From Candidatus Enterococcus huntleyi (GTDB lineage Bacteria; Bacillota; Bacilli; Lactobacillales; Enterococcaceae), in NCBI RefSeq assembly GCF_009933175.1, contig NZ_MAEJ01000001.1, positions 270,238 to 334,237 on the forward strand: 64,000 bases of DNA, written 5' to 3'. A program made the position numbers and the translations under genes. The notes beneath the pieces were generated by a model, which saw only the letters and a program-made list of their open reading frames with translations, was not told the origin of the DNA and did not search any database. Below, in pieces: positions 1 to 64,000 of this stretch (positions are counted from its first letter, which is position 1; every line of letters starts with the position of its first letter).

Positions 1-1173
1 TTATTCTTATTTTTCTTTGCTATGTATCTGATCGTTTTTAAAGATTTATTCAATATGGGTTTATGGGGAATTGCGACGCTAGGAACTGAAGTACCAAGAG
101 ATAATTCAATATTTTTACTGGCAGAAGGACTTGTCGCTTTGATTGTCATTGCTTTCGGTGGCTTATTTTACTATTTAAATATTCGTGATGCTTATAAAAA
201 CGGTGAATTAGTTGATCAAGGCTTGGAAGTAAATTCAATTAAGCAAAGTTATCAAGCTTTATTAAAAGAAGGCTATCCATATTTAATGAGTAGTCCAGCA
301 TTTATTTTATTAGTTTTTTCAGTTATTTTTCCGATTTTATTCAGTATTGCTCTGGCATTTACAAACTACGATTTATATCATTCCGCACCGGCAAATTTAG
401 CCGATTGGGTGGGGATAGAAACATTCAAAAAAATCTTTACGGTTGATATTTGGCGAGATACATTTTTCAACGTACTTGGTTGGACAGTTATTTGGACATT
501 GGTTGCGTCTAGTCTACAAGTCGGAATTGGTGTCTTTTTGGCTGTAGTCGTTCATCAAAAAGACCTTCGCTTCAAAAAATTCTTCCGGACGATTCTTGTC
601 TTACCGTGGGCAGTTCCAGGGTTTGTGACAATCTTAGTCTTTGCGGGAATGTTCAATGATAGCTTTGGTGCAATCAATAATACGATTTTGAATTTTCTTC
701 ATATTTCACCGATTCCTTGGCTAACAGACGCCAACTGGACTCGCTTAGCATTGTTACTGATTCAAGGTTGGTTAGGTTTCCCGTATATTTTTATTGTCAC
801 TACAGGAACTTTGCAATCTATTCCAGAAGATTTATATGAAGCGGCTACGATTGATGGTGCGTCGGCTATTCAGAAATTTAAAAAGATCACTTTGCCGTTA
901 GTTCTTTATTCAATGGCACCAATTATCATCACGCAGTATACCTTCAACTTTAACAACTTTAACATCATTTACTTATTTAATTCTGGCGGTCCAGCAGTTC
1001 CAGGTTCGACAGCAGGCGGAACAGATATTCTGGTCTCTTGGATATATAAATTAACGATGCAGAATAGTCAGTATGCTTTAGCAGCAGCTTTAACGATTAT
1101 GTTATCGATTGTCGTTATAGGAATCGCCTTGTGGCAGTTTAGACGAACAAATTCTTTCAAGGAGGAAGTTTAA
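1..1173 (+). CDS. ABC sugar permease, MalF/GanP type (5' end cut by window)
   Basis: Inner permease subunit of a carbohydrate ABC importer. The reading frame is open from base 1, so the true start lies upstream; the first ATG at 22 is inside the protein. The visible 391 codons hold several hydrophobic membrane segments and the cytoplasmic EAA loop (EAATIDGASA...ITLPL, near codon 285) that docks on the ATPase. Length and the insert between the first membrane segments fit MalF-like proteins rather than short LacF-like ones. It is followed after one base by a MalG-type partner and then by a GH42 beta-galactosidase, the gene order known for galactan-derived oligosaccharide uptake (GanP-GanQ-GanA in Bacillus). 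The solute-binding protein should lie upstream, outside the window. The substrate is inferred from context only. Confidence 0.88.
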   Translation, partial: LFLFFFAMYLIVFKDLFNMGLWGIATLGTEVPRDNSIFLLAEGLVALIVIAFGGLFYYLNIRDAYKNGELVDQGLEVNSIKQSYQALLKEGYPYLMSSPAFILLVFSVIFPILFSIALAFTNYDLYHSAPANLADWVGIETFKKIFTVDIWRDTFFNVLGWTVIWTLVASSLQVGIGVFLAVVVHQKDLRFKKFFRTILVLPWAVPGFVTILVFAGMFNDSFGAINNTILNFLHISPIPWLTDANWTRLALLLIQGWLGFPYIFIVTTGTLQSIPEDLYEAATIDGASAIQKFKKITLPLVLYSMAPIIITQYTFNFNNFNIIYLFNSGGPAVPGSTAGGTDILVSWIYKLTMQNSQYALAAALTIMLSIVVIGIALWQFRRTNSFKEEV

Positions 1174-1174
1174 T

Positions 1175-2035
1175 ATGAAAAAAAATCATGCAGGTCTTAA
1201 AACGCAACGTCATATTAAATTAACTCTGACTTATCTTTTGTTGATCGTGATGGTTGTCGTGATTGTCTATCCTTTATTATGGACAATCGGAGCAAGTTTT
1301 AATCCCGGGAATAGTTTGGTTAGTACGAGTTTGATTCCTAAAAATCCGACGCTTTCTCATTATACAAGACTCTTTGCAAATGAAGGCACGTTGTTTTATG
1401 GGCAATGGTATCTGAACTCGTTGAAAATCAGCTTCTTCACCATGTTATTGTCATTAATTTTCGTTTCGATGACCGCTTATTCGTTCTCAAGATTCCGCTT
1501 CACTGGAAGAAAAAACGGCTTGATGTTGTTTCTTCTTTTGCAGATGATTCCACAATTCTCTGCTTTGATTGCGATTTTTGTGTTAGCACAAATGCTAGGC
1601 TTAATTAATAGTCATTGGTTGTTAATTTTGATCTACGTAGGTGGACAAATTCCGATGAATACTTACTTGTTAAAAGGGTATTTTGACTCAATTCCCTTGG
1701 ACTTAGATGAGAGCGCAAAAATAGATGGTGCTAGTAATTCACGAATTTTTTGGCAGATTCTAATCCCGTTATCTCGTCCAATGTTGGCAGTTGTTGCGAT
1801 GAATGGTTTTACAGGTCCATTAGGAGATTTTGCATTATCTTCAGTATTACTTAGAAATCCAGAATATTATACTTTACCAATTGGCTTATACAAATTAGTT
1901 ACAGATAAAATGGGCGCAAGCTATACAACGTTTGCAGCAGGGGCAATATTAATCAGTATTCCAATTGCACTAGTCTTTGTCTCATTACAAAAACATTTTG
2001 TTTCAGGCTTGACTGCTGGTGGAACGAAAGGATAG
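1175..2035 (+). CDS. ABC sugar permease, MalG/GanQ type
   Basis: Second membrane subunit of the same importer, 286 residues, a normal MalG length. It has a first membrane segment at about residues 15-38 and further segments along the chain, with the EAA loop reading ESAKIDGAS followed by ILIPLSRP near residue 185. The ribosome site AAGGAGG lies inside the end of the upstream permease and the two genes are separated by one base, so they are translationally coupled. The GH42 gene starts 9 bases downstream. Probable role: import of galacto-oligosaccharides for the cytoplasmic beta-galactosidase; other beta-galactosides are possible. Confidence 0.9.
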   Translation: MKKNHAGLKTQRHIKLTLTYLLLIVMVVVIVYPLLWTIGASFNPGNSLVSTSLIPKNPTLSHYTRLFANEGTLFYGQWYLNSLKISFFTMLLSLIFVSMTAYSFSRFRFTGRKNGLMLFLLLQMIPQFSALIAIFVLAQMLGLINSHWLLILIYVGGQIPMNTYLLKGYFDSIPLDLDESAKIDGASNSRIFWQILIPLSRPMLAVVAMNGFTGPLGDFALSSVLLRNPEYYTLPIGLYKLVTDKMGASYTTFAAGAILISIPIALVFVSLQKHFVSGLTAGGTKG

Positions 2036-2044
2036 GAAGTTATT

Positions 2045-4087
2045 ATGACACGTTTTGATTTAGAAAAGAGATTTTTACACGGTGGGGATTATAATCCTGA
2101 TCAGTGGTTAGATTATCCAGAAATTTTAGAAAAAGATTTGCTACTTATGGAAAAAGCGAAGGCTAATACCTTTTCCTTAGGGATATTTGCTTGGAGTACG
2201 CTTGAGCCAGAAGAAGGAGTCTTTCATTTTGAATGGTTAGATAAGATTATGGATGACATTTATGCTGCAGGCGGCAATGTTATTTTGGCAACACCAAGCG
2301 GTGCGAGACCTAGCTGGATGTCAAAAAAATACCCAGAAGTTTTACGGACAAATGCTTCACGCGAAAAAATGATCCATGGGGGACGACACAATCACTGTTT
2401 TTCTTCACCAGTCTATAGAGAAAAAGTAGCTATCATCAATAAAAAACTAGTAGAACGTTATGGGCAACATCCAGCGTTACTGATGTGGCATATTTCAAAT
2501 GAATATTCAGGCCATTGTCATTGCGACTATTGTCAAGAAAACTTTCGTAATTGGCTGAAGGAAAAGTATCAGACGCTAGGGCAGTTAAATCACGCGTGGT
2601 GGGGACCGTTTTGGAGTCATACAATTACTGATTGGGCTGAGATTGAGTCACCTTCCCCATTGGGAGAAACGATGGTTCATGGCTTGAATTTAGATTGGAA
2701 TCGATTTGTCACTGACCAAACGATTGATTTTTTTGAGCATGAAATCAAAGATATTCGTCAACTGACTCCAGATATTCCTGTTACAACCAATTTTATGGCG
2801 GACACCTATGATTTAATTCCTTTTCAAAGTTTAGATTATGGGAAATTCGCTAAGCATGTCGATGTAGTTAGCTGGGATTGTTATCCGGCTTGGCATAATG
2901 ATTGGGAAACAACGGCAGATTTGGCAAGTAAAGTAGCGTTTATTAATGATCAATACCGTAGTTTCAAACAGAAGCCTTTCTTGATTATGGAATCTACACC
3001 AAGCGGGCTAAATTGGCACGATGTAAACAAAGCAAAACGTCCAGGGATGCATATGCTTTCTTCGATGCAATTTATCGCACATGGCTCCGACAGTAACCTA
3101 TATTTTCAGTGGCGTAAATCACGTGGTTCTTCTGAAAAATTCCATGGAGCAGTTGTTGATCACGACAATGATGAAAATAATCGTGTTTTCCAAGATGTTG
3201 CGCAAGTTGGTGAAGCTTTAGAAAAAATTAAAGAAATAAAAGGAAGCTATAAGCAGGCAAAAGTCGCTATCATTTACGATTCAGATAATAATTGGGCGTT
3301 AGAGGATGCACAGGGATTTTCTCAGGCAAGTAAGCAATATCCTCAAACTCTACAAAAGCACTATCGCTATTTCTGGGATCACGATATTGCAGTTGAAGTG
3401 ATTACCAAAGAACATGACCTAGCGAAATACGATTTGGTGATAGCACCAATGATGTATTCTTTACCTGAAGAAACTATGAATAAATGGCAAGAATATGTGG
3501 CAAATGGTGGACATTTAGTCTCTACTTATATCACAGGGTATGTAAATGAAAATGATCTCACTTATATTAACGGCTGGCCCGCCCAGCTACAAGAATTATT
3601 TGGGATAAAAGTAACAGAAACGGATACCCTTTACCCAAGCGATGAAAATTCAGTTGCTTATATGGAGCAGAAATTTATTGCAAAAGACTATTGCAGTTTG
3701 TTTGAAGTAAAAGAGGCTGAAGTCCTTGCTACTTATGGCTCAGACTTTTATAAAGACCAAGCAGCAGTGACTAAGAATCAAGTTGGAAAGGGAACTGCGT
3801 ATTTCATAGGAGCTCGAACGCAAGCTGATTTCTTAGATCATTTTTACGAAGAAATCGTTCAAGAAAATAATCTGAAAAATAATTGGGTGGTTCAAGGCAA
3901 TCCAGCAGTATCTGTACAAGCACGTGATTTTGAAAATCAAAGTTACTATTTTGTTATGAACTTCTCAGAGGAAGAAAAAACGATTGAGGTAGCCGAAGAA
4001 ACGGTAGATTTGTTGACGAATCAGTCTGTGGCTACAAATATTTCTTTAAAACCTTATGAAGTAAAAGTCCTCTCACCTCAGAAATAA
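2045..4087 (+). CDS. Beta-galactosidase, GH42 family (GanA-like)
   Basis: Hydrolyses terminal beta-D-galactosides in the cytoplasm; there is no signal peptide. The 680 residues match the usual GH42 length: TIM barrel, then a trimerisation domain and a small beta C-terminal domain. The acid/base is Glu153 in HISNEYSG and the nucleophile is Glu316 in IMESTPSG. Cys118, Cys158, Cys160 and Cys163 form the four-cysteine zinc site typical of many GH42 enzymes. It is the last gene of the ABC operon, beginning 9 bases after the permease, and is followed by a clear terminator. Galactan-derived beta-1,4-galacto-oligosaccharides are the likely substrate by analogy with Bacillus GanA; lactose activity is possible but not shown by the sequence. 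Confidence 0.94.
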   Translation: MTRFDLEKRFLHGGDYNPDQWLDYPEILEKDLLLMEKAKANTFSLGIFAWSTLEPEEGVFHFEWLDKIMDDIYAAGGNVILATPSGARPSWMSKKYPEVLRTNASREKMIHGGRHNHCFSSPVYREKVAIINKKLVERYGQHPALLMWHISNEYSGHCHCDYCQENFRNWLKEKYQTLGQLNHAWWGPFWSHTITDWAEIESPSPLGETMVHGLNLDWNRFVTDQTIDFFEHEIKDIRQLTPDIPVTTNFMADTYDLIPFQSLDYGKFAKHVDVVSWDCYPAWHNDWETTADLASKVAFINDQYRSFKQKPFLIMESTPSGLNWHDVNKAKRPGMHMLSSMQFIAHGSDSNLYFQWRKSRGSSEKFHGAVVDHDNDENNRVFQDVAQVGEALEKIKEIKGSYKQAKVAIIYDSDNNWALEDAQGFSQASKQYPQTLQKHYRYFWDHDIAVEVITKEHDLAKYDLVIAPMMYSLPEETMNKWQEYVANGGHLVSTYITGYVNENDLTYINGWPAQLQELFGIKVTETDTLYPSDENSVAYMEQKFIAKDYCSLFEVKEAEVLATYGSDFYKDQAAVTKNQVGKGTAYFIGARTQADFLDHFYEEIVQENNLKNNWVVQGNPAVSVQARDFENQSYYFVMNFSEEEKTIEVAEETVDLLTNQSVATNISLKPYEVKVLSPQK

Positions 4088-4102
4088 TATAAGAAAATAT
4101 AT

Positions 4103-4143
4103 GAACGGAAACCATTATGTTACAAAGGTTTCTGTTCTTTTTT
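4103..4143 (+). terminator. Rho-independent terminator of the GH42 operon
   Basis: Stem GAACGGAAACC / GGTTTCTGTTC (4103-4113 and 4127-4137, one internal mismatch) is followed by a run of six T. It lies 15 bases after the GH42 stop codon. Confidence 0.85.
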
Positions 4144-4150
4144 AATTTAA

Positions 4151-4202
4151 CTTACAAAAAGTAAGCATAATTCTTTACTTACAAAAAGTAAGGCTGTATA
4201 CT
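4151..4202 (+). promoter_or_regulatory. Tandem operators and promoter of the FMN reductase gene
   Basis: Two identical copies of CTTACAAAAAGTAAG stand at 4151-4165 and 4178-4192, 27 bases apart. Each is an inverted repeat CTTAC-N5-GTAAG. A TATACT -10 box at 4197-4202 directly follows the second copy, so a bound protein would cover the promoter. This layout fits HxlR/YodB-type redox-sensing repressors that control flavin reductases. An HxlR gene lies at 7655-8008, but no such operator was seen next to it. Confidence 0.6.
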
Positions 4203-4259
4203 AGCTCTTGTAAGGTAATTAAAAAATAAAAAAACAAACATCAAAGGAGTCGTTATCAT

Positions 4260-4784
4260 ATGAAATTCGGAATTATTTTAGGTAGTACAAGAGAAGGACG
4301 CGTAAGTCCACAAGTTGGCGAATACATTAAACAAATTGCTTCAGCACGTGAAGGTCATGAATTTGAAATTGTTGATGTAAAAGAATACGATTTACCATTT
4401 ATGGGAACTGGCACACCAAATGCAGCATGGAATGAAAAAATTAATGAATTAGATGGCTACATATTTATCGTGCAAGAATACAATCACGGCATGGCTTCTT
4501 CATTAAAAAATGCGCTAGATAGTGCTCGTGACGAGTGGTTCAATAAAGCAGCTGGAATTGTCAGTTATGGTTCTGGTGGCGGAATCCGTGCTGCAGAGCA
4601 AGTTCGTTTGGTCTTAGCTGAACAAAAAGTAGCAGATGTTCGGACTAACCCAGCTTTCAACCTATTCACTGACTTTGAAAACTTTTCTGAATTCAAACCA
4701 GGTGAACACATGGCAGCCGGCGTCAATGATATGCTAGATGAATTATTGTTATGGAGCCAAGCAATGAAAGGGATCCGCGCGTAA
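4260..4784 (+). CDS. NADPH-dependent FMN reductase family protein
   Basis: Flavodoxin-fold reductase (PF03358 type) of 174 residues that probably reduces FMN, quinones or azo compounds with NAD(P)H in the cytoplasm. The N-terminal strand and phosphate loop are visible as GIILGSTREGR (residues 4-14), and the family motif EYNHGMASSLKNALD lies near residue 78. The start ATG follows AAAGGAG. It stands alone between two terminators behind a promoter with tandem CTTAC-N5-GTAAG operators, suggesting induction by electrophile, quinone or disulfide stress. The physiological substrate cannot be read from the sequence. Confidence 0.88.
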   Translation: MKFGIILGSTREGRVSPQVGEYIKQIASAREGHEFEIVDVKEYDLPFMGTGTPNAAWNEKINELDGYIFIVQEYNHGMASSLKNALDSARDEWFNKAAGIVSYGSGGGIRAAEQVRLVLAEQKVADVRTNPAFNLFTDFENFSEFKPGEHMAAGVNDMLDELLLWSQAMKGIRA

Positions 4785-4823
4785 GAAGTAGCCGGAAATT
4801 CCTAGTAGTAAAATAGATCAAAC

Positions 4824-4851
4824 AAAAAAACGCCAAGCTGGCGTTTTTTTG
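4824..4851 (+). terminator. Rho-independent terminator after the FMN reductase
   Basis: Short GC stem ACGCC-aagct-GGCGT preceded by A7 and followed by T7. The A and T runs on either side let it end transcription from both directions, which suits the convergent anti-sigma gene on the minus strand. Confidence 0.9.
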
Positions 4852-4890
4852 TTGTGGAGTAATAGAAATCAGTCGGGTAAATTTCTCGGA

Positions 4891-5598
4891 TCATTTCAAT
4901 TCCATATACATGATCAGCGTTTGGTCCTGCTGCTTCAGGAATTCTTTGTCGAATACATCTGTTTCCAAATTGTAGAATATCCCATCTGCATTGGATCGCC
5001 AGTATTGTAATACATAGCGCTTGTTTAGCTCGAGCGGACCATCCTCTAAGATGCGCTGTGAGCTACTTGCTACAATATCTTTGCCGAATTCTTGACCTTC
5101 TTCACCGTATCCTTCAAAAGTAAATCCGCTGGTTGAATTGCCTGAATCATCCGAGAATTGAATACGGACTTGTGTTGGTGTGTCACCAAATCCAGGGATA
5201 ACTCCCCAACTGAGTATTTGAGAGAGCATTTCAGAAGGCCCATCATTGATTAAGCCACCAAAATCTTGATGATCTTTTCGTTGATCCTTCTCATAATAGT
5301 CCACATAAATGGTTATTTTTTTGGCTTTGACATTCATGCCGTAGGTCTCAAAATTATCTAGCAGCATCATGGCTAGAGGCTCGGTCTCTTTATTATGAAA
5401 GGAGCGGATTTGACCATCAGGGACGCCAGCGATTTTCTCGCCTTGGAAAGGTCCTAGATTCCAGTAAAATAGGTAAGCGCTCAAGAGTATTCCGATTAGA
5501 ATCACGAGTGATAGGGTTGAGCCGAAGATTGTTTTGATGAGGCGTCCTCGGCGTGATTGTTTGACTAATTTTTCAAATTCTTTGTCTTCAAAGTTCAT
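4891..5598 (-). CDS. Putative membrane anti-sigma factor
   Basis: 235-residue protein with a basic cytoplasmic N-terminus (residues 1-25), one membrane segment at about 26-48, and a large outer domain with no motif I recognise. It starts 20 bases after the stop of the ECF sigma factor gene upstream on the same strand, with a GGAGG-like ribosome site, so the two form an operon. A single-pass protein directly behind an ECF sigma gene is the standard arrangement of an anti-sigma factor that holds the sigma factor at the membrane. I do not recognise a zinc-type (ZAS) His/Cys motif in the N-terminus. The function is inferred mainly from this context. Confidence 0.6.
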   Translation of the reverse strand: MNFEDKEFEKLVKQSRRGRLIKTIFGSTLSLVILIGILLSAYLFYWNLGPFQGEKIAGVPDGQIRSFHNKETEPLAMMLLDNFETYGMNVKAKKITIYVDYYEKDQRKDHQDFGGLINDGPSEMLSQILSWGVIPGFGDTPTQVRIQFSDDSGNSTSGFTFEGYGEEGQEFGKDIVASSSQRILEDGPLELNKRYVLQYWRSNADGIFYNLETDVFDKEFLKQQDQTLIMYMELK

Positions 5599-5618
5599 TT
5601 TGGGTTCCTCCCTTTGTG

Positions 5619-6092
5619 TTATTTTTCTTTTTCCATCAGGGCTTGTAATTTCTTTCTAGCTCGATATAACTCTGTTTTCAAGCTCTCTTTGGGCCGATTT
5701 AAAATGAAGGCCATTTCGTCTATCCGTAAATTTTCTTCGTATTTCATCAGTAAGAGATTGACGGATTTTATGTCCATTTGGTTGAGTGCTTGATAGAGTG
5801 TGTCATAGTCGTTTTCATTGTCGACTAATTGAGTCGGCAACATATGTAGATGGAGTATTTCTTGGTATTTTTTCTTGCGATTGAACAAGTTGAAATAGAG
5901 ATTAATGCCCACTCGAAAAATCCACGGTCGAATCATCTTAGCAGGGAGAACAGTCTCAATTTCCAAAATCTTAACGATGGTATCGTGCGCAATGTCTTGT
6001 GCGTCTTGATTATTGGCACCCATTTTTATCAAATAACCAATCAGTTCATTGATAATGCCTAACAATTCTTTTTCATAAGCGTCAAGCTTCAA
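5619..6092 (-). CDS. ECF-type RNA polymerase sigma factor
   Basis: About 157 residues from a TTG start at 6092, chosen because AGGAGGGGG lies 5 bases upstream; the longer frame from ATG 6143 has no ribosome site. Region 2 is visible as DAQDIAHDTIVKIL followed by RPWIFRVGINLYFNLFNR, and region 4 as the C-terminal helix-turn-helix (LRIDEMAFILNRPKESLKTELYRARKKLQ). Only regions 2 and 4 are present, the mark of extracytoplasmic-function sigma factors. The membrane protein immediately downstream is its likely anti-sigma factor. The stress it answers cannot be told from the sequence. Confidence 0.87.
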   Translation of the reverse strand: MKLDAYEKELLGIINELIGYLIKMGANNQDAQDIAHDTIVKILEIETVLPAKMIRPWIFRVGINLYFNLFNRKKKYQEILHLHMLPTQLVDNENDYDTLYQALNQMDIKSVNLLLMKYEENLRIDEMAFILNRPKESLKTELYRARKKLQALMEKEK

Positions 6093-6161
6093 ATTTTCCC
6101 CCTCCTCATAGATAAAACAAATAGAAATCCAAAAAGTGAACAAATAAAATAAATTTTTTTT

Positions 6162-6170
6162 AGTATATCA
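6162..6170 (-). promoter_or_regulatory. Extended -10 promoter of the sigma/anti-sigma operon
   Basis: On the minus strand the sequence TGATATACT forms an extended -10 box (TG-N-TATACT) about 70 bases upstream of the TTG start. No good -35 is visible. It is a vegetative-looking promoter; an ECF-specific autoregulatory promoter was not identified. Confidence 0.45.
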
Positions 6171-6355
6171 TGGAAATCATTGCTGATAGCTGTAAAATAA
6201 AGGTTTTGTAGCGAAAAAATCGATTAAAATAACTGTGATTCTCTTTTTGTGAAAATTCTAACGAAAATGCAATTGAAAAAAGCGACATTATTTTCATAGA
6301 TATGTTAAAATGTGTACGCTATCTATTTGCTTTTAAATTAGAAGGGGTCATTTTC

Positions 6356-7126
6356 ATGAGTAGAGATAAAACCGTAGCATGGCGAGAAGCGTTACACGCC
6401 GTGATGCCCTTGTGCTTGAGTTATATTCCTGTGGGATTAGCTTGTGGGGTCTTGCTACAACAAGTTGGTTTTAATGTATATTTAACGGCACTGCTGTCAA
6501 TTCTCGTATTTTCTGGTGGCGCTCAATTTTTAGTCGCGTCTATGCTAAGTGTTCACGCGCCAATTTATTCGACAATCTTGATGACTTTTTTCCTGGAACT
6601 GCGCTACACGCTATTGAGTTCAAGCATATCTTTATTCATGAAAAAAGAGAAGAAGCGAACGATTGCTTTGTTTTCCCAATCGTTGAATGATGAAAATTAT
6701 GCGGTCAATTATTTGAAATATTCGACGGATCCTACATGGAATTCGCGAAAAGCACTGTATGTTAACTGGTTCTCTTTGATTTCTTGGTTACTGAGTAATA
6801 TCGTCGGCACCTTACTGGGCTCGATGATTACGTTGGATGCGGATATGGTTCATTTTGCCTTAACTTCGATGTTTATTTTCATGTTCATTATGCAAATGAA
6901 GGATGCGTTGTTAATCTTTACAGGGGTTCTATCTGGCGTGCTATCTGTTATTTTTATGTTAGCGTTTCAAAATACCTTTGGCTTAATTGTTGCGACAATC
7001 TTGGCTTCATTATGTGGGTATGCAGCAGAACGTCTATTTAAAAAAAGAGAAGACAAGAAGAAAGTCGCCAACGAATTAACTCCGCCACTTTTCCCATTTA
7101 ATGAACAGGAGACGAAGAAAAAATGA
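6356..7126 (+). CDS. azlC: AzlC family branched-chain amino acid exporter, large subunit
   Basis: Membrane protein of 256 residues, of the length and hydrophobic pattern of AzlC, which with AzlD exports branched-chain amino acids (and azaleucine in Bacillus). The ATG at 6356 is preferred over 6302 because GAAGGGG precedes it by 9 bases and the product then begins MSRDKTVAWREALH, a normal AzlC N-terminus. The conserved start SYIPVGLACGVLLQQVGF and the segment VFSGGAQFLVASML are visible. The stop overlaps the azlD start by four bases (ATGA), so the two are translationally coupled. Confidence 0.9.
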   Translation: MSRDKTVAWREALHAVMPLCLSYIPVGLACGVLLQQVGFNVYLTALLSILVFSGGAQFLVASMLSVHAPIYSTILMTFFLELRYTLLSSSISLFMKKEKKRTIALFSQSLNDENYAVNYLKYSTDPTWNSRKALYVNWFSLISWLLSNIVGTLLGSMITLDADMVHFALTSMFIFMFIMQMKDALLIFTGVLSGVLSVIFMLAFQNTFGLIVATILASLCGYAAERLFKKREDKKKVANELTPPLFPFNEQETKKK

Positions 7127-7440
7127 CGAATTTAACTTTGCTTTTAATGATTGTGGGCTTGTTCGCAGTTTCTTATATTCCCCGCGTTGCACCGTTATTA
7201 TATTTTACGAAGCGAAAGGTTCCAACGTGGTTTAGTGAATGGATGAAGTATGTTCCGGTTGCCTTATTCGCGGCCTTGTCTTTCAAAGATGTCTTCATCA
7301 CTCATGAGCACCTGGATTTAGCGTGGAATGTCAAGATTATTGCGATGCTTCTAGTCGCGGGCGTCGCCTATAAAACACGCTCGATGGCCTTCTCGGTAAT
7401 CACCGGTCTCTTGGCTATCTTCCTACTTTCCTTATTATGA
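7123..7440 (+). CDS. azlD: AzlD family branched-chain amino acid exporter, small subunit
   Basis: 105 residues with about three to four membrane segments, the normal AzlD size. The motif SYIPRVAPLLYF near residue 17 is typical. Its ATG overlaps the azlC stop codon. It is followed by a strong terminator, so azlCD is a two-gene operon. Partner and function follow from family knowledge of AzlCD. Confidence 0.9.
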   Translation: MTNLTLLLMIVGLFAVSYIPRVAPLLYFTKRKVPTWFSEWMKYVPVALFAALSFKDVFITHEHLDLAWNVKIIAMLLVAGVAYKTRSMAFSVITGLLAIFLLSLL

Positions 7441-7451
7441 TAAATTTGATG

Positions 7452-7492
7452 AATTGCTAACGATAAATAAAACGTCGTTAGCAATTTTTTTG
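7452..7492 (+). terminator. Rho-independent terminator of azlCD
   Basis: Stem ATTGCTAACGA / TCGTTAGCAAT with a short loop, followed by T7. The remaining 160 bases to the HxlR gene show no gene or site. Confidence 0.9.
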
Positions 7493-7654
7493 TGCGGAAA
7501 TTCAGCAGAAAATCGTCAGGATTATAAATGGAGAATTCCAATAAAGGAATTACAAGAGGAGTAATTGTGGTTGTAACTCTTGTCTATTAGAACCTGTAAA
7601 AAGATGAATATTCTAATAGGTAGGATGTTAGTAAAGCAATTAACTATGTCTAAA

Positions 7655-8008
7655 TCAAGCTTTTTTATCCGATTTTTCGCGGTTATGAAGTAGTTCTTCT
7701 TCATGTTCTCTGAGCCAGTTTTTTATACTATCTAGGATGAACAGGCTGCTTTGACCGAGCTCCGTTAAATGATAGTAAACGGGGAATCCAGTGGATGATT
7801 CGCCTTCTTTATGTACGATGCCATAGGAGACCAAATTAGTTAAGTTTTCAGTAAGAACTTTTCTTGAGACACCGGTCATTTGTCTTTCTAAATCAGCGAA
7901 GTGGCGTGGTTTTTCAGCTAAAAGGAGTAAAATAAAGGGTACCCATTTTCCTAAAAGGGGCATCGCCAAATTTCTTAGTCGTAAATCATCTGCTTTGTTG
8001 TTCTGCAC
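7655..8008 (-). CDS. HxlR family transcriptional regulator
   Basis: 117-residue winged helix-turn-helix protein. The family pattern LLGKWVPFILLLL near residues 19-31 and the recognition region TGVSRKVLTENLTNLVSYGIV at about 45-66 are visible. It starts with GTG at 8008 behind GAGG. It is divergent from the alpha/beta hydrolase gene with only about 80 bases between starts, so it probably represses that hydrolase and itself. HxlR proteins often sense electrophiles or redox state through cysteines, but this protein has no cysteine, so a different signal is likely. Confidence 0.87.
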   Translation of the reverse strand: MQNNKADDLRLRNLAMPLLGKWVPFILLLLAEKPRHFADLERQMTGVSRKVLTENLTNLVSYGIVHKEGESSTGFPVYYHLTELGQSSLFILDSIKNWLREHEEELLHNREKSDKKA

Positions 8009-8090
8009 GTCAAGGTAACCTCTATTTCTTAGTAAAATTTGTGTTTATAATTAGACCCATTATAACATGTACCAAGAAATGGAGACTATC

Positions 8091-9281
8091 ATGAAGAGAC
8101 ACTTTTTTAAGACATTTGAGTTTGAATTTGAAACAACAAGATTGCTCTGGTACACACCTAGTGGCGGGTCAGATTATGGCGAGGTTGCGACGACGGCAGA
8201 GAAAATTAAAGACGGCGATTACGAATCTTGGTATCAGGAATGGGCAAAATTTGCCGGAGTATTAGAACAAAGAGCGACTGATTTTACCTCACAACACAGT
8301 AAAGCAAACAGTTATTTACGTGCGAGTCGCTATTACCAAGCGGCAGAATTTTTCTTAGCGCCAAGTGATCCGCGTAAACTTAAAGTATATCAAAAATCAA
8401 TCGATCTATTTTATCAAGGATTGGCGTTAAAAGAAACGAACTACATAATGGAAGATATAGACTATAAAAATGCGAAGATGAGAACCGTTTTCTTCAGGAC
8501 GACCGGAGAATCAAAGGGGACTTTATTTGTTTGCGGCGGATTTGATGCGTTACTGGAGGAGCTATATTTTACAAATGTCAAAGCAGGTTTAGCTGAGGGC
8601 TATGATGTGGTGTTATATGAAGGACCGGGCCAGTCGGATATGATTCGGAAATATAAGCTATCTTTTGAAGCGGATTGGGATCAACCGACCAAAAAAGTAG
8701 TTGATTTCTACTGTGAAAAATATCAATTAGCTGGGCCGAAGATTGGCATTGGTCTATCATTGGGTGGCTTATTAATGGCGCGGGCAGCCAGCAAGGATCA
8801 GACACTTTTTGACAAAATTGTCCTATATAATTATTTTCCAGCAATGGTTGATTCTTTCAAGAGTTCAATGCCTAAATTTCTCCATCGTTCGTTTGAAAAT
8901 GGCTTGCCTCAGCTGCTTGAGAAGATTTGCTCGTTGTATATCTCACATAATAAGTTTTTAAATTGGCAGATTGAGCATGCAAAATGGACGTTTGGTGAAG
9001 AGTCATTGAACAATTTGCTGAAGACGTGTCGAGCCTTTAATGAAGAAATTGCTACCGAAAAGCTGACGACAGATACTTTGATACTGCTGGCAGAAAATGA
9101 AAATTACTACAATTATCAATATGGACTAGATTTTTATGAGAAGATTCCGGCGGAGAATAAGAAGCTGATTTTATATAATAAAACAAACTTTTCGTCAGAT
9201 TTACATTGTCAAAATGGGGCTGCCTATGATTCAAACGATCAAATTTTTGAATGGCTTAATCATTCTCAAATGAACGAATAA
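8091..9281 (+). CDS. Alpha/beta hydrolase (FrsA/esterase-like)
   Basis: About 396 residues from ATG 8091, chosen over ATG 8067 because AAATGGAG lies 7 bases upstream, while 8067 sits next to a TATAAC promoter box. The core is an alpha/beta hydrolase fold with a helical N-terminal lid: the strand and oxyanion region GTLFVCGGFDALLEELYF, the GPGQS turn, and the nucleophile elbow GLSLGG (Ser near residue 222). A helical N-terminal half before the catalytic core recalls FrsA/DUF1100 and pseudooxynicotine-hydrolase-type enzymes. No signal peptide. It is divergent from an HxlR regulator. The substrate is unknown. Confidence 0.8.
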   Translation: MKRHFFKTFEFEFETTRLLWYTPSGGSDYGEVATTAEKIKDGDYESWYQEWAKFAGVLEQRATDFTSQHSKANSYLRASRYYQAAEFFLAPSDPRKLKVYQKSIDLFYQGLALKETNYIMEDIDYKNAKMRTVFFRTTGESKGTLFVCGGFDALLEELYFTNVKAGLAEGYDVVLYEGPGQSDMIRKYKLSFEADWDQPTKKVVDFYCEKYQLAGPKIGIGLSLGGLLMARAASKDQTLFDKIVLYNYFPAMVDSFKSSMPKFLHRSFENGLPQLLEKICSLYISHNKFLNWQIEHAKWTFGEESLNNLLKTCRAFNEEIATEKLTTDTLILLAENENYYNYQYGLDFYEKIPAENKKLILYNKTNFSSDLHCQNGAAYDSNDQIFEWLNHSQMNE

Positions 9282-9403
9282 ATAGCCTAATGATATCAAG
9301 TTCATTTCAATTAAAATTATTTGGAAAACTAGAGATTGGTCTGAAAGTGAGTAACGAGTAGTGTTATAAAAAACGTTGCTAGGACAGTCAAAAATAATAG
9401 GAT

Positions 9404-9447
9404 TTATCAAAAAAGTTTGAGACTCATGTAAGTGGGTTTCGGCTTTT
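9404..9447 (+). terminator. Likely terminator after the hydrolase
   Basis: A run of six A, an imperfect stem (GTTTGAGAC pairing with GGGTTTCGGC through G-T wobbles) and T7. It separates the hydrolase from the Xre operon. The interval 9282-9403 shows nothing else. Confidence 0.6.
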
Positions 9448-9456
9448 TTATTGTTT

Positions 9457-9521
9457 AATGTAAAGTTGAGTTGACATTTTAAAATTATCACGTATACTAA
9501 ATGTAAAGTTGAGTTGACATT
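9457..9521 (+). promoter_or_regulatory. Promoter with two 22-bp direct-repeat operators for the Xre gene
   Basis: A 22-bp sequence occurs identically at 9457-9478 and 9500-9521, 43 bases apart (about four helical turns). Each copy contains an imperfect inverted repeat TGTAAA-N6-TTGACA. The first copy supplies the -35 box TTGACA (9471-9476), which is 16 bases from TATACT (9493-9498); the second copy covers the transcription start. The Xre ribosome site GAAGGAGG begins right after it. The arrangement strongly suggests autorepression. Confidence 0.75.
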
Positions 9522-9538
9522 CGAAGGAGGAAACTCGC

Positions 9539-9757
9539 GTGCCTGTGATCAATTATGTGAAGGAGTTTCGAAAAGAACGAAAACTCACACAAGAAGAGCT
9601 AGCGAAACTAGTAAATGTTTCGAGGCAAACTATTATTTCTTTAGAAAAAGGATCTTATGTTCCTTCATTGGAGCTAGCTTTAGATATTTCCAATGTCTTC
9701 GAAACGAATGTAGAACAAGTATTTCGAAAGGAGAGAATCGCACATGAAGAAAATTAA
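9539..9757 (+). CDS. Small Xre-type HTH regulator (YgzD-like)
   Basis: 72 residues, essentially one helix-turn-helix domain (residues 7-62): EFRKERKLTQEELAKLVNVS followed by the recognition helix RQTIISLEKGSY. The GTG start at 9539 is set by GAAGGAGG 8 bases upstream. It overlaps the next gene, a membrane protein, by 14 bases. Small regulators of this kind are commonly paired with a multi-pass membrane protein. The tandem repeats in its promoter are its likely target. Confidence 0.88.
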   Translation: MPVINYVKEFRKERKLTQEELAKLVNVSRQTIISLEKGSYVPSLELALDISNVFETNVEQVFRKERIAHEEN

Positions 9758-10220
9758 GAGAGATACCATTATCTTATTGAGTACATTTTGGTGTGTTGGT
9801 TTAGGTATTATTTTCTTTCGATCAATGAATCAGATTATCCGACAAGTACCAGAGAACTTACTGATGATACTCATGATAGTGATGTTAATTGCTTTACTAG
9901 TCAGTGTGGTGGTACTGTTTAAATATATCTGCGAAGGCTGGATGGAGTTTAAACAGACCAAACAGGCGAATTTTTGGCAATTTTTATGGACAGATGATTC
10001 AATCATCGAGGAAGATGAGCGGAGTATTAAGATTAGTGAGCACGCGTTAAAAAAATCCAATGAGTATACAGAAGGAATAACGGCACTTTTCCTATTAGGG
10101 CTGATTATTTCAGGCGTGGGTTCAGTGACCACGAGTCAGATTATCTTTGCCCTGTTAATTCTCTTCACTGTGAAAACATTGAGTTATTATTTTCTTTCCA
10201 AAAAAGGCTATTACGCCTGA
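9744..10220 (+). CDS. Membrane protein paired with the Xre regulator (DUF2178-like)
   Basis: 158 residues with about four membrane segments (near residues 8-28, 38-62, 108-126 and 130-150). The middle is a polar stretch containing DERSIKISEHAL, which resembles the DER motif of DUF2178-type membrane proteins; this is a recalled similarity, not a search. It starts inside the Xre gene and must be co-transcribed and coupled with it. The function is unknown. Confidence 0.72.
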   Translation: MKKIKRDTIILLSTFWCVGLGIIFFRSMNQIIRQVPENLLMILMIVMLIALLVSVVVLFKYICEGWMEFKQTKQANFWQFLWTDDSIIEEDERSIKISEHALKKSNEYTEGITALFLLGLIISGVGSVTTSQIIFALLILFTVKTLSYYFLSKKGYYA

Positions 10221-10309
10221 ACCGATTGTGCTATCTTTAATTAGAAAGACCTAGTTATTTAATTTTTTACTACAGTCAATCAAACTAGTTCACTAGGGGC
10301 TCTAAATGA

Positions 10310-10318
10310 TGCTATACT
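10310..10318 (+). promoter_or_regulatory. Extended -10 promoter of the signal peptidase gene
   Basis: TGCTATACT is an extended -10 box about 73 bases before the lepB start. The leader contains a small hairpin CATTCTG / CAGAATG (10338-10365). No clear -35. Confidence 0.5.
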
Positions 10319-10390
10319 GAACAAGATATTACGCACATTCTGAGAAAAAATTAAGACAGAATGGGCTAAAGAAGGAGCGTATTATTTAAT

Positions 10391-10963
10391 ATGAAAAACT
10401 TTATAAAAAATTGGGGCTCAGTGATTATTATACTTGTTGTAGTCCTGGCAGCGAGATATTTTATTTTTACACCGATTACAGTTATGGGTCACTCGATGGA
10501 CCCGACATTACAAGATGGTCAGAAGCTTATATCCTCTAAAATTTCAAGCTACAATCGCATGGATATTATTACGACGGTTGAGCCTGATGAACCCGAAACT
10601 TTGATTGTTAAACGTCTGATTGGCTTGCCAGGGGATACGGTTTCGATGAAAAATGAGACACTCACAATCAATGGAAAAGAATATAAAGAAGACTATCTAG
10701 ATGAATTTAAGAAGAAATTTGCTGACGACAAATTGCAAGAGGAATATTCTTATGACGAGAAATTTCAAGCCGCCGCTGAGCAGGCTACGCAATTCACACA
10801 AGATTTTGAAGTGACCATCCCTGAAGGAAAGTATCTAGTGCTAGGGGATAATCGTCTGATTTCTAAAGATAGCCGCATCTTTGGTTTGGTAGATAAGGAC
10901 TTAATCCAAGGAAAAGCAGTCTTCAGATACTGGCCTCTAAATGAAATTTCACTTGTAAACTAA
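10391..10963 (+). CDS. lepB: Signal peptidase I
   Basis: Membrane-anchored serine protease that removes signal peptides from exported proteins. 190 residues: one N-terminal membrane anchor (about 8-27), the catalytic serine in MGHSMDPTL (Ser35), the general-base lysine in VKRLIGLPGD (Lys74), and the C-terminal box GDNR near residue 152. The long charged stretch between the catalytic boxes is usual for Gram-positive type I peptidases. The ATG follows AAGGAG. It is monocistronic, ending at a strong terminator. Confidence 0.95.
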   Translation: MKNFIKNWGSVIIILVVVLAARYFIFTPITVMGHSMDPTLQDGQKLISSKISSYNRMDIITTVEPDEPETLIVKRLIGLPGDTVSMKNETLTINGKEYKEDYLDEFKKKFADDKLQEEYSYDEKFQAAAEQATQFTQDFEVTIPEGKYLVLGDNRLISKDSRIFGLVDKDLIQGKAVFRYWPLNEISLVN

Positions 10964-10967
10964 GTTT

Positions 10968-11007
10968 AAAAAATCTCGTCTCTTTAAGTAGAGAGGAGAT
11001 TTTTTTC
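10968..11007 (+). terminator. Rho-independent terminator of lepB
   Basis: A-run, stem AATCTC-g-TCTCT / AGAGA-g-GAGATT, then T7. Confidence 0.92.
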
Positions 11008-11170
11008 TATAGAGAGTTAGGCGTTTGGTTGTTACAAATTCTATTCGTGCAATCTTTTTTGTGATTGAAAAAAGTTTGTTCTCTCATCTAAATTTTACTT
11101 TCTCATTGTTTTGTCATATAATTAATGTTATACAATACATAGATTTATTCTGCTTGGAAGGAGTGGGGAT

Positions 11171-11449
11171 ATGTTTGAAAATATTTCAGATAAGTTAGAG
11201 AATCGAAAAATAGAGAAGAAACAAAAGTTAAGAGAAAAGAATGCGCAGCTTCGGGCTGAGGGCAAAGATCCTTTAAAAGGTTGGAATGTCATGGTTGATA
11301 CAGGTGCTGGGGGTATTAATTCCAGTGGGTTAAGCCAGAATTCTTCGATAAATCCGATTGATAAAAGTAGTAAAGGGGAAACCTATTTTGCTAGTGAACA
11401 AAAGAATGTAGCCGATAGAGCGGCCCAACGTAAGGGAAATAAAGAGTAA
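11171..11449 (+). CDS. Small hydrophilic protein of unknown function
   Basis: 92 residues, no membrane segment, no cysteine. The first third is a very basic helix-prone stretch (residues 8-35); the rest is rich in Ser, Gly and Asn and looks disordered. A good ribosome site (AAGGAGTGGGG) precedes ATG 11171, and a TATAAT box lies at 11117-11122, which makes it a real gene in my judgement. No family recognised. It is followed by a T-box leader belonging to the next gene, with no terminator of its own visible. Confidence 0.65.
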   Translation: MFENISDKLENRKIEKKQKLREKNAQLRAEGKDPLKGWNVMVDTGAGGINSSGLSQNSSINPIDKSSKGETYFASEQKNVADRAAQRKGNKE

Positions 11450-11497
11450 ACGCCCGGGTAAATGACGGTTATTCCGCTTAAAAAATTGAAAATTAAA

Positions 11498-11766
11498 ACA
11501 CTGTGAGAAAGAAAGTAGAATTGTCTAGTTTTCCAAAGAGAGTCTCGGTAGCTGAGAAGAGATGAAACGAAGGTAATTTGAAAATGGCTTTTGAGTGGAT
11601 CCTCTAAAGATAGGTAGGAGGATACGGTAGGCCCCGTTAGATAGCCGCAAGTCTCCGATTTCCGGGTACTTGACGAGGAAGTATTTGTGAGAATACTTCG
11701 AATTAAGGTGGTAACGCATATCAATATGTCCTTAGGTGTCTACAAAGACGTCTAGGGATATTTTTT
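11498..11766 (+). promoter_or_regulatory. T-box riboswitch leader, probably methionine-specific
   Basis: Stem I begins with CACT (11499-11502) pairing with AGTG near 11596. The kink-turn side GTGAGA-AAG, the AGAGAG motif (11538-11543) and the specifier loop are in their usual order. By pairing AAAG with CTTT, the specifier reads ATG (11584-11586) followed by a purine, giving Met. Stem III is GAAGTATT / AATACTTC, then the T-box AATTAAGGTGGTAACGC (11701-11717). In it the tRNA-pairing base of TGGN is T, which matches a discriminator A as in tRNA-Met and argues against tRNA-Trp. A long terminator (about 11725-11760) with T6 follows. The anti-terminator would form when uncharged tRNA binds. Confidence 0.85.
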
Positions 11767-11895
11767 ATACAAAAAATGTTTGAGTCCTACTTTTCATCGA
11801 TGCATGAAGAACACTTGATGACAGAGGCAGGTCAATGGATGAAGTTACGCTTGGTTATTAAAAGAGCGAAAAAATTTTGAGAGGAGAATAAAATT

Positions 11896-12636
11896 ATGAC
11901 AAACATTATCGAGAGTATTAACTATTTGAAATCACAAAAATGGTTGGATTTAACGCATGAGGTGACGAGCGAAATTCCTTATTTTTCAGCGTTCCATCCA
12001 CTGCAAGAGAAAACATTATTTACAGTTGAAGAGGACGGATTTTTAGCAAAAGAATATCAGCTTGTTACGCAATATGGCACACATATCGATGCTCCTGCTC
12101 ATTTTGCAAAAGGTAAACGCTTATTAGAATCGTTGGAGTTGAAAGAATTAATCTTACCGCTGTTCGTGATTCATAAAGAGGAAGAAGTTGCAAAAAATGC
12201 TGATTATACGGTAAGTGTCGAAGATATTTTAGCCTTCGAAGAACGTTACGGAAAAATTCCTGAGGGCAGTTTTGTGGCCTTTGCTAGCGGTTGGTCGACT
12301 CGCTGGGAGAATCATGAAGAGTTTTATAATAAAGATCAAGAAGGCCAAGCGCATACGCCAGGTTGGTCATTGGCAGCCTTGAAATTCTTACACGAAGAAC
12401 GCAACGTGCATGCGATTGGTCATGAAACGTTGGACACAGATTCTGCTGTCGATTGCACTAAAAATGCTGGATTGATTGGAGAACTCTATTGGCTATCTCA
12501 AGATAAATATCAAGTCGAAGTCTTGAATAATTTGTCTGCGGTACCAGCAACAGGTGCAGCGATTGTGCTCGGTGTGCCAAAAATTAAAGAAGCGCCAGGA
12601 TTCTCAGTCCGAGCCTTTGCGATTGTGCCAGAATAA
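11896..12636 (+). CDS. Cyclase family metal-dependent hydrolase (kynurenine formamidase-like)
   Basis: 246 residues of the cyclase/KynB superfamily (PF04199). The metal-binding signature appears as YGTHIDAPAHF (residues 60-70) and the second conserved block as HAIGHETLDTDSA near residue 173. In KynB-type enzymes a His precedes the GTH motif by a couple of residues; here that position is Gln or Tyr, so the metal site may be altered. Superfamily members hydrolyse amides or cyclic imides; the substrate here is not known. The gene lies behind a T-box leader that reads ATG, so it is predicted to be switched on when methionine-charged tRNA is scarce, which would suggest a role in salvage of a sulfur or formylated compound. 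The start follows GAGAGGAG. Confidence 0.82.
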   Translation: MTNIIESINYLKSQKWLDLTHEVTSEIPYFSAFHPLQEKTLFTVEEDGFLAKEYQLVTQYGTHIDAPAHFAKGKRLLESLELKELILPLFVIHKEEEVAKNADYTVSVEDILAFEERYGKIPEGSFVAFASGWSTRWENHEEFYNKDQEGQAHTPGWSLAALKFLHEERNVHAIGHETLDTDSAVDCTKNAGLIGELYWLSQDKYQVEVLNNLSAVPATGAAIVLGVPKIKEAPGFSVRAFAIVPE

Positions 12637-12670
12637 GTGAGCTGAAGTAAAAAAATAGGAAGTGATAACG

Positions 12671-13048
12671 ATGCAGCAAGTGAAATTTGGTGGGACTGCT
12701 GGCGAACAAGATGGATTAGCAGAACTTGTAAAAAATGGTCAAAAGGTCGCTACTTCGACACTCAAATTCTTTCAAGATGAGGGGATTATTGAGCCAACCT
12801 ACGCTGGCGATCAATGGTTGATTGTCAATAGCTTGGATGAGCCAATCTGTGAAGTCGTGGTCACCGAAGTCCGTTATCGCCCATTTGGTGAGATTGATGA
12901 AACCTTCGCGATTGAAGAAGGTGATGGCACTTTTGAGAATTGGCATCAGATTCATCGCGCATATTATGGGCAGCTACTTGCAGAATATGGGCAAGAGTTG
13001 ACTGAGGAAACTATCTTGGAATGTATTTATTTTGAGAAGGTTAGTTGA
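12671..13048 (+). CDS. ASCH domain protein
   Basis: 125 residues covering a single ASCH (beta-barrel, PUA-like) domain: GQKVATSTLKFFQDEG near the start, then VVVTEVRYRPFGEI and the GDGTFENWHQIHRAYY motif around residue 90. ATG 12671 is preferred to GTG 12662 because AGGAAG then has an 8-base spacing. ASCH proteins bind RNA or act as amidohydrolases on acylated nucleosides (YqfB type). It begins 34 bases after the cyclase gene and is probably in the same T-box-controlled transcript. Confidence 0.85.
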   Translation: MQQVKFGGTAGEQDGLAELVKNGQKVATSTLKFFQDEGIIEPTYAGDQWLIVNSLDEPICEVVVTEVRYRPFGEIDETFAIEEGDGTFENWHQIHRAYYGQLLAEYGQELTEETILECIYFEKVS

Positions 13049-13138
13049 GAATGACTCATTCAAGTCCTATAAATTTTCACAAGAAATAGTGTTTAGATTG
13101 TAGTGAACAAATATAATTGTAATGTGAAAGAAAAGAGA

Positions 13139-13200
13139 ACCGCTTTTTGCTTCGTCTGGAGGATAAGTCCTTATTGTCAGGAGCAAAAGGTTTTTTTTTT
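13139..13200 (+). terminator. Terminator-like hairpin in the 13049-13367 gap
   Basis: ACCGCTTTTTGCT (13139-13151) pairs imperfectly with AGCAAAAGGT (13182-13191), followed by T10. It probably ends the cyclase-ASCH transcript. The 30-base interior can fold on itself (GGAC-type pairing), so a leader RNA cannot be excluded. The rest of the gap holds the promoter of the AraC gene and nothing else I can support. Confidence 0.6.
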
Positions 13201-13310
13201 AAGTGAAATTTCAAGATGAAAGAACAGGAGGAGTGACTTACATTTCGAGAGGACGACTGCATGAAAAAATGAAGGAGAAAAAAAGTCAGTGATTCTTTTT
13301 CTAAAAATGA

Positions 13311-13319
13311 TGATATAAT
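13311..13319 (+). promoter_or_regulatory. Extended -10 promoter of the first AraC/GH39 regulator
   Basis: TGATATAAT, a perfect extended -10 (TG-N-TATAAT), 49 bases upstream of the start codon. Confidence 0.65.
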
Positions 13320-13367
13320 GAATGAAAATTTGGGAACAGTTTTTTAGAAAATAATCTGGAGGAGCTT

Positions 13368-15611
13368 ATGAATAATATTATCTCAGTAAATCTATTTAGT
13401 CAGGGATTTCATGAAAAGAATCTAGATAATTATTATATTTACTATGTGTTGAAAGGCACGATCGAGTTGATTAATCAGGATCAGTCGACTAAGTTAAATA
13501 GCTCAGATATTTTTGCTGTAAATCCTCATGAAACGATTGAAATCAGAGCGACTGAGGCTATTTTCGTAGAAATAGAAATCGACAGATATGAGCTTTTAAA
13601 ATTACTAGATTATAAGCGAGTAATGATTATATGTGATAGTACGGCCAATGATAATCAAGTGTACTCAAGATTGAGAGTAAGAATTGAAGAAATGATTCGA
13701 GGTGACTACGAAAATAAGTATTCTCAATTATTCAGTCAAGCGAGTGTCTCGCAATTTTTAGTCTACCTTATCACGAATTTCTCTAATAATATCTTTATCG
13801 AAGAAGATAATGAAGCTAGGAAAGATGAGATTATTGCCTATATAGCAACAAATTATAACGAGGATTTATCGCTACAAAGGATTGCCGAGAACTTCGGAGT
13901 TACACCACAATATTTTTCAAAATATTTTAAGGATCATTTTCAACTGAACTTTTTGAAATACCTAACCAATTATCGATTGAAGAGAACGCTCTCAGATTTA
14001 ATAAATAGCTCTCATACTTTATTGAAAATTGCTTTGGATCATGGGTTTCCTAATCAAAATTCTTTTTCTAAATCATTTAAAATGGTCTATGGGATGACAC
14101 CAGCAGAATATCGTCAACAACATAAAGGCGAAGCACAGTCGACAGTAGAAAAAAATCTGGATTTTTCTGATATCGAGTATTTATTGACACATAAAGAGTC
14201 TCATACCGATCCCAATGTGCATACGGCTGAAATAGTAATTCCGGCTAAACAAGAAATTTTCCAACCTTTTTGGGAGAATTTAATTAATCTTGGGGAGCTA
14301 TCAAAATTATTTGATAACGGATTAAATAATCAGGTGAAACAGTTTAAAGAAGATATCAATTTTGAGAAGGCACGAGTGATTCTCGATACACAGAATCTGG
14401 CACACAGTGGATTTTTTATGGAAGAGAAAGCGATAGATTTCCTAGTTGATCTGGGATTCGAGCTTTTGTTGGTTCTGGATTATCGAGAAATTAATCAACA
14501 AGAAAATTTTGGCAGCTATTTTGCTAACTTTTTGAGTCATTATTCTAACAGATATGGGATTGACCGCTTGAATGCTACTGAATTTGAACTTATTTATAAT
14601 ACGCAATTTTCTGAGAAGAAAGCACAGGCGTATTCTAAATTATTTAAGCAGATACAAGGTATTTTTGATCGTTTTCAGATTGAAAGTAAACTATATGGTC
14701 CGGGGTTGTTACCGGGGAATAGTGGTGAAAATCTATCTAAATTTTTAGAAAGTAATCGATCAATCAGATATCTCTCTATTGGAGTTGCGCCCTATTCAAT
14801 TGGTAGCTATAAAGGGGAAGTTTTCATTAATCGATCAGCGGATAGTGAATACATTTCTGAACAGTACGCAGTCAGTAAAAATATTTGTCGGGCGTATCAG
14901 ATTGAACACTTACTTATTTCAAATTGGCAAGATTCATTGAATAGTAAGAGCCAAATTAATGACACTTCCTATAAATCGGCAAGTATCCTAAAACATTTAA
15001 TTGATGTTTATGGTGAGATAGACTCACTGCCAATTGAAAGGCCGTTTGATTTAATGTCAACAGGCATCTCGAATCGTCCATTAGCTGGTTTGCCTGGGAT
15101 TGTATCAAAGGATGGCATAAAGAAACCTGCCTACTACAGTTATACTTTTTTGAACAAGTTGGATAAATATTTCTTATATAAAGATAGTGCTTTACTGGTG
15201 ACAAATAGTAATAATAAGTATTTCCAGATGGTGTGTCATAATTATAAGCAACCCAATTTTCGATTCTATAATCAAGAAATAATGGGAAATAAATCGATTG
15301 ATTACGAAACTTTATTTGAAGATTACGAGGTGAAGTTAGTAAAAATTAAACTGACAGGACTTTCTAATGGTAATTATTTCCTTAAATCACGAGAAGTTAG
15401 TGAGAAGAAAGGGAGTTGCTTTAGTATGTTTAACGAGATGGGATTTGACGATTTCTCATTTTTCGGAAAAGATGAATTAGATTACTTAAAATCTGTTTCT
15501 AAACCGCTTATTACCGGAAGGCAGATGGAAGTTTCAGATAATCAAATAGAAATCGAAGTATTTTTAGAGCCAAATGAAATTAGACATTTACACTTAATCT
15601 ATATGCACTAA
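13368..15611 (+). CDS. AraC family regulator with C-terminal degenerate GH39-like domain
   Basis: 747 residues in three parts: an N-terminal cupin-like sensor (about 1-130), an AraC DNA-binding domain with two helix-turn-helix motifs (about 160-255, ending FKMVYGMTPAEYRQQ), and a large C-terminal region (about 280-747) resembling a GH39 beta-xylosidase TIM barrel. The GH39 nucleophile motif, TEFN in the two relatives at 19287 and 58189, reads ISNWQDS here near residue 518, and no NEP acid/base motif is seen, so it cannot be a normal glycosidase. It is more likely a sugar-sensing module. Position directly upstream of the PTS-GH1 genes suggests it controls them. Start set by CTGGAGGAG. Confidence 0.86.
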   Translation: MNNIISVNLFSQGFHEKNLDNYYIYYVLKGTIELINQDQSTKLNSSDIFAVNPHETIEIRATEAIFVEIEIDRYELLKLLDYKRVMIICDSTANDNQVYSRLRVRIEEMIRGDYENKYSQLFSQASVSQFLVYLITNFSNNIFIEEDNEARKDEIIAYIATNYNEDLSLQRIAENFGVTPQYFSKYFKDHFQLNFLKYLTNYRLKRTLSDLINSSHTLLKIALDHGFPNQNSFSKSFKMVYGMTPAEYRQQHKGEAQSTVEKNLDFSDIEYLLTHKESHTDPNVHTAEIVIPAKQEIFQPFWENLINLGELSKLFDNGLNNQVKQFKEDINFEKARVILDTQNLAHSGFFMEEKAIDFLVDLGFELLLVLDYREINQQENFGSYFANFLSHYSNRYGIDRLNATEFELIYNTQFSEKKAQAYSKLFKQIQGIFDRFQIESKLYGPGLLPGNSGENLSKFLESNRSIRYLSIGVAPYSIGSYKGEVFINRSADSEYISEQYAVSKNICRAYQIEHLLISNWQDSLNSKSQINDTSYKSASILKHLIDVYGEIDSLPIERPFDLMSTGISNRPLAGLPGIVSKDGIKKPAYYSYTFLNKLDKYFLYKDSALLVTNSNNKYFQMVCHNYKQPNFRFYNQEIMGNKSIDYETLFEDYEVKLVKIKLTGLSNGNYFLKSREVSEKKGSCFSMFNEMGFDDFSFFGKDELDYLKSVSKPLITGRQMEVSDNQIEIEVFLEPNEIRHLHLIYMH

Positions 15612-15656
15612 TCCCATCAACCTTTTAATATTTCCTACCAACCTTTAAAAAGTCAT

Positions 15657-15677
15657 CATTATTAGATGGCTTTTTAA
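15657..15677 (+). terminator. Terminator after the first AraC/GH39 gene
   Basis: A4, stem AGtCATC / GATGgCT with a 7-base loop, then T5. Short, but flanked by A and T runs. Confidence 0.6.
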
Positions 15678-15770
15678 ATTATTCTCAAATAGTAAAAAAA
15701 TGGCATTAAATATTAATCTCTTATTTTTATCGAAAGATTTTTCTTAAAATGTTGCTAGAATAATAAACTT

Positions 15771-15792
15771 TCTTGCTTAAGAATAAGCAAGA
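15771..15792 (+). promoter_or_regulatory. 9-bp inverted repeat upstream of the PTS gene
   Basis: TCTTGCTTA-agaa-TAAGCAAGA is a perfect inverted repeat 58 bases before the PTS start. It has no T-run behind it, so an operator is more likely than a terminator. The AraC/GH39 protein encoded just upstream is a candidate binder. Confidence 0.5.
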
Positions 15793-15849
15793 TTTCAAGT
15801 TACTATTTGAAGATAATAGAACTATCATAACGCGAAAGGAGTAATTATT

Positions 15850-19087
<3,238 letters not shown>

Positions 19088-19109
19088 AATAATCAGCTCG
19101 TCTTATAGT

Positions 19110-19155
19110 AGAGAATGAGAGACTCTTTCACAAAGGGTGCTCATTCTCTTTTTGT
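19110..19155 (+). terminator. Rho-independent terminator of the first PTS-GH1 operon
   Basis: Stem AGAGAATGAG...CTCT / AGGG...CTCATTCTCT followed by T5. Confidence 0.88.
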
Positions 19156-19186
19156 CGAGAATTTCCAAAACCAATCTTTGTGAATA

Positions 19187-19195
19187 TGCTATACT
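19187..19195 (+). promoter_or_regulatory. Extended -10 promoter of the second AraC/GH39 regulator
   Basis: TGCTATACT, about 90 bases before the start codon. The leader contains TGAAAACGGTTAAC, which resembles a cre site but has one extra base in the 3' half, so I do not call it one. Confidence 0.55.
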
Positions 19196-19286
19196 TGAGA
19201 AAATAACGGATAGATGAGCTGGCTAGTTGTATCTAACTATTTTTTGAAAACGGTTAACTTAAATAAGGTGAGGGGACAGTGATCGT

Positions 19287-21725
19287 ATGCAGTTAATTAA
19301 TCCTTGGGAAAATATTAAAATAGAGAAAATTAAAAGTGATGAACTGTATTTTTTTGACAATAATATTCACATTATCTTTGTGTTAATTGGCGATGTTTCT
19401 TTGAGCCATGATCAACAGTACTTGGTCTTGCAAAAAGATGATTTCTTGATTATTCCTAAAGCACAAAAATATCTACTGACTGTCAAAAATGCCGAAGCTT
19501 TCCACATCACGTTGACTTATGAAGTGGCCATGAATGTTAAGGAAACTGATGTCGAATATATCTTTCAAGGAAACTCAGTAGAGCAGACAAATACTAGTGA
19601 TTATGAAGTTGTTAAGTTTATCAATCGATTGTTACAACTTTACGTGTTCAAATCTTTTAATCAAAATGCGTTTGTTTTTCAAAATTATTTTGGATTGCTG
19701 GGGATACTAGAAAATTATTATCGGAAAAAGCTTGTCTTGGATCGGAAAAAAAGTGCAATCAAGAAGATGGAAGAGTTAAAGTTTTATATTGATAATAACT
19801 TTGATAAAGAGATTAAGCTTTCTGAGATTGCCAATAATTTATTTTTATCTGAACAGTATTTGTCTCGCTTGTTTTCTAAAGAGATGGGGATTTCGATTAG
19901 TGACTATACGGTCCAAAAAAGATTAGAGAAGGTTCGCAATGACCTTTTGAATACAGAGAAATCAGTGATTGATATTGCTTATAGTGCGGGCTTTTCAAAT
20001 ATCAATTCATTCAATCGGATTTTTAAGAAGTATCAAGGGATTACACCTTCTGATTATCGAAAAGAGGTTAAGAAAGATGTTGTTGTACTGACTAATCCTG
20101 AGAAGATTGATGAATTAGAGTTAACTGAATTGCAAGAACTGTTGTCTAAGAAAAATGAAGAAGAACATGAAGTGAATGAGGTCACAGTTTTTACAGAAGA
20201 AGAGCACCCTAGTTATGATCCAGAATTATTAATTAATTTAGGCTATGCGGAGGATTTGCTTGATTTTAAATTGGCTGAGCAGATTAAGCATAGTAAAGAG
20301 CAGATTAATTTCAAATATGGTCGAATATGGGGCGTGTTAAGTCCTAATTTAGTGGGAAATTACCAAGAAGAAATAGATTTTAGTAAAACTGATTTTATTA
20401 TTGATACGATTATTCAAAGTGGTCTGATTCCATTTTTAGAGATTGGGTTTAAAGGGAAAACGGTCTATAGCGACTACAATAATTTAATTGACAACCGGCC
20501 GTTCAGCGAAGAAATTATTCAGTTAGACAGCTATCTTCAAGCGATTCAGAAATTTTTGAAGCATTATATTTCGCGTTACGGCTATCAAACAGTTGCTAAG
20601 TGGCAGTTGGAATTGTGGAAGCCGCAACCGATTGTTTTAAAAACGATTGGGGCGCTTCATCTAGGAGAGATTGAGGTGAATGGGCGTCATTTGAAATTGT
20701 ATGAAGATAAAAATTACTTCTACTATTTTTCTAAAGTGAGCGAAAAAGTTAAGGAAATCATCCCAGAAATGCTCGTTGGTGGTTGTGGTATTAGTGTCGA
20801 CATCAAAAATGACAGTGTCAGTGGATTTATACAAGCTTGGCAACAGGCAGCTGTTCAGCCAGATTTTTTTAGTGTTGGGGTTTTCCCAATGGATGAAATT
20901 AAAAGTGATTTTGCAGAAGATAAGCGCAGTAATCCTATCTCACCCGATATCTATTTTATGTCCAGACATGTTAAGTCAATCAAGCGGGCGCTGAATCAGC
21001 AGAACATGGACATTCCTCTTTATATTACAGAATTCAATGTGACTATTTTGAATCGTGATTTGATCAATGATACAGCCTACAAAGGGAATTATGTAATCAA
21101 AAATGTCGTCGAAGTAATCCCTCATTGTCAATTAGTGGGGTATTGGCTGTATTCTGATGCGGCGGTTGTTAGTCATGATACTAAAGGGCAAGAAGTGTTT
21201 GGTGGGTCTGGGCTAGTTACGCGAAGTGGCATCCCGAAAGTTGGTTTTTATGCCCTCGCCTTTCTGAGTAAAATGGCAGGTAGAACGATCCATTATAGTG
21301 AGGAATTATTAGTGACGATGCCAGATCCATACACGATTAATATTTTGGCTATTAATTATGCCCATCTGAATTCGGCCTACTATTATAATTCGCAGGGGTC
21401 CTTTAGAAAAGAAAATATTTATGCGATATTTAATAATAAATTTCCGCGAAATGTCCGTTTGACCCTTCAGTTGCCTGAATATTTCAATGGTGTGATGGCT
21501 CGGATTAAGACGCAGGATATCGCGCCTGATCGTGGGAGTCACTTGGAAGAAATTATTAAATTAAATTCAGATACTTTTCTGAATCAAGAGGAAATCAGTT
21601 ATCTTTCTAGACAATGTGCCCCTCAAATGAGAATTGAAAACGAAAAAGTTACGAATCAATTAGTGATTAATTTCGAGATTGAGACGCATGCGATTGTCTT
21701 TAAAACAATTAGTTTGCTTAAATAA
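19287..21725 (+). CDS. AraC family regulator with C-terminal GH39-like domain
   Basis: 812 residues with the same architecture as the protein at 13368: cupin-like N-terminus (about 1-130), AraC helix-turn-helix domain (about 165-265, ending FKKYQGITPSDYRKE), acidic linker, and a GH39-like barrel (about 300-812). The nucleophile motif is kept (YITEFN, Glu near 581), but where GH39 enzymes have the acid/base NEP this protein has WKPQ (near 443). A retaining mechanism is therefore unlikely and a ligand-sensing role more plausible. It lies between the PTS-GH1 operon and the large glycoside operon that starts at 22067, so it may control either. ATG 19287 is preceded by GGTGAGGGG. Confidence 0.87.
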   Translation: MQLINPWENIKIEKIKSDELYFFDNNIHIIFVLIGDVSLSHDQQYLVLQKDDFLIIPKAQKYLLTVKNAEAFHITLTYEVAMNVKETDVEYIFQGNSVEQTNTSDYEVVKFINRLLQLYVFKSFNQNAFVFQNYFGLLGILENYYRKKLVLDRKKSAIKKMEELKFYIDNNFDKEIKLSEIANNLFLSEQYLSRLFSKEMGISISDYTVQKRLEKVRNDLLNTEKSVIDIAYSAGFSNINSFNRIFKKYQGITPSDYRKEVKKDVVVLTNPEKIDELELTELQELLSKKNEEEHEVNEVTVFTEEEHPSYDPELLINLGYAEDLLDFKLAEQIKHSKEQINFKYGRIWGVLSPNLVGNYQEEIDFSKTDFIIDTIIQSGLIPFLEIGFKGKTVYSDYNNLIDNRPFSEEIIQLDSYLQAIQKFLKHYISRYGYQTVAKWQLELWKPQPIVLKTIGALHLGEIEVNGRHLKLYEDKNYFYYFSKVSEKVKEIIPEMLVGGCGISVDIKNDSVSGFIQAWQQAAVQPDFFSVGVFPMDEIKSDFAEDKRSNPISPDIYFMSRHVKSIKRALNQQNMDIPLYITEFNVTILNRDLINDTAYKGNYVIKNVVEVIPHCQLVGYWLYSDAAVVSHDTKGQEVFGGSGLVTRSGIPKVGFYALAFLSKMAGRTIHYSEELLVTMPDPYTINILAINYAHLNSAYYYNSQGSFRKENIYAIFNNKFPRNVRLTLQLPEYFNGVMARIKTQDIAPDRGSHLEEIIKLNSDTFLNQEEISYLSRQCAPQMRIENEKVTNQLVINFEIETHAIVFKTISLLK

Positions 21726-21847
21726 TTCCGTCGTAAATAATTCCGCAAACAATTTTGGCTGATTTGTTCGCTTATTTATTTAAATCGTCAAAAATAATTT
21801 CAGTCCTGTGAACTCGCCTGAATGAGTTAAAAAGTTTCAAATAGTGC

Positions 21848-21889
21848 AAAAGAACAGATAAGTATCACACTTATCTGCTCTTTTTTTTA
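21848..21889 (+). terminator. Rho-independent terminator after the second AraC/GH39 gene
   Basis: Stem AACAGATAAGT / ACTTATCTGct with a short loop and T8. The remainder of 21726-22066 holds the control sites of the next operon. Confidence 0.9.
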
Positions 21890-21974
21890 CATATAAATGA
21901 AATTGTCATGATTAGACTAGTGATTTTCAGCATAACTGAGAAGTTGTTTAGTAAGAAAGTTGCTATGATTTGTT

Positions 21975-22023
21975 TGTAATCGTTTTCTATTATTTTTTTA
22001 ACAAACAGATAGCGCTGGCCAGC
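21975..22023 (+). promoter_or_regulatory. cre-like site and 10-bp palindrome upstream of the large glycoside operon
   Basis: TGTAATCGTTTTCT (21975-21988) fits the CcpA cre consensus except for the last base. GCTGGCCAGC (22014-22023) is a perfect palindrome, strikingly GC-rich for this region, 44 bases before the first start codon. They suggest carbon catabolite repression plus a specific operator. No convincing -10/-35 pair was found. Confidence 0.6.
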
Positions 22024-22066
22024 ATGAACTATTTGTAGAACTTTTTACGCAAATGGAGGGAATTAA

Positions 22067-22708
22067 GTGAAACTTTTTTTAGTGAGACATGGGGAAACCT
22101 ACCTAAATAAATATGGGAAAATGCAGGGCTGGGCGGATACTCCGCTGACTGAGAAGGGCCGTGAAAATGCCAAATTATGTGGTCAACATTTTGCCACAAA
22201 AGGAATTACAGCGCTAGTGACAAGCGACCTGGGTCGAACAATCGAAACGAGCCGAATTATTAATAGTTTCTTAGATTTAGCAGATGAACCACTGCTTATG
22301 CCTGAATTTCGTGAAACATTTTTTGGTTCTTTTGAAGGGGCTACAAATGAAAATGTTTGGCCAAAAATTGCTGAGCATAGTGGCTTTAGTACAGTGAAGG
22401 ATTTCTATAAACAAATGGCGATTGATGAAGTGATGAATGCTTTTCATGACAGCGATCCAACGAAGGATGCTGAAGATTATCAGACGTTTATCAAACGAAT
22501 CAAGAGCGGTTTAGAAAAAATTGCCAGTCAATTTGGGGATGAGGATCGAGTAGTTTTAGTTACTCATGGCAATACGATCCGTAATATCGCGTATTTAATT
22601 GATCCAACGATTAATCTTGGCGAAGAGCTAGTCAATTTAGGAATCACCACACTCGAAATAAATGGAACAGAGAAAAAAATTATTTCATACAATGTTGCTG
22701 CCGTTTAA
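22067..22708 (+). CDS. Histidine phosphatase family protein (phosphoglycerate mutase-like)
   Basis: 213 residues with the family catalytic start FLVRHGETYLNKYGKMQGW (phospho-His near residue 8) and the second histidine in VTHGNTIRNIAY near residue 166. Proteins of this branch remove phosphate from small phosphorylated compounds; true phosphoglycerate mutases are longer. GTG 22067 follows GGAGGG. It is the first gene of a long sugar operon and stands 55 bases before a PTS gene, which suggests it dephosphorylates a sugar phosphate or phosphoglycoside made in this pathway. That role is inference from position. Confidence 0.87.
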   Translation: MKLFLVRHGETYLNKYGKMQGWADTPLTEKGRENAKLCGQHFATKGITALVTSDLGRTIETSRIINSFLDLADEPLLMPEFRETFFGSFEGATNENVWPKIAEHSGFSTVKDFYKQMAIDEVMNAFHDSDPTKDAEDYQTFIKRIKSGLEKIASQFGDEDRVVLVTHGNTIRNIAYLIDPTINLGEELVNLGITTLEINGTEKKIISYNVAAV

Positions 22709-22763
22709 GTCACATGATGTCACAAGTTATTTCGAATATTTAAAAAATAGGAGGAATTTTTAG

Positions 22764-24155
22764 ATGAAATATCAAAAAATGATTGACAGTATTCTTGAAT
22801 CGATTGGTGGAAAAGATAATATCGTTAGTGCAACGCATTGTTTTACACGCTTAAGATTAGAATTTAAAGATAGTTCCCTAGTGGATGATGGGAAAGTTCG
22901 TGGGATTTCTGGTGTAACAGGAATCAATAGACGCGGGAAAGAATATCAGATTATTATTGGAACCGAAGTTGGAAATGTCTATGATGAATTTATTCAAGTG
23001 ACTAGCTTAGCAAGTCAGCCGACTGTTCAGGTGGACGAAGGGGACCAAAAAGAAAGTGTGTTTGACAAGATTACGGGTGTGATTATTGGAACATTCATTC
23101 CATTGATTGGTTTAATTGCTGCCTGTGGAATTTTAAAAGGATTATTGACTATTCTTACGCAATTTGACCTTATAACAACAGAATCAGGAACCTATACCGT
23201 CCTTTATTCGACTGCTAACGTAATCTATTATTTCTTCCCAGTATTTGTCGGATTTACAGCAGGGAAAAAATTTGGTGCGACGCCGTACCTTTCTGCATTA
23301 GTCGGCGCAGTTTTAGTCTATCCGATGATGGTGGAAGCAGTTGGTGCAGAGGGAGCTGCAACATTTATCGGGATTCCATTAAGCTTTATTAATTATTCTA
23401 GTACTGTTTTACCAGCAATTTTTGCTGCTTGGTTGGTAGCAGTCTTAGAAAAATTCTTCAAGAAAACTATTCCCCATGTCTTGCAAATGGTTTTTGTACC
23501 GTTTTGTGTCTTGATTATTGCGGTACCAGTCGTTGTATTAGGTGCGGGTCCTTTAATTACCTCAGTGTCTGACGGAATATCAATTGCACTTGATTGGATT
23601 TATGGCGTTAGTCCAGTCTTGACAGGAATTATCTTTGGTGGATTGTGGCAGCTAATTGTCTTGTTTGGACTTGCTTGGGGGATTACTCCGATATTAATTA
23701 ATTACTTGGTTCAATATGGCTATGACCCAATCTATGGTATGTTTGCTCCAGCTTCAATGGGACAGGCGGGCGCTGTATTAGCAGTGGCTCTTAGAAGTAA
23801 GAATAAAGAAGTTAAATCTCTAGGATTTTCTACTGGTTTGACAGGGCTATTAGGTGTAACAGAGCCAGCTATGTACGGGATTAATATTCCAGCTAAAAAA
23901 CCATTTATCTTCGCTTCTATTGGAAGTGCATTTGCTGGAGGAATTGCTGGGCTAATGGGTGTTAAAGTTTATGCACCAGGATTGTCTGGCGTCTTTAATG
24001 TCTTTGGTTACTTTGGTTCAGATGATGTTCAATCAAATGTTTTCTGGGGCGTTGCTTGTTTATTCATCGGATTTATTGCTTCGTTCCTATTAACTTATTT
24101 CTTCTGTAATTGGGATGATGATAAATTTGCTAATAAAATTGCCGGCAATCAATAG
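22764..24155 (+). CDS. PTS beta-glucoside-type transporter, subunit IIBC (no IIA)
   Basis: 463 residues: IIB (1-85; phosphocysteine Cys26 in THCFTRLRL) and IIC (about 100-455, with GVTEPAMYGINIPAKKPF). The chain ends right after the last membrane segment, so the IIA domain present in the relative at 15850 is absent. A free IIA of the matching glucose/beta-glucoside class is encoded 8.5 kb downstream in the same gene series (32701-33183) and probably supplies the phosphate. It is followed after 14 bases by the GH43 gene. The transported sugar is unknown; the neighbours suggest an aryl or pentose-containing glycoside. Confidence 0.92.
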   Translation: MKYQKMIDSILESIGGKDNIVSATHCFTRLRLEFKDSSLVDDGKVRGISGVTGINRRGKEYQIIIGTEVGNVYDEFIQVTSLASQPTVQVDEGDQKESVFDKITGVIIGTFIPLIGLIAACGILKGLLTILTQFDLITTESGTYTVLYSTANVIYYFFPVFVGFTAGKKFGATPYLSALVGAVLVYPMMVEAVGAEGAATFIGIPLSFINYSSTVLPAIFAAWLVAVLEKFFKKTIPHVLQMVFVPFCVLIIAVPVVVLGAGPLITSVSDGISIALDWIYGVSPVLTGIIFGGLWQLIVLFGLAWGITPILINYLVQYGYDPIYGMFAPASMGQAGAVLAVALRSKNKEVKSLGFSTGLTGLLGVTEPAMYGINIPAKKPFIFASIGSAFAGGIAGLMGVKVYAPGLSGVFNVFGYFGSDDVQSNVFWGVACLFIGFIASFLLTYFFCNWDDDKFANKIAGNQ

Positions 24156-24169
24156 GAGTGAGTGATCTG

Positions 24170-25660
24170 ATGAACGTTCAAAATCCAATAATCAGAGGAA
24201 CGTATCCGGATCCTAGTATTTGTCGTAGAGGAAGAGACTATTTTTTAGTCAATTCCTCTTTTGACTATTTTCCAGGATTACCCCTCTTTCATAGTAAAAA
24301 TCTAGTTGAGTGGCAACAGATTGGGAATTGCCTTACGCGAGATGAGCAGCTTGATTTGAAAGATGTCAAAAGCTCTTTAGGAATTTTTGCACCAACCATT
24401 CGCTATATCAATGAGCGCTTTTATATTATTTTTACAAATACGAATAGTGGTCAAAATCTATTAATTCAGACGGCAGATCCTTTCGGGGATTGGTCAAATC
24501 CATTACCGTTAGAATGGGGTGGAATTGATCCGTCTCTATTTGCTGACACCGATGGGAAAATCTATGTCCAAGGAACTGCCGAACGATGGGGCGAGGAGAA
24601 AGGAATTTATCAAGCCGAAATCGATTTGGCTACAGGGAAGCTACTTTCTCCGAGAACCTTAATTTCTAAAGGGACGGGACACAAATCACCTGAAGGTCCT
24701 CATCTCTATCGGAAAGATGATTGGTACTATTTGATGATGGCTGAAGGTGGGACTGAATTTGGTCACATGGAAACTATTTTTAGAAGCCGCTGTGTCAACG
24801 GTCCTTTCGAATCGTTTGAAGGCAATCCCTTTCTGACTAACCGCAGTACAGGGAGTAAATTACAATGTGTTGGGCATGCTGATTTAGTGGATAGTCCAAC
24901 AGGTGATTGGTTTGCTGTGTGCTTGGCTACAAGAATTAAAGGAAGCCATAACTATTATCACTTTCTAGGACGTGAAACGAATATTGCGCCGATTGAGTGG
25001 ACAGAAGAAGGCTGGCCGATTGTCAGAGGGCTGGAATTATTGCCTGATTTCCCTTTATTTGAAGGCTATACGCGAGCACCAGAAAGTCAAACAACCTACG
25101 ATTTTAGTACGATGACGACATTTTCAGATGAGTGGCTACATATAAGTAACCCGCTTGCTTCAAATTACCAATTCTGTGAAGCTGGGCTACAGCTTCGAGG
25201 TGGTTGTAGTTTAAGCGAGATTGGCCAGCCAACTTTTGTTGGGCTACGCCAAGATGAGTTTACTTATTCGTTTACGGCAGAGATTGAATCCATGAAAGAT
25301 ACGACTGCTGAAATCGGGGTATCCGTCTATATGTCTCATGCGTATCATGTGGATTTCTTTATTCAAGGTGAGGCAATCTGGGTTAGAAAGAAGATTGGTT
25401 CTTTAGAAAGTCTCGAACAAGTGGGCACAATCAATCAGTCACTGACCTGTCTCAAAGTTAGTTGCGATGGTCAAAGGTATCAGTTTGTTCATGTATCAGA
25501 TGAAAAAGAGTCTGTACTTGCAGAAATAGAAACAATCTTTCTCTCAACCGAAATTTCGGGGACATTCAACGGAGTGATTATCGGTCTGTATACATGGAAT
25601 AAAACGGTTGAATCAACTAATTATATTAATAAGGTTCAGGTAAAGAAAATTTGTGAATAA
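24170..25660 (+). CDS. GH43 family beta-xylosidase / alpha-L-arabinofuranosidase
   Basis: Five-bladed beta-propeller GH43 enzyme, about 496 residues, with a C-terminal beta-sandwich (about 325-496) typical of beta-xylosidases. Catalytic acidic residues are visible: Asp14 in TYPDPS (base), the Asp in GGIDPSLF and the Glu in SPEGPHLY (acid). No signal peptide, so it acts on imported oligosaccharides or glycosides. ATG 24170 is chosen over GTG 24158 because GGAG overlaps the latter too closely. It ends at a terminator at 25665. Choice between xylosidase and arabinofuranosidase cannot be made from sequence alone. Confidence 0.92.
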   Translation: MNVQNPIIRGTYPDPSICRRGRDYFLVNSSFDYFPGLPLFHSKNLVEWQQIGNCLTRDEQLDLKDVKSSLGIFAPTIRYINERFYIIFTNTNSGQNLLIQTADPFGDWSNPLPLEWGGIDPSLFADTDGKIYVQGTAERWGEEKGIYQAEIDLATGKLLSPRTLISKGTGHKSPEGPHLYRKDDWYYLMMAEGGTEFGHMETIFRSRCVNGPFESFEGNPFLTNRSTGSKLQCVGHADLVDSPTGDWFAVCLATRIKGSHNYYHFLGRETNIAPIEWTEEGWPIVRGLELLPDFPLFEGYTRAPESQTTYDFSTMTTFSDEWLHISNPLASNYQFCEAGLQLRGGCSLSEIGQPTFVGLRQDEFTYSFTAEIESMKDTTAEIGVSVYMSHAYHVDFFIQGEAIWVRKKIGSLESLEQVGTINQSLTCLKVSCDGQRYQFVHVSDEKESVLAEIETIFLSTEISGTFNGVIIGLYTWNKTVESTNYINKVQVKKICE

Positions 25661-25664
25661 TCGA

Positions 25665-25712
25665 GAAAAAGGCACTTGGGCTATCACATATAGGATAGCT
25701 CAAGCCTTTTTA
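25665..25712 (+). terminator. Terminator inside the large operon, after GH43
   Basis: A5-GGC stem: GGCacTTGGGCTATC / GATAGCTCAAgCC followed by T5. It stands only 22 bases before the next start codon, so it probably attenuates rather than fully ends transcription. Confidence 0.85.
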
Positions 25713-25734
25713 CTAAGCTTGAGGAGTGAAGACG

Positions 25735-28284
25735 ATGAAAGAAAAAAATCCATATATCTTTCCTTTTCTATGGATAAAAGGTGAAAATCAAGAGCGGGTG
25801 CTTAAGGAAATCGAAAAAATTCAGGAAGCTGGAATCGATGAGTTTGTAGTCGAATCGCGGACGCATCCGCACTTTTTAAAAGACGCTTGGTGGCAGGATT
25901 TTCGTTTTATTTTGGAAACCGCTAAACGTAAGGGAATGCGGGTCTGGTTACTAGATGATGCTCATTTTCCGACCGGGTATGCCAATGGCGCGGTGGCTAA
26001 ACATCCGGAATTACAGAAGAAATATTTGAATTATAATGCGTTGGATGTCTTCAGTGAAGGTTATCTGTCCACCATAAATTTAAACCTATTAAAAAAACCG
26101 CGCAGAAAATGGTATGACACGAAGAAACCTAAATCATATGATGAGGCAATCGAAAAAAATAGAATTCTAGCAATCACGGCTTTTCCTTTAGTGGAAGGGG
26201 CGATGCTCAGCAATCAACCAATTAATTTGCTGGACTATGCGCAAGCGGAGTATCTGAACTTCCAGTTTCCTAAAGGAAATTGGCGAGTGTTTGTTGTCTA
26301 CGAAACGACAGAAAATGGTGGACAAAAAGATTATATAAATATGTTGGATAAAGCTTCTGTCCGATTATTGATTGAGACGGTTTATCAGCCTCATTTTGAT
26401 CATTTTCCGGAGTATTTTGGTGAAACATTTAGAGGATTCTTTTCTGATGAACCAGGCTTTGGTAATGCGACCGGATTTGCCAAAGATGAGATTATTGGTC
26501 AAAAGGATATGGCTTTACCCTGGAGTACTGCTCTTTCAGAACAGATGCAAGAGACTGGTGAGAAAGCTCAATACTTGCCATTATTATGGGCGGATACCAT
26601 GGAAGGATTTGAAAAAGTTGTCAGATTAAAATACATGAATCATATTACGCAGTTGTATAGTCAAAACTTTAGTCAGCAGCTAGGCGAATGGTGTCGAAAC
26701 AAACAAGTTTTGTATATTGGTCACATCATCGAAGACAATAATATGCATGCGCGACTTGGTACAGGAGCGGGTCATTATTTCCGAGCGATGCAAGGGCAGG
26801 ATATGGCCGGAATTGATGTCATTAGTGGACAAGTAACAATTGGCGGAGACGAGACCTTCCGCACGAATAGCTCAAAAAATGATGGCGTCTTTTATCAATA
26901 TTGTCTACCTAAACTAGCAGATTCGGCAGCCTTACTAGATGGTGAAAAAGACGGTCGCGCGTTTTGTGAATTGTATGGTGCCTATGGTTGGCAGCTAAGT
27001 ATTCGTAACATGAAATGGATTTTAGATTCCTTATTAGTCCGCGGAATTAATCATTTTGTTCCTCATGCTTTTTCGATCGATGATTTTCCTGATTTAGATT
27101 CTCCCCCTCATTTTTACGCCCAAGGCAATAATCCCCAATACCCACTATTCAAAAAATTAATGCATTATGCGCACCGCATGAGCCATTTATTAAATGGCGG
27201 CAGATTAAACACTCGGATTGGTATTCTCTATCACGGTGAATTTGAGTGGTTAGGCAGCTATCAAAAAATGCAGGAAGTATCGAAAGAATTTTCTCAAAAT
27301 CAAATTGATTTTCTTTATATTTCAACTGACTGGTTAGAACAAGCTAAAATCAGTCCTGAAGGCTTTGAAATTAATGGGCAGTTATTTGAGAACTTAGTGA
27401 TTCCAGCAACTGATTACATTCCCGAGGCGCTTGCTACATTCATTAAAAAAGTCACACCAGAGCAAGTGATATTTGTCGATCGTTTCCCTAATGGCGTAGT
27501 GGGCAATCAAGTTGAGGCTGTTGATTTGATTCCAGCAACTTGTTGTTCGTTGGTTGATTTAACGCAACAATTAGCTACTTATCGGATGATTGCCGGGGAT
27601 CAGCGGAAAATTGCTGTGCGCCACTATCAAAAAGACCAGCAGGAAATCCTGGTCTTCCATAATGAATCTCTGAACGAATCATTCAGTATTAAGCCGCAAT
27701 TACCTATGGACAAAAAGGTTTATCGTTATGATGGGTTGACTGATCAGTATACAAACATCGATTTAGATGAGGCGATGACCGTAGAGCCATATGAGTTACT
27801 CGTTTTGGTTATTAGTGAAGTAGAACTGCCTAGTCATAGCAAAATAGATTCAGTCGAACCAGAGAGCGTTGCCTTTAATATGGATTGGCAAATCGCTTTG
27901 CTTGATAAAGAGACGCCGGTGGCTAAGTATATTAATAAGGACGGTCTATTTGCTCCGGTGTCAGAAAAATACCCATATTTTAGTGGGACTATTATCTATA
28001 CAAATCAATTTGAAGCACGTCAAGGGCAAAAAATCAGCTTATCGATGACCCGGGTTTTTGATGGCTGCGAAGTCTATTTGAACAATCGGTGGGTGGATAC
28101 TTTAATCGCTCCACCTTATGAACTTGATCTTAGTGAACAAGTGATTGATGGAACTAATTCATTAAAAATAGTCGTGTCGACCACGGCAGATCGTGGCCTG
28201 CAAGATCAACCGCTTTTATTAGGCATGTTTGAACCGATGGAACCGACAGGTATTGTAGGGGAAGTTACTTTATCACAAAAATAA
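25735..28284 (+). CDS. Large glycoside hydrolase, GH106-like
   Basis: 849 residues without a signal peptide. The N-terminal half looks like a TIM barrel (FPFLWIKGENQERVLKEI; RVWLLDDAHFPTGYANG near residue 75), and the region GFFSDEPGFGNATGF near 230 resembles the catalytic part of GH106-like proteins. The C-terminus (about 745-840) is a beta-sandwich with a GH2-type sugar-binding look (VFDGCEVYLNNRWV). ATG 25735 follows GAGGAG by 8 bases. GH106 enzymes are alpha-L-rhamnosidases acting on plant and polysaccharide rhamnosides; rhamnosidase activity here is a suggestion from family similarity only. It would suit removal of a terminal sugar from plant glycosides. Confidence 0.65.
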   Translation: MKEKNPYIFPFLWIKGENQERVLKEIEKIQEAGIDEFVVESRTHPHFLKDAWWQDFRFILETAKRKGMRVWLLDDAHFPTGYANGAVAKHPELQKKYLNYNALDVFSEGYLSTINLNLLKKPRRKWYDTKKPKSYDEAIEKNRILAITAFPLVEGAMLSNQPINLLDYAQAEYLNFQFPKGNWRVFVVYETTENGGQKDYINMLDKASVRLLIETVYQPHFDHFPEYFGETFRGFFSDEPGFGNATGFAKDEIIGQKDMALPWSTALSEQMQETGEKAQYLPLLWADTMEGFEKVVRLKYMNHITQLYSQNFSQQLGEWCRNKQVLYIGHIIEDNNMHARLGTGAGHYFRAMQGQDMAGIDVISGQVTIGGDETFRTNSSKNDGVFYQYCLPKLADSAALLDGEKDGRAFCELYGAYGWQLSIRNMKWILDSLLVRGINHFVPHAFSIDDFPDLDSPPHFYAQGNNPQYPLFKKLMHYAHRMSHLLNGGRLNTRIGILYHGEFEWLGSYQKMQEVSKEFSQNQIDFLYISTDWLEQAKISPEGFEINGQLFENLVIPATDYIPEALATFIKKVTPEQVIFVDRFPNGVVGNQVEAVDLIPATCCSLVDLTQQLATYRMIAGDQRKIAVRHYQKDQQEILVFHNESLNESFSIKPQLPMDKKVYRYDGLTDQYTNIDLDEAMTVEPYELLVLVISEVELPSHSKIDSVEPESVAFNMDWQIALLDKETPVAKYINKDGLFAPVSEKYPYFSGTIIYTNQFEARQGQKISLSMTRVFDGCEVYLNNRWVDTLIAPPYELDLSEQVIDGTNSLKIVVSTTADRGLQDQPLLLGMFEPMEPTGIVGEVTLSQK

Positions 28285-28294
28285 AACACAAAAA

Positions 28295-28333
28295 AGTGTG
28301 GTTATTTCAAGTTGAGGTAACTACTCTTTTTTT
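28295..28333 (+). terminator. Terminator after the GH106-like gene
   Basis: Stem AGTGTGGTTATTTC / GAGGTAACTACTCT (wobble pairs, one mismatch) followed by T7. About 100 bases remain to the next gene, enough for a new promoter, though none is clear. Confidence 0.75.
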
Positions 28334-28434
28334 ATTTTGTCATAAATATGTGATTGTTATTTGCTTATTTGTGTGAGTTGAAAAGATGAAAACCCTTTAA
28401 ACTAAGAATGTAAAAACAATTAGGAGGAACGAAG

Positions 28435-29529
28435 ATGAGTAAATTAAGATTTGGTTTTATCGGCTGTGGAGGAATTGCAACAAGCAAACATTTTCCAGCA
28501 TTAGCTAAGTTAGCAGATAAAGTAGAAATGGTTGCATTCTGTGACATCGTTGAAGAACGTGCGATTGATGCAGCAAAAGAATATGGCGTGGCAGATGCAT
28601 TTGTAACGACAGATTATAAAAAAGTGACAGAACGTGATGATATTGATGTCATTCATGTCTTAACACCAAACATTTCCCATTCTTATATTACGGTTGATGC
28701 ATTGGAAGCAGGCAAACATGTCATGTGTGAAAAACCAATGGCGATCAATTATGAAGAAGCGAAAAAAATGTTAGATGCGGCTGAACGGACTGGCAAAAAA
28801 TTAACAATTGGTTACCAAAACCGTTTCCGTGCAGATTCATTAGCTACCTACGATGCATGTAGCAAAGGGGAGTTAGGCGACATTTACTTTGCGAAGGCTC
28901 ATGCGATTCGTCGGAAAGGCGTTCCAACATGGGGTGTCTTCCCAGATAAAGAAAAACAAGGCGGCGGCCCGTTAATTGATATCGGTACCCACGCGTTAGA
29001 TTTAACATTATGGTTCATGGATAACTACAAACCTAAAATGGTTTTAGGCTCAACTTACCAAAAATTGAAGGATAATCCAATGGGCAATATGTTTGGTCCT
29101 TGGGATCCAGATAGTTTTGAAACAGAAGATTCAGCTTTTGGTTTAATTAAAATGGAAAATGGCGCAACGATCTTTTTAGAAGCAGCTTGGGCGTTAAATA
29201 TGGTTAATCCAAAAGAAGCACAAGTTACTTTATGTGGAACTGATGCAGGTGCCGAAATGTTTGGGAAAGCTTTCTTAGATCAAGGATATGTTGTCTTTAA
29301 CCAAGCAGCACACAATCAATTAGAACAAACAGAACCTTCTGATGCTGGTGGAGTCTTCGGTTTTGAAGGAGCTTCTCTAGAACAAAAAGATGCAGAAGCG
29401 ATTCAATGGGTGGATGCTATCTTGAATGATACAGAACCTTTAGTGAAACCAGAACAAGCAATTGTTGTAACACAAATTCTAGAAGCAATCTATAAATCAG
29501 CAGAAACGGGCTTGCCAGTGGAACTGTAA
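28435..29529 (+). CDS. Gfo/Idh/MocA family oxidoreductase
   Basis: 364-residue NAD(P)-dependent sugar oxidoreductase. The Rossmann loop is GFIGCGGIATSKHF (residues 6-19), the catalytic-lysine motif is CEKPMAIN (near 99), and the substrate-domain motif GGGPLIDIGTHALDLTLWFM lies near 180. In C-glycoside and other oxidative deglycosylation pathways an enzyme of this family (DgpA) oxidises the 3-hydroxyl of the sugar to a ketone. Two such genes stand in series here, upstream of two deglycosidase-like pairs, which supports that role. The substrate is inferred. Confidence 0.9.
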   Translation: MSKLRFGFIGCGGIATSKHFPALAKLADKVEMVAFCDIVEERAIDAAKEYGVADAFVTTDYKKVTERDDIDVIHVLTPNISHSYITVDALEAGKHVMCEKPMAINYEEAKKMLDAAERTGKKLTIGYQNRFRADSLATYDACSKGELGDIYFAKAHAIRRKGVPTWGVFPDKEKQGGGPLIDIGTHALDLTLWFMDNYKPKMVLGSTYQKLKDNPMGNMFGPWDPDSFETEDSAFGLIKMENGATIFLEAAWALNMVNPKEAQVTLCGTDAGAEMFGKAFLDQGYVVFNQAAHNQLEQTEPSDAGGVFGFEGASLEQKDAEAIQWVDAILNDTEPLVKPEQAIVVTQILEAIYKSAETGLPVEL

Positions 29530-29539
29530 ACACCAAAAA

Positions 29540-29575
29540 AAGGCTGGTCGCAAAGGAGTAATGATGACCAGCCTT
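29540..29575. other. Perfect 10-bp hairpin between the two oxidoreductase genes
   Basis: AAGGCTGGTC (29540-29549) and GACCAGCCTT (29566-29575) form a perfect stem with a 16-base loop. On the plus strand no T-run follows; instead seven A precede it, so as a terminator it would work on the minus strand. Within a plus-strand operon it is better explained as an mRNA processing or stabilising element. Confidence 0.65.
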
Positions 29576-29612
29576 AATTGGGTGAATCAGCTTATATGTA
29601 GGAGGAAAACAG

Positions 29613-30668
29613 ATGTTAAAATTTGGAATTATCGGGTTTGGTTTTATGGGACAAACCCATGCAGATACCATCGAAAAACTTGATTATACAGAGCTTGTAG
29701 CTGTTTGTGATACGAATGCGATGCAATTTAAGCAAGCACCAGAGGGCGTGGCGACATTCCTTAAGGCTGAAGATTTATTAGCAACAGATATTAATACGGT
29801 GATTATTTCTGTTCCGAATCATCTTCATTTAGAGATGGTTAAAAAAGTAGCTGAAGCAGGTAAAGATATCATCTGCGAAAAACCAGCAGCTATGAACGCG
29901 GCTGAATTTGATGAAATGATGAAAATCACACAAGCAGCAAATGTTCGTTTTACAATCCATCACCAACGTCGCTGGGACAAAGATTTCAGAATTGTCAAAG
30001 AAGTCTATGACAGTCAAACGTTAGGGAACATCTTTACGATTAAAAATAGTCTGTACGGATTCAATGGAAATATGCATGACTGGCATATTTATCCTGAGTT
30101 TGGTGGCGGCATGCTGTATGACTGGGGTGTGCATTTACTAGATCAGATGCTTGTTATGATGGGCGATAGTCAATTGAAATCAGTCTATGCAACGGTGCGC
30201 AATGTAATCAATAAAAATGTGGATGATTACTTTAATATTCAATTGTATTTTGATAACGGAATTACCGGACAGGTTGAATTGGGTACGTATATGCTGAGTG
30301 AGAAGAAGGATTGGTTTGAGCGTCATTGGTTCTTAGGCGGCGACAAAGGCAGCGCCAATATTGATGGCTTTAATCCTAGTGGTTCGATTACTCGTACAAC
30401 TGAATTATTGCAGAGTGTTGGTGGCAAAACAACCATGACTCCAGCTGGCCCAACTCGTTCATTTGGCCCACCACCAGCAGGTCGAATTGTTTCTGAAGCA
30501 TTACCAGAAGTCGACGTTAATCATGAGATGTTTTTTGAAAATTATCATCGCTTCGTTAAAGGGGAAGAAGAATTGGCTGTTAAACCAAATCAAATTTACC
30601 AATTAATGAAGTTAGTAGATGCGATTCGTGAATCAGCTGAAACGCACCAAGTAGTGACGTTAGATTAA
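29613..30668 (+). CDS. Gfo/Idh/MocA family oxidoreductase (second copy)
   Basis: 351 residues with the Rossmann start GIIGFGFMGQTHADTIEKL, the motif CEKPAAMN near residue 89, and the substrate-domain motif GGGMLYDWGVHLLDQML near 163. It is only distantly like the neighbour at 28435, so it is not a recent duplicate; the two probably act on different substrates or at different steps (for example oxidation of a glycoside and reduction of a released keto sugar). ATG follows GGAGGAAAAC. Family certain, reaction inferred. Confidence 0.9.
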   Translation: MLKFGIIGFGFMGQTHADTIEKLDYTELVAVCDTNAMQFKQAPEGVATFLKAEDLLATDINTVIISVPNHLHLEMVKKVAEAGKDIICEKPAAMNAAEFDEMMKITQAANVRFTIHHQRRWDKDFRIVKEVYDSQTLGNIFTIKNSLYGFNGNMHDWHIYPEFGGGMLYDWGVHLLDQMLVMMGDSQLKSVYATVRNVINKNVDDYFNIQLYFDNGITGQVELGTYMLSEKKDWFERHWFLGGDKGSANIDGFNPSGSITRTTELLQSVGGKTTMTPAGPTRSFGPPPAGRIVSEALPEVDVNHEMFFENYHRFVKGEEELAVKPNQIYQLMKLVDAIRESAETHQVVTLD

Positions 30669-30706
30669 CCCAACGAAATAGATGGAACAAAGAGCTGAGA
30701 GGGTGT

Positions 30707-30763
30707 CACAATAACGACTGCTGCGAAAGCTGAAAATATCAGAGTGGTGCTTCGTGCATTGTG
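30707..30763 (+). other. Structured intergenic element before the isomerase gene
   Basis: CACAAT (30707-30712) pairs with ATTGTG (30758-30763), and inside it TGCTGCGAAAGC pairs imperfectly with GCTTCGTGCA. This makes a long hairpin in the 157-base gap between the second oxidoreductase and the isomerase. No T-run follows, so it is not a usual terminator. Confidence 0.45.
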
Positions 30764-30825
30764 GCCCCAATCGTTAAGTACTAATAATAAAACTTACTGT
30801 TACTGAATAATAGGAGTGTGAAATC

Positions 30826-31740
30826 ATGAAATTAGGAATTGTCAGTGCTATTTTTGATCAAAGTAACTTTGAAGAGATGATCGATATCGTTGCAGAAAAT
30901 GGCTTGGATTGTGTCGAAGTGGCTTGCTGGCCACAAGGCAAAGCAGAACGTCGTTATGCCGGAGTTTCTCATATCGATACAAAGAATTTAACCGCTGAAA
31001 AAGCCCAAGAAATCTTAGCTTATTGTAAAGAGCGCAAGGTTGAAATTTCAGCATTGGCTTACTACCCAAATCCGTTAGATGAGAATTTAGAAAAGCGCCA
31101 AGAAGCGATTGACCATTTGTACAGCTTGATTGATGCCTCAACTATGCTAGGCGTTAATCTGGTAACGACTTTCGTTGGCAGAATGCCAAGTAAAAGTGTT
31201 TCTGAGAACTTAGAAGAGATTGCTAAAGTCTGGCCACCGATTGTTAAATATGCGGAAGAAAAAGGCGTTAAGATTGGTATCGAAAATTGTCCAATGCTGT
31301 TTACTGAAGATGAATGGCCTGGCGGACAAAACTTGATGACAAGTCCAAGTAATTGGCGCAAGATTTTTGACGTCATTGATAGCGATAATTTTGGCTTGAA
31401 CTATGATCCATCTCATTTCGTTTGGCAACAAATTGATTACATCAAACCGCTATATGAGTTTAAGGACAAAATTTTCCACGTTCATTATAAAGATATCAAG
31501 GTGTATCAAGATAAATTAGCTGATGTAGGCGTTATGGCGACACCGCTAGAATATATGAGTCCTAAATTACCAGGACTTGGCGATGTTGATTGGGGCAAAT
31601 ATGTTTCTGCCTTAACAGATATTGGTTATGAAGGCTTTACTTGTATTGAAGTTGAGGACAAGGCTTTTGAAAAAACGTATGACGATGTCAAAAAATCAGT
31701 GACATTGAGTACCAAATATTTACGAAACTATGTAATTTAA
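30826..31740 (+). CDS. Sugar phosphate isomerase/epimerase family protein (TIM barrel)
   Basis: 304 residues of the xylose-isomerase-like TIM barrel family (AP_endonuc_2). Metal-site residues are visible as KIGIENCPM (Glu near 150), GLNYDPSHF (Asp), IFHVHYKDI (His) and CIEVED (Glu near 268). It belongs to the group regularly found beside Gfo/Idh/MocA oxidoreductases in sugar clusters. It has no small beta subunit gene behind it, unlike the two relatives at 33199 and 34747, so it more likely acts as an isomerase on the keto sugar product. The next gene (ROK kinase) starts 11 bases downstream. Confidence 0.87.
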   Translation: MKLGIVSAIFDQSNFEEMIDIVAENGLDCVEVACWPQGKAERRYAGVSHIDTKNLTAEKAQEILAYCKERKVEISALAYYPNPLDENLEKRQEAIDHLYSLIDASTMLGVNLVTTFVGRMPSKSVSENLEEIAKVWPPIVKYAEEKGVKIGIENCPMLFTEDEWPGGQNLMTSPSNWRKIFDVIDSDNFGLNYDPSHFVWQQIDYIKPLYEFKDKIFHVHYKDIKVYQDKLADVGVMATPLEYMSPKLPGLGDVDWGKYVSALTDIGYEGFTCIEVEDKAFEKTYDDVKKSVTLSTKYLRNYVI

Positions 31741-31751
31741 AGGAGTTCCTG

Positions 31752-32708
31752 ATGAAAAAATATCTCTTAGGAATTGATCTTGGTGGAACCACCATTAAAT
31801 TTGGTTTGATTTTACCTACTGGTGAGATTGTTCATCAGTGGAGCATTCCCACAAATACCGAACAAGCGGGTAGCAATATCACCACAGAGATGATTGCCAG
31901 TATTCAACAAGTTCTTCAACAGAAACAGATTGGGTTAGACGAAATAATCGGCGCAGGAATGGGTTGCCCAGGCACGGTTGATCGTACAGAAGGTAGTATT
32001 CGCAATGCCTTTAACTTAGGTTGGACAACGCCGCAATTGGTGAGAGCTCAGTTTCAAGAAAATCTAGGCTTAGAGCTAGTGATTGAAAATGATGCGAATG
32101 TGGCTGCTCTTGGTGAAAAATGGCAAGGCTCAGGCGAAGATGCTGCGAATCTTGTTTTTATGACTTTAGGAACAGGTGTTGGCGGTGGCGTGATTGTCAA
32201 TAATCAGATTGTGGAAGGTGTCGGTGGTGCAGGTGGCGAGATTGGCCATTTCCCAGTCATCTGTTCCCACGAATTTAGCTGTACCTGCGGGAATAGCAAC
32301 TGTTTAGAGACGTTAGCTAGTGCCACAGGTATCGTTAATTTAGCCAAAAAGTATCGAAAAGAAACAGAGACAAGTTTAAACCATTTTGAAGAGTTAAGTA
32401 GCGCGCAAGTATTTCAAGAGGCGCAAGCAGGAGATAAGGTAGCTTTACAAGTCGTCGATGAGATTTCAGCCTATCTCGGAACCGCTTGCAGCGTGATGGC
32501 GAATCTCTTGAACCCTTCAGTCATCGTAATTGGTGGTGGGGTGTCATCAGCAAAAGAATTTCTGCTAGACAAAATAGCGCATCATTTTGAACAAGGCGTC
32601 TTTCCAACCGTCAAGGAAACGACTCAATTGAAATTGGCGACCTTAGGCAATGATGCGGGAATTCTAGGCGCTGCATACTTGGTGAAAGAAGGGGAAAATA
32701 ATGTTTGA
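31752..32708 (+). CDS. ROK family sugar kinase (glucokinase-like)
   Basis: 318 residues with the ATP-binding start LGIDLGGTTIKFGLI, the ROK signature around GTGVGGGVIVNNQIVEGVGGAGGEIGH, and the zinc motif CTCGNSNCLE (near residue 178). It has no DNA-binding domain, so it is a kinase and not a ROK repressor. Probable role: phosphorylation of the free hexose released from the glycoside. The end overlaps the PTS IIA gene by 8 bases, coupling the two. The substrate is inferred as glucose or a close relative. Confidence 0.92.
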   Translation: MKKYLLGIDLGGTTIKFGLILPTGEIVHQWSIPTNTEQAGSNITTEMIASIQQVLQQKQIGLDEIIGAGMGCPGTVDRTEGSIRNAFNLGWTTPQLVRAQFQENLGLELVIENDANVAALGEKWQGSGEDAANLVFMTLGTGVGGGVIVNNQIVEGVGGAGGEIGHFPVICSHEFSCTCGNSNCLETLASATGIVNLAKKYRKETETSLNHFEELSSAQVFQEAQAGDKVALQVVDEISAYLGTACSVMANLLNPSVIVIGGGVSSAKEFLLDKIAHHFEQGVFPTVKETTQLKLATLGNDAGILGAAYLVKEGENNV

Positions 32709-33183
32709 TTTTTTTAAGAAAAAACCAGTTGAAAATGATCACAATATTTATGCACCAGCAACCGGCGTATTTATGCCAATCGCAGAAGTCCCGGATGATG
32801 TGTTTTCTCAGAAGATGATGGGCGATGGTTTTGCTGTCGTACCAGATGAAGGAACAATTTTCAGCCCAGTCAGTGGCACGGTTGCCAGTATTTTCCCAAC
32901 AAAGCATGCCATTGGGATTAAAACGGACGACGAACGTGATGTGATTGTGCACATGGGAATTGAAACAGTTGATTTAGGCGGTTCACCGTTTGAGTTATAT
33001 GTAAAAGTAGGCAACAAAGTTAACTCAAAAACAAAATTAGCGAAGATGGATTTAGCAGAAATCGCCAAAGAGGAGCGCGACAATCATGTTATCGTCGTCT
33101 TTCCTGAGTTACCAGCGGATAAACTAGAGCTTTCTTCAAACGAACAAGTTTCTTATGGCAACAGAGTAGGCACTTTATTATAG
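32701..33183 (+). CDS. Stand-alone PTS IIA component, glucose/beta-glucoside class
   Basis: 160-residue soluble IIA of the glucose family. The phosphorylated histidine is His84 in VIVHMGIETV, and its partner His69 lies in TKHAIGIK. A lysine-rich N-terminal tail (residues 1-12) replaces the membrane-fused linker. It is the likely phosphate donor for the IIBC at 22764, and possibly for the IIBC at 55152, which also lacks IIA. It is embedded between a kinase and a deglycosidase-like pair, so expression follows the glycoside operon. Confidence 0.93.
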   Translation: MFDFFKKKPVENDHNIYAPATGVFMPIAEVPDDVFSQKMMGDGFAVVPDEGTIFSPVSGTVASIFPTKHAIGIKTDDERDVIVHMGIETVDLGGSPFELYVKVGNKVNSKTKLAKMDLAEIAKEERDNHVIVVFPELPADKLELSSNEQVSYGNRVGTLL

Positions 33184-33198
33184 ATAGGAGCGAAAAAA

Positions 33199-34209
33199 AT
33201 GAGTATTAAAACTGCTGTAAGTTTATACAGCTTACAAGATGAATATATGAACAAACGAATGACGCTTAAAGAAATTTTTGAGTTTTTAGACGAAATGAAT
33301 GTGGAAGGGTTCGAAATTTTACCCGACCAAATGTTACACAATACTCCTCATCCGACATTAGAAACATTACAGGATTGGGATAATATCATGGCAGACACAA
33401 AAGCTAAACCAGTCTGTGCTGATGTCTTTTTAAACACAAATCTATACAATAATCGTGAGTTGACGCAAAGAGAATGCGTTGATTTATTGATCGATGAAAT
33501 TAAATTAGCGCATCGTTTAGGCTTCAAATTAATTCGTTTAGTTTCAATGGTACCAAGCTTTGTCATTGAACCTTTATTACCGTATGCGGAAAAATATGAT
33601 GTGACCATTGCTTTAGAAATCCATGCTGGAATGAGTTTTACTGAACCTGAAACGAAAGCTTTCATCGAAGAAATGAAACGCGTAAATTCACCTTATTGTG
33701 GATTAGTTATTGATACGGGTATTTTCTGTGATCGCATTCCTAGAGTCTTTAATGAATTCAACAAACAAGTCTTAGGTGTGACACCTGAAGTGATTGATTA
33801 CTTCAATGCATTCTTTGACAAAGGCCTAGATGGGACACACGCATTTGATGAAAAACACCAAATGCAACCAGAATTAGCAGCGATGTCTAAACCAAGTGAC
33901 ATGCCTTACATTATGTTGGCAGATGGTTATGAAAATACACCTCTTTCTGTCTTAGATGATGTGATGCCATTTATCAAACATTTCCATTTCAAATTATGGG
34001 AAATGACAGATACGGGCGAAGAGTATTCAATCGATTACCGAAAAATTTTGACTTATCTTCATGAGAAAAACTACGATGGCTATGTAGCTACTGAGTATGA
34101 AGGAAATCGCTGGATTTTACCAGGACATCCGATGGAAGAAAAAGAGCAAGTAGCAGCGCATCACAAAATGATGAGAACAGTGATTGATGAATTGGAAGGT
34201 GGAAAATAG
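33199..34209 (+). CDS. TIM-barrel large subunit of a C-glycoside deglycosidase-like enzyme (first pair)
   Basis: 336 residues of the sugar phosphate isomerase/epimerase family. Probable metal ligands are Glu140 (ALEIHAG), Asp172 (VIDTGIF), His263 (HFHFKLW) and Glu299 (ATEYEGNRW). One base after its stop codon starts a small DUF6379-like gene. This large-then-small arrangement is that of the alpha and beta subunits of known C-glycoside deglycosidases (DgpC/DgpB, CarC/CarB), which cleave the C-C or C-O bond of 3-keto glycosides by elimination. Two Gfo/Idh/MocA genes upstream could make the 3-keto substrate. Family and pairing are seen; the reaction is inferred. The ribosome site is AGGAGCG. Confidence 0.8.
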   Translation: MSIKTAVSLYSLQDEYMNKRMTLKEIFEFLDEMNVEGFEILPDQMLHNTPHPTLETLQDWDNIMADTKAKPVCADVFLNTNLYNNRELTQRECVDLLIDEIKLAHRLGFKLIRLVSMVPSFVIEPLLPYAEKYDVTIALEIHAGMSFTEPETKAFIEEMKRVNSPYCGLVIDTGIFCDRIPRVFNEFNKQVLGVTPEVIDYFNAFFDKGLDGTHAFDEKHQMQPELAAMSKPSDMPYIMLADGYENTPLSVLDDVMPFIKHFHFKLWEMTDTGEEYSIDYRKILTYLHEKNYDGYVATEYEGNRWILPGHPMEEKEQVAAHHKMMRTVIDELEGGK

Positions 34210-34210
34210 T

Positions 34211-34600
34211 ATGTTTGATAATAATGTATTTATTAAAAATTCTTTTAAAAAGACAGTCGTAGACAATAAAGCGACTGGCTTTGAATTACAAACCCACATC
34301 ACTTACTATCGAGCAATTCCTTTATCAATGGTTAATGATGTGCGCGTGACAGTTGATGATCAAGCAATGCCTCGTGAAAATATTTTATGTAGTGTTGACC
34401 AAGTTGACTGGTTTACTTTAGATGAAATGCCGACTGTTACCACTTACAAATGGGAATATGGCGAGCCTTTATACATTCGTGTTGCTACAGAAACAGAGTT
34501 AGCGGCGGGTGAACACGAGGTAGAACTAGCTATCGTGACTAGAACAGCCTACATTCCAGTCCCAATCGAAGGGGTTAGAAAACGAACAGTTACGGTATAA
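34211..34600 (+). CDS. DUF6379-like small subunit of a C-glycoside deglycosidase-like enzyme (first pair)
   Basis: 129 residues from ATG 34211, chosen over 34184 because GGAAGGTGG lies 7 bases upstream and the shorter product begins MFDNNVFIKNSF. It is a beta-rich single domain (TGFELQTHITYYRAIPLSMV; PLYIRVATETELAAGEHEVEL) as in the beta subunits of C-glycoside deglycosidases. It shares the pattern YYR...L...V..V.V with the second copy at 35629. It starts one base after the large-subunit gene, so the two proteins are made together and probably form one complex. Assignment rests on recalled family similarity and the conserved pairing. Confidence 0.78.
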   Translation: MFDNNVFIKNSFKKTVVDNKATGFELQTHITYYRAIPLSMVNDVRVTVDDQAMPRENILCSVDQVDWFTLDEMPTVTTYKWEYGEPLYIRVATETELAAGEHEVELAIVTRTAYIPVPIEGVRKRTVTV

Positions 34601-34667
34601 ATAAAAAAGCTGAAACACGTGATCGAATAACAAGTAGATTACGAGAATTCAAAAAATGAAATAACAA

Positions 34668-34721
34668 CAAAGGGTCTTAATGCCGGTTACAGTCCGGCGT
34701 AGGGCTCTTTTTGTTTAAAAA
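34668..34721 (+). terminator. Terminator between the two deglycosidase-like pairs
   Basis: Stem AAAGGGTCTTAATGCCGG / CCGGCGTAGGGCTCTTT (wobble pairs, one bulge) with a 7-base loop and T5GT3. Only 25 bases follow before the next start codon and no promoter fits there, so the second pair must rely on read-through. Confidence 0.88.
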
Positions 34722-34746
34722 TAAATAATAAACGGAGGATTAAAAG

Positions 34747-35619
34747 ATGAATGAATTAAAACGTGGAGTCACAGCCTACAGCTACAACAAAGTCTTTGGT
34801 ATTTCGATGGATATGGATGACATTTTCAAAAATATTAATGATACCGGAGCGACAGGAATTGAAATTTTGGCAAATTCTCATATTCCAAAATATCCTTTGG
34901 TGACAGAGGAATGGATTAATTTGTGGCATGAAAAGTTAGCGGAATATCAGCTAGAGCCAGCAGAATATGGTCACTGGGTTGATTCACGATTGTATAAAGG
35001 CCGCGAACTGTCAACGAAGGAGAGCATTGATATGCTCGAAAGAGATTTTAAGTTGGCTAATCAATTAGGTTTTAAAGTCTTGCGAACAAAGTTAGGCGTT
35101 ATCGATGACACTCTGACACCAGTCAAAAATTGGCGTGAATTCATTAAAGGAGCCCTCGATTTAGCTGAACGATATGATGTCCGGATGTGTCCAGAAATTC
35201 ATAGTCCGACGATTTTGAACTCTAAAATGATTGATGATTATGTCAATTTTATTGAGCAAGAAAAGACGAAACATTTTGGCTTGAATATCGATTTTAGTAT
35301 TTTCCAAACAGGCGATAATTCACTTGTTGGCTTTGGGGAAAATGATTTTGTCGGACCGCCAGCAGAACATAGTAAAGTAGAAGAACTTATTCCATTACTA
35401 GACTACGTGCTTGTCTGCCATGCTAAGTTTCTCAAGATGGATCAAAACTTTAATGAAGTAGTTATTCCTTATCCAGAGATTATCGAAATGCTTATAAAAC
35501 ATCAGTGGTCAGGTTATTTAATCAGTGAATACGAAGGCCCTAAAGCGGATGACGTGAATCATGTTTGTGAACAAATCAAACGGCACCAATTAATGCTCAA
35601 AGAATTAATCGGAAAGTGA
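34747..35619 (+). CDS. TIM-barrel large subunit of a C-glycoside deglycosidase-like enzyme (second pair)
   Basis: 290 residues, shorter than the first copy (336). Putative metal ligands line up: Glu150 (MCPEIHS), Asp182 (LNIDFSIF), His225 (LVCHAKF) and Glu261 (ISEYEGPKA). It shares the layout and the TIM-barrel core but has clearly diverged, with a shorter loop before the histidine. This suggests a different glycoside or bond specificity. A small DUF6379-like gene follows after 9 bases. It lies behind a terminator, so its level is probably lower than that of the first pair or set by anti-termination. Confidence 0.8.
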   Translation: MNELKRGVTAYSYNKVFGISMDMDDIFKNINDTGATGIEILANSHIPKYPLVTEEWINLWHEKLAEYQLEPAEYGHWVDSRLYKGRELSTKESIDMLERDFKLANQLGFKVLRTKLGVIDDTLTPVKNWREFIKGALDLAERYDVRMCPEIHSPTILNSKMIDDYVNFIEQEKTKHFGLNIDFSIFQTGDNSLVGFGENDFVGPPAEHSKVEELIPLLDYVLVCHAKFLKMDQNFNEVVIPYPEIIEMLIKHQWSGYLISEYEGPKADDVNHVCEQIKRHQLMLKELIGK

Positions 35620-35628
35620 GGAATAGAA

Positions 35629-36036
35629 ATGTTAGAAAAAGAATGTATTCAATCAAAAGGGTTTAAAAATACGCGTGTAGCCAATCAAATCAGTGGCTTT
35701 CAATTTGATATTCGGCTCATGTATTATCGAGGCTTATGGCTTTCTCAAATACGACCAATTACCGTCAAGGTCGATGGCGAACTGATTGCGCCAGAAATGA
35801 TCAAGTGGGAGATTGAAGGAGTTATCTATACAGAAGCTGAGATGGCAGAGATTGGCGATGTTCAGTGGAATGTTTTAAGTCCAGCTACTATTCATATTAC
35901 GAAAGAAAATGGCTTATCCAGTGGCTATCATACAATCGAAGTTTCTCATCGTTTTAGTTCTTCTTATATGCCACCAGCAATGGACGAAGTCTTAAGTTTC
36001 GGGGACCACATGAGAGAATTATTGTTGGTAGAGTAA
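35629..36036 (+). CDS. DUF6379-like small subunit of a C-glycoside deglycosidase-like enzyme (second pair)
   Basis: 135 residues: a beta-rich domain with SGFQFDIRLMYYRGLWLSQI, VKVDGELIAPEMIKWEI and SGYHTIEVSHRFSSSYMPP. The order of these blocks matches the first small subunit (34211), with low overall identity. It is the last gene of the long operon and is followed by an 880-base gene-free repeat region without a classical terminator. Start by GAGGAATAGAA before ATG. Role as beta subunit inferred from pairing. Confidence 0.76.
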   Translation: MLEKECIQSKGFKNTRVANQISGFQFDIRLMYYRGLWLSQIRPITVKVDGELIAPEMIKWEIEGVIYTEAEMAEIGDVQWNVLSPATIHITKENGLSSGYHTIEVSHRFSSSYMPPAMDEVLSFGDHMRELLLVE

Positions 36037-36257
36037 TATTGTGGTGCATTGCCAGTTCCTCTTACCAAGTTCCGCAGTAGAGGAATGGTATAGTAGTGCA
36101 ATCTGAATGAACTGGAACAGTTCATCAACTTTATGAACGCCCTCTGTTTTACCGAAGATAAGAATATTCAAAAATTTAAAGTATGATTGAAATCTACAAG
36201 ATCATGCAAACGAGACATTCGATTTGTAAGAATATATAACACATCTAAGGTATATTT
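36037..36257. other. Gene-free stretch with two hairpins after the glycoside operon
   Basis: A long hairpin at 36048-36102 (ATTGC and TTCCTCT paired with AGAGGAA and GCAAT) and a short perfect one at 36109-36123 (GAACTG-gaa-CAGTTC). Neither has a T-run. No open frame or known site is supported in the rest. Confidence 0.5.
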
Positions 36258-36790
36258 GAATTCGGAAATCTGGATTATCTACTGAAAAAACTAAAAATAT
36301 TGTTTCTGAGATTATTTTATAATTTTAGAGGAAACGTGTTTTTTACAGAATAATAAATATAAAAATTCCCCGGAAAGTTAAGTATACTTAATTTTTCGGG
36401 GGATATTTTCTATTAAATATCAAAATTTTTCACTGGATGATCTGCTGAAAAAAAATTAAAAACATCTTTTAAAAAATTTCTTGTGATTTTTGAGAGAAAC
36501 GTGGTTTTTGTATTTTTTGAGGAAAAATAAATTGAAAGTCCGAAATTATACCTAAAAAAATTAAGTATACCAAATTTCTGGGATATTCTTCCTATCGAGC
36601 GTCAAAATTCTTCAAAAGTTGAAGAGGTCAAAAGATTAAGTATACTTAATCTTTTCTCCGTTAGAATCAAAAAAAGCAAGTATACTTACTATTTTTTGGA
36701 GATCTTTTTAGTAGATATTGAACTTCTTCAAAAGTTAAATAGGCCCAACAGTAAGTATACTTAACTTTTCATTATTTGGAGGACGCTCAC
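36258..36790. repeat. Array of diverged repeats with GTATAC-centred palindromes
   Basis: Five copies of AAGTATAC (four as AAGTATACTT) are centred at 36384, 36567, 36642, 36682 and 36757, with spacings of 183, 75, 40 and 75. The third is a perfect 26-bp palindrome (36630-36655); the first sits in a 34-base RNA hairpin closed by CCCCG/CGGGG. Flanks repeat as well: TTCTTCAAAAGTT at 36608 and 36725, GGATNATCTNCTGAAAAA at 36272 and 36434, and GAAACGTG at 36330 and 36496. It is not a CRISPR array, because repeat units diverge and spacers are unequal. It lies between two convergent genes. Confidence 0.75.
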
Positions 36791-36914
36791 TTGCTAGAGG
36801 TAGTAACTATCAACTTGATTGAAAGATTAAATAAAATAACAGGTAGAGGAATACATTAATAGGTAATATCGCTGGTTGGAGAATTGGAATTTTCTAGTGC
36901 TGGATGCTTATTTA

Positions 36915-37730
36915 TTATTGAATTTTCCGAAAACGCTCAGGTGAGGTTCCGGTATTTTTTTTGAAAACTTTACAAAAGTAGCTGGTATCTTCAAAACCAC
37001 ATTCTTTAGCTATTTGGTAGACACGTTTGTCCGGATATTGAAGCAGCTCAACTCGTGCTTGGGCAATGCGGGTATTCGTCAAGAAATGGTTGATTGTTTG
37101 CTGTGTATTATTTTTGAAAACGACGCAGATATACTCTTTTGTCTTGTCGCAATAGGTGGCAATATCATCCAAGTTAATGGGGCGATGATAATTTTGCTCG
37201 ATATATAGAATAATCTGATCGACAAGTGAGTGAGTTCCACCATACTCTTCACTACCAATAGGGATGATTGATTTGCTTAAATTTAAAAGGAGTTCATAAC
37301 AGAGTGTCGAAATCTTAGTAACGGAACGATTTTTAGACTGATAGCAAGTGCTCATTTGTCGAATGAGTTTAGGAAAAGTTCGCGTATCAGAAAAATGATA
37401 GGCTCCTGGACTGGATTGATTTAATGACCGTAATAATTCTGAGCAAAGAGTTCCTTTAAAACCGACAAAGCTGACTACCCATGGTTCCACGGTTGCTCGA
37501 TATTCATGGCGGATTCCGGGATAGATTAAAAAGCCTTCCCCTTTTTTAATGATCATCTTTTCAGAACCAATAATAACTTCGCCGATTCCTTTTTCACAGA
37601 AGAACCATTGAAAAAGGTCGAGATCATCACTACGTTGGACTTTTTCTTGTGGATGAGCGTAGCCTAAATTCAGGACATATAGTGGAAGTGTTTTAGCGAT
37701 AACCTCTAATTCATTTAAGCGATGAATCAT
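36915..37730 (-). CDS. AraC family transcriptional regulator
   Basis: 271 residues from ATG 37730, chosen over 37766 because AGGAGG lies 9 bases upstream. It has a cupin-type sensor (about 20-140) and a C-terminal AraC domain with two helix-turn-helix motifs (about 170-270, ending FKKNTGTSPERFRKIQ). It is divergent from a GH35-type glycosidase gene, with about 115 bases between starts, so that gene is its likely target. A 15-bp palindrome at 37812-37826 is a candidate site. It has no C-terminal extension, unlike the large AraC/GH39 proteins. Confidence 0.9.
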   Translation of the reverse strand: MIHRLNELEVIAKTLPLYVLNLGYAHPQEKVQRSDDLDLFQWFFCEKGIGEVIIGSEKMIIKKGEGFLIYPGIRHEYRATVEPWVVSFVGFKGTLCSELLRSLNQSSPGAYHFSDTRTFPKLIRQMSTCYQSKNRSVTKISTLCYELLLNLSKSIIPIGSEEYGGTHSLVDQIILYIEQNYHRPINLDDIATYCDKTKEYICVVFKNNTQQTINHFLTNTRIAQARVELLQYPDKRVYQIAKECGFEDTSYFCKVFKKNTGTSPERFRKIQ

Positions 37731-37811
37731 TAATTGTATCCTCCTAATTGAGATTAATATAATCATATATATATAAATATATTATGATGGAAGTGGGATG
37801 TCAATCTAACC

Positions 37812-37826
37812 TATACTAGTAGTATA
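37812..37826 (+). promoter_or_regulatory. 15-bp palindrome before the GH35-type gene
   Basis: TATACTAGTAGTATA reads the same on both strands except for the central base. It lies 20 bases before the GH35-type start codon and overlaps a TATACT box, so a bound protein would block transcription or initiation. Confidence 0.5.
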
Positions 37827-37846
37827 CGATGAAGGAGGAATTATCA

Positions 37847-39397
37847 ATGAACAATCAGAAAAGTAGGCCTGAGATTCGAACTAGCCAGGGAATTCAAACA
37901 CTGTATGTGAAAGGAAAGCCGTTCTTTGCCTTTGCGGGAGAAGTTCATAACTCTAGTGCCAGTGATTTAGTGTATATGGAAAATGTCGTTTGGCCTGCAC
38001 TAAGAGAATTGAATATGAACTCTGTGATTGTGCCAGTCTATTGGGAGCTGATTGAAGCACAAGAAGGCATTTTTGATTTCAGTAGTGTAAAAGGGTTGAT
38101 TGAACAAGCGAGAAAAGAGCAGAAACACCTTATTTTACTTTGGTTTGGTTTGTGGAAAAATGCCGAAAGTATGTACGTTCCTGCGTGGATGAAGCAAGAC
38201 TCAGAGAAATATTTCCGAGTGGAAACAGCTTCAGGAGAAAAATTAAACTCCATCTCTCCTTTATGTCAAGAAGCAGTAGCAAAAGATGCCTTGGCGTTTA
38301 AAGAATTGCTCAAGGCCATTCGCGAATTTGATGAAGAAGAGTCTACCGTGATTATGGTTCAAGTGGAAAATGAAATCGGTTTATTAGGGACGGATCGGGA
38401 TTATGGCAAGCAAGCAACACACGAAATTGAGCAGCTGGTTCCAGCTGATTTAGCGAATGCCTTAGAGGTCAGTGGAACTTGGCAGGAAGTATTTGCACAG
38501 CAAGCCAATGAATCATTTATGGCGTATCATTATGCGAAAGCAGTGGAACAAATTGCTTCAGCAGGAGCCAAAGAGTATCCGTTACCGTTGTATACAAATG
38601 CTTGGTTGAAGCAATATCCGTGGTACCCAGGCTCTTATCCGAGTGGTGGGCCGGTTAAAGAGGTTCATCCTATATGGAAAGCGATAGCGCCAAGTCTGTT
38701 CACCCTTGCTCCAGATATTTATGTCCCGTATGTCCCAAAAGTTTTGGATGAGTATGCCTACGAAGGAAATCCACTGATTATTCCTGAGGTTCGAAAAGAT
38801 GCAGTGACGGCATCCTATTGTTTATATGCATTTACAAAACACAATGCTATTTGCTATTCACCTTTTGGTATCGAAGAATTTGGTATGCCGCCAGAAAGTA
38901 TCCAAGCACCGCCGATGGAAGTGATGCGTGCGTTAAATATTGATCCAACTGCTTTTGATATTGCTGGTAGCAAAGAATATCTAGCGAAGACTTATGAAGT
39001 GATCGGCAATATGGTTCCTCTCTTAATGGAATATCGTGAGAAAGGGAAAATATATAGCTACGTTAAAAAAGACGAGACTGATTATGGGGCATTTTTCAAT
39101 TTATCGGACTATGATTTGCAGGTATCTTATGCACCAAGAATGGAAAGAACGCCGGTTGCTTCAGGAGCTGTCATCGAATTAGAACCAAATAAATTCTTAG
39201 TTGTCGGCATGATGAGCCAACTGACATTCAAAGCTAAGCCAGGTGAGCGCGTGAAAGTTGAAATGCTTAAGTACGAGGAAGGCTCTTTTTCTGAGGGCGA
39301 ATGGGTTCCTGGGCGTGTCTTAAATGGAGACGAGAAGATGGTCGTAGAGCTTGGTGACATGATTAGCTGTGCCCTACTTGAACTATACAAATATTGA
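37847..39397 (+). CDS. GH35-type beta-galactosidase (DUF5597-containing)
   Basis: 516 residues from ATG 37847 (behind GAAGGAGG; the ATG at 37829 lacks a ribosome site). TIM barrel with acid/base Glu176 in VENEIG and probable nucleophile Glu314 in IIPEVRKD. The C-terminal part (about 400-516, FKAKPGERVKVEMLKYEEG) resembles the DUF5597 domain found in some GH35 proteins. No signal peptide, so it acts in the cytoplasm. It is alone in its transcription unit, opposite an AraC regulator. GH35 members are mostly beta-galactosidases; other exo-beta activities are possible. Confidence 0.85.
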   Translation: MNNQKSRPEIRTSQGIQTLYVKGKPFFAFAGEVHNSSASDLVYMENVVWPALRELNMNSVIVPVYWELIEAQEGIFDFSSVKGLIEQARKEQKHLILLWFGLWKNAESMYVPAWMKQDSEKYFRVETASGEKLNSISPLCQEAVAKDALAFKELLKAIREFDEEESTVIMVQVENEIGLLGTDRDYGKQATHEIEQLVPADLANALEVSGTWQEVFAQQANESFMAYHYAKAVEQIASAGAKEYPLPLYTNAWLKQYPWYPGSYPSGGPVKEVHPIWKAIAPSLFTLAPDIYVPYVPKVLDEYAYEGNPLIIPEVRKDAVTASYCLYAFTKHNAICYSPFGIEEFGMPPESIQAPPMEVMRALNIDPTAFDIAGSKEYLAKTYEVIGNMVPLLMEYREKGKIYSYVKKDETDYGAFFNLSDYDLQVSYAPRMERTPVASGAVIELEPNKFLVVGMMSQLTFKAKPGERVKVEMLKYEEGSFSEGEWVPGRVLNGDEKMVVELGDMISCALLELYKY

Positions 39398-39439
39398 TCA
39401 GAGAAACGAACCAGAAGTAAGGAAAGTAAAGAATCTGAA

Positions 39440-39482
39440 AAACCCTTATCTACTAGAAAATTCTAGTTAGATAGGGATTTTT
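39440..39482. terminator. Bidirectional terminator between GH35-type and HD genes
   Basis: A5, stem CCCTTATCTA / TAGATAGGG with an inner CTAG-rich loop, T5. It serves both convergent genes. Confidence 0.88.
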
Positions 39483-39487
39483 CGTTG

Positions 39488-40144
39488 TTATATGGCTGCC
39501 CAAACCTCGCCATTAAAGCGTACGGTCGCGCACAAGTGAAGCTTATCTGCAAATGAATCAATCGCTCGAAAGACTTTCTTGGTAAAGTAGAATTCCTCTA
39601 ACTCTTGACGATTAATCGAGGGAGTACAGATAAAATCAATCGTTAAATCTTTTTGTTTTAGCGTGGTTGTGATGTCTTTGATATGGCACATTTGACGCAT
39701 GCCAGAAACTTTCCGACCGGCTTTGGCGACGCGCGTGTATTTGATATCCAATTTGTCACTCAAAATTAAGACTAAGGCTAGTAAATTGTCAGTCTCAAAT
39801 CCGTCACTATGTATGCGAATGGCTTCAAGCACTTCTTCTTTATGTAGCAAAATGAGCGCATTTCTTTCGAAGTATTCGGCTGCGAACTCAGCGCTTCGTT
39901 GAGCATGGCCTTCTTTTCCTTGAGCGGCACCGACATCATGTAGAATTGCGGCAATTTTGGCTTCTTCGATTAATATTTTTGAGCAATTCATGGCTGTCAG
40001 TAAAGATTCTACCATCTCAGCGACATTTGAAACGTGTTGGAAATCATGGTGTGCCCAACCTTCATCTAACTCTTCAAAGGTAGCGACTGCTTTATAGGCT
40101 GCTAGAATTTCAGGGTCTGTGGCAATTTGTGTGAATCGGTTCAT
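39488..40144 (-). CDS. HD domain phosphohydrolase family protein
   Basis: 218 residues. The HD metal site is visible: HHDFQHVSNVAEMVE (first His near residue 33), AAILHDVG (near 68) and IHSDGF (near 111). Such proteins hydrolyse phosphates of nucleotides or other small molecules. The ATG follows AAGGAGGTCACC, an excellent ribosome site. It stands alone, with an AraC gene upstream on the same strand. The substrate is unknown. Confidence 0.88.
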   Translation of the reverse strand: MNRFTQIATDPEILAAYKAVATFEELDEGWAHHDFQHVSNVAEMVESLLTAMNCSKILIEEAKIAAILHDVGAAQGKEGHAQRSAEFAAEYFERNALILLHKEEVLEAIRIHSDGFETDNLLALVLILSDKLDIKYTRVAKAGRKVSGMRQMCHIKDITTTLKQKDLTIDFICTPSINRQELEEFYFTKKVFRAIDSFADKLHLCATVRFNGEVWAAI

Positions 40145-40188
40145 GGTGACCTCCTTAGTTATCTTTAATTAATCAGACGAATAAGTCT

Positions 40189-41073
40189 TTATTTGTTTGC
40201 ATGATCTCGAAATAGAGAAGGAGTCATCCCTAGGCTCTTTTTGAATATCTTACTAAAATAAGCAGTATCATGGTAACCAACCTCTTCTGAAATTTTTTGT
40301 ATAGAAAGGCTAGTGTCTTTTAATAAACGTTTTGCTTCTTCTAGTCGAAAATAGGTATGAATTTGAGAAGGTGTCCGTTGATAATTGTCTTTCATGATTT
40401 TAATAATATACGATTTATGGTAAGCAAATATAGTAGCCAGATGGTCTAATGAAAAGTCTTGTTTGGCATTTGATGCAAGATATGCATAAATTTGTGATGC
40501 CAGATTTTCTGTGACGGACTGTGTGCTTTTGTTAGAGATGACCGACAAGATAGATAAAAATAATTGCTGAGATTCTAAAAAATCAACTTTTGCTTCTAAA
40601 AATTTCTTTTCTCGTTTAAAATTATTGATTTTTACTTCAACTAAACTATTCATCGAGTGGAGGAAAAGTTCCAATGAATGATCTTCTAAATGACCTGTTT
40701 TAGAAACAAAAAGAGAAAAGTCATCTCTTCGATAATACTTTTTACGATTCATCCTTCGCTGATTTTGTTGTTTCATGGTTGTGCCGACATTATATTCACC
40801 GAGAGTTGAAAAATGGAGCCAATTAAAGTAAGTATCCTCAGTACAAGGCTTAAAACTGCGATGAAGGTGATCGGGTGTCAGAATCAGATAATCACCTTTA
40901 TTTAACGTGTATCGTTCTTCATCCTCCTGCAAAAAGAGGCTACCTTTTTCGACAATAATTAAATCAAATGTCTGATCCATTCTACGTCGTTCATGAATAT
41001 CTCCTGCCCGAAAAACAGAAGACCCGGCGACTATCATATGTGGCATAGGTGGACAAATAAATTCGATATACAA
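40189..41073 (-). CDS. AraC family transcriptional regulator
   Basis: About 294 residues from TTG 41073, which sits 8 bases after AAGGAGG; the longer frame from GTG 41082 overlaps that ribosome site. It has a cupin N-terminal sensor (about 10-110) and an AraC domain (about 195-292, ending FKKSLGMTPSLFRDH). It is divergent from the symporter-GH127 operon, with cre sites in the shared 200-base gap, so it is the likely specific activator of that operon. Confidence 0.9.
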   Translation of the reverse strand: MYIEFICPPMPHMIVAGSSVFRAGDIHERRRMDQTFDLIIVEKGSLFLQEDEERYTLNKGDYLILTPDHLHRSFKPCTEDTYFNWLHFSTLGEYNVGTTMKQQNQRRMNRKKYYRRDDFSLFVSKTGHLEDHSLELFLHSMNSLVEVKINNFKREKKFLEAKVDFLESQQLFLSILSVISNKSTQSVTENLASQIYAYLASNAKQDFSLDHLATIFAYHKSYIIKIMKDNYQRTPSQIHTYFRLEEAKRLLKDTSLSIQKISEEVGYHDTAYFSKIFKKSLGMTPSLFRDHANK

Positions 41074-41142
41074 ACAAAACACCTCCTTAATATCATTATA
41101 TAGAAAACATATAGAAATACTGACAAATCAACAAATATAAAA

Positions 41143-41258
41143 TGTAAGCGTTAACTAAAGTATGCGCTAATACGAATATAATACAATTATTTTGTCGTTT
41201 ATTCTACTCTTTTTTTCCATTTTTATAGCTAACTGCATTTTAGGTGTATACGTTAACA
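41143..41258 (+). promoter_or_regulatory. Promoter of the symporter-GH127 operon bracketed by two cre sites
   Basis: cre 1, TGTAAGCGTTAACT (41143-41156), matches the consensus except the last base. cre 2, TGTATACGTTAACA (41245-41258), differs at one position. TATAAT at 41177-41182 lies between them; cre 1 overlaps the -35 region and cre 2 lies in the leader. Two sites around a promoter suggest strong glucose repression by CcpA, possibly with looping. Confidence 0.78.
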
Positions 41259-41291
41259 TAAAGTCAATAAGAAAGAAAGGAAGAATACATC

Positions 41292-42554
41292 ATGAAAAAA
41301 ATTTTAAACACGTATCGCTTTTCTATTATCCTCTTGTCTGGGGTGTTGGTGGGGGCAGTACTCGGTTTCACTTTAGGACCAGATGCAGCCCAATTAAAGC
41401 CCATCGCTGACATATTTTTGAATTTGGTTTTTTGTTTAATTGTTCCGATTGTCTTTTTCTCGATTGCTAGTTCGATCGCGAATATGGAAAATGTTGGCAA
41501 GTTAAGGAAAATCCTACTTATTTTTCTAGCCGTTATTCTTATATCAGGATTAATCACTTCTCTACTTGCCTTGGGAACAGTAAAACTTTTCCCAACAACA
41601 GATGGAACACCAGTAAATGTCCCAGGAGGGAATGAACCGCTTGAAGCTAGTCTGAACTTGGTTAATATGCTTACCGTCTCAGATTTCTCAATGCTTCTCT
41701 CGAAGGATAATATGCTACCGTTGATTATTTTTTCAATTATGTTTGGGATTTCTATTAGTCTACTTGGTGAGAGAGGAACTGTCGTCAAGAAATTTGTGGG
41801 TTCTATTACAGATGTCTTTTCTAAGATGGTTGATATGGTGATGAAGCTTGCACCAGTTGGGATTGCTTGTTATTTTGCTTCAATGATTGGCCAATTAGGA
41901 GGGCAGGTCGTGGCTTCAATCGCCCGCTTGGCAGTTATTTATGTCTTGTTCTGCATTGTTTTCTTTGTTCTAACTTCAACGCTCTATTCTTATTGGGGTG
42001 GAGGTAAAGAAGGCGTCAAGGTGTTTTGGCGTAACATTGCTTTACCAATGACGACTGCGATGGGTACTTGTTCAAGTACCGCCTGTATCCCAGTCAACTT
42101 AGTAGCCGCAAAACAAATGGGGATTCCATCTGAAATTTCAGATTTAGTAATTCCCTTAGGTGGAAGTACTCATAAGAATGGCGTAGTTAGTGTTCAAATT
42201 ATGAAAATCGCTTTCCTACTCGCTATCTATAATCGAAACTTCGGTTTACAAGAGATGGGCTTAGCAATTGTTGTCGCTATTATCAGCGGTGTGATTGTTG
42301 GAACTATTCCGAGTGGTGGTTTTATTGGCGAACTATTTATTTGTACCGCCTTTGGTTTTCCGACAGATGCAGTGCCGTTGATTGTTATTATGGGCACGCT
42401 AACTGATCCGTTTTGTACGATGATTAATGTGACTAGTGATCCAGCTATTTCAATGGTGATTGCTCGATTAGTGGAAGGAAAAGATTGGTTAAAAAATAGT
42501 CTGCTGAAAAAAGAAGCTGGCGAAACAAAGGAATTGGTAAAGGAGATTGATTAG
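41292..42554 (+). CDS. Dicarboxylate/amino acid:cation symporter (DAACS family)
   Basis: 420-residue integral membrane protein of the GltP/SstT family, with about eight membrane helices plus re-entrant loops. The serine-rich loop appears as GTCSSTACIPVNLVAAKQMG (near residue 255), and the second substrate motif as IPLGGSTHKNGVV and MINVTSDPA near 375. It carries amino acids or C4-dicarboxylates with Na+ or H+. It shares an operon with a beta-L-arabinofuranosidase, whose TTG start follows directly on this gene's stop codon. That suggests the substrate could come from arabinosylated plant protein, such as hydroxyproline or its arabinosides; this is inference. Confidence 0.9.
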   Translation: MKKILNTYRFSIILLSGVLVGAVLGFTLGPDAAQLKPIADIFLNLVFCLIVPIVFFSIASSIANMENVGKLRKILLIFLAVILISGLITSLLALGTVKLFPTTDGTPVNVPGGNEPLEASLNLVNMLTVSDFSMLLSKDNMLPLIIFSIMFGISISLLGERGTVVKKFVGSITDVFSKMVDMVMKLAPVGIACYFASMIGQLGGQVVASIARLAVIYVLFCIVFFVLTSTLYSYWGGGKEGVKVFWRNIALPMTTAMGTCSSTACIPVNLVAAKQMGIPSEISDLVIPLGGSTHKNGVVSVQIMKIAFLLAIYNRNFGLQEMGLAIVVAIISGVIVGTIPSGGFIGELFICTAFGFPTDAVPLIVIMGTLTDPFCTMINVTSDPAISMVIARLVEGKDWLKNSLLKKEAGETKELVKEID

Positions 42555-44777
42555 TTGAATACAAATGTTGAACAACTTCAAGAGGATTTGAAAAATGACT
42601 TACAAGATATTTATTTGGGAAACTTGGGTACGGTTGATACGAATCTTATTCTTCCTAAAGAAGGGAAAAGAGGCAGCCAATTCAGCTGGCATTCAAATGA
42701 GATTCTTTTTATTAGTCACGAAGGTGAAGTTACGCAACCTACCTATGGCGTAGGAAATCGGGAAGTTATTTTGACTGTAACTGCGACAAACGGGACTCAA
42801 AAGCAAACAAAAGAATATGTCGTGACTGTCTTGGAAGAAGTGCCTACAACAGAGATCGTGGAAGTCTATGATTTAGAGAAAACCATTAATCGCGCATTGA
42901 AAGGGCAGCTACCTAGTGTTTGTGTTGTTAAATTGAATGATGGAACATTCTCAACGGAACCTGTGACTTGGGCGAATACCATCGATTGGTCGAAGGATAG
43001 ACAAGTTATTCAAGGACAAGTTGGAATGAGCGATTTCACTGTCCAATGTACCGTTCTATTGGAAGAAGCCTATTTGGAACAGCCGACTAAGAAAAGATAT
43101 TCATTAGCAGCAAGGTTGACAGGAGATTCGATTTTTAAAGAAGCTTCCGATAGAATGTTAGTCCATCTGGCACAGGTAGACTGTAATCAATTGCTATTTA
43201 GCTTTAGAGAAACGGCGCAACTTTCAGTTGAAGGTGCGACTCAAATGACTGGTTGGGATGCACCAGAGTGTAATTTACGAGGACATACAACAGGCCACTA
43301 TTTGTCAGCATTCTCGTTAGCGTCATTTGTAACTGGGAAAGAGATTTATCAAGAGAAAGTGAATTATCTCATCTCAGAATTAGGGAAATGTCAGACGGCT
43401 TTAACAAACTTAGGAATGAATGAAGGTTTCTTGAGTGCCTATGATGAGAAGCAATTTGATTTGTTAGAGGTGTATACAAAGTATCCTGAAATTTGGGCTC
43501 CCTATTATACATTGGATAAATTATTGAATGGTTTGCTAGATGGTTATGAATTTACTAATAATCAGCAAGGGTTAGAAATAGCCAAAAAAATTGGCGATTG
43601 GACCTATAATCGCCTAAGCAAATTAACAGATAAACAACTGAAAAAAATGTGGTCAATCTACATTGCTGGAGAATTTGGTGGAATGATTTCTGCCTTGATT
43701 AGACTCTATCATTTCACGCAAGATAACCACTATTTAAATACGGCTTTGCTATTCGAAAATGATAAATTATATGTACCAATGGCTGCTAATTACGATACAT
43801 TAAATGGCGTTCATGCCAATCAACATATTCCTCAGATTATAGGGGCCTTGGATATTTACGAAGAGACTGGCGAAGCAACTTATCATGAAATAGCTCAGAA
43901 CTTCTGGGAAATTGTCGTACGTCATCATACTTACGCGAATGGCGGACTTGGTGAAACAGAAATGTTTAAAAAAGCTGACCAAACTGCCCAGTTTTTAACA
44001 CACAAAACAGCTGAAAGCTGCGCTAGCTACAATATGCTCAAATTGAGTAAAAAATTGTACGACTTAGATCCTCAGAATTTTTACTTTGATTATTATGAAA
44101 ATGCTCTACATAATCATTTATTGGCAGCGGCCAGTCATGATTGTGATGGCGGTACAACGTACTTTTTACCGTTAGCTCCAGCGGGCGAGAAACATTTTGA
44201 CACGCATGAAAATACTTGCTGTCATGGTTCAGGATTAGAAACACTATTGCGATTCCAGAAAGATATCTACAGTTTTGATAGTGAGTGTTGCTATGTTAAT
44301 CTCTACTATCCAAGTGAGGTCGATTGGTCTGAGAAAAAAGTGACTATTCGTCAAGAGAATGAGAATAATAAAATCAAACTCTTTGTTGATGGACAAGGGC
44401 AATTCCCGATAGAATTCCGAGTGCCTTCTTGGATGAATCTTATGGAGGTTCAAGTGGATGAACAAGTAGTCACATCGACTATTGAAGATGGCTATCTTCA
44501 TGTGCAATCGGATTGGAACGATAGTTCGATAACCATCACTTATGAGAATAAAACACAAGTGAAGGAAACGAGTGACAATCCAGCAATCTTTGCGCTCTTC
44601 TATGGAAGAGAAATGTTAACCGTTTGTTCAGATCAACCTAATTATCTGTCATTTTCGAAGGGAATTCTTGCAGAAGGTATTCGGGATGAGGAAGGTTACT
44701 ATCTTGGTGACCAGCAGATGAAACCTATTAATCAGATTAATCATGAAACGTATCATGGGTATTTTAAAATAGAATAA
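42555..44777 (+). CDS. GH127 beta-L-arabinofuranosidase with N-terminal Ig-like domains
   Basis: 740 residues from a TTG start with AGGAG 9 bases upstream. Two small beta domains (about 1-95 and 100-172) of bacterial Ig type come first, then the (alpha/alpha)6 GH127 core. The catalytic zinc-thiolate set is complete: Glu487 and Cys489 in ESCASYN, Cys555 and Cys556 in TCCHGSG, as in the Bifidobacterium enzyme HypBA1, where one cysteine is the nucleophile. The enzyme releases L-arabinose from beta-L-arabinofuranosides such as hydroxyproline-linked arabinans of plant extensins. No signal peptide, anchor or sorting motif is present, so it should be cytoplasmic, odd for a protein with Ig-like domains. 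Confidence 0.9.
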   Translation: MNTNVEQLQEDLKNDLQDIYLGNLGTVDTNLILPKEGKRGSQFSWHSNEILFISHEGEVTQPTYGVGNREVILTVTATNGTQKQTKEYVVTVLEEVPTTEIVEVYDLEKTINRALKGQLPSVCVVKLNDGTFSTEPVTWANTIDWSKDRQVIQGQVGMSDFTVQCTVLLEEAYLEQPTKKRYSLAARLTGDSIFKEASDRMLVHLAQVDCNQLLFSFRETAQLSVEGATQMTGWDAPECNLRGHTTGHYLSAFSLASFVTGKEIYQEKVNYLISELGKCQTALTNLGMNEGFLSAYDEKQFDLLEVYTKYPEIWAPYYTLDKLLNGLLDGYEFTNNQQGLEIAKKIGDWTYNRLSKLTDKQLKKMWSIYIAGEFGGMISALIRLYHFTQDNHYLNTALLFENDKLYVPMAANYDTLNGVHANQHIPQIIGALDIYEETGEATYHEIAQNFWEIVVRHHTYANGGLGETEMFKKADQTAQFLTHKTAESCASYNMLKLSKKLYDLDPQNFYFDYYENALHNHLLAAASHDCDGGTTYFLPLAPAGEKHFDTHENTCCHGSGLETLLRFQKDIYSFDSECCYVNLYYPSEVDWSEKKVTIRQENENNKIKLFVDGQGQFPIEFRVPSWMNLMEVQVDEQVVTSTIEDGYLHVQSDWNDSSITITYENKTQVKETSDNPAIFALFYGREMLTVCSDQPNYLSFSKGILAEGIRDEEGYYLGDQQMKPINQINHETYHGYFKIE

Positions 44778-44780
44778 CAA

Positions 44781-44819
44781 TTAGCGCCGTAGTCAAAAGA
44801 AACTAGACTACGGCGCTAA
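44781..44819. terminator. Strong terminator after GH127
   Basis: Perfect 14-bp stem TTAGCGCCGTAGTC / GACTACGGCGCTAA with an 11-base loop. The T-run is weak on the plus strand. It also serves the small gene on the minus strand that ends at 44830. Confidence 0.82.
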
Positions 44820-44829
44820 TTATTGTTTC

Positions 44830-44982
44830 CTAATATCCCATCACCATAAAATAAACAACATAGGCCCAGCTGAAAATCCCGTGGATAATGGCCCATAGAA
44901 TACTGTGCCATTTGACATAGGAAATAATCATGGCTAGTGCGCAGCCGAAGCTAATGCCTGTTTTGATTGAATCTTTTTTCAT
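44830..44982 (-). CDS. Small membrane protein, 50 residues
   Basis: Short open frame with an excellent ribosome site (AAGGAGTGAGAAC before ATG). The product begins MKKDSIKTGISFGCALAMII and continues with a second hydrophobic helix containing HSILWAIIHGIFSWAYVVYF. Two membrane helices, ending in VMGY. The HSILWAIIHG block is a pattern I recall from conserved tiny membrane proteins of lactic acid bacteria; no function is known to me. It is too short for normal gene-size cut-offs but has all signs of a true gene. Confidence 0.72.
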   Translation of the reverse strand: MKKDSIKTGISFGCALAMIISYVKWHSILWAIIHGIFSWAYVVYFMVMGY

Positions 44983-45238
44983 GTTCTCACTCCTTACTCA
45001 AATTTAATGGACAAACGAATGGTTAAAAAAATGATTTCTTCATCTAATTATAATAGAAAGGATTATTTCTGAAATCGGTCATGAGACCGAATATCGCAAG
45101 ACGGGAAATGCATTTAGGAGAAATAGTTAATCGGGCTTGGCGATAGGAATTGTTGAATAGAATTGACGTGGGAATCGATTTAAAATTGATTATTGAGTAA
45201 AAAGCGAGACGTAGATTGTTTGTAAGCCCTTTTCGTTA

Positions 45239-45333
45239 TATAATTGAAGGAAATAGAAAAGTCAGCACAAAGTGAGGTTAAACCTATGGTGAAGTTGAGA
45301 ATTGTCCGTTAAAACGCAGATTAATTTAACGGA
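45239..45333 (+). promoter_or_regulatory. Promoter and leader-peptide attenuator candidate before the GNAT gene
   Basis: TATAAT lies at 45239-45244. GTGAGG then precedes an eight-codon frame at 45286-45312 (MVKLRIVR, stop TAA). Its last codons are one arm of a perfect 8-bp stem, TCCGTTAA (45305-45312) / TTAACGGA (45326-45333), whose other arm covers the start of the GNAT ribosome site GGAGGAA. A ribosome on the leader would open the stem and expose the site. The rest of 44983-45238 shows one small hairpin (CGGTC-atga-GACCG) and nothing else. Confidence 0.5.
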
Positions 45334-45343
45334 GGAAGAATAA

Positions 45344-45751
45344 ATGATTACGTATAAACTAGAACAAAACATAGACAGAGAACAGGTAATGGCTTTATAT
45401 GATAGCGTGGGCTGGATTGCTTATACACAAGAACCGGAAAGACTCTCTTTAGCGATTGAACAGTCGCTGACGGTGATTTCTGCTTGGCAGGGCAATCAAT
45501 TGATTGGCTTAATTCGAGCAGTTGGCGATGGCCAAACGATTTTATACATCCAAGATTTATTGGTGATGCCAGAATTTCAGAATCAGAAAATTGGCACAGC
45601 TTTAATGAACCAACTATTAGCGATGTACCCGGATGTCCGACAAAAGGTCTTGTTAACCAATGATGCACCAGATGTTCGTCATTTCTATGAAAAAGCTGGA
45701 TTTGTTTCTTGTGATTCAGGGGATACTGTTGCGTTCTTTCGCGCTTATTAG
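45344..45751 (+). CDS. GNAT family N-acetyltransferase
   Basis: 135 residues with the GNAT fold: IQDLLVMPEFQNQKIGTALMNQLLA contains the acetyl-CoA loop (QNQKIG, residues 85-90), followed by the C-terminal FYEKAGFVSC. It transfers an acetyl group from acetyl-CoA to an amine of unknown identity. It may be controlled by the leader hairpin over its ribosome site. The next gene, an aminoglycoside-phosphotransferase-fold protein, begins 58 bases later and may be co-transcribed. Confidence 0.9.
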   Translation: MITYKLEQNIDREQVMALYDSVGWIAYTQEPERLSLAIEQSLTVISAWQGNQLIGLIRAVGDGQTILYIQDLLVMPEFQNQKIGTALMNQLLAMYPDVRQKVLLTNDAPDVRHFYEKAGFVSCDSGDTVAFFRAY

Positions 45752-45809
45752 TAGGCAAAATTGAAAATTGGGAAAGTGCTTGAGAAGTAATTGATGAGGA
45801 GGTGTGTAG

Positions 45810-46748
45810 ATGGATGAGCTAGAAAAAATTCCTAATTATTCTGGGTGGCTGTCGGTCGTACCGATTGAAAAAGGTTGGTCGAGCGATAAAAAATTTCGAA
45901 TTCAGACAGAAGAGGGCGAGTATCTTTTGCGACAATTTGAAAAAGACCAGCTAGAGAAAAAACGGAAAGAGTTCGAGGTGCTACAGCTAGTGGCGCAACT
46001 GGATTTGAATACGCCGGCACCGATTTGTTGTGAGGAAATTCCGAATTCGAGTAGGGCTTATCTGCTACATACCTATGTAGAAGGAAATGATTTGTCTGAG
46101 TATTTGCCGCAAGCTTCGTTGTCTGAACAATACCTGCTAGGTCAAGAGGCGGGTCAGGCTTTGACAAAAATCCATCAGGTGCCGATTCCTTCAGTATTAT
46201 CAACGACTGATTCTACGACTGTTTTTAGGGAACTGTATACAAAAAAGAAACGACAACTACAAGCATATGTGGATTCAGCATTTGAATTGGCGGGACAAGA
46301 CGGGATGATTACTTATGTTCAACAACAGTTGGAGCGAGTACCAAACCGTCCGGCTTGTCTTCTACATGGCGATTTTCATGTGGGGAATTTTGTTTATCAA
46401 GAGAATCAGCCACTAGGGATTATTGATTTTGATCGCTGGGATATCGGCGATGCTTATGAGGAATTCTATAAAATTCAGTTGTTCTCTAGAGAAGTTTCAC
46501 CGGCGTTTGCACGTGGTCAGATGGATGGTTATTTTTCTAATCAAGTGCCGCAAGCGTTTTGGGAAGCGCAAAAGTTATATACGATGCATGCGGCTCTATA
46601 TTCAATTATTTGGGCGCTTCCTTATGGAGAAAAAGATGTAACAGGAATGATAGATCGTTTCCAGCAAATGAGCGAAGATTATACTCAAGGGACACAGCTT
46701 ATTCCAAAATGGTACCAAGAGCTGGATGCTCAGCTCATTGTAGATTAG
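45810..46748 (+). CDS. Phosphotransferase family protein (APH fold)
   Basis: 312 residues with the aminoglycoside/choline kinase fold. The catalytic loop is LLHGDFHVGNFVY (Asp near residue 190), and the metal-binding motif GIIDFDRWDIGDAYEEF near 210. ATG follows GAGGAGGTG. Members phosphorylate small alcohols, including antibiotics, choline or sugars; whether this is a resistance enzyme cannot be decided from sequence. Its pairing with a GNAT protein, both classes known from antibiotic modification, is worth noting. Confidence 0.88.
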   Translation: MDELEKIPNYSGWLSVVPIEKGWSSDKKFRIQTEEGEYLLRQFEKDQLEKKRKEFEVLQLVAQLDLNTPAPICCEEIPNSSRAYLLHTYVEGNDLSEYLPQASLSEQYLLGQEAGQALTKIHQVPIPSVLSTTDSTTVFRELYTKKKRQLQAYVDSAFELAGQDGMITYVQQQLERVPNRPACLLHGDFHVGNFVYQENQPLGIIDFDRWDIGDAYEEFYKIQLFSREVSPAFARGQMDGYFSNQVPQAFWEAQKLYTMHAALYSIIWALPYGEKDVTGMIDRFQQMSEDYTQGTQLIPKWYQELDAQLIVD

Positions 46749-46922
46749 AAAATTAAATAACGCATAGTTGTCGAAAATGTTGATTGATTGTATGACGGAA
46801 ATTAATCTAAGCATAGAGAAACTAGCCCGATTAAATCTACTTGAATAAAGGTGAATTTGTTCTAGAGTGAAAAGTTGCAAGAGGAGAATCACAAATCAAA
46901 GAAAGTGAAGGAGTGAATCGCC

Positions 46923-47120
46923 ATGGCTGAATATGAAAAAGATTATGTGTTGCGGCAGACAAAGTTGATGGTCAAAGGACTGGGTGCATTCTTAGATAAG
47001 GATTCTGTTGATGAGATTTTATCACTGGATCAAGAAGATAGTGATAAGGATCTTGAACGGAAGCAGCAGTCTGACGAACAAAAAATGAAGGCTAACGAAA
47101 AAAAGCAGAGTAAAGAATAA
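46923..47120 (+). CDS. Small charged protein (DUF6483-like)
   Basis: 65 residues: YEKDYVLRQTKLMVKGLGAFL, then an acidic middle and a lysine/glutamine-rich tail. The N-terminal pattern YEKDYxLRQ resembles DUF6483 proteins as I recall them. No cysteine and no membrane segment. GAAGGAGTGAATCGCC gives a clear ribosome site. Function unknown. Confidence 0.65.
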   Translation: MAEYEKDYVLRQTKLMVKGLGAFLDKDSVDEILSLDQEDSDKDLERKQQSDEQKMKANEKKQSKE

Positions 47121-47265
47121 TTGGATTTAGGTATTGAGAAATGGCTTGAGAACAGGGGTGCAACAAGGCTGCAACAGAGATGTGCGCAAATGCAACGAGA
47201 CAGATATTGTCAAATTGGTATTGGTATCTTAATCTTATAGCAAATAACCGTATGAGGTGAAGGAT

Positions 47266-47799
47266 ATGTTTAGTGAAAAGTTGAGAGATTTACGTATGAA
47301 AAAAGGCATCTCACAGGAAGAATTATCGGAGGTCTTGGATGTTTCCAGACAGTCCATTTCGAGATATGAAAATGGCACGGCCCAACCTGATTTGGATAAA
47401 TTGGTTTTGTTGGCAAAATATTTTGAAGTCTCGACTGACTATCTATTAGTGGGGAGCCCAGAAGAAGAGCAGGCTCCTTCAAGTGATGCAATGGGTACTG
47501 ATAAAATAACGATTATGAGTCCAGTGAATGGCAATGTTGCTTCTTATCATAAGTTTTTTCTGATCCCTGTATTTGGTAAGAAAGAGTTTCATCCGGAAGT
47601 TATTTTGTGCGGTGTTGATGGTCGTAATTTCTGGGGAGAGAGTTCGGCTAATTTAGCTTGGTATAGGACGCGTGAAGATGCAGAAACAGAGTTGAAAGAA
47701 ATAATGGACGCTATGGCACGCGGGCAATCTAATTACGAATTGAAATACTTTGTGCCAATTAAATCAAGAGGTCTCTTCGATTATGAGATAGACGAGTAA
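47266..47799 (+). CDS. Xre family HTH regulator with C-terminal domain
   Basis: 177 residues from ATG 47266 (GAGGTG 7 bases upstream; the GTG at 47257 is part of that ribosome site). Helix-turn-helix at residues 1-60 (KKGISQEELSEVLDVSRQSISRYENG), then an acidic linker and a beta-rich domain of unknown kind (about 85-177). Upstream, TGCAAC occurs three times (47159, 47170, 47191), a possible operator. Target genes unknown. Confidence 0.87.
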   Translation: MFSEKLRDLRMKKGISQEELSEVLDVSRQSISRYENGTAQPDLDKLVLLAKYFEVSTDYLLVGSPEEEQAPSSDAMGTDKITIMSPVNGNVASYHKFFLIPVFGKKEFHPEVILCGVDGRNFWGESSANLAWYRTREDAETELKEIMDAMARGQSNYELKYFVPIKSRGLFDYEIDE

Positions 47800-47916
47800 A
47801 TGAACCAACAAACAGCTGAACTGATGAACAATGTGAATATTCAGCTGATTGATAGTCCATCAGACAAATGTATCAGTAGTTCAGTTGAGTAAATTAATAG
47901 AAAAATTGAACGATAG

Positions 47917-47963
47917 AAACAGGCTGTTTTTCACGCATAAAAGGTGAGAAATGGCTTGTTTCT
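47917..47963 (+). terminator. Long hairpin after the Xre gene
   Basis: GAAACAGGCTGTTTTTCAC pairs with GTGAGAAATGGCTTGTTTC across a 9-base loop, followed by TTGTT. A probable terminator. The rest of 47800-48112 contains only the tdk promoter. Confidence 0.65.
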
Positions 47964-48074
47964 TGTTGCTTATGTAAGTCTGTTTGTCCTAGTTTTAAGA
48001 GTGGGCTTTTACCGCACGATACTGTAAAATACTCAGACGAGAATTTCGTACTATAAAAATAGTCAGAAATCTAG

Positions 48075-48080
48075 TATAAT
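48075..48080 (+). promoter_or_regulatory. -10 box of the tdk-prfA-prmC operon
   Basis: TATAAT 33 bases before the tdk start. The -35 is not distinct. Confidence 0.55.
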
Positions 48081-48112
48081 GTCAAAGAGTAAAACGAAGG
48101 GTGACAGGTGAA

Positions 48113-48700
48113 ATGGCGCAATTATTTTTTAAATATGGAGCAATGAATAGTGGTAAAACAATCGAGATTTTAAAGGTTGCTCATAATTATGAGGAGCAGA
48201 ATAAGCCTGTTGTACTGATGACCAGTGGGTTGGATACACGAGAAGGCGTGGGCATGGTTTCTAGTCGGATTGGTTTGAAGCGAGAAGCGACACCGATTTT
48301 CCCAGAAACAAATGTTTACGAAATCATGGAACAAATGCCAGTTAAACCGTACTGCATACTCGTAGATGAGTCGCAATTTTTATTGAAAAAGCATGTGATT
48401 GAATTTGCCCGCGTGGTGGATGAGTTGAAGATTCCCGTGATGGCGTTTGGTTTGAAGAATGATTTTCGAAATGAGCTATTTGAAGGCTCGAAGTATCTGT
48501 TATTGTATGCAGATAAAATTGAAGAGTTAAAAACAATCTGTTGGTTCTGTCACAAAAAGGCGACGATGAACCTGCATTATATTGATGGAAAGCCCGTTTA
48601 TGAGGGTGACCAGGTACAAATTGGCGGAAATGAAGCGTATTATCCAGTGTGTCGCCATCATTATTTCCATCCAGAAATGAATGAAGAGGGAGAAAAATAA
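48113..48700 (+). CDS. tdk: Thymidine kinase
   Basis: 195 residues from ATG 48113 (start [16 protein letters not shown]), the usual length. P-loop GAMNSGKT (residues 8-15), the DESQF motif near 87, and the four-cysteine zinc site partly visible as CWFCHKK and the final CRHHYF (two further positions). Phosphorylates thymidine for salvage. First gene of the conserved tdk-prfA-prmC run; prfA begins 3 bases after its stop. Confidence 0.96.
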
Positions 48701-48703
48701 ATT

Positions 48704-49777
48704 ATGTATGATCAGTTACAGTCAATAGAGGATCGTTATGAAGAGCTTGGGGAATTGTTGAGTGACCCGGAAGTGATTTCAGATACGAAGCGTTTCTTAG
48801 AGTTGTCTAAAGAAGAGGCGAATACGAGAGAAACCGTTGAAGTCTACCGTCGTTATAAAACGGTTGTTGAAGGAATTAGCGATACCGAAGAATTACTGGG
48901 TGAGAGCTTAGATTCTGATATGGCGGAGATGGCTAAGGAAGAATTATCTGACTTGAAGAAGGAAAAAGAAGCAATCGAAGAGCGCATCAAAATCTTGCTT
49001 TTACCGAAAGATCCGAATGATGATAAAAACATTATCATGGAAATTCGTGGCGCAGCGGGTGGCGATGAAGCGGCCTTATTTGCAGGCGACTTGTTTAATA
49101 TGTATCAAAAATATGCGGAGTCTCAAGGCTGGCGCGTGGAAGTTTTGGAAGCGAATGTTACTGGAATTGGTGGGTACAAAGAGGTCATCATGATGATTAC
49201 CGGTAATAATGTCTACTCAAAATTAAAATATGAGAGTGGCGCGCATCGCGTACAGCGTGTGCCTTCAACAGAGTCTCAAGGACGGATCCATACCTCAACT
49301 TCAACGGTTGTCGTGATGCCAGAAGCGGAAGAAGTTGAGATTGAGATTGCCGACAAAGATATTCGGACAGATATTTATCATGCATCAGGCGCGGGTGGAC
49401 AGCACGTCAATAAAACGGCTTCGGCTGTTCGTTTGACTCACTTGCCAACTGGAATTGCGGTGGCGATGCAGGATGAACGTTCACAGATTAAGAACCGTGA
49501 AAAGGCGATGAAAATTTTACGAGCACGTGTTTATGATCAAATCTCTCAAGAAGCTCAGAGTGAGTATGATGCGAGTCGTAAGTCAGCGGTTGGTACTGGA
49601 GATCGTTCGGAACGGATTCGAACGTATAACTTCCCACAAAACCGTGTGACGGATCACCGAATCGGTTTGACTATTCAAAAGCTAGATCAAATCTTAGCTG
49701 GAAAATTAGATGAAATCGTTGATGCGTTGGTGCTGTATGATCAAACATCAAAATTAGAAGAGATGCAAAATGGCTAA
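48704..49777 (+). CDS. prfA: Peptide chain release factor 1
   Basis: 357 residues. The GGQ loop that triggers peptide release is visible in [12 protein letters not shown] (near residue 228), and the anticodon-like PxT-type tripeptide region in [15 protein letters not shown] (PST near 185). It reads UAA and UAG. It overlaps the next gene prmC, which methylates the GGQ glutamine, by 8 bases, the usual bacterial arrangement. Confidence 0.97.
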
Positions 49778-50609
49778 CAAAACCTATCGAGAAGTCCTTT
49801 TACGGGCTTCTTCTTTTTTAGAAGAACAAGGAAAAGAAGGCTACGCCATTGAGTTTCTCTTCCTTGAGAGAAAGAATTGGACGAAGACACAGTGGTTACT
49901 GAATATGAATAGCCCAATCAGCCAAGAGGAAGAGCAGCAGATTCAGACAGATGTTGATTCTCTGCTGAAGGATATTCCGCCACATTATCTTTTAGGCTAT
50001 GCCGATTTTTATGATCACCGCTTTAAGGTAACAGAGGCGACGTTAATTCCGCGACCGGAGACAGAGGAATTGGTGGAGCTATGCTTAAATGAAACGAAAA
50101 ATATGGGGCCTCTTTCAGTGGTGGATGTCGGTACGGGCACGGGGGCGATTGCTTTGAGTTTAAAAGCAAAGCGGCCAGATTGGCAAGTTACCGCAGTCGA
50201 CATTTCACCAGAAGCTTTGGCAGTGGCGAAAGAAAATGGGGCGTTGTTGGGTCTGGACGTTGCGTTTGTTCTGGGCGATGGCTTGTCGCCGATTAACGAT
50301 CCGATTGATGTGTTGATTTCAAATCCACCGTATATTAGTCCGGCAGAATGGGACTTAATGGATGAAAGTGTTCGAACGTATGAACCGAAGCTAGCGCTTT
50401 TTGCGGAAAATGAAGGTCTAGCAATTTATGAACAGTTAGCTGAAGAAGCAGTCAGTCGCTTGAAACCTGAGGGAAAAATTTTCTTAGAGATTGGATTTCA
50501 ACAAGGGAATGCGGTACGTCAAATTTTCCAAGAACGATTTCCTCAGAAAAAAGTTGAAGTGCGTCAGGATTTATCAGGAAAAGATCGCATGATTTATATC
50601 CATGGATAA
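49770..50609 (+). CDS. prmC: Release factor glutamine methyltransferase
   Basis: 279 residues. SAM-binding motif [13 protein letters not shown] (near residue 112) and catalytic NPPY in SNPPYIS (near 189). Methylates the GGQ glutamine of release factors 1 and 2. Overlaps prfA, so it is translationally coupled to its substrate's gene. Confidence 0.96.
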
Positions 50610-50706
50610 GTCAACACATAGTCGTACTTGGAAAAAGAATGTCAGCTAGAAAAAGAGGGCAGAAGCTCCCTTCAAAAGCGTGGCTGTGAAAAAGAAAATC
50701 TCCAAT

Positions 50707-50903
50707 TGTGGATAACTATTTTTTTTGACAGTTAGAAAGAGTAAAAAGATGGGTGAAAGTAAGTTTTCATTGAATATAAAAAGTTATTAACAGAGTTATG
50801 CACACTTGACAAATCGTTTATCCACAATCCGTGGATAAGTAAAGGTAAAAGTGGAAAATGACTCAGTTTTAGAAAAAAGGAGCTGTGGATAAGCTGTGGA
50901 TAC
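50707..50903. promoter_or_regulatory. DnaA-box cluster in front of ywlC
   Basis: Perfect TTATNCACA boxes on either strand at 50707-50715, 50796-50804, 50818-50826 and 50884-50892, with one-mismatch boxes at 50784-50792, 50830-50838 and 50895-50903. Two further perfect boxes lie inside the gene at 51111-51119 and 51226-51234. Such density is far above chance for a 9-mer. The 286-base gap has no gene. From memory, DnaA is reported to bind near ywlC in Bacillus subtilis as well. Confidence 0.82.
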
Positions 50904-51918
50904 AAAAATATATCAAGAAGTTGAACTTGTCGAGGCGGCGCATCAAATAGCTGAGGGACAGTTGGTCGCTTTTCCGACAGAAACGGTCTATGGATTGGGC
51001 GCTAATGCGCTATTAGAGGATTCTGTTCGTCAGGTATTTGAGGTCAAAGGTCGACCGAGTGACAACCCGTTAATTGTGCACGTGGCTGACTTTTCCCAAG
51101 TAGAGGAGTATGTGGATAACTTTCATCCGCTGACAAAAAAAATTGTGGCTAATTTTTGGCCTGGACCGTTGACATTGATCTTTTTTATCAAAAAAGCTAG
51201 TTTACCATTGGTGGTAACAGGTGGGTTATCCACAGCTGCGTTTCGGATGCCAGATAACAAAAAAACGCTTGAATTTATCAAATTAGCAGGTGTACCAATT
51301 GTTGGCCCAAGTGCGAATACTTCTGGAAAACCGAGCCCAACGACAGCGCAGCATGTTTACCATGATTTGAAAGGCAAAATTGCTGGAATTTTGGATGATG
51401 GTGCAACAGAGATTGGTGTGGAATCGACGGTCTTAGATATTAGTGATCCGACAAAGCCACCGATGATTTTACGTCCAGGCGCGATTACGAAAGAAGCACT
51501 TGAGGCTGTTTTGAAAACGACGGTTGAGGTGGATCGTCATTTGGTGGAAGAAAATGAAGTACCTAAATCGCCGGGGATGAAATATAAACATTATTCGCCG
51601 GATACCAAGGTCTTGATGGTTCGTCCTGATGACTGGCAAGCAGCCCTTAAAGTGAGCCGTGAAAAAGGCTTGAAGATTGGGATTTTAGCTAGTCCAAGTG
51701 TTGTGAGTAGCTGGGGAAATCAAGCAGAAGCTAGCTTTTCTTATCAGGAGAATACGATTGAAGCGGCTACTAGAGGCTTGTTCGCAGGACTTAGAGCGTT
51801 GGATGAGGGCACTGATTTAGATGTGATTTTAGCTGAGGCTTTTCCTGAAGAGGGTTTGGGGATTGCTTATATGAATCGTTTGAAAAAAGCCGCCGCTCAA
51901 AATTTTTTTGAAAAGTAG
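50896..51918 (+). CDS. ywlC: L-threonylcarbamoyladenylate synthase (Sua5/YwlC)
   Basis: 340 residues: an N-terminal YrdC-type domain (about 5-200; FPTETVYGLGANAL and KGRPSDNPLIVHV) and a C-terminal Sua5 domain (about 225-335) joined by the SPGMKYKHYSP linker. It makes threonylcarbamoyl-AMP for the t6A37 modification of tRNAs reading ANN codons. The GTG start at 50896 overlaps a DnaA-like box, as does much of its upstream region, so DnaA may regulate it. The ribosome site is AAGGAGC. Confidence 0.94.
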   Translation: MDTKIYQEVELVEAAHQIAEGQLVAFPTETVYGLGANALLEDSVRQVFEVKGRPSDNPLIVHVADFSQVEEYVDNFHPLTKKIVANFWPGPLTLIFFIKKASLPLVVTGGLSTAAFRMPDNKKTLEFIKLAGVPIVGPSANTSGKPSPTTAQHVYHDLKGKIAGILDDGATEIGVESTVLDISDPTKPPMILRPGAITKEALEAVLKTTVEVDRHLVEENEVPKSPGMKYKHYSPDTKVLMVRPDDWQAALKVSREKGLKIGILASPSVVSSWGNQAEASFSYQENTIEAATRGLFAGLRALDEGTDLDVILAEAFPEEGLGIAYMNRLKKAAAQNFFEK

Positions 51919-52005
51919 ACAGTTGTTTTAAGAAATTTTCAGTAAGTATGTTACAATTTATTATGCAACTATAAAAAAATAATTATTGAGGGGTGTTATT
52001 TGTTT

Positions 52006-53244
52006 ATGGATTACAAAGCAAAGGATACAGAGGTATGGGAAGCAATTGCGAAAGAGCATGAGCGTCAAGAAAATAACTTGGAGTTAATTGCCTCTGAAAA
52101 TGTTGTTTCAGAAGGAGTCATGGCGGCTCAAGGAAGCATTTTAACGAACAAATACGCAGAGGGCTATCCGGGAAAACGTTACTATGGCGGCTGTGAATTT
52201 GTCGATGTGGTTGAAAGCTTAGCAATTGACCGTGCGAATGAAATCTTTGGCGCAAAATTTGCGAATGTGCAACCTCACTCAGGTTCTCAAGCAAATACTG
52301 CAGCTTACTTGGCATTAATTGAACCAGGAGATACTGTGTTGGGCATGGATTTGTCTGCGGGAGGACATTTAACGCATGGATCAGCAGTAAACTTTAGTGG
52401 AAAAACCTACAATTTCGTCAGCTACGGTGTCGACCCTACGACTGAAGTGATTGATTATAATGTCGTTCGCATTTTAGCGAGACAGCATAAACCTAAATTG
52501 ATTGTTGCTGGCGCGAGCGCGTATGGCCGGACGATTGATTTTTCTAAATTCCGTGAAATTGCCGATGAAGTTGGCGCAAAATTAATGGTGGATATGGCTC
52601 ATATTGCTGGTTTAGTAGCAGCTGGCTTACATCCAAATCCTGTACCGTATGCAGATATCACTACCACAACAACTCATAAAACATTACGTGGCCCTCGTGG
52701 CGGCATGATTTTAACCAATGATGAAGAATTGGCGAAGAAAGTTAATAGCGCCATCTTCCCTGGTATTCAAGGCGGTCCTTTAGAGCATGTGATTGCTGCG
52801 AAGGCTGTGGCTTTCAAAGAAGCGTTGGATCCAGAATTTAAAGAGTACAGTCAACAGGTGATTGATAACGCGAAAGCGATGGCGAAAGTCTTTAATCAAG
52901 CACCGGAAGCGCGTCTGATTTCAGGCGATGTTGACAATCATTTATTGTTAATCGAAGTCACTGATTTTGGCTTAAACGGGAAAGAAGCCGAAACAATTTT
53001 AGATACCGTTCATATTACGGTGAATAAAAACTCGATTCCATTTGAAAAATTGAGTCCTTTTAAAACTAGCGGCATTCGGATTGGTACACCAGCAATTACG
53101 AGTCGTGGCTTTACTGAGGAGGATGCGGTCGAGGTTGCAAAATTAGTAATTAAAGCCTTGCGCGCGAAAGATGACGAAGCGGCTCTAGCTGAAGTTCGCG
53201 AGGGTGTTAAAGAATTGACGGACAAATATCCTTTGTATCGCTAA
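52006..53244 (+). CDS. glyA: Serine hydroxymethyltransferase
   Basis: 412 residues from ATG 52006 ([11 protein letters not shown], as in related lactic acid bacteria); a TTG at 52000 with better spacing to GAGGGG would add two residues. The PLP-binding lysine is in [14 protein letters not shown] (near 228), and [13 protein letters not shown] and [15 protein letters not shown] are the family signatures. Converts serine and tetrahydrofolate to glycine and methylene-tetrahydrofolate. Confidence 0.96.
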
Positions 53245-53299
53245 TTTGATTGAATCGTTAGTTAAATCGTTCGTTGCATAGATAACTGAATGAATTTTT

Positions 53300-53336
53300 A
53301 GGAGAGCGGGGCTTGTGTCCTTCTCTCTTTTGTTTT
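53300..53336 (+). terminator. Terminator after glyA
   Basis: Stem GGAGAGCGGGGC / GTCCTTCTCTC (with wobble pairs and a small bulge) and a T-rich tail. Confidence 0.65.
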
Positions 53337-53380
53337 ACAATAAATAGAAGCAAAAATAACCAATATTAAGGAGAATCGAC

Positions 53381-54010
53381 ATGGGCAAATTTCAAGTAAT
53401 TGATCATCCATTAATTCAACACAAACTAACGATTATCAGAGAAAAGAACTGTGGAACAAAAGTTTTTCGTGAGGTCGTAAATGAAATTGCTATGCTAATG
53501 GCCTACGAAGTTTCTCGCGATATGCCGCTAGAGGACATCGTTATTGAAACACCAATGGTTGAAACAACTCAAAAAACTTTAACAGGTAAAAAAGTAGCGA
53601 TTATTCCAATCTTACGTGCTGGAATTGGCATGGTTGATGGAATTTTAGAATTAATTCCAGCAGCAAAAGTTGGACACGTTGGTTTATACCGTGATGAAGA
53701 AACGTTAGAACCACATGAATACTTCTTAAAATTGCCAGAAGATATTGCGAGCCGTCAATTATTCGTTGTTGACCCAATGCTAGCAACTGGTGGATCAGCG
53801 ATCATGGCGATTGATTCATTGAAAAAACGTGGCGCGTCAAACATTAAATTTGTGTGTTTAGTCTCTGCACCAGAAGGCGTTAAAGCATTACAAGATGCTC
53901 ATCCAGATATCGATATCTATACAGCAGCTTTAGATGAAAAATTAAATGAAGATGGCTACATCGTACCAGGTCTAGGCGATGCAGGCGACCGTTTATTCGG
54001 AACAAAATAA
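53381..54010 (+). CDS. upp: Uracil phosphoribosyltransferase
   Basis: 209 residues, the usual length. The PRPP-binding loop is [17 protein letters not shown] (near 130) and the uracil-binding end [18 protein letters not shown]. Salvages uracil to UMP. Preceded by AAGGAG; a single-gene unit ended by a perfect terminator, next to glyA as in many Firmicutes. Confidence 0.97.
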
Positions 54011-54020
54011 GCAGTACTAG

Positions 54021-54058
54021 AAAAAAACTTGTGGAGAGAAATTTTCACAAGTTTTTTT
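54021..54058 (+). terminator. Rho-independent terminator of upp
   Basis: A7-CTTGTG stem / CACAAG-T7, perfectly paired including the A/T runs. Confidence 0.92.
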
Positions 54059-54173
54059 AGCTTGTGCCAGAAGCGGCTTCTGGAACACCGTTTATTCGGG
54101 AAAAAGGGAGGATGGAATTTTGCCACGACTTCTTTTTTTGCAAAGTTAATGATAGAGGAGGAGAGTCATAGAG

Positions 54174-54683
54174 ATGGAACAATGGGATATTTACACTGAA
54201 AACAGGGAAAAGACTGGCAGGCTTCATACAAGGGGCGAAAAAATGGCGGTGGGTGATTATCATCTGGTGGTGACTGCCTTAATCTTTAACTCAAAAGGCG
54301 AATTACTTATTCAGAAAAGGCGAGAAGATAAGATTGGCTGGCCTGGGTTTTGGGATTTCTCTGCGGCAGGTTCTGCTTTAGCAGGCGAAAGTTCTAGGCA
54401 AGCGATGATAAGAGAAATCAAAGAAGAGTTAGGGATTGACGTGACCACAGCGGAAAGCCAACTACGATTTACTTGGTATTTTCCAGATGGATTTGATGAT
54501 TTTTGGATTATCTATCATGATGTTGCTTTAGAAGAATTGACGCTACAAAAAGAAGAGGTTCAGGAAGCACGCTGGGTGAACGAAGAAGAATTTCAGAGCC
54601 TAGTAAAAGCAGGCGAGATGATTCCTTATTTCTTCAATGAGACATTATTTTCTTGGATACATAAAGGGCATTTACATGAATAG
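54174..54683 (+). CDS. NUDIX hydrolase
   Basis: 169 residues. The Nudix box is recognisable as GSALAGESSRQAMIREIKEELGI (catalytic REIKEE near residues 83-88). The N-terminal opening (WDIYTENREKTGRLHTRGEK) is that of the IDI-like Nudix subgroup with an extra beta-strand region. Cleaves a nucleoside diphosphate-linked compound; substrate unknown. Ribosome site GAGGAGGAGAG. Confidence 0.9.
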   Translation: MEQWDIYTENREKTGRLHTRGEKMAVGDYHLVVTALIFNSKGELLIQKRREDKIGWPGFWDFSAAGSALAGESSRQAMIREIKEELGIDVTTAESQLRFTWYFPDGFDDFWIIYHDVALEELTLQKEEVQEARWVNEEEFQSLVKAGEMIPYFFNETLFSWIHKGHLHE

Positions 54684-54756
54684 CTTGTAGATGAGTCGAC
54701 TGCGTAATTATTGGTTTTGTGAGATTGGACAAAGTGGAATATAAATAGAATGATGG

Positions 54757-54806
54757 AAGCTGTTCGACTATTTTGGCTCTTTGAGCGTAGTTGGAGAGCT
54801 TTTTTA
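54757..54806 (+). terminator. Terminator after the NUDIX gene
   Basis: Outer stem AAGCT / AGCTT, inner GACTA / TAGTT, followed by T6. Confidence 0.7.
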
Positions 54807-54829
54807 TTTCACTTAAAGGGAATATAACT

Positions 54830-56612
<1,783 letters not shown>

Positions 56613-56640
56613 AAAATAAACGAACAGAAAGAGGAAATAA

Positions 56641-58056
<1,416 letters not shown>

Positions 58057-58103
58057 TCAGTTATATTATAGATTGAAATAACCTAATTGAATAGCGGTAT
58101 CAT

Positions 58104-58156
58104 AGAGAACAAAGAGATAGAATGTAGTATCTATTTCTTTGTTCTCTTGGTATAAT
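58104..58156 (+). promoter_or_regulatory. Long inverted repeat and extended -10 promoter of the third AraC/GH39 gene
   Basis: AGAGAACAAAGAGATAGA (58104-58121) pairs with TCTATTTCTTTGTTCTCT (58130-58147) around an 8-base loop, with one G-T pair. TGGTATAAT (58148-58156), an extended -10, follows at once. The hairpin can end the PTS-GH1 transcript even without a good T-run, and as DNA it overlaps the promoter of the next gene, so it may also be an operator. Confidence 0.65.
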
Positions 58157-58188
58157 TTCACTTAAAAATAGAAGGTGAGGGACGTGAA

Positions 58189-60597
58189 ATGCAGATGAAT
58201 AGTCCGTGGGATAATATCACCATTAAAAAAATTGACGATGATTATAATAATGTAAATAGTTATGATGGGAATGTTCACTTAATTTATATCCTAAAAGGAT
58301 CAGTAGTCATTGGGAATGAATACGAAACCATCGAGTTACATGCTCCTGGGTTCATGATCCTACCCAAACTTGGTTCATATAAAGTTGTGCTGTCAGGTGC
58401 GGTGGTCTACGACATTGGTCTGAGTTATTCATTTAACAAAAAAAATAGTGAAGTAAACTATAGTTACGAGTTTATTGGAAATTCGCATATAAAAGGTGGT
58501 CAATTTAATGACTCCCTTTATTTTAACTTAGATAAGTTACTCTCTCTTTATTACCTTGAAAAGGACACGACTTCTCCTGCGATTGTATTCGAAACGTATT
58601 TTAGTATTCTTACCATATTAGAAAATAAATATTATCGTGAAGTTAAGGTAAGGAGAGGTAGCCGAAACGTAGCAAGTAGAGTGGAGGAAGTAAAACAATA
58701 TATCGATAGTAATTATGAGAAAGAAATTAAATTGAAGGATTTAGCTAAACGTTTTTTTGTCTCTGAACAGTATCTTTCTCGAACATTTTCTGAGCTAGTA
58801 GGTGTACCGTTAAGTGAGTATTTAGTGGATCTTCGCCTGAGTAAAGTCAAACAAGAATTGATTCAAACCGATAAATCCATCACTAGTATAGTTTATGACG
58901 CTGGTTTTTCAAATGTAAATTCTTTTAATCGAATTTTTAAGAATAGGTTTGGTACAAGCCCAACTTATTTTAGGAAAATGAATCAAAATAAAGAGGAGCC
59001 TTCCTCCACTTCAGAACCGACTAATTTAGATGAACAACTTCTACCGTTATTGAATCATACAGAAAAGGTTAGTACAGAGGAAACGATTCGCTTAAACTGT
59101 CAAAACAGTAGTGACTTTCAAGTAGCTGATGGAATTATTAATATGGGTGCTGCCGCTAACTTATTAGACGCCAGATACCGTAGACAGTTGGAGACATGCA
59201 AAGATATCTCCGTTCTGAAATATTTGCGCATCAGCGATATTATGTCGAAAAATCTAGTCACTAGAACGAATGGGCAGCTTATATTCACGGTCTTAGACCA
59301 AGTGATTCATTTTATATTGGAAGAAGGCTACCAACCTTTCATTGTTTTAAATCCACCACAGTTGGACGAGAAAAGTAGTCTAGGTCAGACCCATTATTCC
59401 CTCTCAGCTTGGATCAAAGATATAGTACAAATTTGTGAACACTATTTAAGTCTCTATGGTTCATCGGTAATCAAAAAATGGAAGTTTGAGCTCGTTCAGC
59501 CTCATTTCAGATATTTATATGCGAGAGGGGAAATTACCAGCCTGTTTAAAGGTGAGAATGAACAACTAGACATTTCACGCATGGCAGAATATATCGTCTA
59601 TTGCGAGCGAGTAATAAAAGCAATCCGTCAGAAAGACCGAAACTTATCTATTGGTATCGGCGGCTTGCCGCTTAAGGAATTTATCGAATCAGCGGATGAA
59701 ACCACATTGGGATCCATGCAATCAATGGACTTTGCTTTCATTTGTTTCACCTCACTTCCCTATTTATCACGAGAAAGTACAAGTAATGGTAGAGCAGCAA
59801 TAGTCAAGCAGAGCAAAGAAGATTACCTTTATAAGTTAACGAATCGGGTGCAAATTTTATTAAAAGAAAATAATCTAGAAAAATCTATCTATCTTACTGA
59901 ATTTAATATTACTTCCTTTACGAATGATCGGATCAATGATACGTCATTTAAGGGAACCTATATATTTAAAAACCATCTAGATTTATCTAGTCAGTATAAC
60001 GGCATCGGCTATTGGTACTTTTCTGACTTAATCGATATGTCTTCAAATGAGACCGTCAAAGAATTTATTGGTGCACCAGGCCTGATGACTAAGAATGGAC
60101 TCCCGAAAATTGGACTTTACGCCTACGTATTTCTCGATAGTGTTGAAGAGAAACTGATTTTTAAGAATCAGACATTTCTTGTTACCAAAAATTCCACCAC
60201 TGATTCGATTACGATTGTCGCCTGTGGCTATACACCGGTTGATTCCTCATATTTTAATTGGTATGAGTCAGATGATGCAACAAATGATGCACATATCTTT
60301 TCTAACTATTATGCGACTAAAACTGTTATTCAATTAGAAAACTTACCGATTAATTCTAGAGAATATCAGCTTACTACAAGAAAAATCGGGTATTTCGAAG
60401 GAAATGCCTTAGATGAGGTGATGAAAGTAACAACCTCAGAGCAGTTAACGCCATCTGTTTTAGATTATCTTCATAAGAGAAGTGAGCCAAGGCTGTATAT
60501 GAAATCAATACCTGTCACTGACAATGCAATCGAGCTAAGCATAAAAGTCGAGCCACAACAATTAGTATTATTTGAATTGACGCGCATCTATAAATAA
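58189..60597 (+). CDS. AraC family regulator with C-terminal GH39-like domain
   Basis: 802 residues: cupin-like sensor (about 1-130), AraC domain (about 165-265, ending FKNRFGTSPTYFRKM), Glu/Ser linker, and GH39-like barrel (about 300-802). The nucleophile motif is kept as YLTEFN (Glu near 571), but the acid/base NEP position reads LVQPH (near 433). It shares this half-degenerate pattern with the protein at 19287. It lies directly downstream of the second PTS-GH1 pair and is the likely regulator of it. ATG 58189 follows GGTGAGGG. Confidence 0.87.
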   Translation: MQMNSPWDNITIKKIDDDYNNVNSYDGNVHLIYILKGSVVIGNEYETIELHAPGFMILPKLGSYKVVLSGAVVYDIGLSYSFNKKNSEVNYSYEFIGNSHIKGGQFNDSLYFNLDKLLSLYYLEKDTTSPAIVFETYFSILTILENKYYREVKVRRGSRNVASRVEEVKQYIDSNYEKEIKLKDLAKRFFVSEQYLSRTFSELVGVPLSEYLVDLRLSKVKQELIQTDKSITSIVYDAGFSNVNSFNRIFKNRFGTSPTYFRKMNQNKEEPSSTSEPTNLDEQLLPLLNHTEKVSTEETIRLNCQNSSDFQVADGIINMGAAANLLDARYRRQLETCKDISVLKYLRISDIMSKNLVTRTNGQLIFTVLDQVIHFILEEGYQPFIVLNPPQLDEKSSLGQTHYSLSAWIKDIVQICEHYLSLYGSSVIKKWKFELVQPHFRYLYARGEITSLFKGENEQLDISRMAEYIVYCERVIKAIRQKDRNLSIGIGGLPLKEFIESADETTLGSMQSMDFAFICFTSLPYLSRESTSNGRAAIVKQSKEDYLYKLTNRVQILLKENNLEKSIYLTEFNITSFTNDRINDTSFKGTYIFKNHLDLSSQYNGIGYWYFSDLIDMSSNETVKEFIGAPGLMTKNGLPKIGLYAYVFLDSVEEKLIFKNQTFLVTKNSTTDSITIVACGYTPVDSSYFNWYESDDATNDAHIFSNYYATKTVIQLENLPINSREYQLTTRKIGYFEGNALDEVMKVTTSEQLTPSVLDYLHKRSEPRLYMKSIPVTDNAIELSIKVEPQQLVLFELTRIYK

Positions 60598-60760
60598 ATT
60601 CATAGAAAAAAGACCCAAAAATATTCAGCTCAGCTGTGAGTTCTTGGGATATTTTATCTTTGGTCTGAATTAGTGAGGTATTATGATTTTATGAATAAAA
60701 TCATAAAGTAAAATACAAAATTGTTATTTAATTATCGCCGGATTTGAAAAATAAAATTCT

Positions 60761-60781
60761 CTGCCCACGTTTCTGCCCACG
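60761..60781. repeat. Direct repeat CTGCCCACG x2 near tRNA-Thr
   Basis: CTGCCCACG occurs at 60761-60769 and 60773-60781, 12 bases apart, about 75 bases from the tRNA-Thr gene. Short GC-rich direct repeats of this type occur at the ends of tRNA-integrated elements, where integrase binds. No integrase is encoded in the window. Confidence 0.45.
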
Positions 60782-60793
60782 CGAGGCAAAATC

Positions 60794-60848
60794 CAAAAAA
60801 AGACGCCGCCCTAAATGGTCTGAAAAGACTGTTAGGACGGCGTTTTTG
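60794..60848 (-). terminator. Terminator of tRNA-Thr (bidirectional)
   Basis: CGCCGCCCTAA / TTAGGACGGCG with an inner TCT-gaaa-AGA loop, flanked by A7 on the left and T5 on the right. On the minus strand it ends the tRNA transcript; on the plus strand it may end the AraC/GH39 gene. Confidence 0.85.
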
Positions 60849-60854
60849 ACGTAT

Positions 60855-60926
60855 GCCAACTGCAGGAATCGAACCTGTGACCTACGCGTTACGAGTGCGT
60901 TGCTCTACCTACTGAGCTAAGTTGGC
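60855..60926 (-). tRNA. tRNA-Thr (anticodon CGT)
   Basis: 72-base cloverleaf on the minus strand. Acceptor GCCAACT / AGTTGGC is perfect, D arm GCTC / GAGC, T arm with TTCGAAT. The anticodon loop CTCGTAA gives anticodon CGT (60891-60893) for codon ACG. The top anticodon-stem pair is A-C. CCA is not encoded. Confidence 0.95.
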
Positions 60927-60992
60927 GAAATACATTATGAATTATAGTAAAAAAAAATAATTTTGTAAAGGAATAACACGTGAGTAGTTAAT

Positions 60993-61064
60993 GACAAGTT
61001 TTATTTGCAAAATGTATTGACAATAAAACTTGGTATGATACACTTGTTTTGCCAAGTAAACTTG
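60993..61064 (+). promoter_or_regulatory. Promoter with repeated CAAGT/ACTTG motifs
   Basis: TTGACA (61017-61022) and TACACT (61039-61044, with TGA before it as an extended -10) are 16 bases apart. Around them CAAGT or ACTTG occurs at 60995, 61028, 61042, 61053 and 61060; the last two form CAAGTAAACTTG. An inverted repeat CAAGTTTTATT / AATAAAACTTG (60995-61005, 61022-61032) spans the -35 box. Probable binding sites of the Xre protein encoded at 61453. Confidence 0.6.
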
Positions 61065-61121
61065 TTAAAATGTTGAAACAGATTTGATTCTTATAATTAT
61101 ATACTGCAAGGAGGAAGAAGA

Positions 61122-61448
61122 ATGAATAAAGAAGAATTATTGAGAAAAGCAAGAGATTCCAAAAAAGGTGCAAGAGAAGGTGTTGAGCACCAACAAGTGT
61201 TGAATGGTAGTAGGTACGGTGGGATTGTATTTGTAGTTGTGGCAGTTCTTCTTATGGTATATACCTTGTTTAAATGGAGGCTTACGGAGCTTTATATGAT
61301 CTTGGCTATTGTCTGGTTATATTTCCCAGCAACTGTCTATGGTATGACAAAGATAGAGCATAAAAAGAATAAACAAACGGGAACCATTATTGTTTGTTTT
61401 ATCATTGGTTTAGCGCTATTGGGCATGTATTTTATAAAGAGCTGGTGA
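61122..61448 (+). CDS. Small membrane protein (DUF6442-like)
   Basis: 108 residues. A polar N-terminal third (1-27; KARDSKKGAREGVEHQQ) is followed by about three membrane segments (near 28-50, 52-72 and 85-105). The layout and N-terminal motif resemble DUF6442 proteins, which commonly accompany small Xre regulators. The ribosome site is AAGGAGGAAG. It is co-transcribed with the Xre gene that starts 4 bases after its stop. Confidence 0.78.
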   Translation: MNKEELLRKARDSKKGAREGVEHQQVLNGSRYGGIVFVVVAVLLMVYTLFKWRLTELYMILAIVWLYFPATVYGMTKIEHKKNKQTGTIIVCFIIGLALLGMYFIKSW

Positions 61449-61452
61449 GTGT

Positions 61453-61671
61453 ATGAAAGAAGAATTAGTTTTAAGAAATAATTTGAAGCAAGCTAGAAAA
61501 GAAAAACAAATGTCACAGACGCAGTTGGCCGAGCTTGTGGGTGTTTCAAGAAATACGATAAGTTCGATTGAAACAGGGCAATTTAATCCAACCGCTAAGT
61601 TAGCGTTAATTCTTTGTATCGCTTTAGAAAGAAAATTTGAAGAATTGTTCTATTTTCAGGAGAGTGAGTGA
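61453..61671 (+). CDS. Small Xre-type HTH regulator
   Basis: 72 residues, one helix-turn-helix (7-65): KQMSQTQLAELVGVSRNTISSIETG. It is like the regulator at 9539 in size and in being paired with a membrane protein, although here the membrane gene comes first. Probably autoregulates the pair through the CAAGT motifs upstream. Confidence 0.88.
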   Translation: MKEELVLRNNLKQARKEKQMSQTQLAELVGVSRNTISSIETGQFNPTAKLALILCIALERKFEELFYFQESE

Positions 61672-61763
61672 ATTCAGAACTGAAGCATAGAGCTAAGAAA
61701 GTACGACTTATAATTGAAAATACTTAACTTCCGTTTTCATTTCATGATTTTTTTCATAAAATG

Positions 61764-61772
61764 TGCTATAAT
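61764..61772 (+). promoter_or_regulatory. Extended -10 promoter of the DUF2187-like gene
   Basis: TGCTATAAT, 28 bases before the start codon. Confidence 0.6.
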
Positions 61773-61799
61773 TAGAGATGAAAGGTAGGTTTTTTATTT

Positions 61800-62036
61800 A
61801 TGGCTACATTTGGAAAATTTGATTCTACTGTCGTCCCCTCTGAATTTGGAAAAGATTTTATGGTTAACACGCACGTTACTTTTACGGTCCATGGTAAAAC
61901 GCAGACAGGAACAATTACTAAACAGCTTAAGAACTCTGCCGTAGTTGAGATTGATCAAACGCGTGAAAATGATCAATTAATGACACAAAGTAATGGTGTC
62001 GTAATTATTAATTACAAGCATATGAAAGAAATTTAA
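61800..62036 (+). CDS. DUF2187-like small protein
   Basis: 78 residues. A small beta-barrel pattern is visible: VTFTVHGKTQTGTITKQLKNSAVVEID, then VVIINYKHMKEI, as in DUF2187 (YkvS-like) proteins. No cysteine, no membrane segment. Own promoter and terminator, so it is monocistronic. Function unknown. Confidence 0.78.
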   Translation: MATFGKFDSTVVPSEFGKDFMVNTHVTFTVHGKTQTGTITKQLKNSAVVEIDQTRENDQLMTQSNGVVIINYKHMKEI

Positions 62037-62041
62037 TTTAG

Positions 62042-62071
62042 GCCATCTCACTTAATAGAGATGGCTTTTTT
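62042..62071 (+). terminator. Terminator of the DUF2187-like gene
   Basis: Perfect stem GCCATCTC / GAGATGGC with an 8-base loop, then T6. Confidence 0.92.
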
Positions 62072-62208
62072 GATGCGCAAAAATTGGCATAGGAATCAGG
62101 ACGATGGTGCGAGGGCAAGAATGGTAGACTGAGAGTGATCGGCTGAACGAAATAATGAGGGGGTCAATAATGACTCAATGAGAGAATGATTAGTATTTCA
62201 CAAATATG

Positions 62209-62237
62209 TTGCTTTCAATAACAAACTTCTTTATAAT
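62209..62237 (+). promoter_or_regulatory. Promoter of the fumarate-reductase-like gene
   Basis: TTGCTT and TATAAT are 17 bases apart. The 215-base leader that follows can pair ATAAACTG with CAGTTTGTTT. The rest of 62072-62452 shows no gene. Confidence 0.5.
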
Positions 62238-62452
62238 CTAAACGAGAGAAATAGATAGAGTTTTTTATATCATCAGGACATAAACTGCTCTTCAATCGCT
62301 GATATCATTCAGTTTGTTTGTAGGTAGGTTTTTTATCTATCAGGTGGAGAATTATATTTGTGCATGGTTGGTGGAAAAGTTATTTGGATGTTTGTGAAAA
62401 TATTTACTTGATATTTCTCAAAAGCTACATAGTTATTTTAGGGGGAAAAAGA

Positions 62453-63976
62453 ATGAAAAGAAATAAGTTAAAAACAGTGTTCGTTGGTTTAACAATGACA
62501 TTACTAATGAGCGCATGTGCAAGTGATGGCGCATCTACTAAGGAATCTAGCACAGCTAAGAGCACAGAGAGTTCAGTTGAAGCAACTTCTGCTGCATCAG
62601 CACAAGAATACACAGATCCATCAGAATTGAAAGATGAGTATGATGTTGTTATCGTTGGAGCTGGTGGTGCGGGTATGGCGGCAGCACTTTCTGCTAAAGA
62701 TGCTGGCATGAATCCAGTGATTCTTGAAAAAATGCCTATCGCTGGTGGTAATACGTTGAAATCTTCAGGTGGGATGAATGCTTCTGAAACGAAATTCCAA
62801 AAGGAACAAGGAATTGAAGACAGCAATCAATTATTCTTTGATGATACATTAAAAGGCGGAAAAGGTACGAATGATCAAGATCTTTTACATTATTTGGTAG
62901 ACAATTCATCTGACGCGATTGACTGGTTAGATTCTATGGGAATTACTTTAGATAACATCAGCTTTAGTGGTGGGGCAAGCGTGAAAAGAATTCACAGACC
63001 ACATGATGGCGCGGCTGTTGGAACGTATTTAGTTGATGGTTTGGTTAGAAATGTTCACGAAAAAGAAATTCCTTTATTTGTGAATGTTGATGTGAAAAAA
63101 ATCAATGAAAAAGACGGTCAGGTTACTGGCGTGACTGCTGAAATTGATGGCAAAGAAAAAACTATTTCTGGTAAAGCAGTTGTTGTTACAACTGGTGGAT
63201 ACGGATCAAACAAAGAAATGATTGAAGAATATCGCCCTGATTTGAAAGGTTACGTAAGTACCAATTCTGAAGGTAGTACAGGCGATGGTATCAAGATGAT
63301 CGAATCTCTTGGTGGCGCAGTGGTGGATATGGATCAAATCCAAGTGCATCCAACTGTTGTTCAAAAAACAGGTATGCTAATTAGTGAAACTGTTCGTGGT
63401 GAAGGATCAATTCTTGTGAATCAACAAGGTGAACGTTTCTACAACGAACTTGAAACTCGCGACAACGTTTCAGCAGCGATTACAGCATTGCCAGAACATT
63501 ATGCTTACTTAGTATTCGATTCTGCATTAGCTGAGCGTGCAAAACAAGTTGATTTCTACAAAGAACAAGGTGTTGTTATTGAAGGCGAAACGATTGAAGA
63601 GTTAGCTGGTAAAATTGATGTCGATGCGAAAACGTTAGAAAGCACGTTGACTACTTGGAATAAAGCAGTTAAAGATCAATCAGACACAGCGTTCAAACGT
63701 GAAACAGCAATGGATTACGATTTAACAAAAGGTCCTTTCTACGCGATTCAAATTGCGCCAGGAATTCACCACACAATGGGTGGCGTGAAAATTAACACAG
63801 ATACACAAGTAGAAAAAGAAGATGGCTCGACAATTAAAGGTCTATATGCTGCTGGGGAAGTGACTGGTGGTATTCACGGACAAAACCGTATTGGCGGAAA
63901 TGCTGTAGCAGATATTATTATCTTCGGTCGTCAAGCAGGCGCGCAATCAGCGAAATTTGCTAGCGAAGTTAAATAA
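62453..63976 (+). CDS. Lipoprotein flavoprotein, fumarate reductase (flavocytochrome c) family
   Basis: 507 residues from ATG 62453 (behind GGGGGAAAAAG; the longer frame from 62360 has no such site and would hide the signal peptide). Lipoprotein signal with lipobox LMSAC (lipidated Cys22), then a Ser/Thr-rich tether (23-58), then the FAD-binding domain DVVIVGAGGAGMAAALSAKDAG (near 63) and the substrate region with HHTMGGVKI and GGIHGQNRIGGNAVADIIIFGRQAG. The protein is thus outside the cell. Related extracellular reductases use fumarate, urocanate or similar acceptors in flavin-based electron transfer, but those often carry an FMN-binding domain that is missing here. Substrate uncertain. Confidence 0.9.
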   Translation: MKRNKLKTVFVGLTMTLLMSACASDGASTKESSTAKSTESSVEATSAASAQEYTDPSELKDEYDVVIVGAGGAGMAAALSAKDAGMNPVILEKMPIAGGNTLKSSGGMNASETKFQKEQGIEDSNQLFFDDTLKGGKGTNDQDLLHYLVDNSSDAIDWLDSMGITLDNISFSGGASVKRIHRPHDGAAVGTYLVDGLVRNVHEKEIPLFVNVDVKKINEKDGQVTGVTAEIDGKEKTISGKAVVVTTGGYGSNKEMIEEYRPDLKGYVSTNSEGSTGDGIKMIESLGGAVVDMDQIQVHPTVVQKTGMLISETVRGEGSILVNQQGERFYNELETRDNVSAAITALPEHYAYLVFDSALAERAKQVDFYKEQGVVIEGETIEELAGKIDVDAKTLESTLTTWNKAVKDQSDTAFKRETAMDYDLTKGPFYAIQIAPGIHHTMGGVKINTDTQVEKEDGSTIKGLYAAGEVTGGIHGQNRIGGNAVADIIIFGRQAGAQSAKFASEVK

Positions 63977-64000
63977 TTTAGTAGATATTTTGTAAAATGA

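What the first reader, a model, noticed from the sequence alone, without database searches (positions are those of the whole stretch)
50707..51234. Dense DnaA-box cluster at ywlC, far from an origin
Six perfect TTATNCACA boxes and three one-mismatch boxes in about 530 bases, two of the perfect ones inside the gene. There is no dnaA or dnaN here, so it is not oriC. In Bacillus subtilis DnaA is reported (from memory) to bind near ywlC too; conservation at the same locus would point to a DnaA-titration or timing site, or to cell-cycle control of t6A synthesis.
Basis: partly seen in the sequence, partly recalled or inferred. Interest (0 to 1): 0.68.

Follow-up and report, generated by a model that had tools for sequence, protein, structure and literature searches.

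The report
Conserved DnaA-box cluster at ywlC
Next to a tRNA-modification gene in this Enterococcus lies a dense cluster of binding sites for DnaA, the protein that starts chromosome copying; relatives across two orders keep it, down to codons inside the gene, mostly when the gene sits near the replication origin, so it probably helps time replication by holding DnaA.

Summary
In detail: six perfect TTATNCACA boxes lie in 50707-51234, plus four (not three) one-mismatch boxes. At the genome's own box density 0.027 are expected. New here is the comparison. The cluster is orthologous across Enterococcaceae, another Lactobacillales family (f44) and many Bacillales. They share a 42-43 bp core (box, 12-13 bp, box, 3 bp, inverted box). 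In 399 Bacilli genomes, 7 of 8 exact copies of that core lie at ywlC. The two boxes inside the gene are kept at codon level: 42 of 49 sequences encoding Leu-Ser-Thr use exactly TTA TCC ACA, against 1.4% expected. Retention follows origin distance: in Lactobacillales, 21 of 24 genomes with ywlC within 22% of dnaA have the cluster, against 2 of 37 further away. A second cluster at rlmH shows the reverse pattern in the lineages where ywlC lost its own. This favours an origin-proximal DnaA reservoir over regulation of t6A synthesis alone. No binding or function was measured in this organism; tree-corrected support is modest (p 0.04-0.06). New member of a known kind (B. subtilis DnaA-box clusters).

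The parts
50610..50895 (.). prmC-ywlC spacer that holds most of the cluster
   Evidence: Spacer length in relatives predicts the cluster: 150 bp or more, 76 of 81 loci have at least 2 boxes; under 60 bp, 0 of 82
50707..50715 (-). perfect DnaA box (TTATCCACA), -189 from the ywlC start
   Evidence: same position in E. phoeniculicola and E. casseliflavus
50784..50792 (+). one-mismatch box (TTATTAACA)
50796..50838 (.). conserved core: box A(+), 13 bp, box B(+), 3 bp, box C(-)
   Evidence: present upstream of ywlC in 33 of 65 representatives, none in 762 kb elsewhere in the same loci; 7 of 8 exact copies in 399 genomes are at ywlC
50796..50804 (+). perfect box A (TTATGCACA)
50806..50811 (+). TTGACA between boxes A and B; conserved in many Enterococcus and in family f44; resembles a -35 hexamer but no well-spaced -10 was found
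50818..50826 (+). perfect box B (TTATCCACA)
50830..50838 (-). one-mismatch box C (TTATCCACG)
   Evidence: perfect in E. casseliflavus relatives
50884..50892 (-). perfect box between the ribosome-binding site and the start codon of ywlC
50895..50903 (-). one-mismatch box overlapping the GTG start codon
   Evidence: the start codons are the most synonymously conserved window of the gene
51111..51119 (-). perfect box inside ywlC (GTG GAT AAC, Val-Asp-Asn)
   Evidence: 23 of 31 VDN sequences, 20% expected
51144..51152 (-). one-mismatch box inside ywlC (TTAGCCACA)
51226..51234 (+). perfect box inside ywlC (TTA TCC ACA, Leu-Ser-Thr)
   Evidence: 42 of 49 LST sequences, 1.4% expected
50896..51918 (+). 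ywlC, threonylcarbamoyl-AMP synthase (Sua5/YwlC type, TsaC function)
   Evidence: Pfam Sua5_yciO_yrdC and Sua5_C; TIGR00057
49770..50609 (+). prmC, upstream neighbour
   Evidence: TIGR03534

Best explanation
The cluster is the ywlC member of the extra-oriC DnaA-box clusters known from B. subtilis. DnaA binds cooperatively to the boxes and is held there. Because ywlC lies in the origin-proximal part of the chromosome in the lineages that keep the cluster, the site is duplicated soon after initiation, so free DnaA drops just then and premature re-initiation is damped. When rearrangement carries the locus away from oriC this use is lost: the spacer collapses, the boxes inside the gene decay, and the role falls on other origin-near clusters such as the one at rlmH. 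Shown: the boxes, their cross-order homology, selection on the DNA of the coding boxes, the association with origin distance, and the ywlC/rlmH trade-off. Inferred: DnaA binding in this species, titration as the selected function, and the order of loss.
For: Density far above chance. Shared core and fixed positions across Enterococcaceae, family f44 and Bacillales. Codon-level constraint at +330 and +215. Lactobacillales with ywlC under 22% from dnaA: 21 with and 3 without; 22% or more: 2 with and 35 without. Reverse pattern at rlmH with htrA-rlmH synteny intact: the E. quebecensis group (g8) has ywlC at 28-39% with 0 boxes and rlmH at 9-12% with 6-7 boxes, and g2 and g13 behave alike; the E. 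casseliflavus group (g5) has ywlC at 11% with 6 boxes and rlmH at 24.5% with 0. In B. subtilis DnaA binds the ywlC and yydA/rlmH regions strongly (PMC4447404), and removing six such clusters causes early initiation (PMC5295017; PMC13220808).
Against: Tree-corrected association is modest: p = 0.059 for 85 Bacilli and 0.038 for 61 Lactobacillales, with the 22% cut chosen after seeing the data. Exceptions: G018 has the cluster at 38% (scaffolded draft); families f6, f23, f4, f8 and genus g100 lack it although ywlC is near oriC. Exact positions relative to the gene are more than pure titration needs. In B. [quoted passage not shown] Origin distance in the window's own genome is unmeasured.
Confidence: 0.6

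Rival explanations
1. The cluster is mainly a DnaA-controlled operator of ywlC: DnaA covers the TTGACA element, the ribosome-binding site and the start codon and represses the gene, tying t6A synthesis to the replication state.
For: B. subtilis ywlC is repressed by DnaA (PMC4447404; PMC12112137). Boxes flank TTGACA and overlap the start region. Positions relative to the gene are fixed, and the spacer disappears together with the boxes.
Against: It does not predict loss with distance from oriC or the trade-off with rlmH, a gene of different function. Boxes at +215 and +330 lie far inside the gene. No convincing -10 element was found. ywlC is kept in nearly all these genomes while the cluster is repeatedly lost.
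Confidence: 0.25
2. The cluster is inherited and lost passively: ancestral boxes survive where prmC and ywlC keep separate promoters and vanish when the genes fuse into one operon; origin distance is a by-product of phylogeny.
For: Spacer length predicts the boxes almost perfectly; tree-corrected p values are only 0.04-0.06.
Against: Synonymous constraint on coding boxes shows active selection on DNA. The E. casseliflavus group lost the rlmH boxes while the htrA-rlmH spacer persists (194-367 bp). A long spacer does not explain its being filled with DnaA boxes.
Confidence: 0.12
3. Chance clustering, or a cryptic or former replication origin.
For: AT-rich spacer; DnaA boxes are also the mark of oriC.
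Against: Expected 0.027 boxes against 6 observed; conserved across orders; dnaA, dnaN and their own box clusters are elsewhere.
Confidence: 0.02

Closest known systems
B. subtilis extra-oriC DnaA-box cluster at ywlC (one of the strongest DnaA-binding regions, PMC4447404)
   Same: Same gene, same place upstream of ywlC, similar number of boxes; strong DnaA binding and repression shown in B. subtilis
   Different: Here in an Enterococcus, with prmC directly upstream, TTGACA embedded in the core, and two codon-constrained boxes inside the gene; binding not measured
B. subtilis DnaA-box cluster at yydA (rlmH)
   Same: An orthologous-looking cluster exists upstream of rlmH in this genome (L083) and in most Enterococcaceae genera sampled
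   Different: Its boxes are kept or lost in the opposite pattern to those at ywlC across several Enterococcus groups
E. coli datA
   Same: Non-origin DnaA-box cluster that limits initiation; its distance from oriC is conserved among E. coli strains (abstracts of PMC4585315 and PMC5010248)
   Different: datA promotes hydrolysis of DnaA-bound ATP; nothing here suggests that, and no sequence homology was looked for

Membership tests
Bacillus-type extra-oriC DnaA-box cluster | Several perfect DnaA boxes within a few hundred bp, outside oriC | tested here: met
   6 boxes in 528 bp; dnaA/dnaN on another contig
Bacillus-type extra-oriC DnaA-box cluster | Orthologous chromosomal location to a B. subtilis cluster (upstream of ywlC) | tested here: met
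   PMC4447404 Table 1; YwlC family assignment; shared core with named Bacillaceae. The B. subtilis sequence itself was not fetched.
Bacillus-type extra-oriC DnaA-box cluster | DnaA binds it | not testable with these tools
   Known for B. subtilis only; needs ChIP-seq or IDAP-seq
Bacillus-type extra-oriC DnaA-box cluster | Loss of the clusters advances initiation | not testable with these tools
   Shown in B. subtilis for removal of six clusters (PMC5295017)
Bacillus-type extra-oriC DnaA-box cluster | Origin-proximal location | tested here: inconclusive
   Met in most relatives with the cluster; the window's own genome is a draft with dnaA on another contig
Replication origin (oriC) | dnaA/dnaN neighbourhood with the associated boxes | tested here: not met
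   No dnaA/dnaN among the ORFs around the cluster; dnaA and dnaN with seven perfect boxes lie at C32:18-20 kb (L089)
datA-type DnaA-ATP hydrolysis site | IHF site and stimulation of DnaA-ATP hydrolysis | not tested
   No assay; B. subtilis lacks IHF and datA (PMC13220808)

The most novel reading that the evidence does not exclude
Bacilli keep a quota of origin-near DnaA-holding sites that moves between loci: when rearrangement takes one site (ywlC) out of the origin-proximal region it decays, including its boxes inside the protein-coding sequence, and another (rlmH) carries the load. The codons of a tRNA-modification enzyme are thus shaped by replication timing.
Probability: 0.45. Interest if true: 0.8.

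Novelty: new member of a known kind. Interest (0 to 1): 0.62.

Why it matters
Whether the DnaA-box clusters of B. subtilis matter for initiation control is disputed: one review says none with a significant role has been identified, another cites early initiation when six are removed (PMC5295017, PMC13220808). Conservation across two orders, selection on codons, and retention tied to origin distance argue that they do, and give a prediction that can be tested by moving or deleting a defined 530-bp element. They also show a coding sequence constrained by replication control.

Tried and rejected
Chance was rejected by density and conservation. oriC was rejected because dnaA/dnaN are elsewhere. 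A sigma-70 promoter around TTGACA was looked for, but no -10 with 16-18 bp spacing was found, so the promoter stays unknown. A link through t6A alone was considered (in B. subtilis another cluster lies by gcp, the t6A partner gene) but not supported, since rlmH behaves the same way and no paper linking threonylcarbamoyl synthesis to DnaA control was found in the held library. An uncorrected Spearman or Fisher test on origin distance is strong but ignores phylogeny, so the tree-simulated p values are quoted. The key paper (Okumura 2012) was not held and is cited through reviews.

Full report
Observation. Six perfect TTATNCACA boxes lie between 50707 and 51234, two of them inside ywlC, with four one-mismatch boxes between them. 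The window has eight perfect boxes in all and the assembly 175, so about 0.03 would be expected here. The genome is an Enterococcus close to E. phoeniculicola: YwlC is 75% identical to it, and only one other genome of the genus is held, which matches E. phoeniculicola by position. dnaA, dnaN and their boxes lie on another contig (L089). The gene is a Sua5/YwlC-type threonylcarbamoyl-AMP synthase between prmC and glyA.

Known background. In B. subtilis the region upstream of ywlC is one of the eight strongest DnaA-binding regions (9 sites, apparent Kd 0.25 uM) and the region upstream of yydA (rlmH) is another (PMC4447404). ywlC is repressed by DnaA (PMC12112137). A strain lacking six such clusters initiates early (PMC5295017; PMC13220808).

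Conservation. Named loci with clusters include E. phoeniculicola, E. casseliflavus and E. alcedinis, and among Bacillaceae Lederbergia citri, Fredinandcohnia quinoae, Bacillus kwashiorkori, Virgibacillus and Neobacillus; named loci without include E. quebecensis, E. moraviensis, Carnobacterium jeotgali, Lactobacillaceae and clostridia. Within Enterococcus the boxes recur at the same offsets from the gene (-189, -100, -78, -66, -12, +215, +330). A core of three boxes (A, 12-13 bp, B, 3 bp, inverted C) is shared by Enterococcaceae, family f44 (genome size and origin distance suggest Listeriaceae, not verified) and Bacillales: 33 of 65 representatives have it, mismatches allowed, and it is absent from 762 kb of flanking positions scanned on both strands. 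In 399 Bacilli genomes the exact core occurs eight times, seven of them just upstream of ywlC. The window's core has one mismatch in C and is not counted among the eight.

Selection on coding boxes. At +330 the codons TTA TCC ACA are kept in 42 of 49 Enterococcaceae sequences that encode Leu-Ser-Thr (1.4% expected from codon use), while the neighbouring Gly and Ala codons vary freely. Apart from the start-codon region, itself part of a degenerate box, this is the most synonymously conserved stretch of the gene. At +215, 23 of 31 Val-Asp-Asn sequences keep GTGGATAA (20% expected). In Bacillales two boxes near the start are encoded as Val-Asp-Asn/Lys and Tyr-Pro-Gln. These counts are over related sequences and are not independent.

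Origin distance. dnaA was located in complete or near-complete genomes. In Lactobacillales with ywlC closer than 22% of the genome to dnaA, 21 have at least two boxes and 3 do not; further away, 2 have and 35 do not. Simulating the trait on a YwlC tree gives p = 0.059 for all 85 genomes and 0.038 for the 61 Lactobacillales. Genomes without the cluster have prmC and ywlC almost touching: spacer under 60 bp, 0 of 82 loci with two boxes; 150 bp or more, 76 of 81.

A second site. A cluster upstream of rlmH (L083) is found in most Enterococcaceae genera sampled. The E. casseliflavus group (g5) has ywlC at 11% with six boxes and rlmH at 24.5% with none, although htrA and rlmH are still adjacent. Genus g6 has neither.

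Interpretation. The simplest reading is that these are origin-near DnaA reservoirs, used to keep free DnaA low after initiation and kept only while the locus is near oriC. Control of ywlC by DnaA, real in B. subtilis, may be an accompaniment. Limits: no binding or function was measured in any Enterococcus; the 22% cut was chosen after looking; several Bacillales families lack the cluster despite origin-near ywlC; and the origin distance in the window's own draft genome is unknown. Gene direction and positive GC skew in the window are consistent with the fork passing from low to high coordinates.

Noticed in passing
L083:5521-6158 (own genome C1:103.5-104.2 kb): Second DnaA-box cluster between htrA and rlmH; orthologous to the B. 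subtilis yydA peak and kept or lost in the opposite pattern to ywlC among several Enterococcus groups.
   Followed up: yes
L090:5546-5890 (own genome C32:60.5-60.9 kb): Four perfect boxes in a long intergenic region about 40 kb from dnaA, including TTATCCACA followed by an inverted near-box; another likely DnaA-box cluster.
   Followed up: no
L086:6550-6630 (own genome C8) and L348 (G004): Boxes between a glutathione reductase-like gene and a U32-type peptidase gene; in G004 an exact copy of the three-box core lies beside the same pair, the only exact copy in 399 genomes that is not at ywlC.
   Followed up: partly
L085:5976-6134 (own genome C8): Three TTATCCACA boxes on the same strand within 160 bp inside mutL.
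   Followed up: no
L168-L198, near the start of ywlC in Bacillales: Two boxes 30 bp apart are encoded in the N-terminus of YwlC (Val-Asp-Asn/Lys and Tyr-Pro-Gln), so the protein sequence itself seems shaped by DnaA boxes.
   Followed up: partly
own genome (G000): TTATCCACA occurs 59 times against 25 for the reversed control pattern, so this box is over-represented genome-wide.
   Followed up: no
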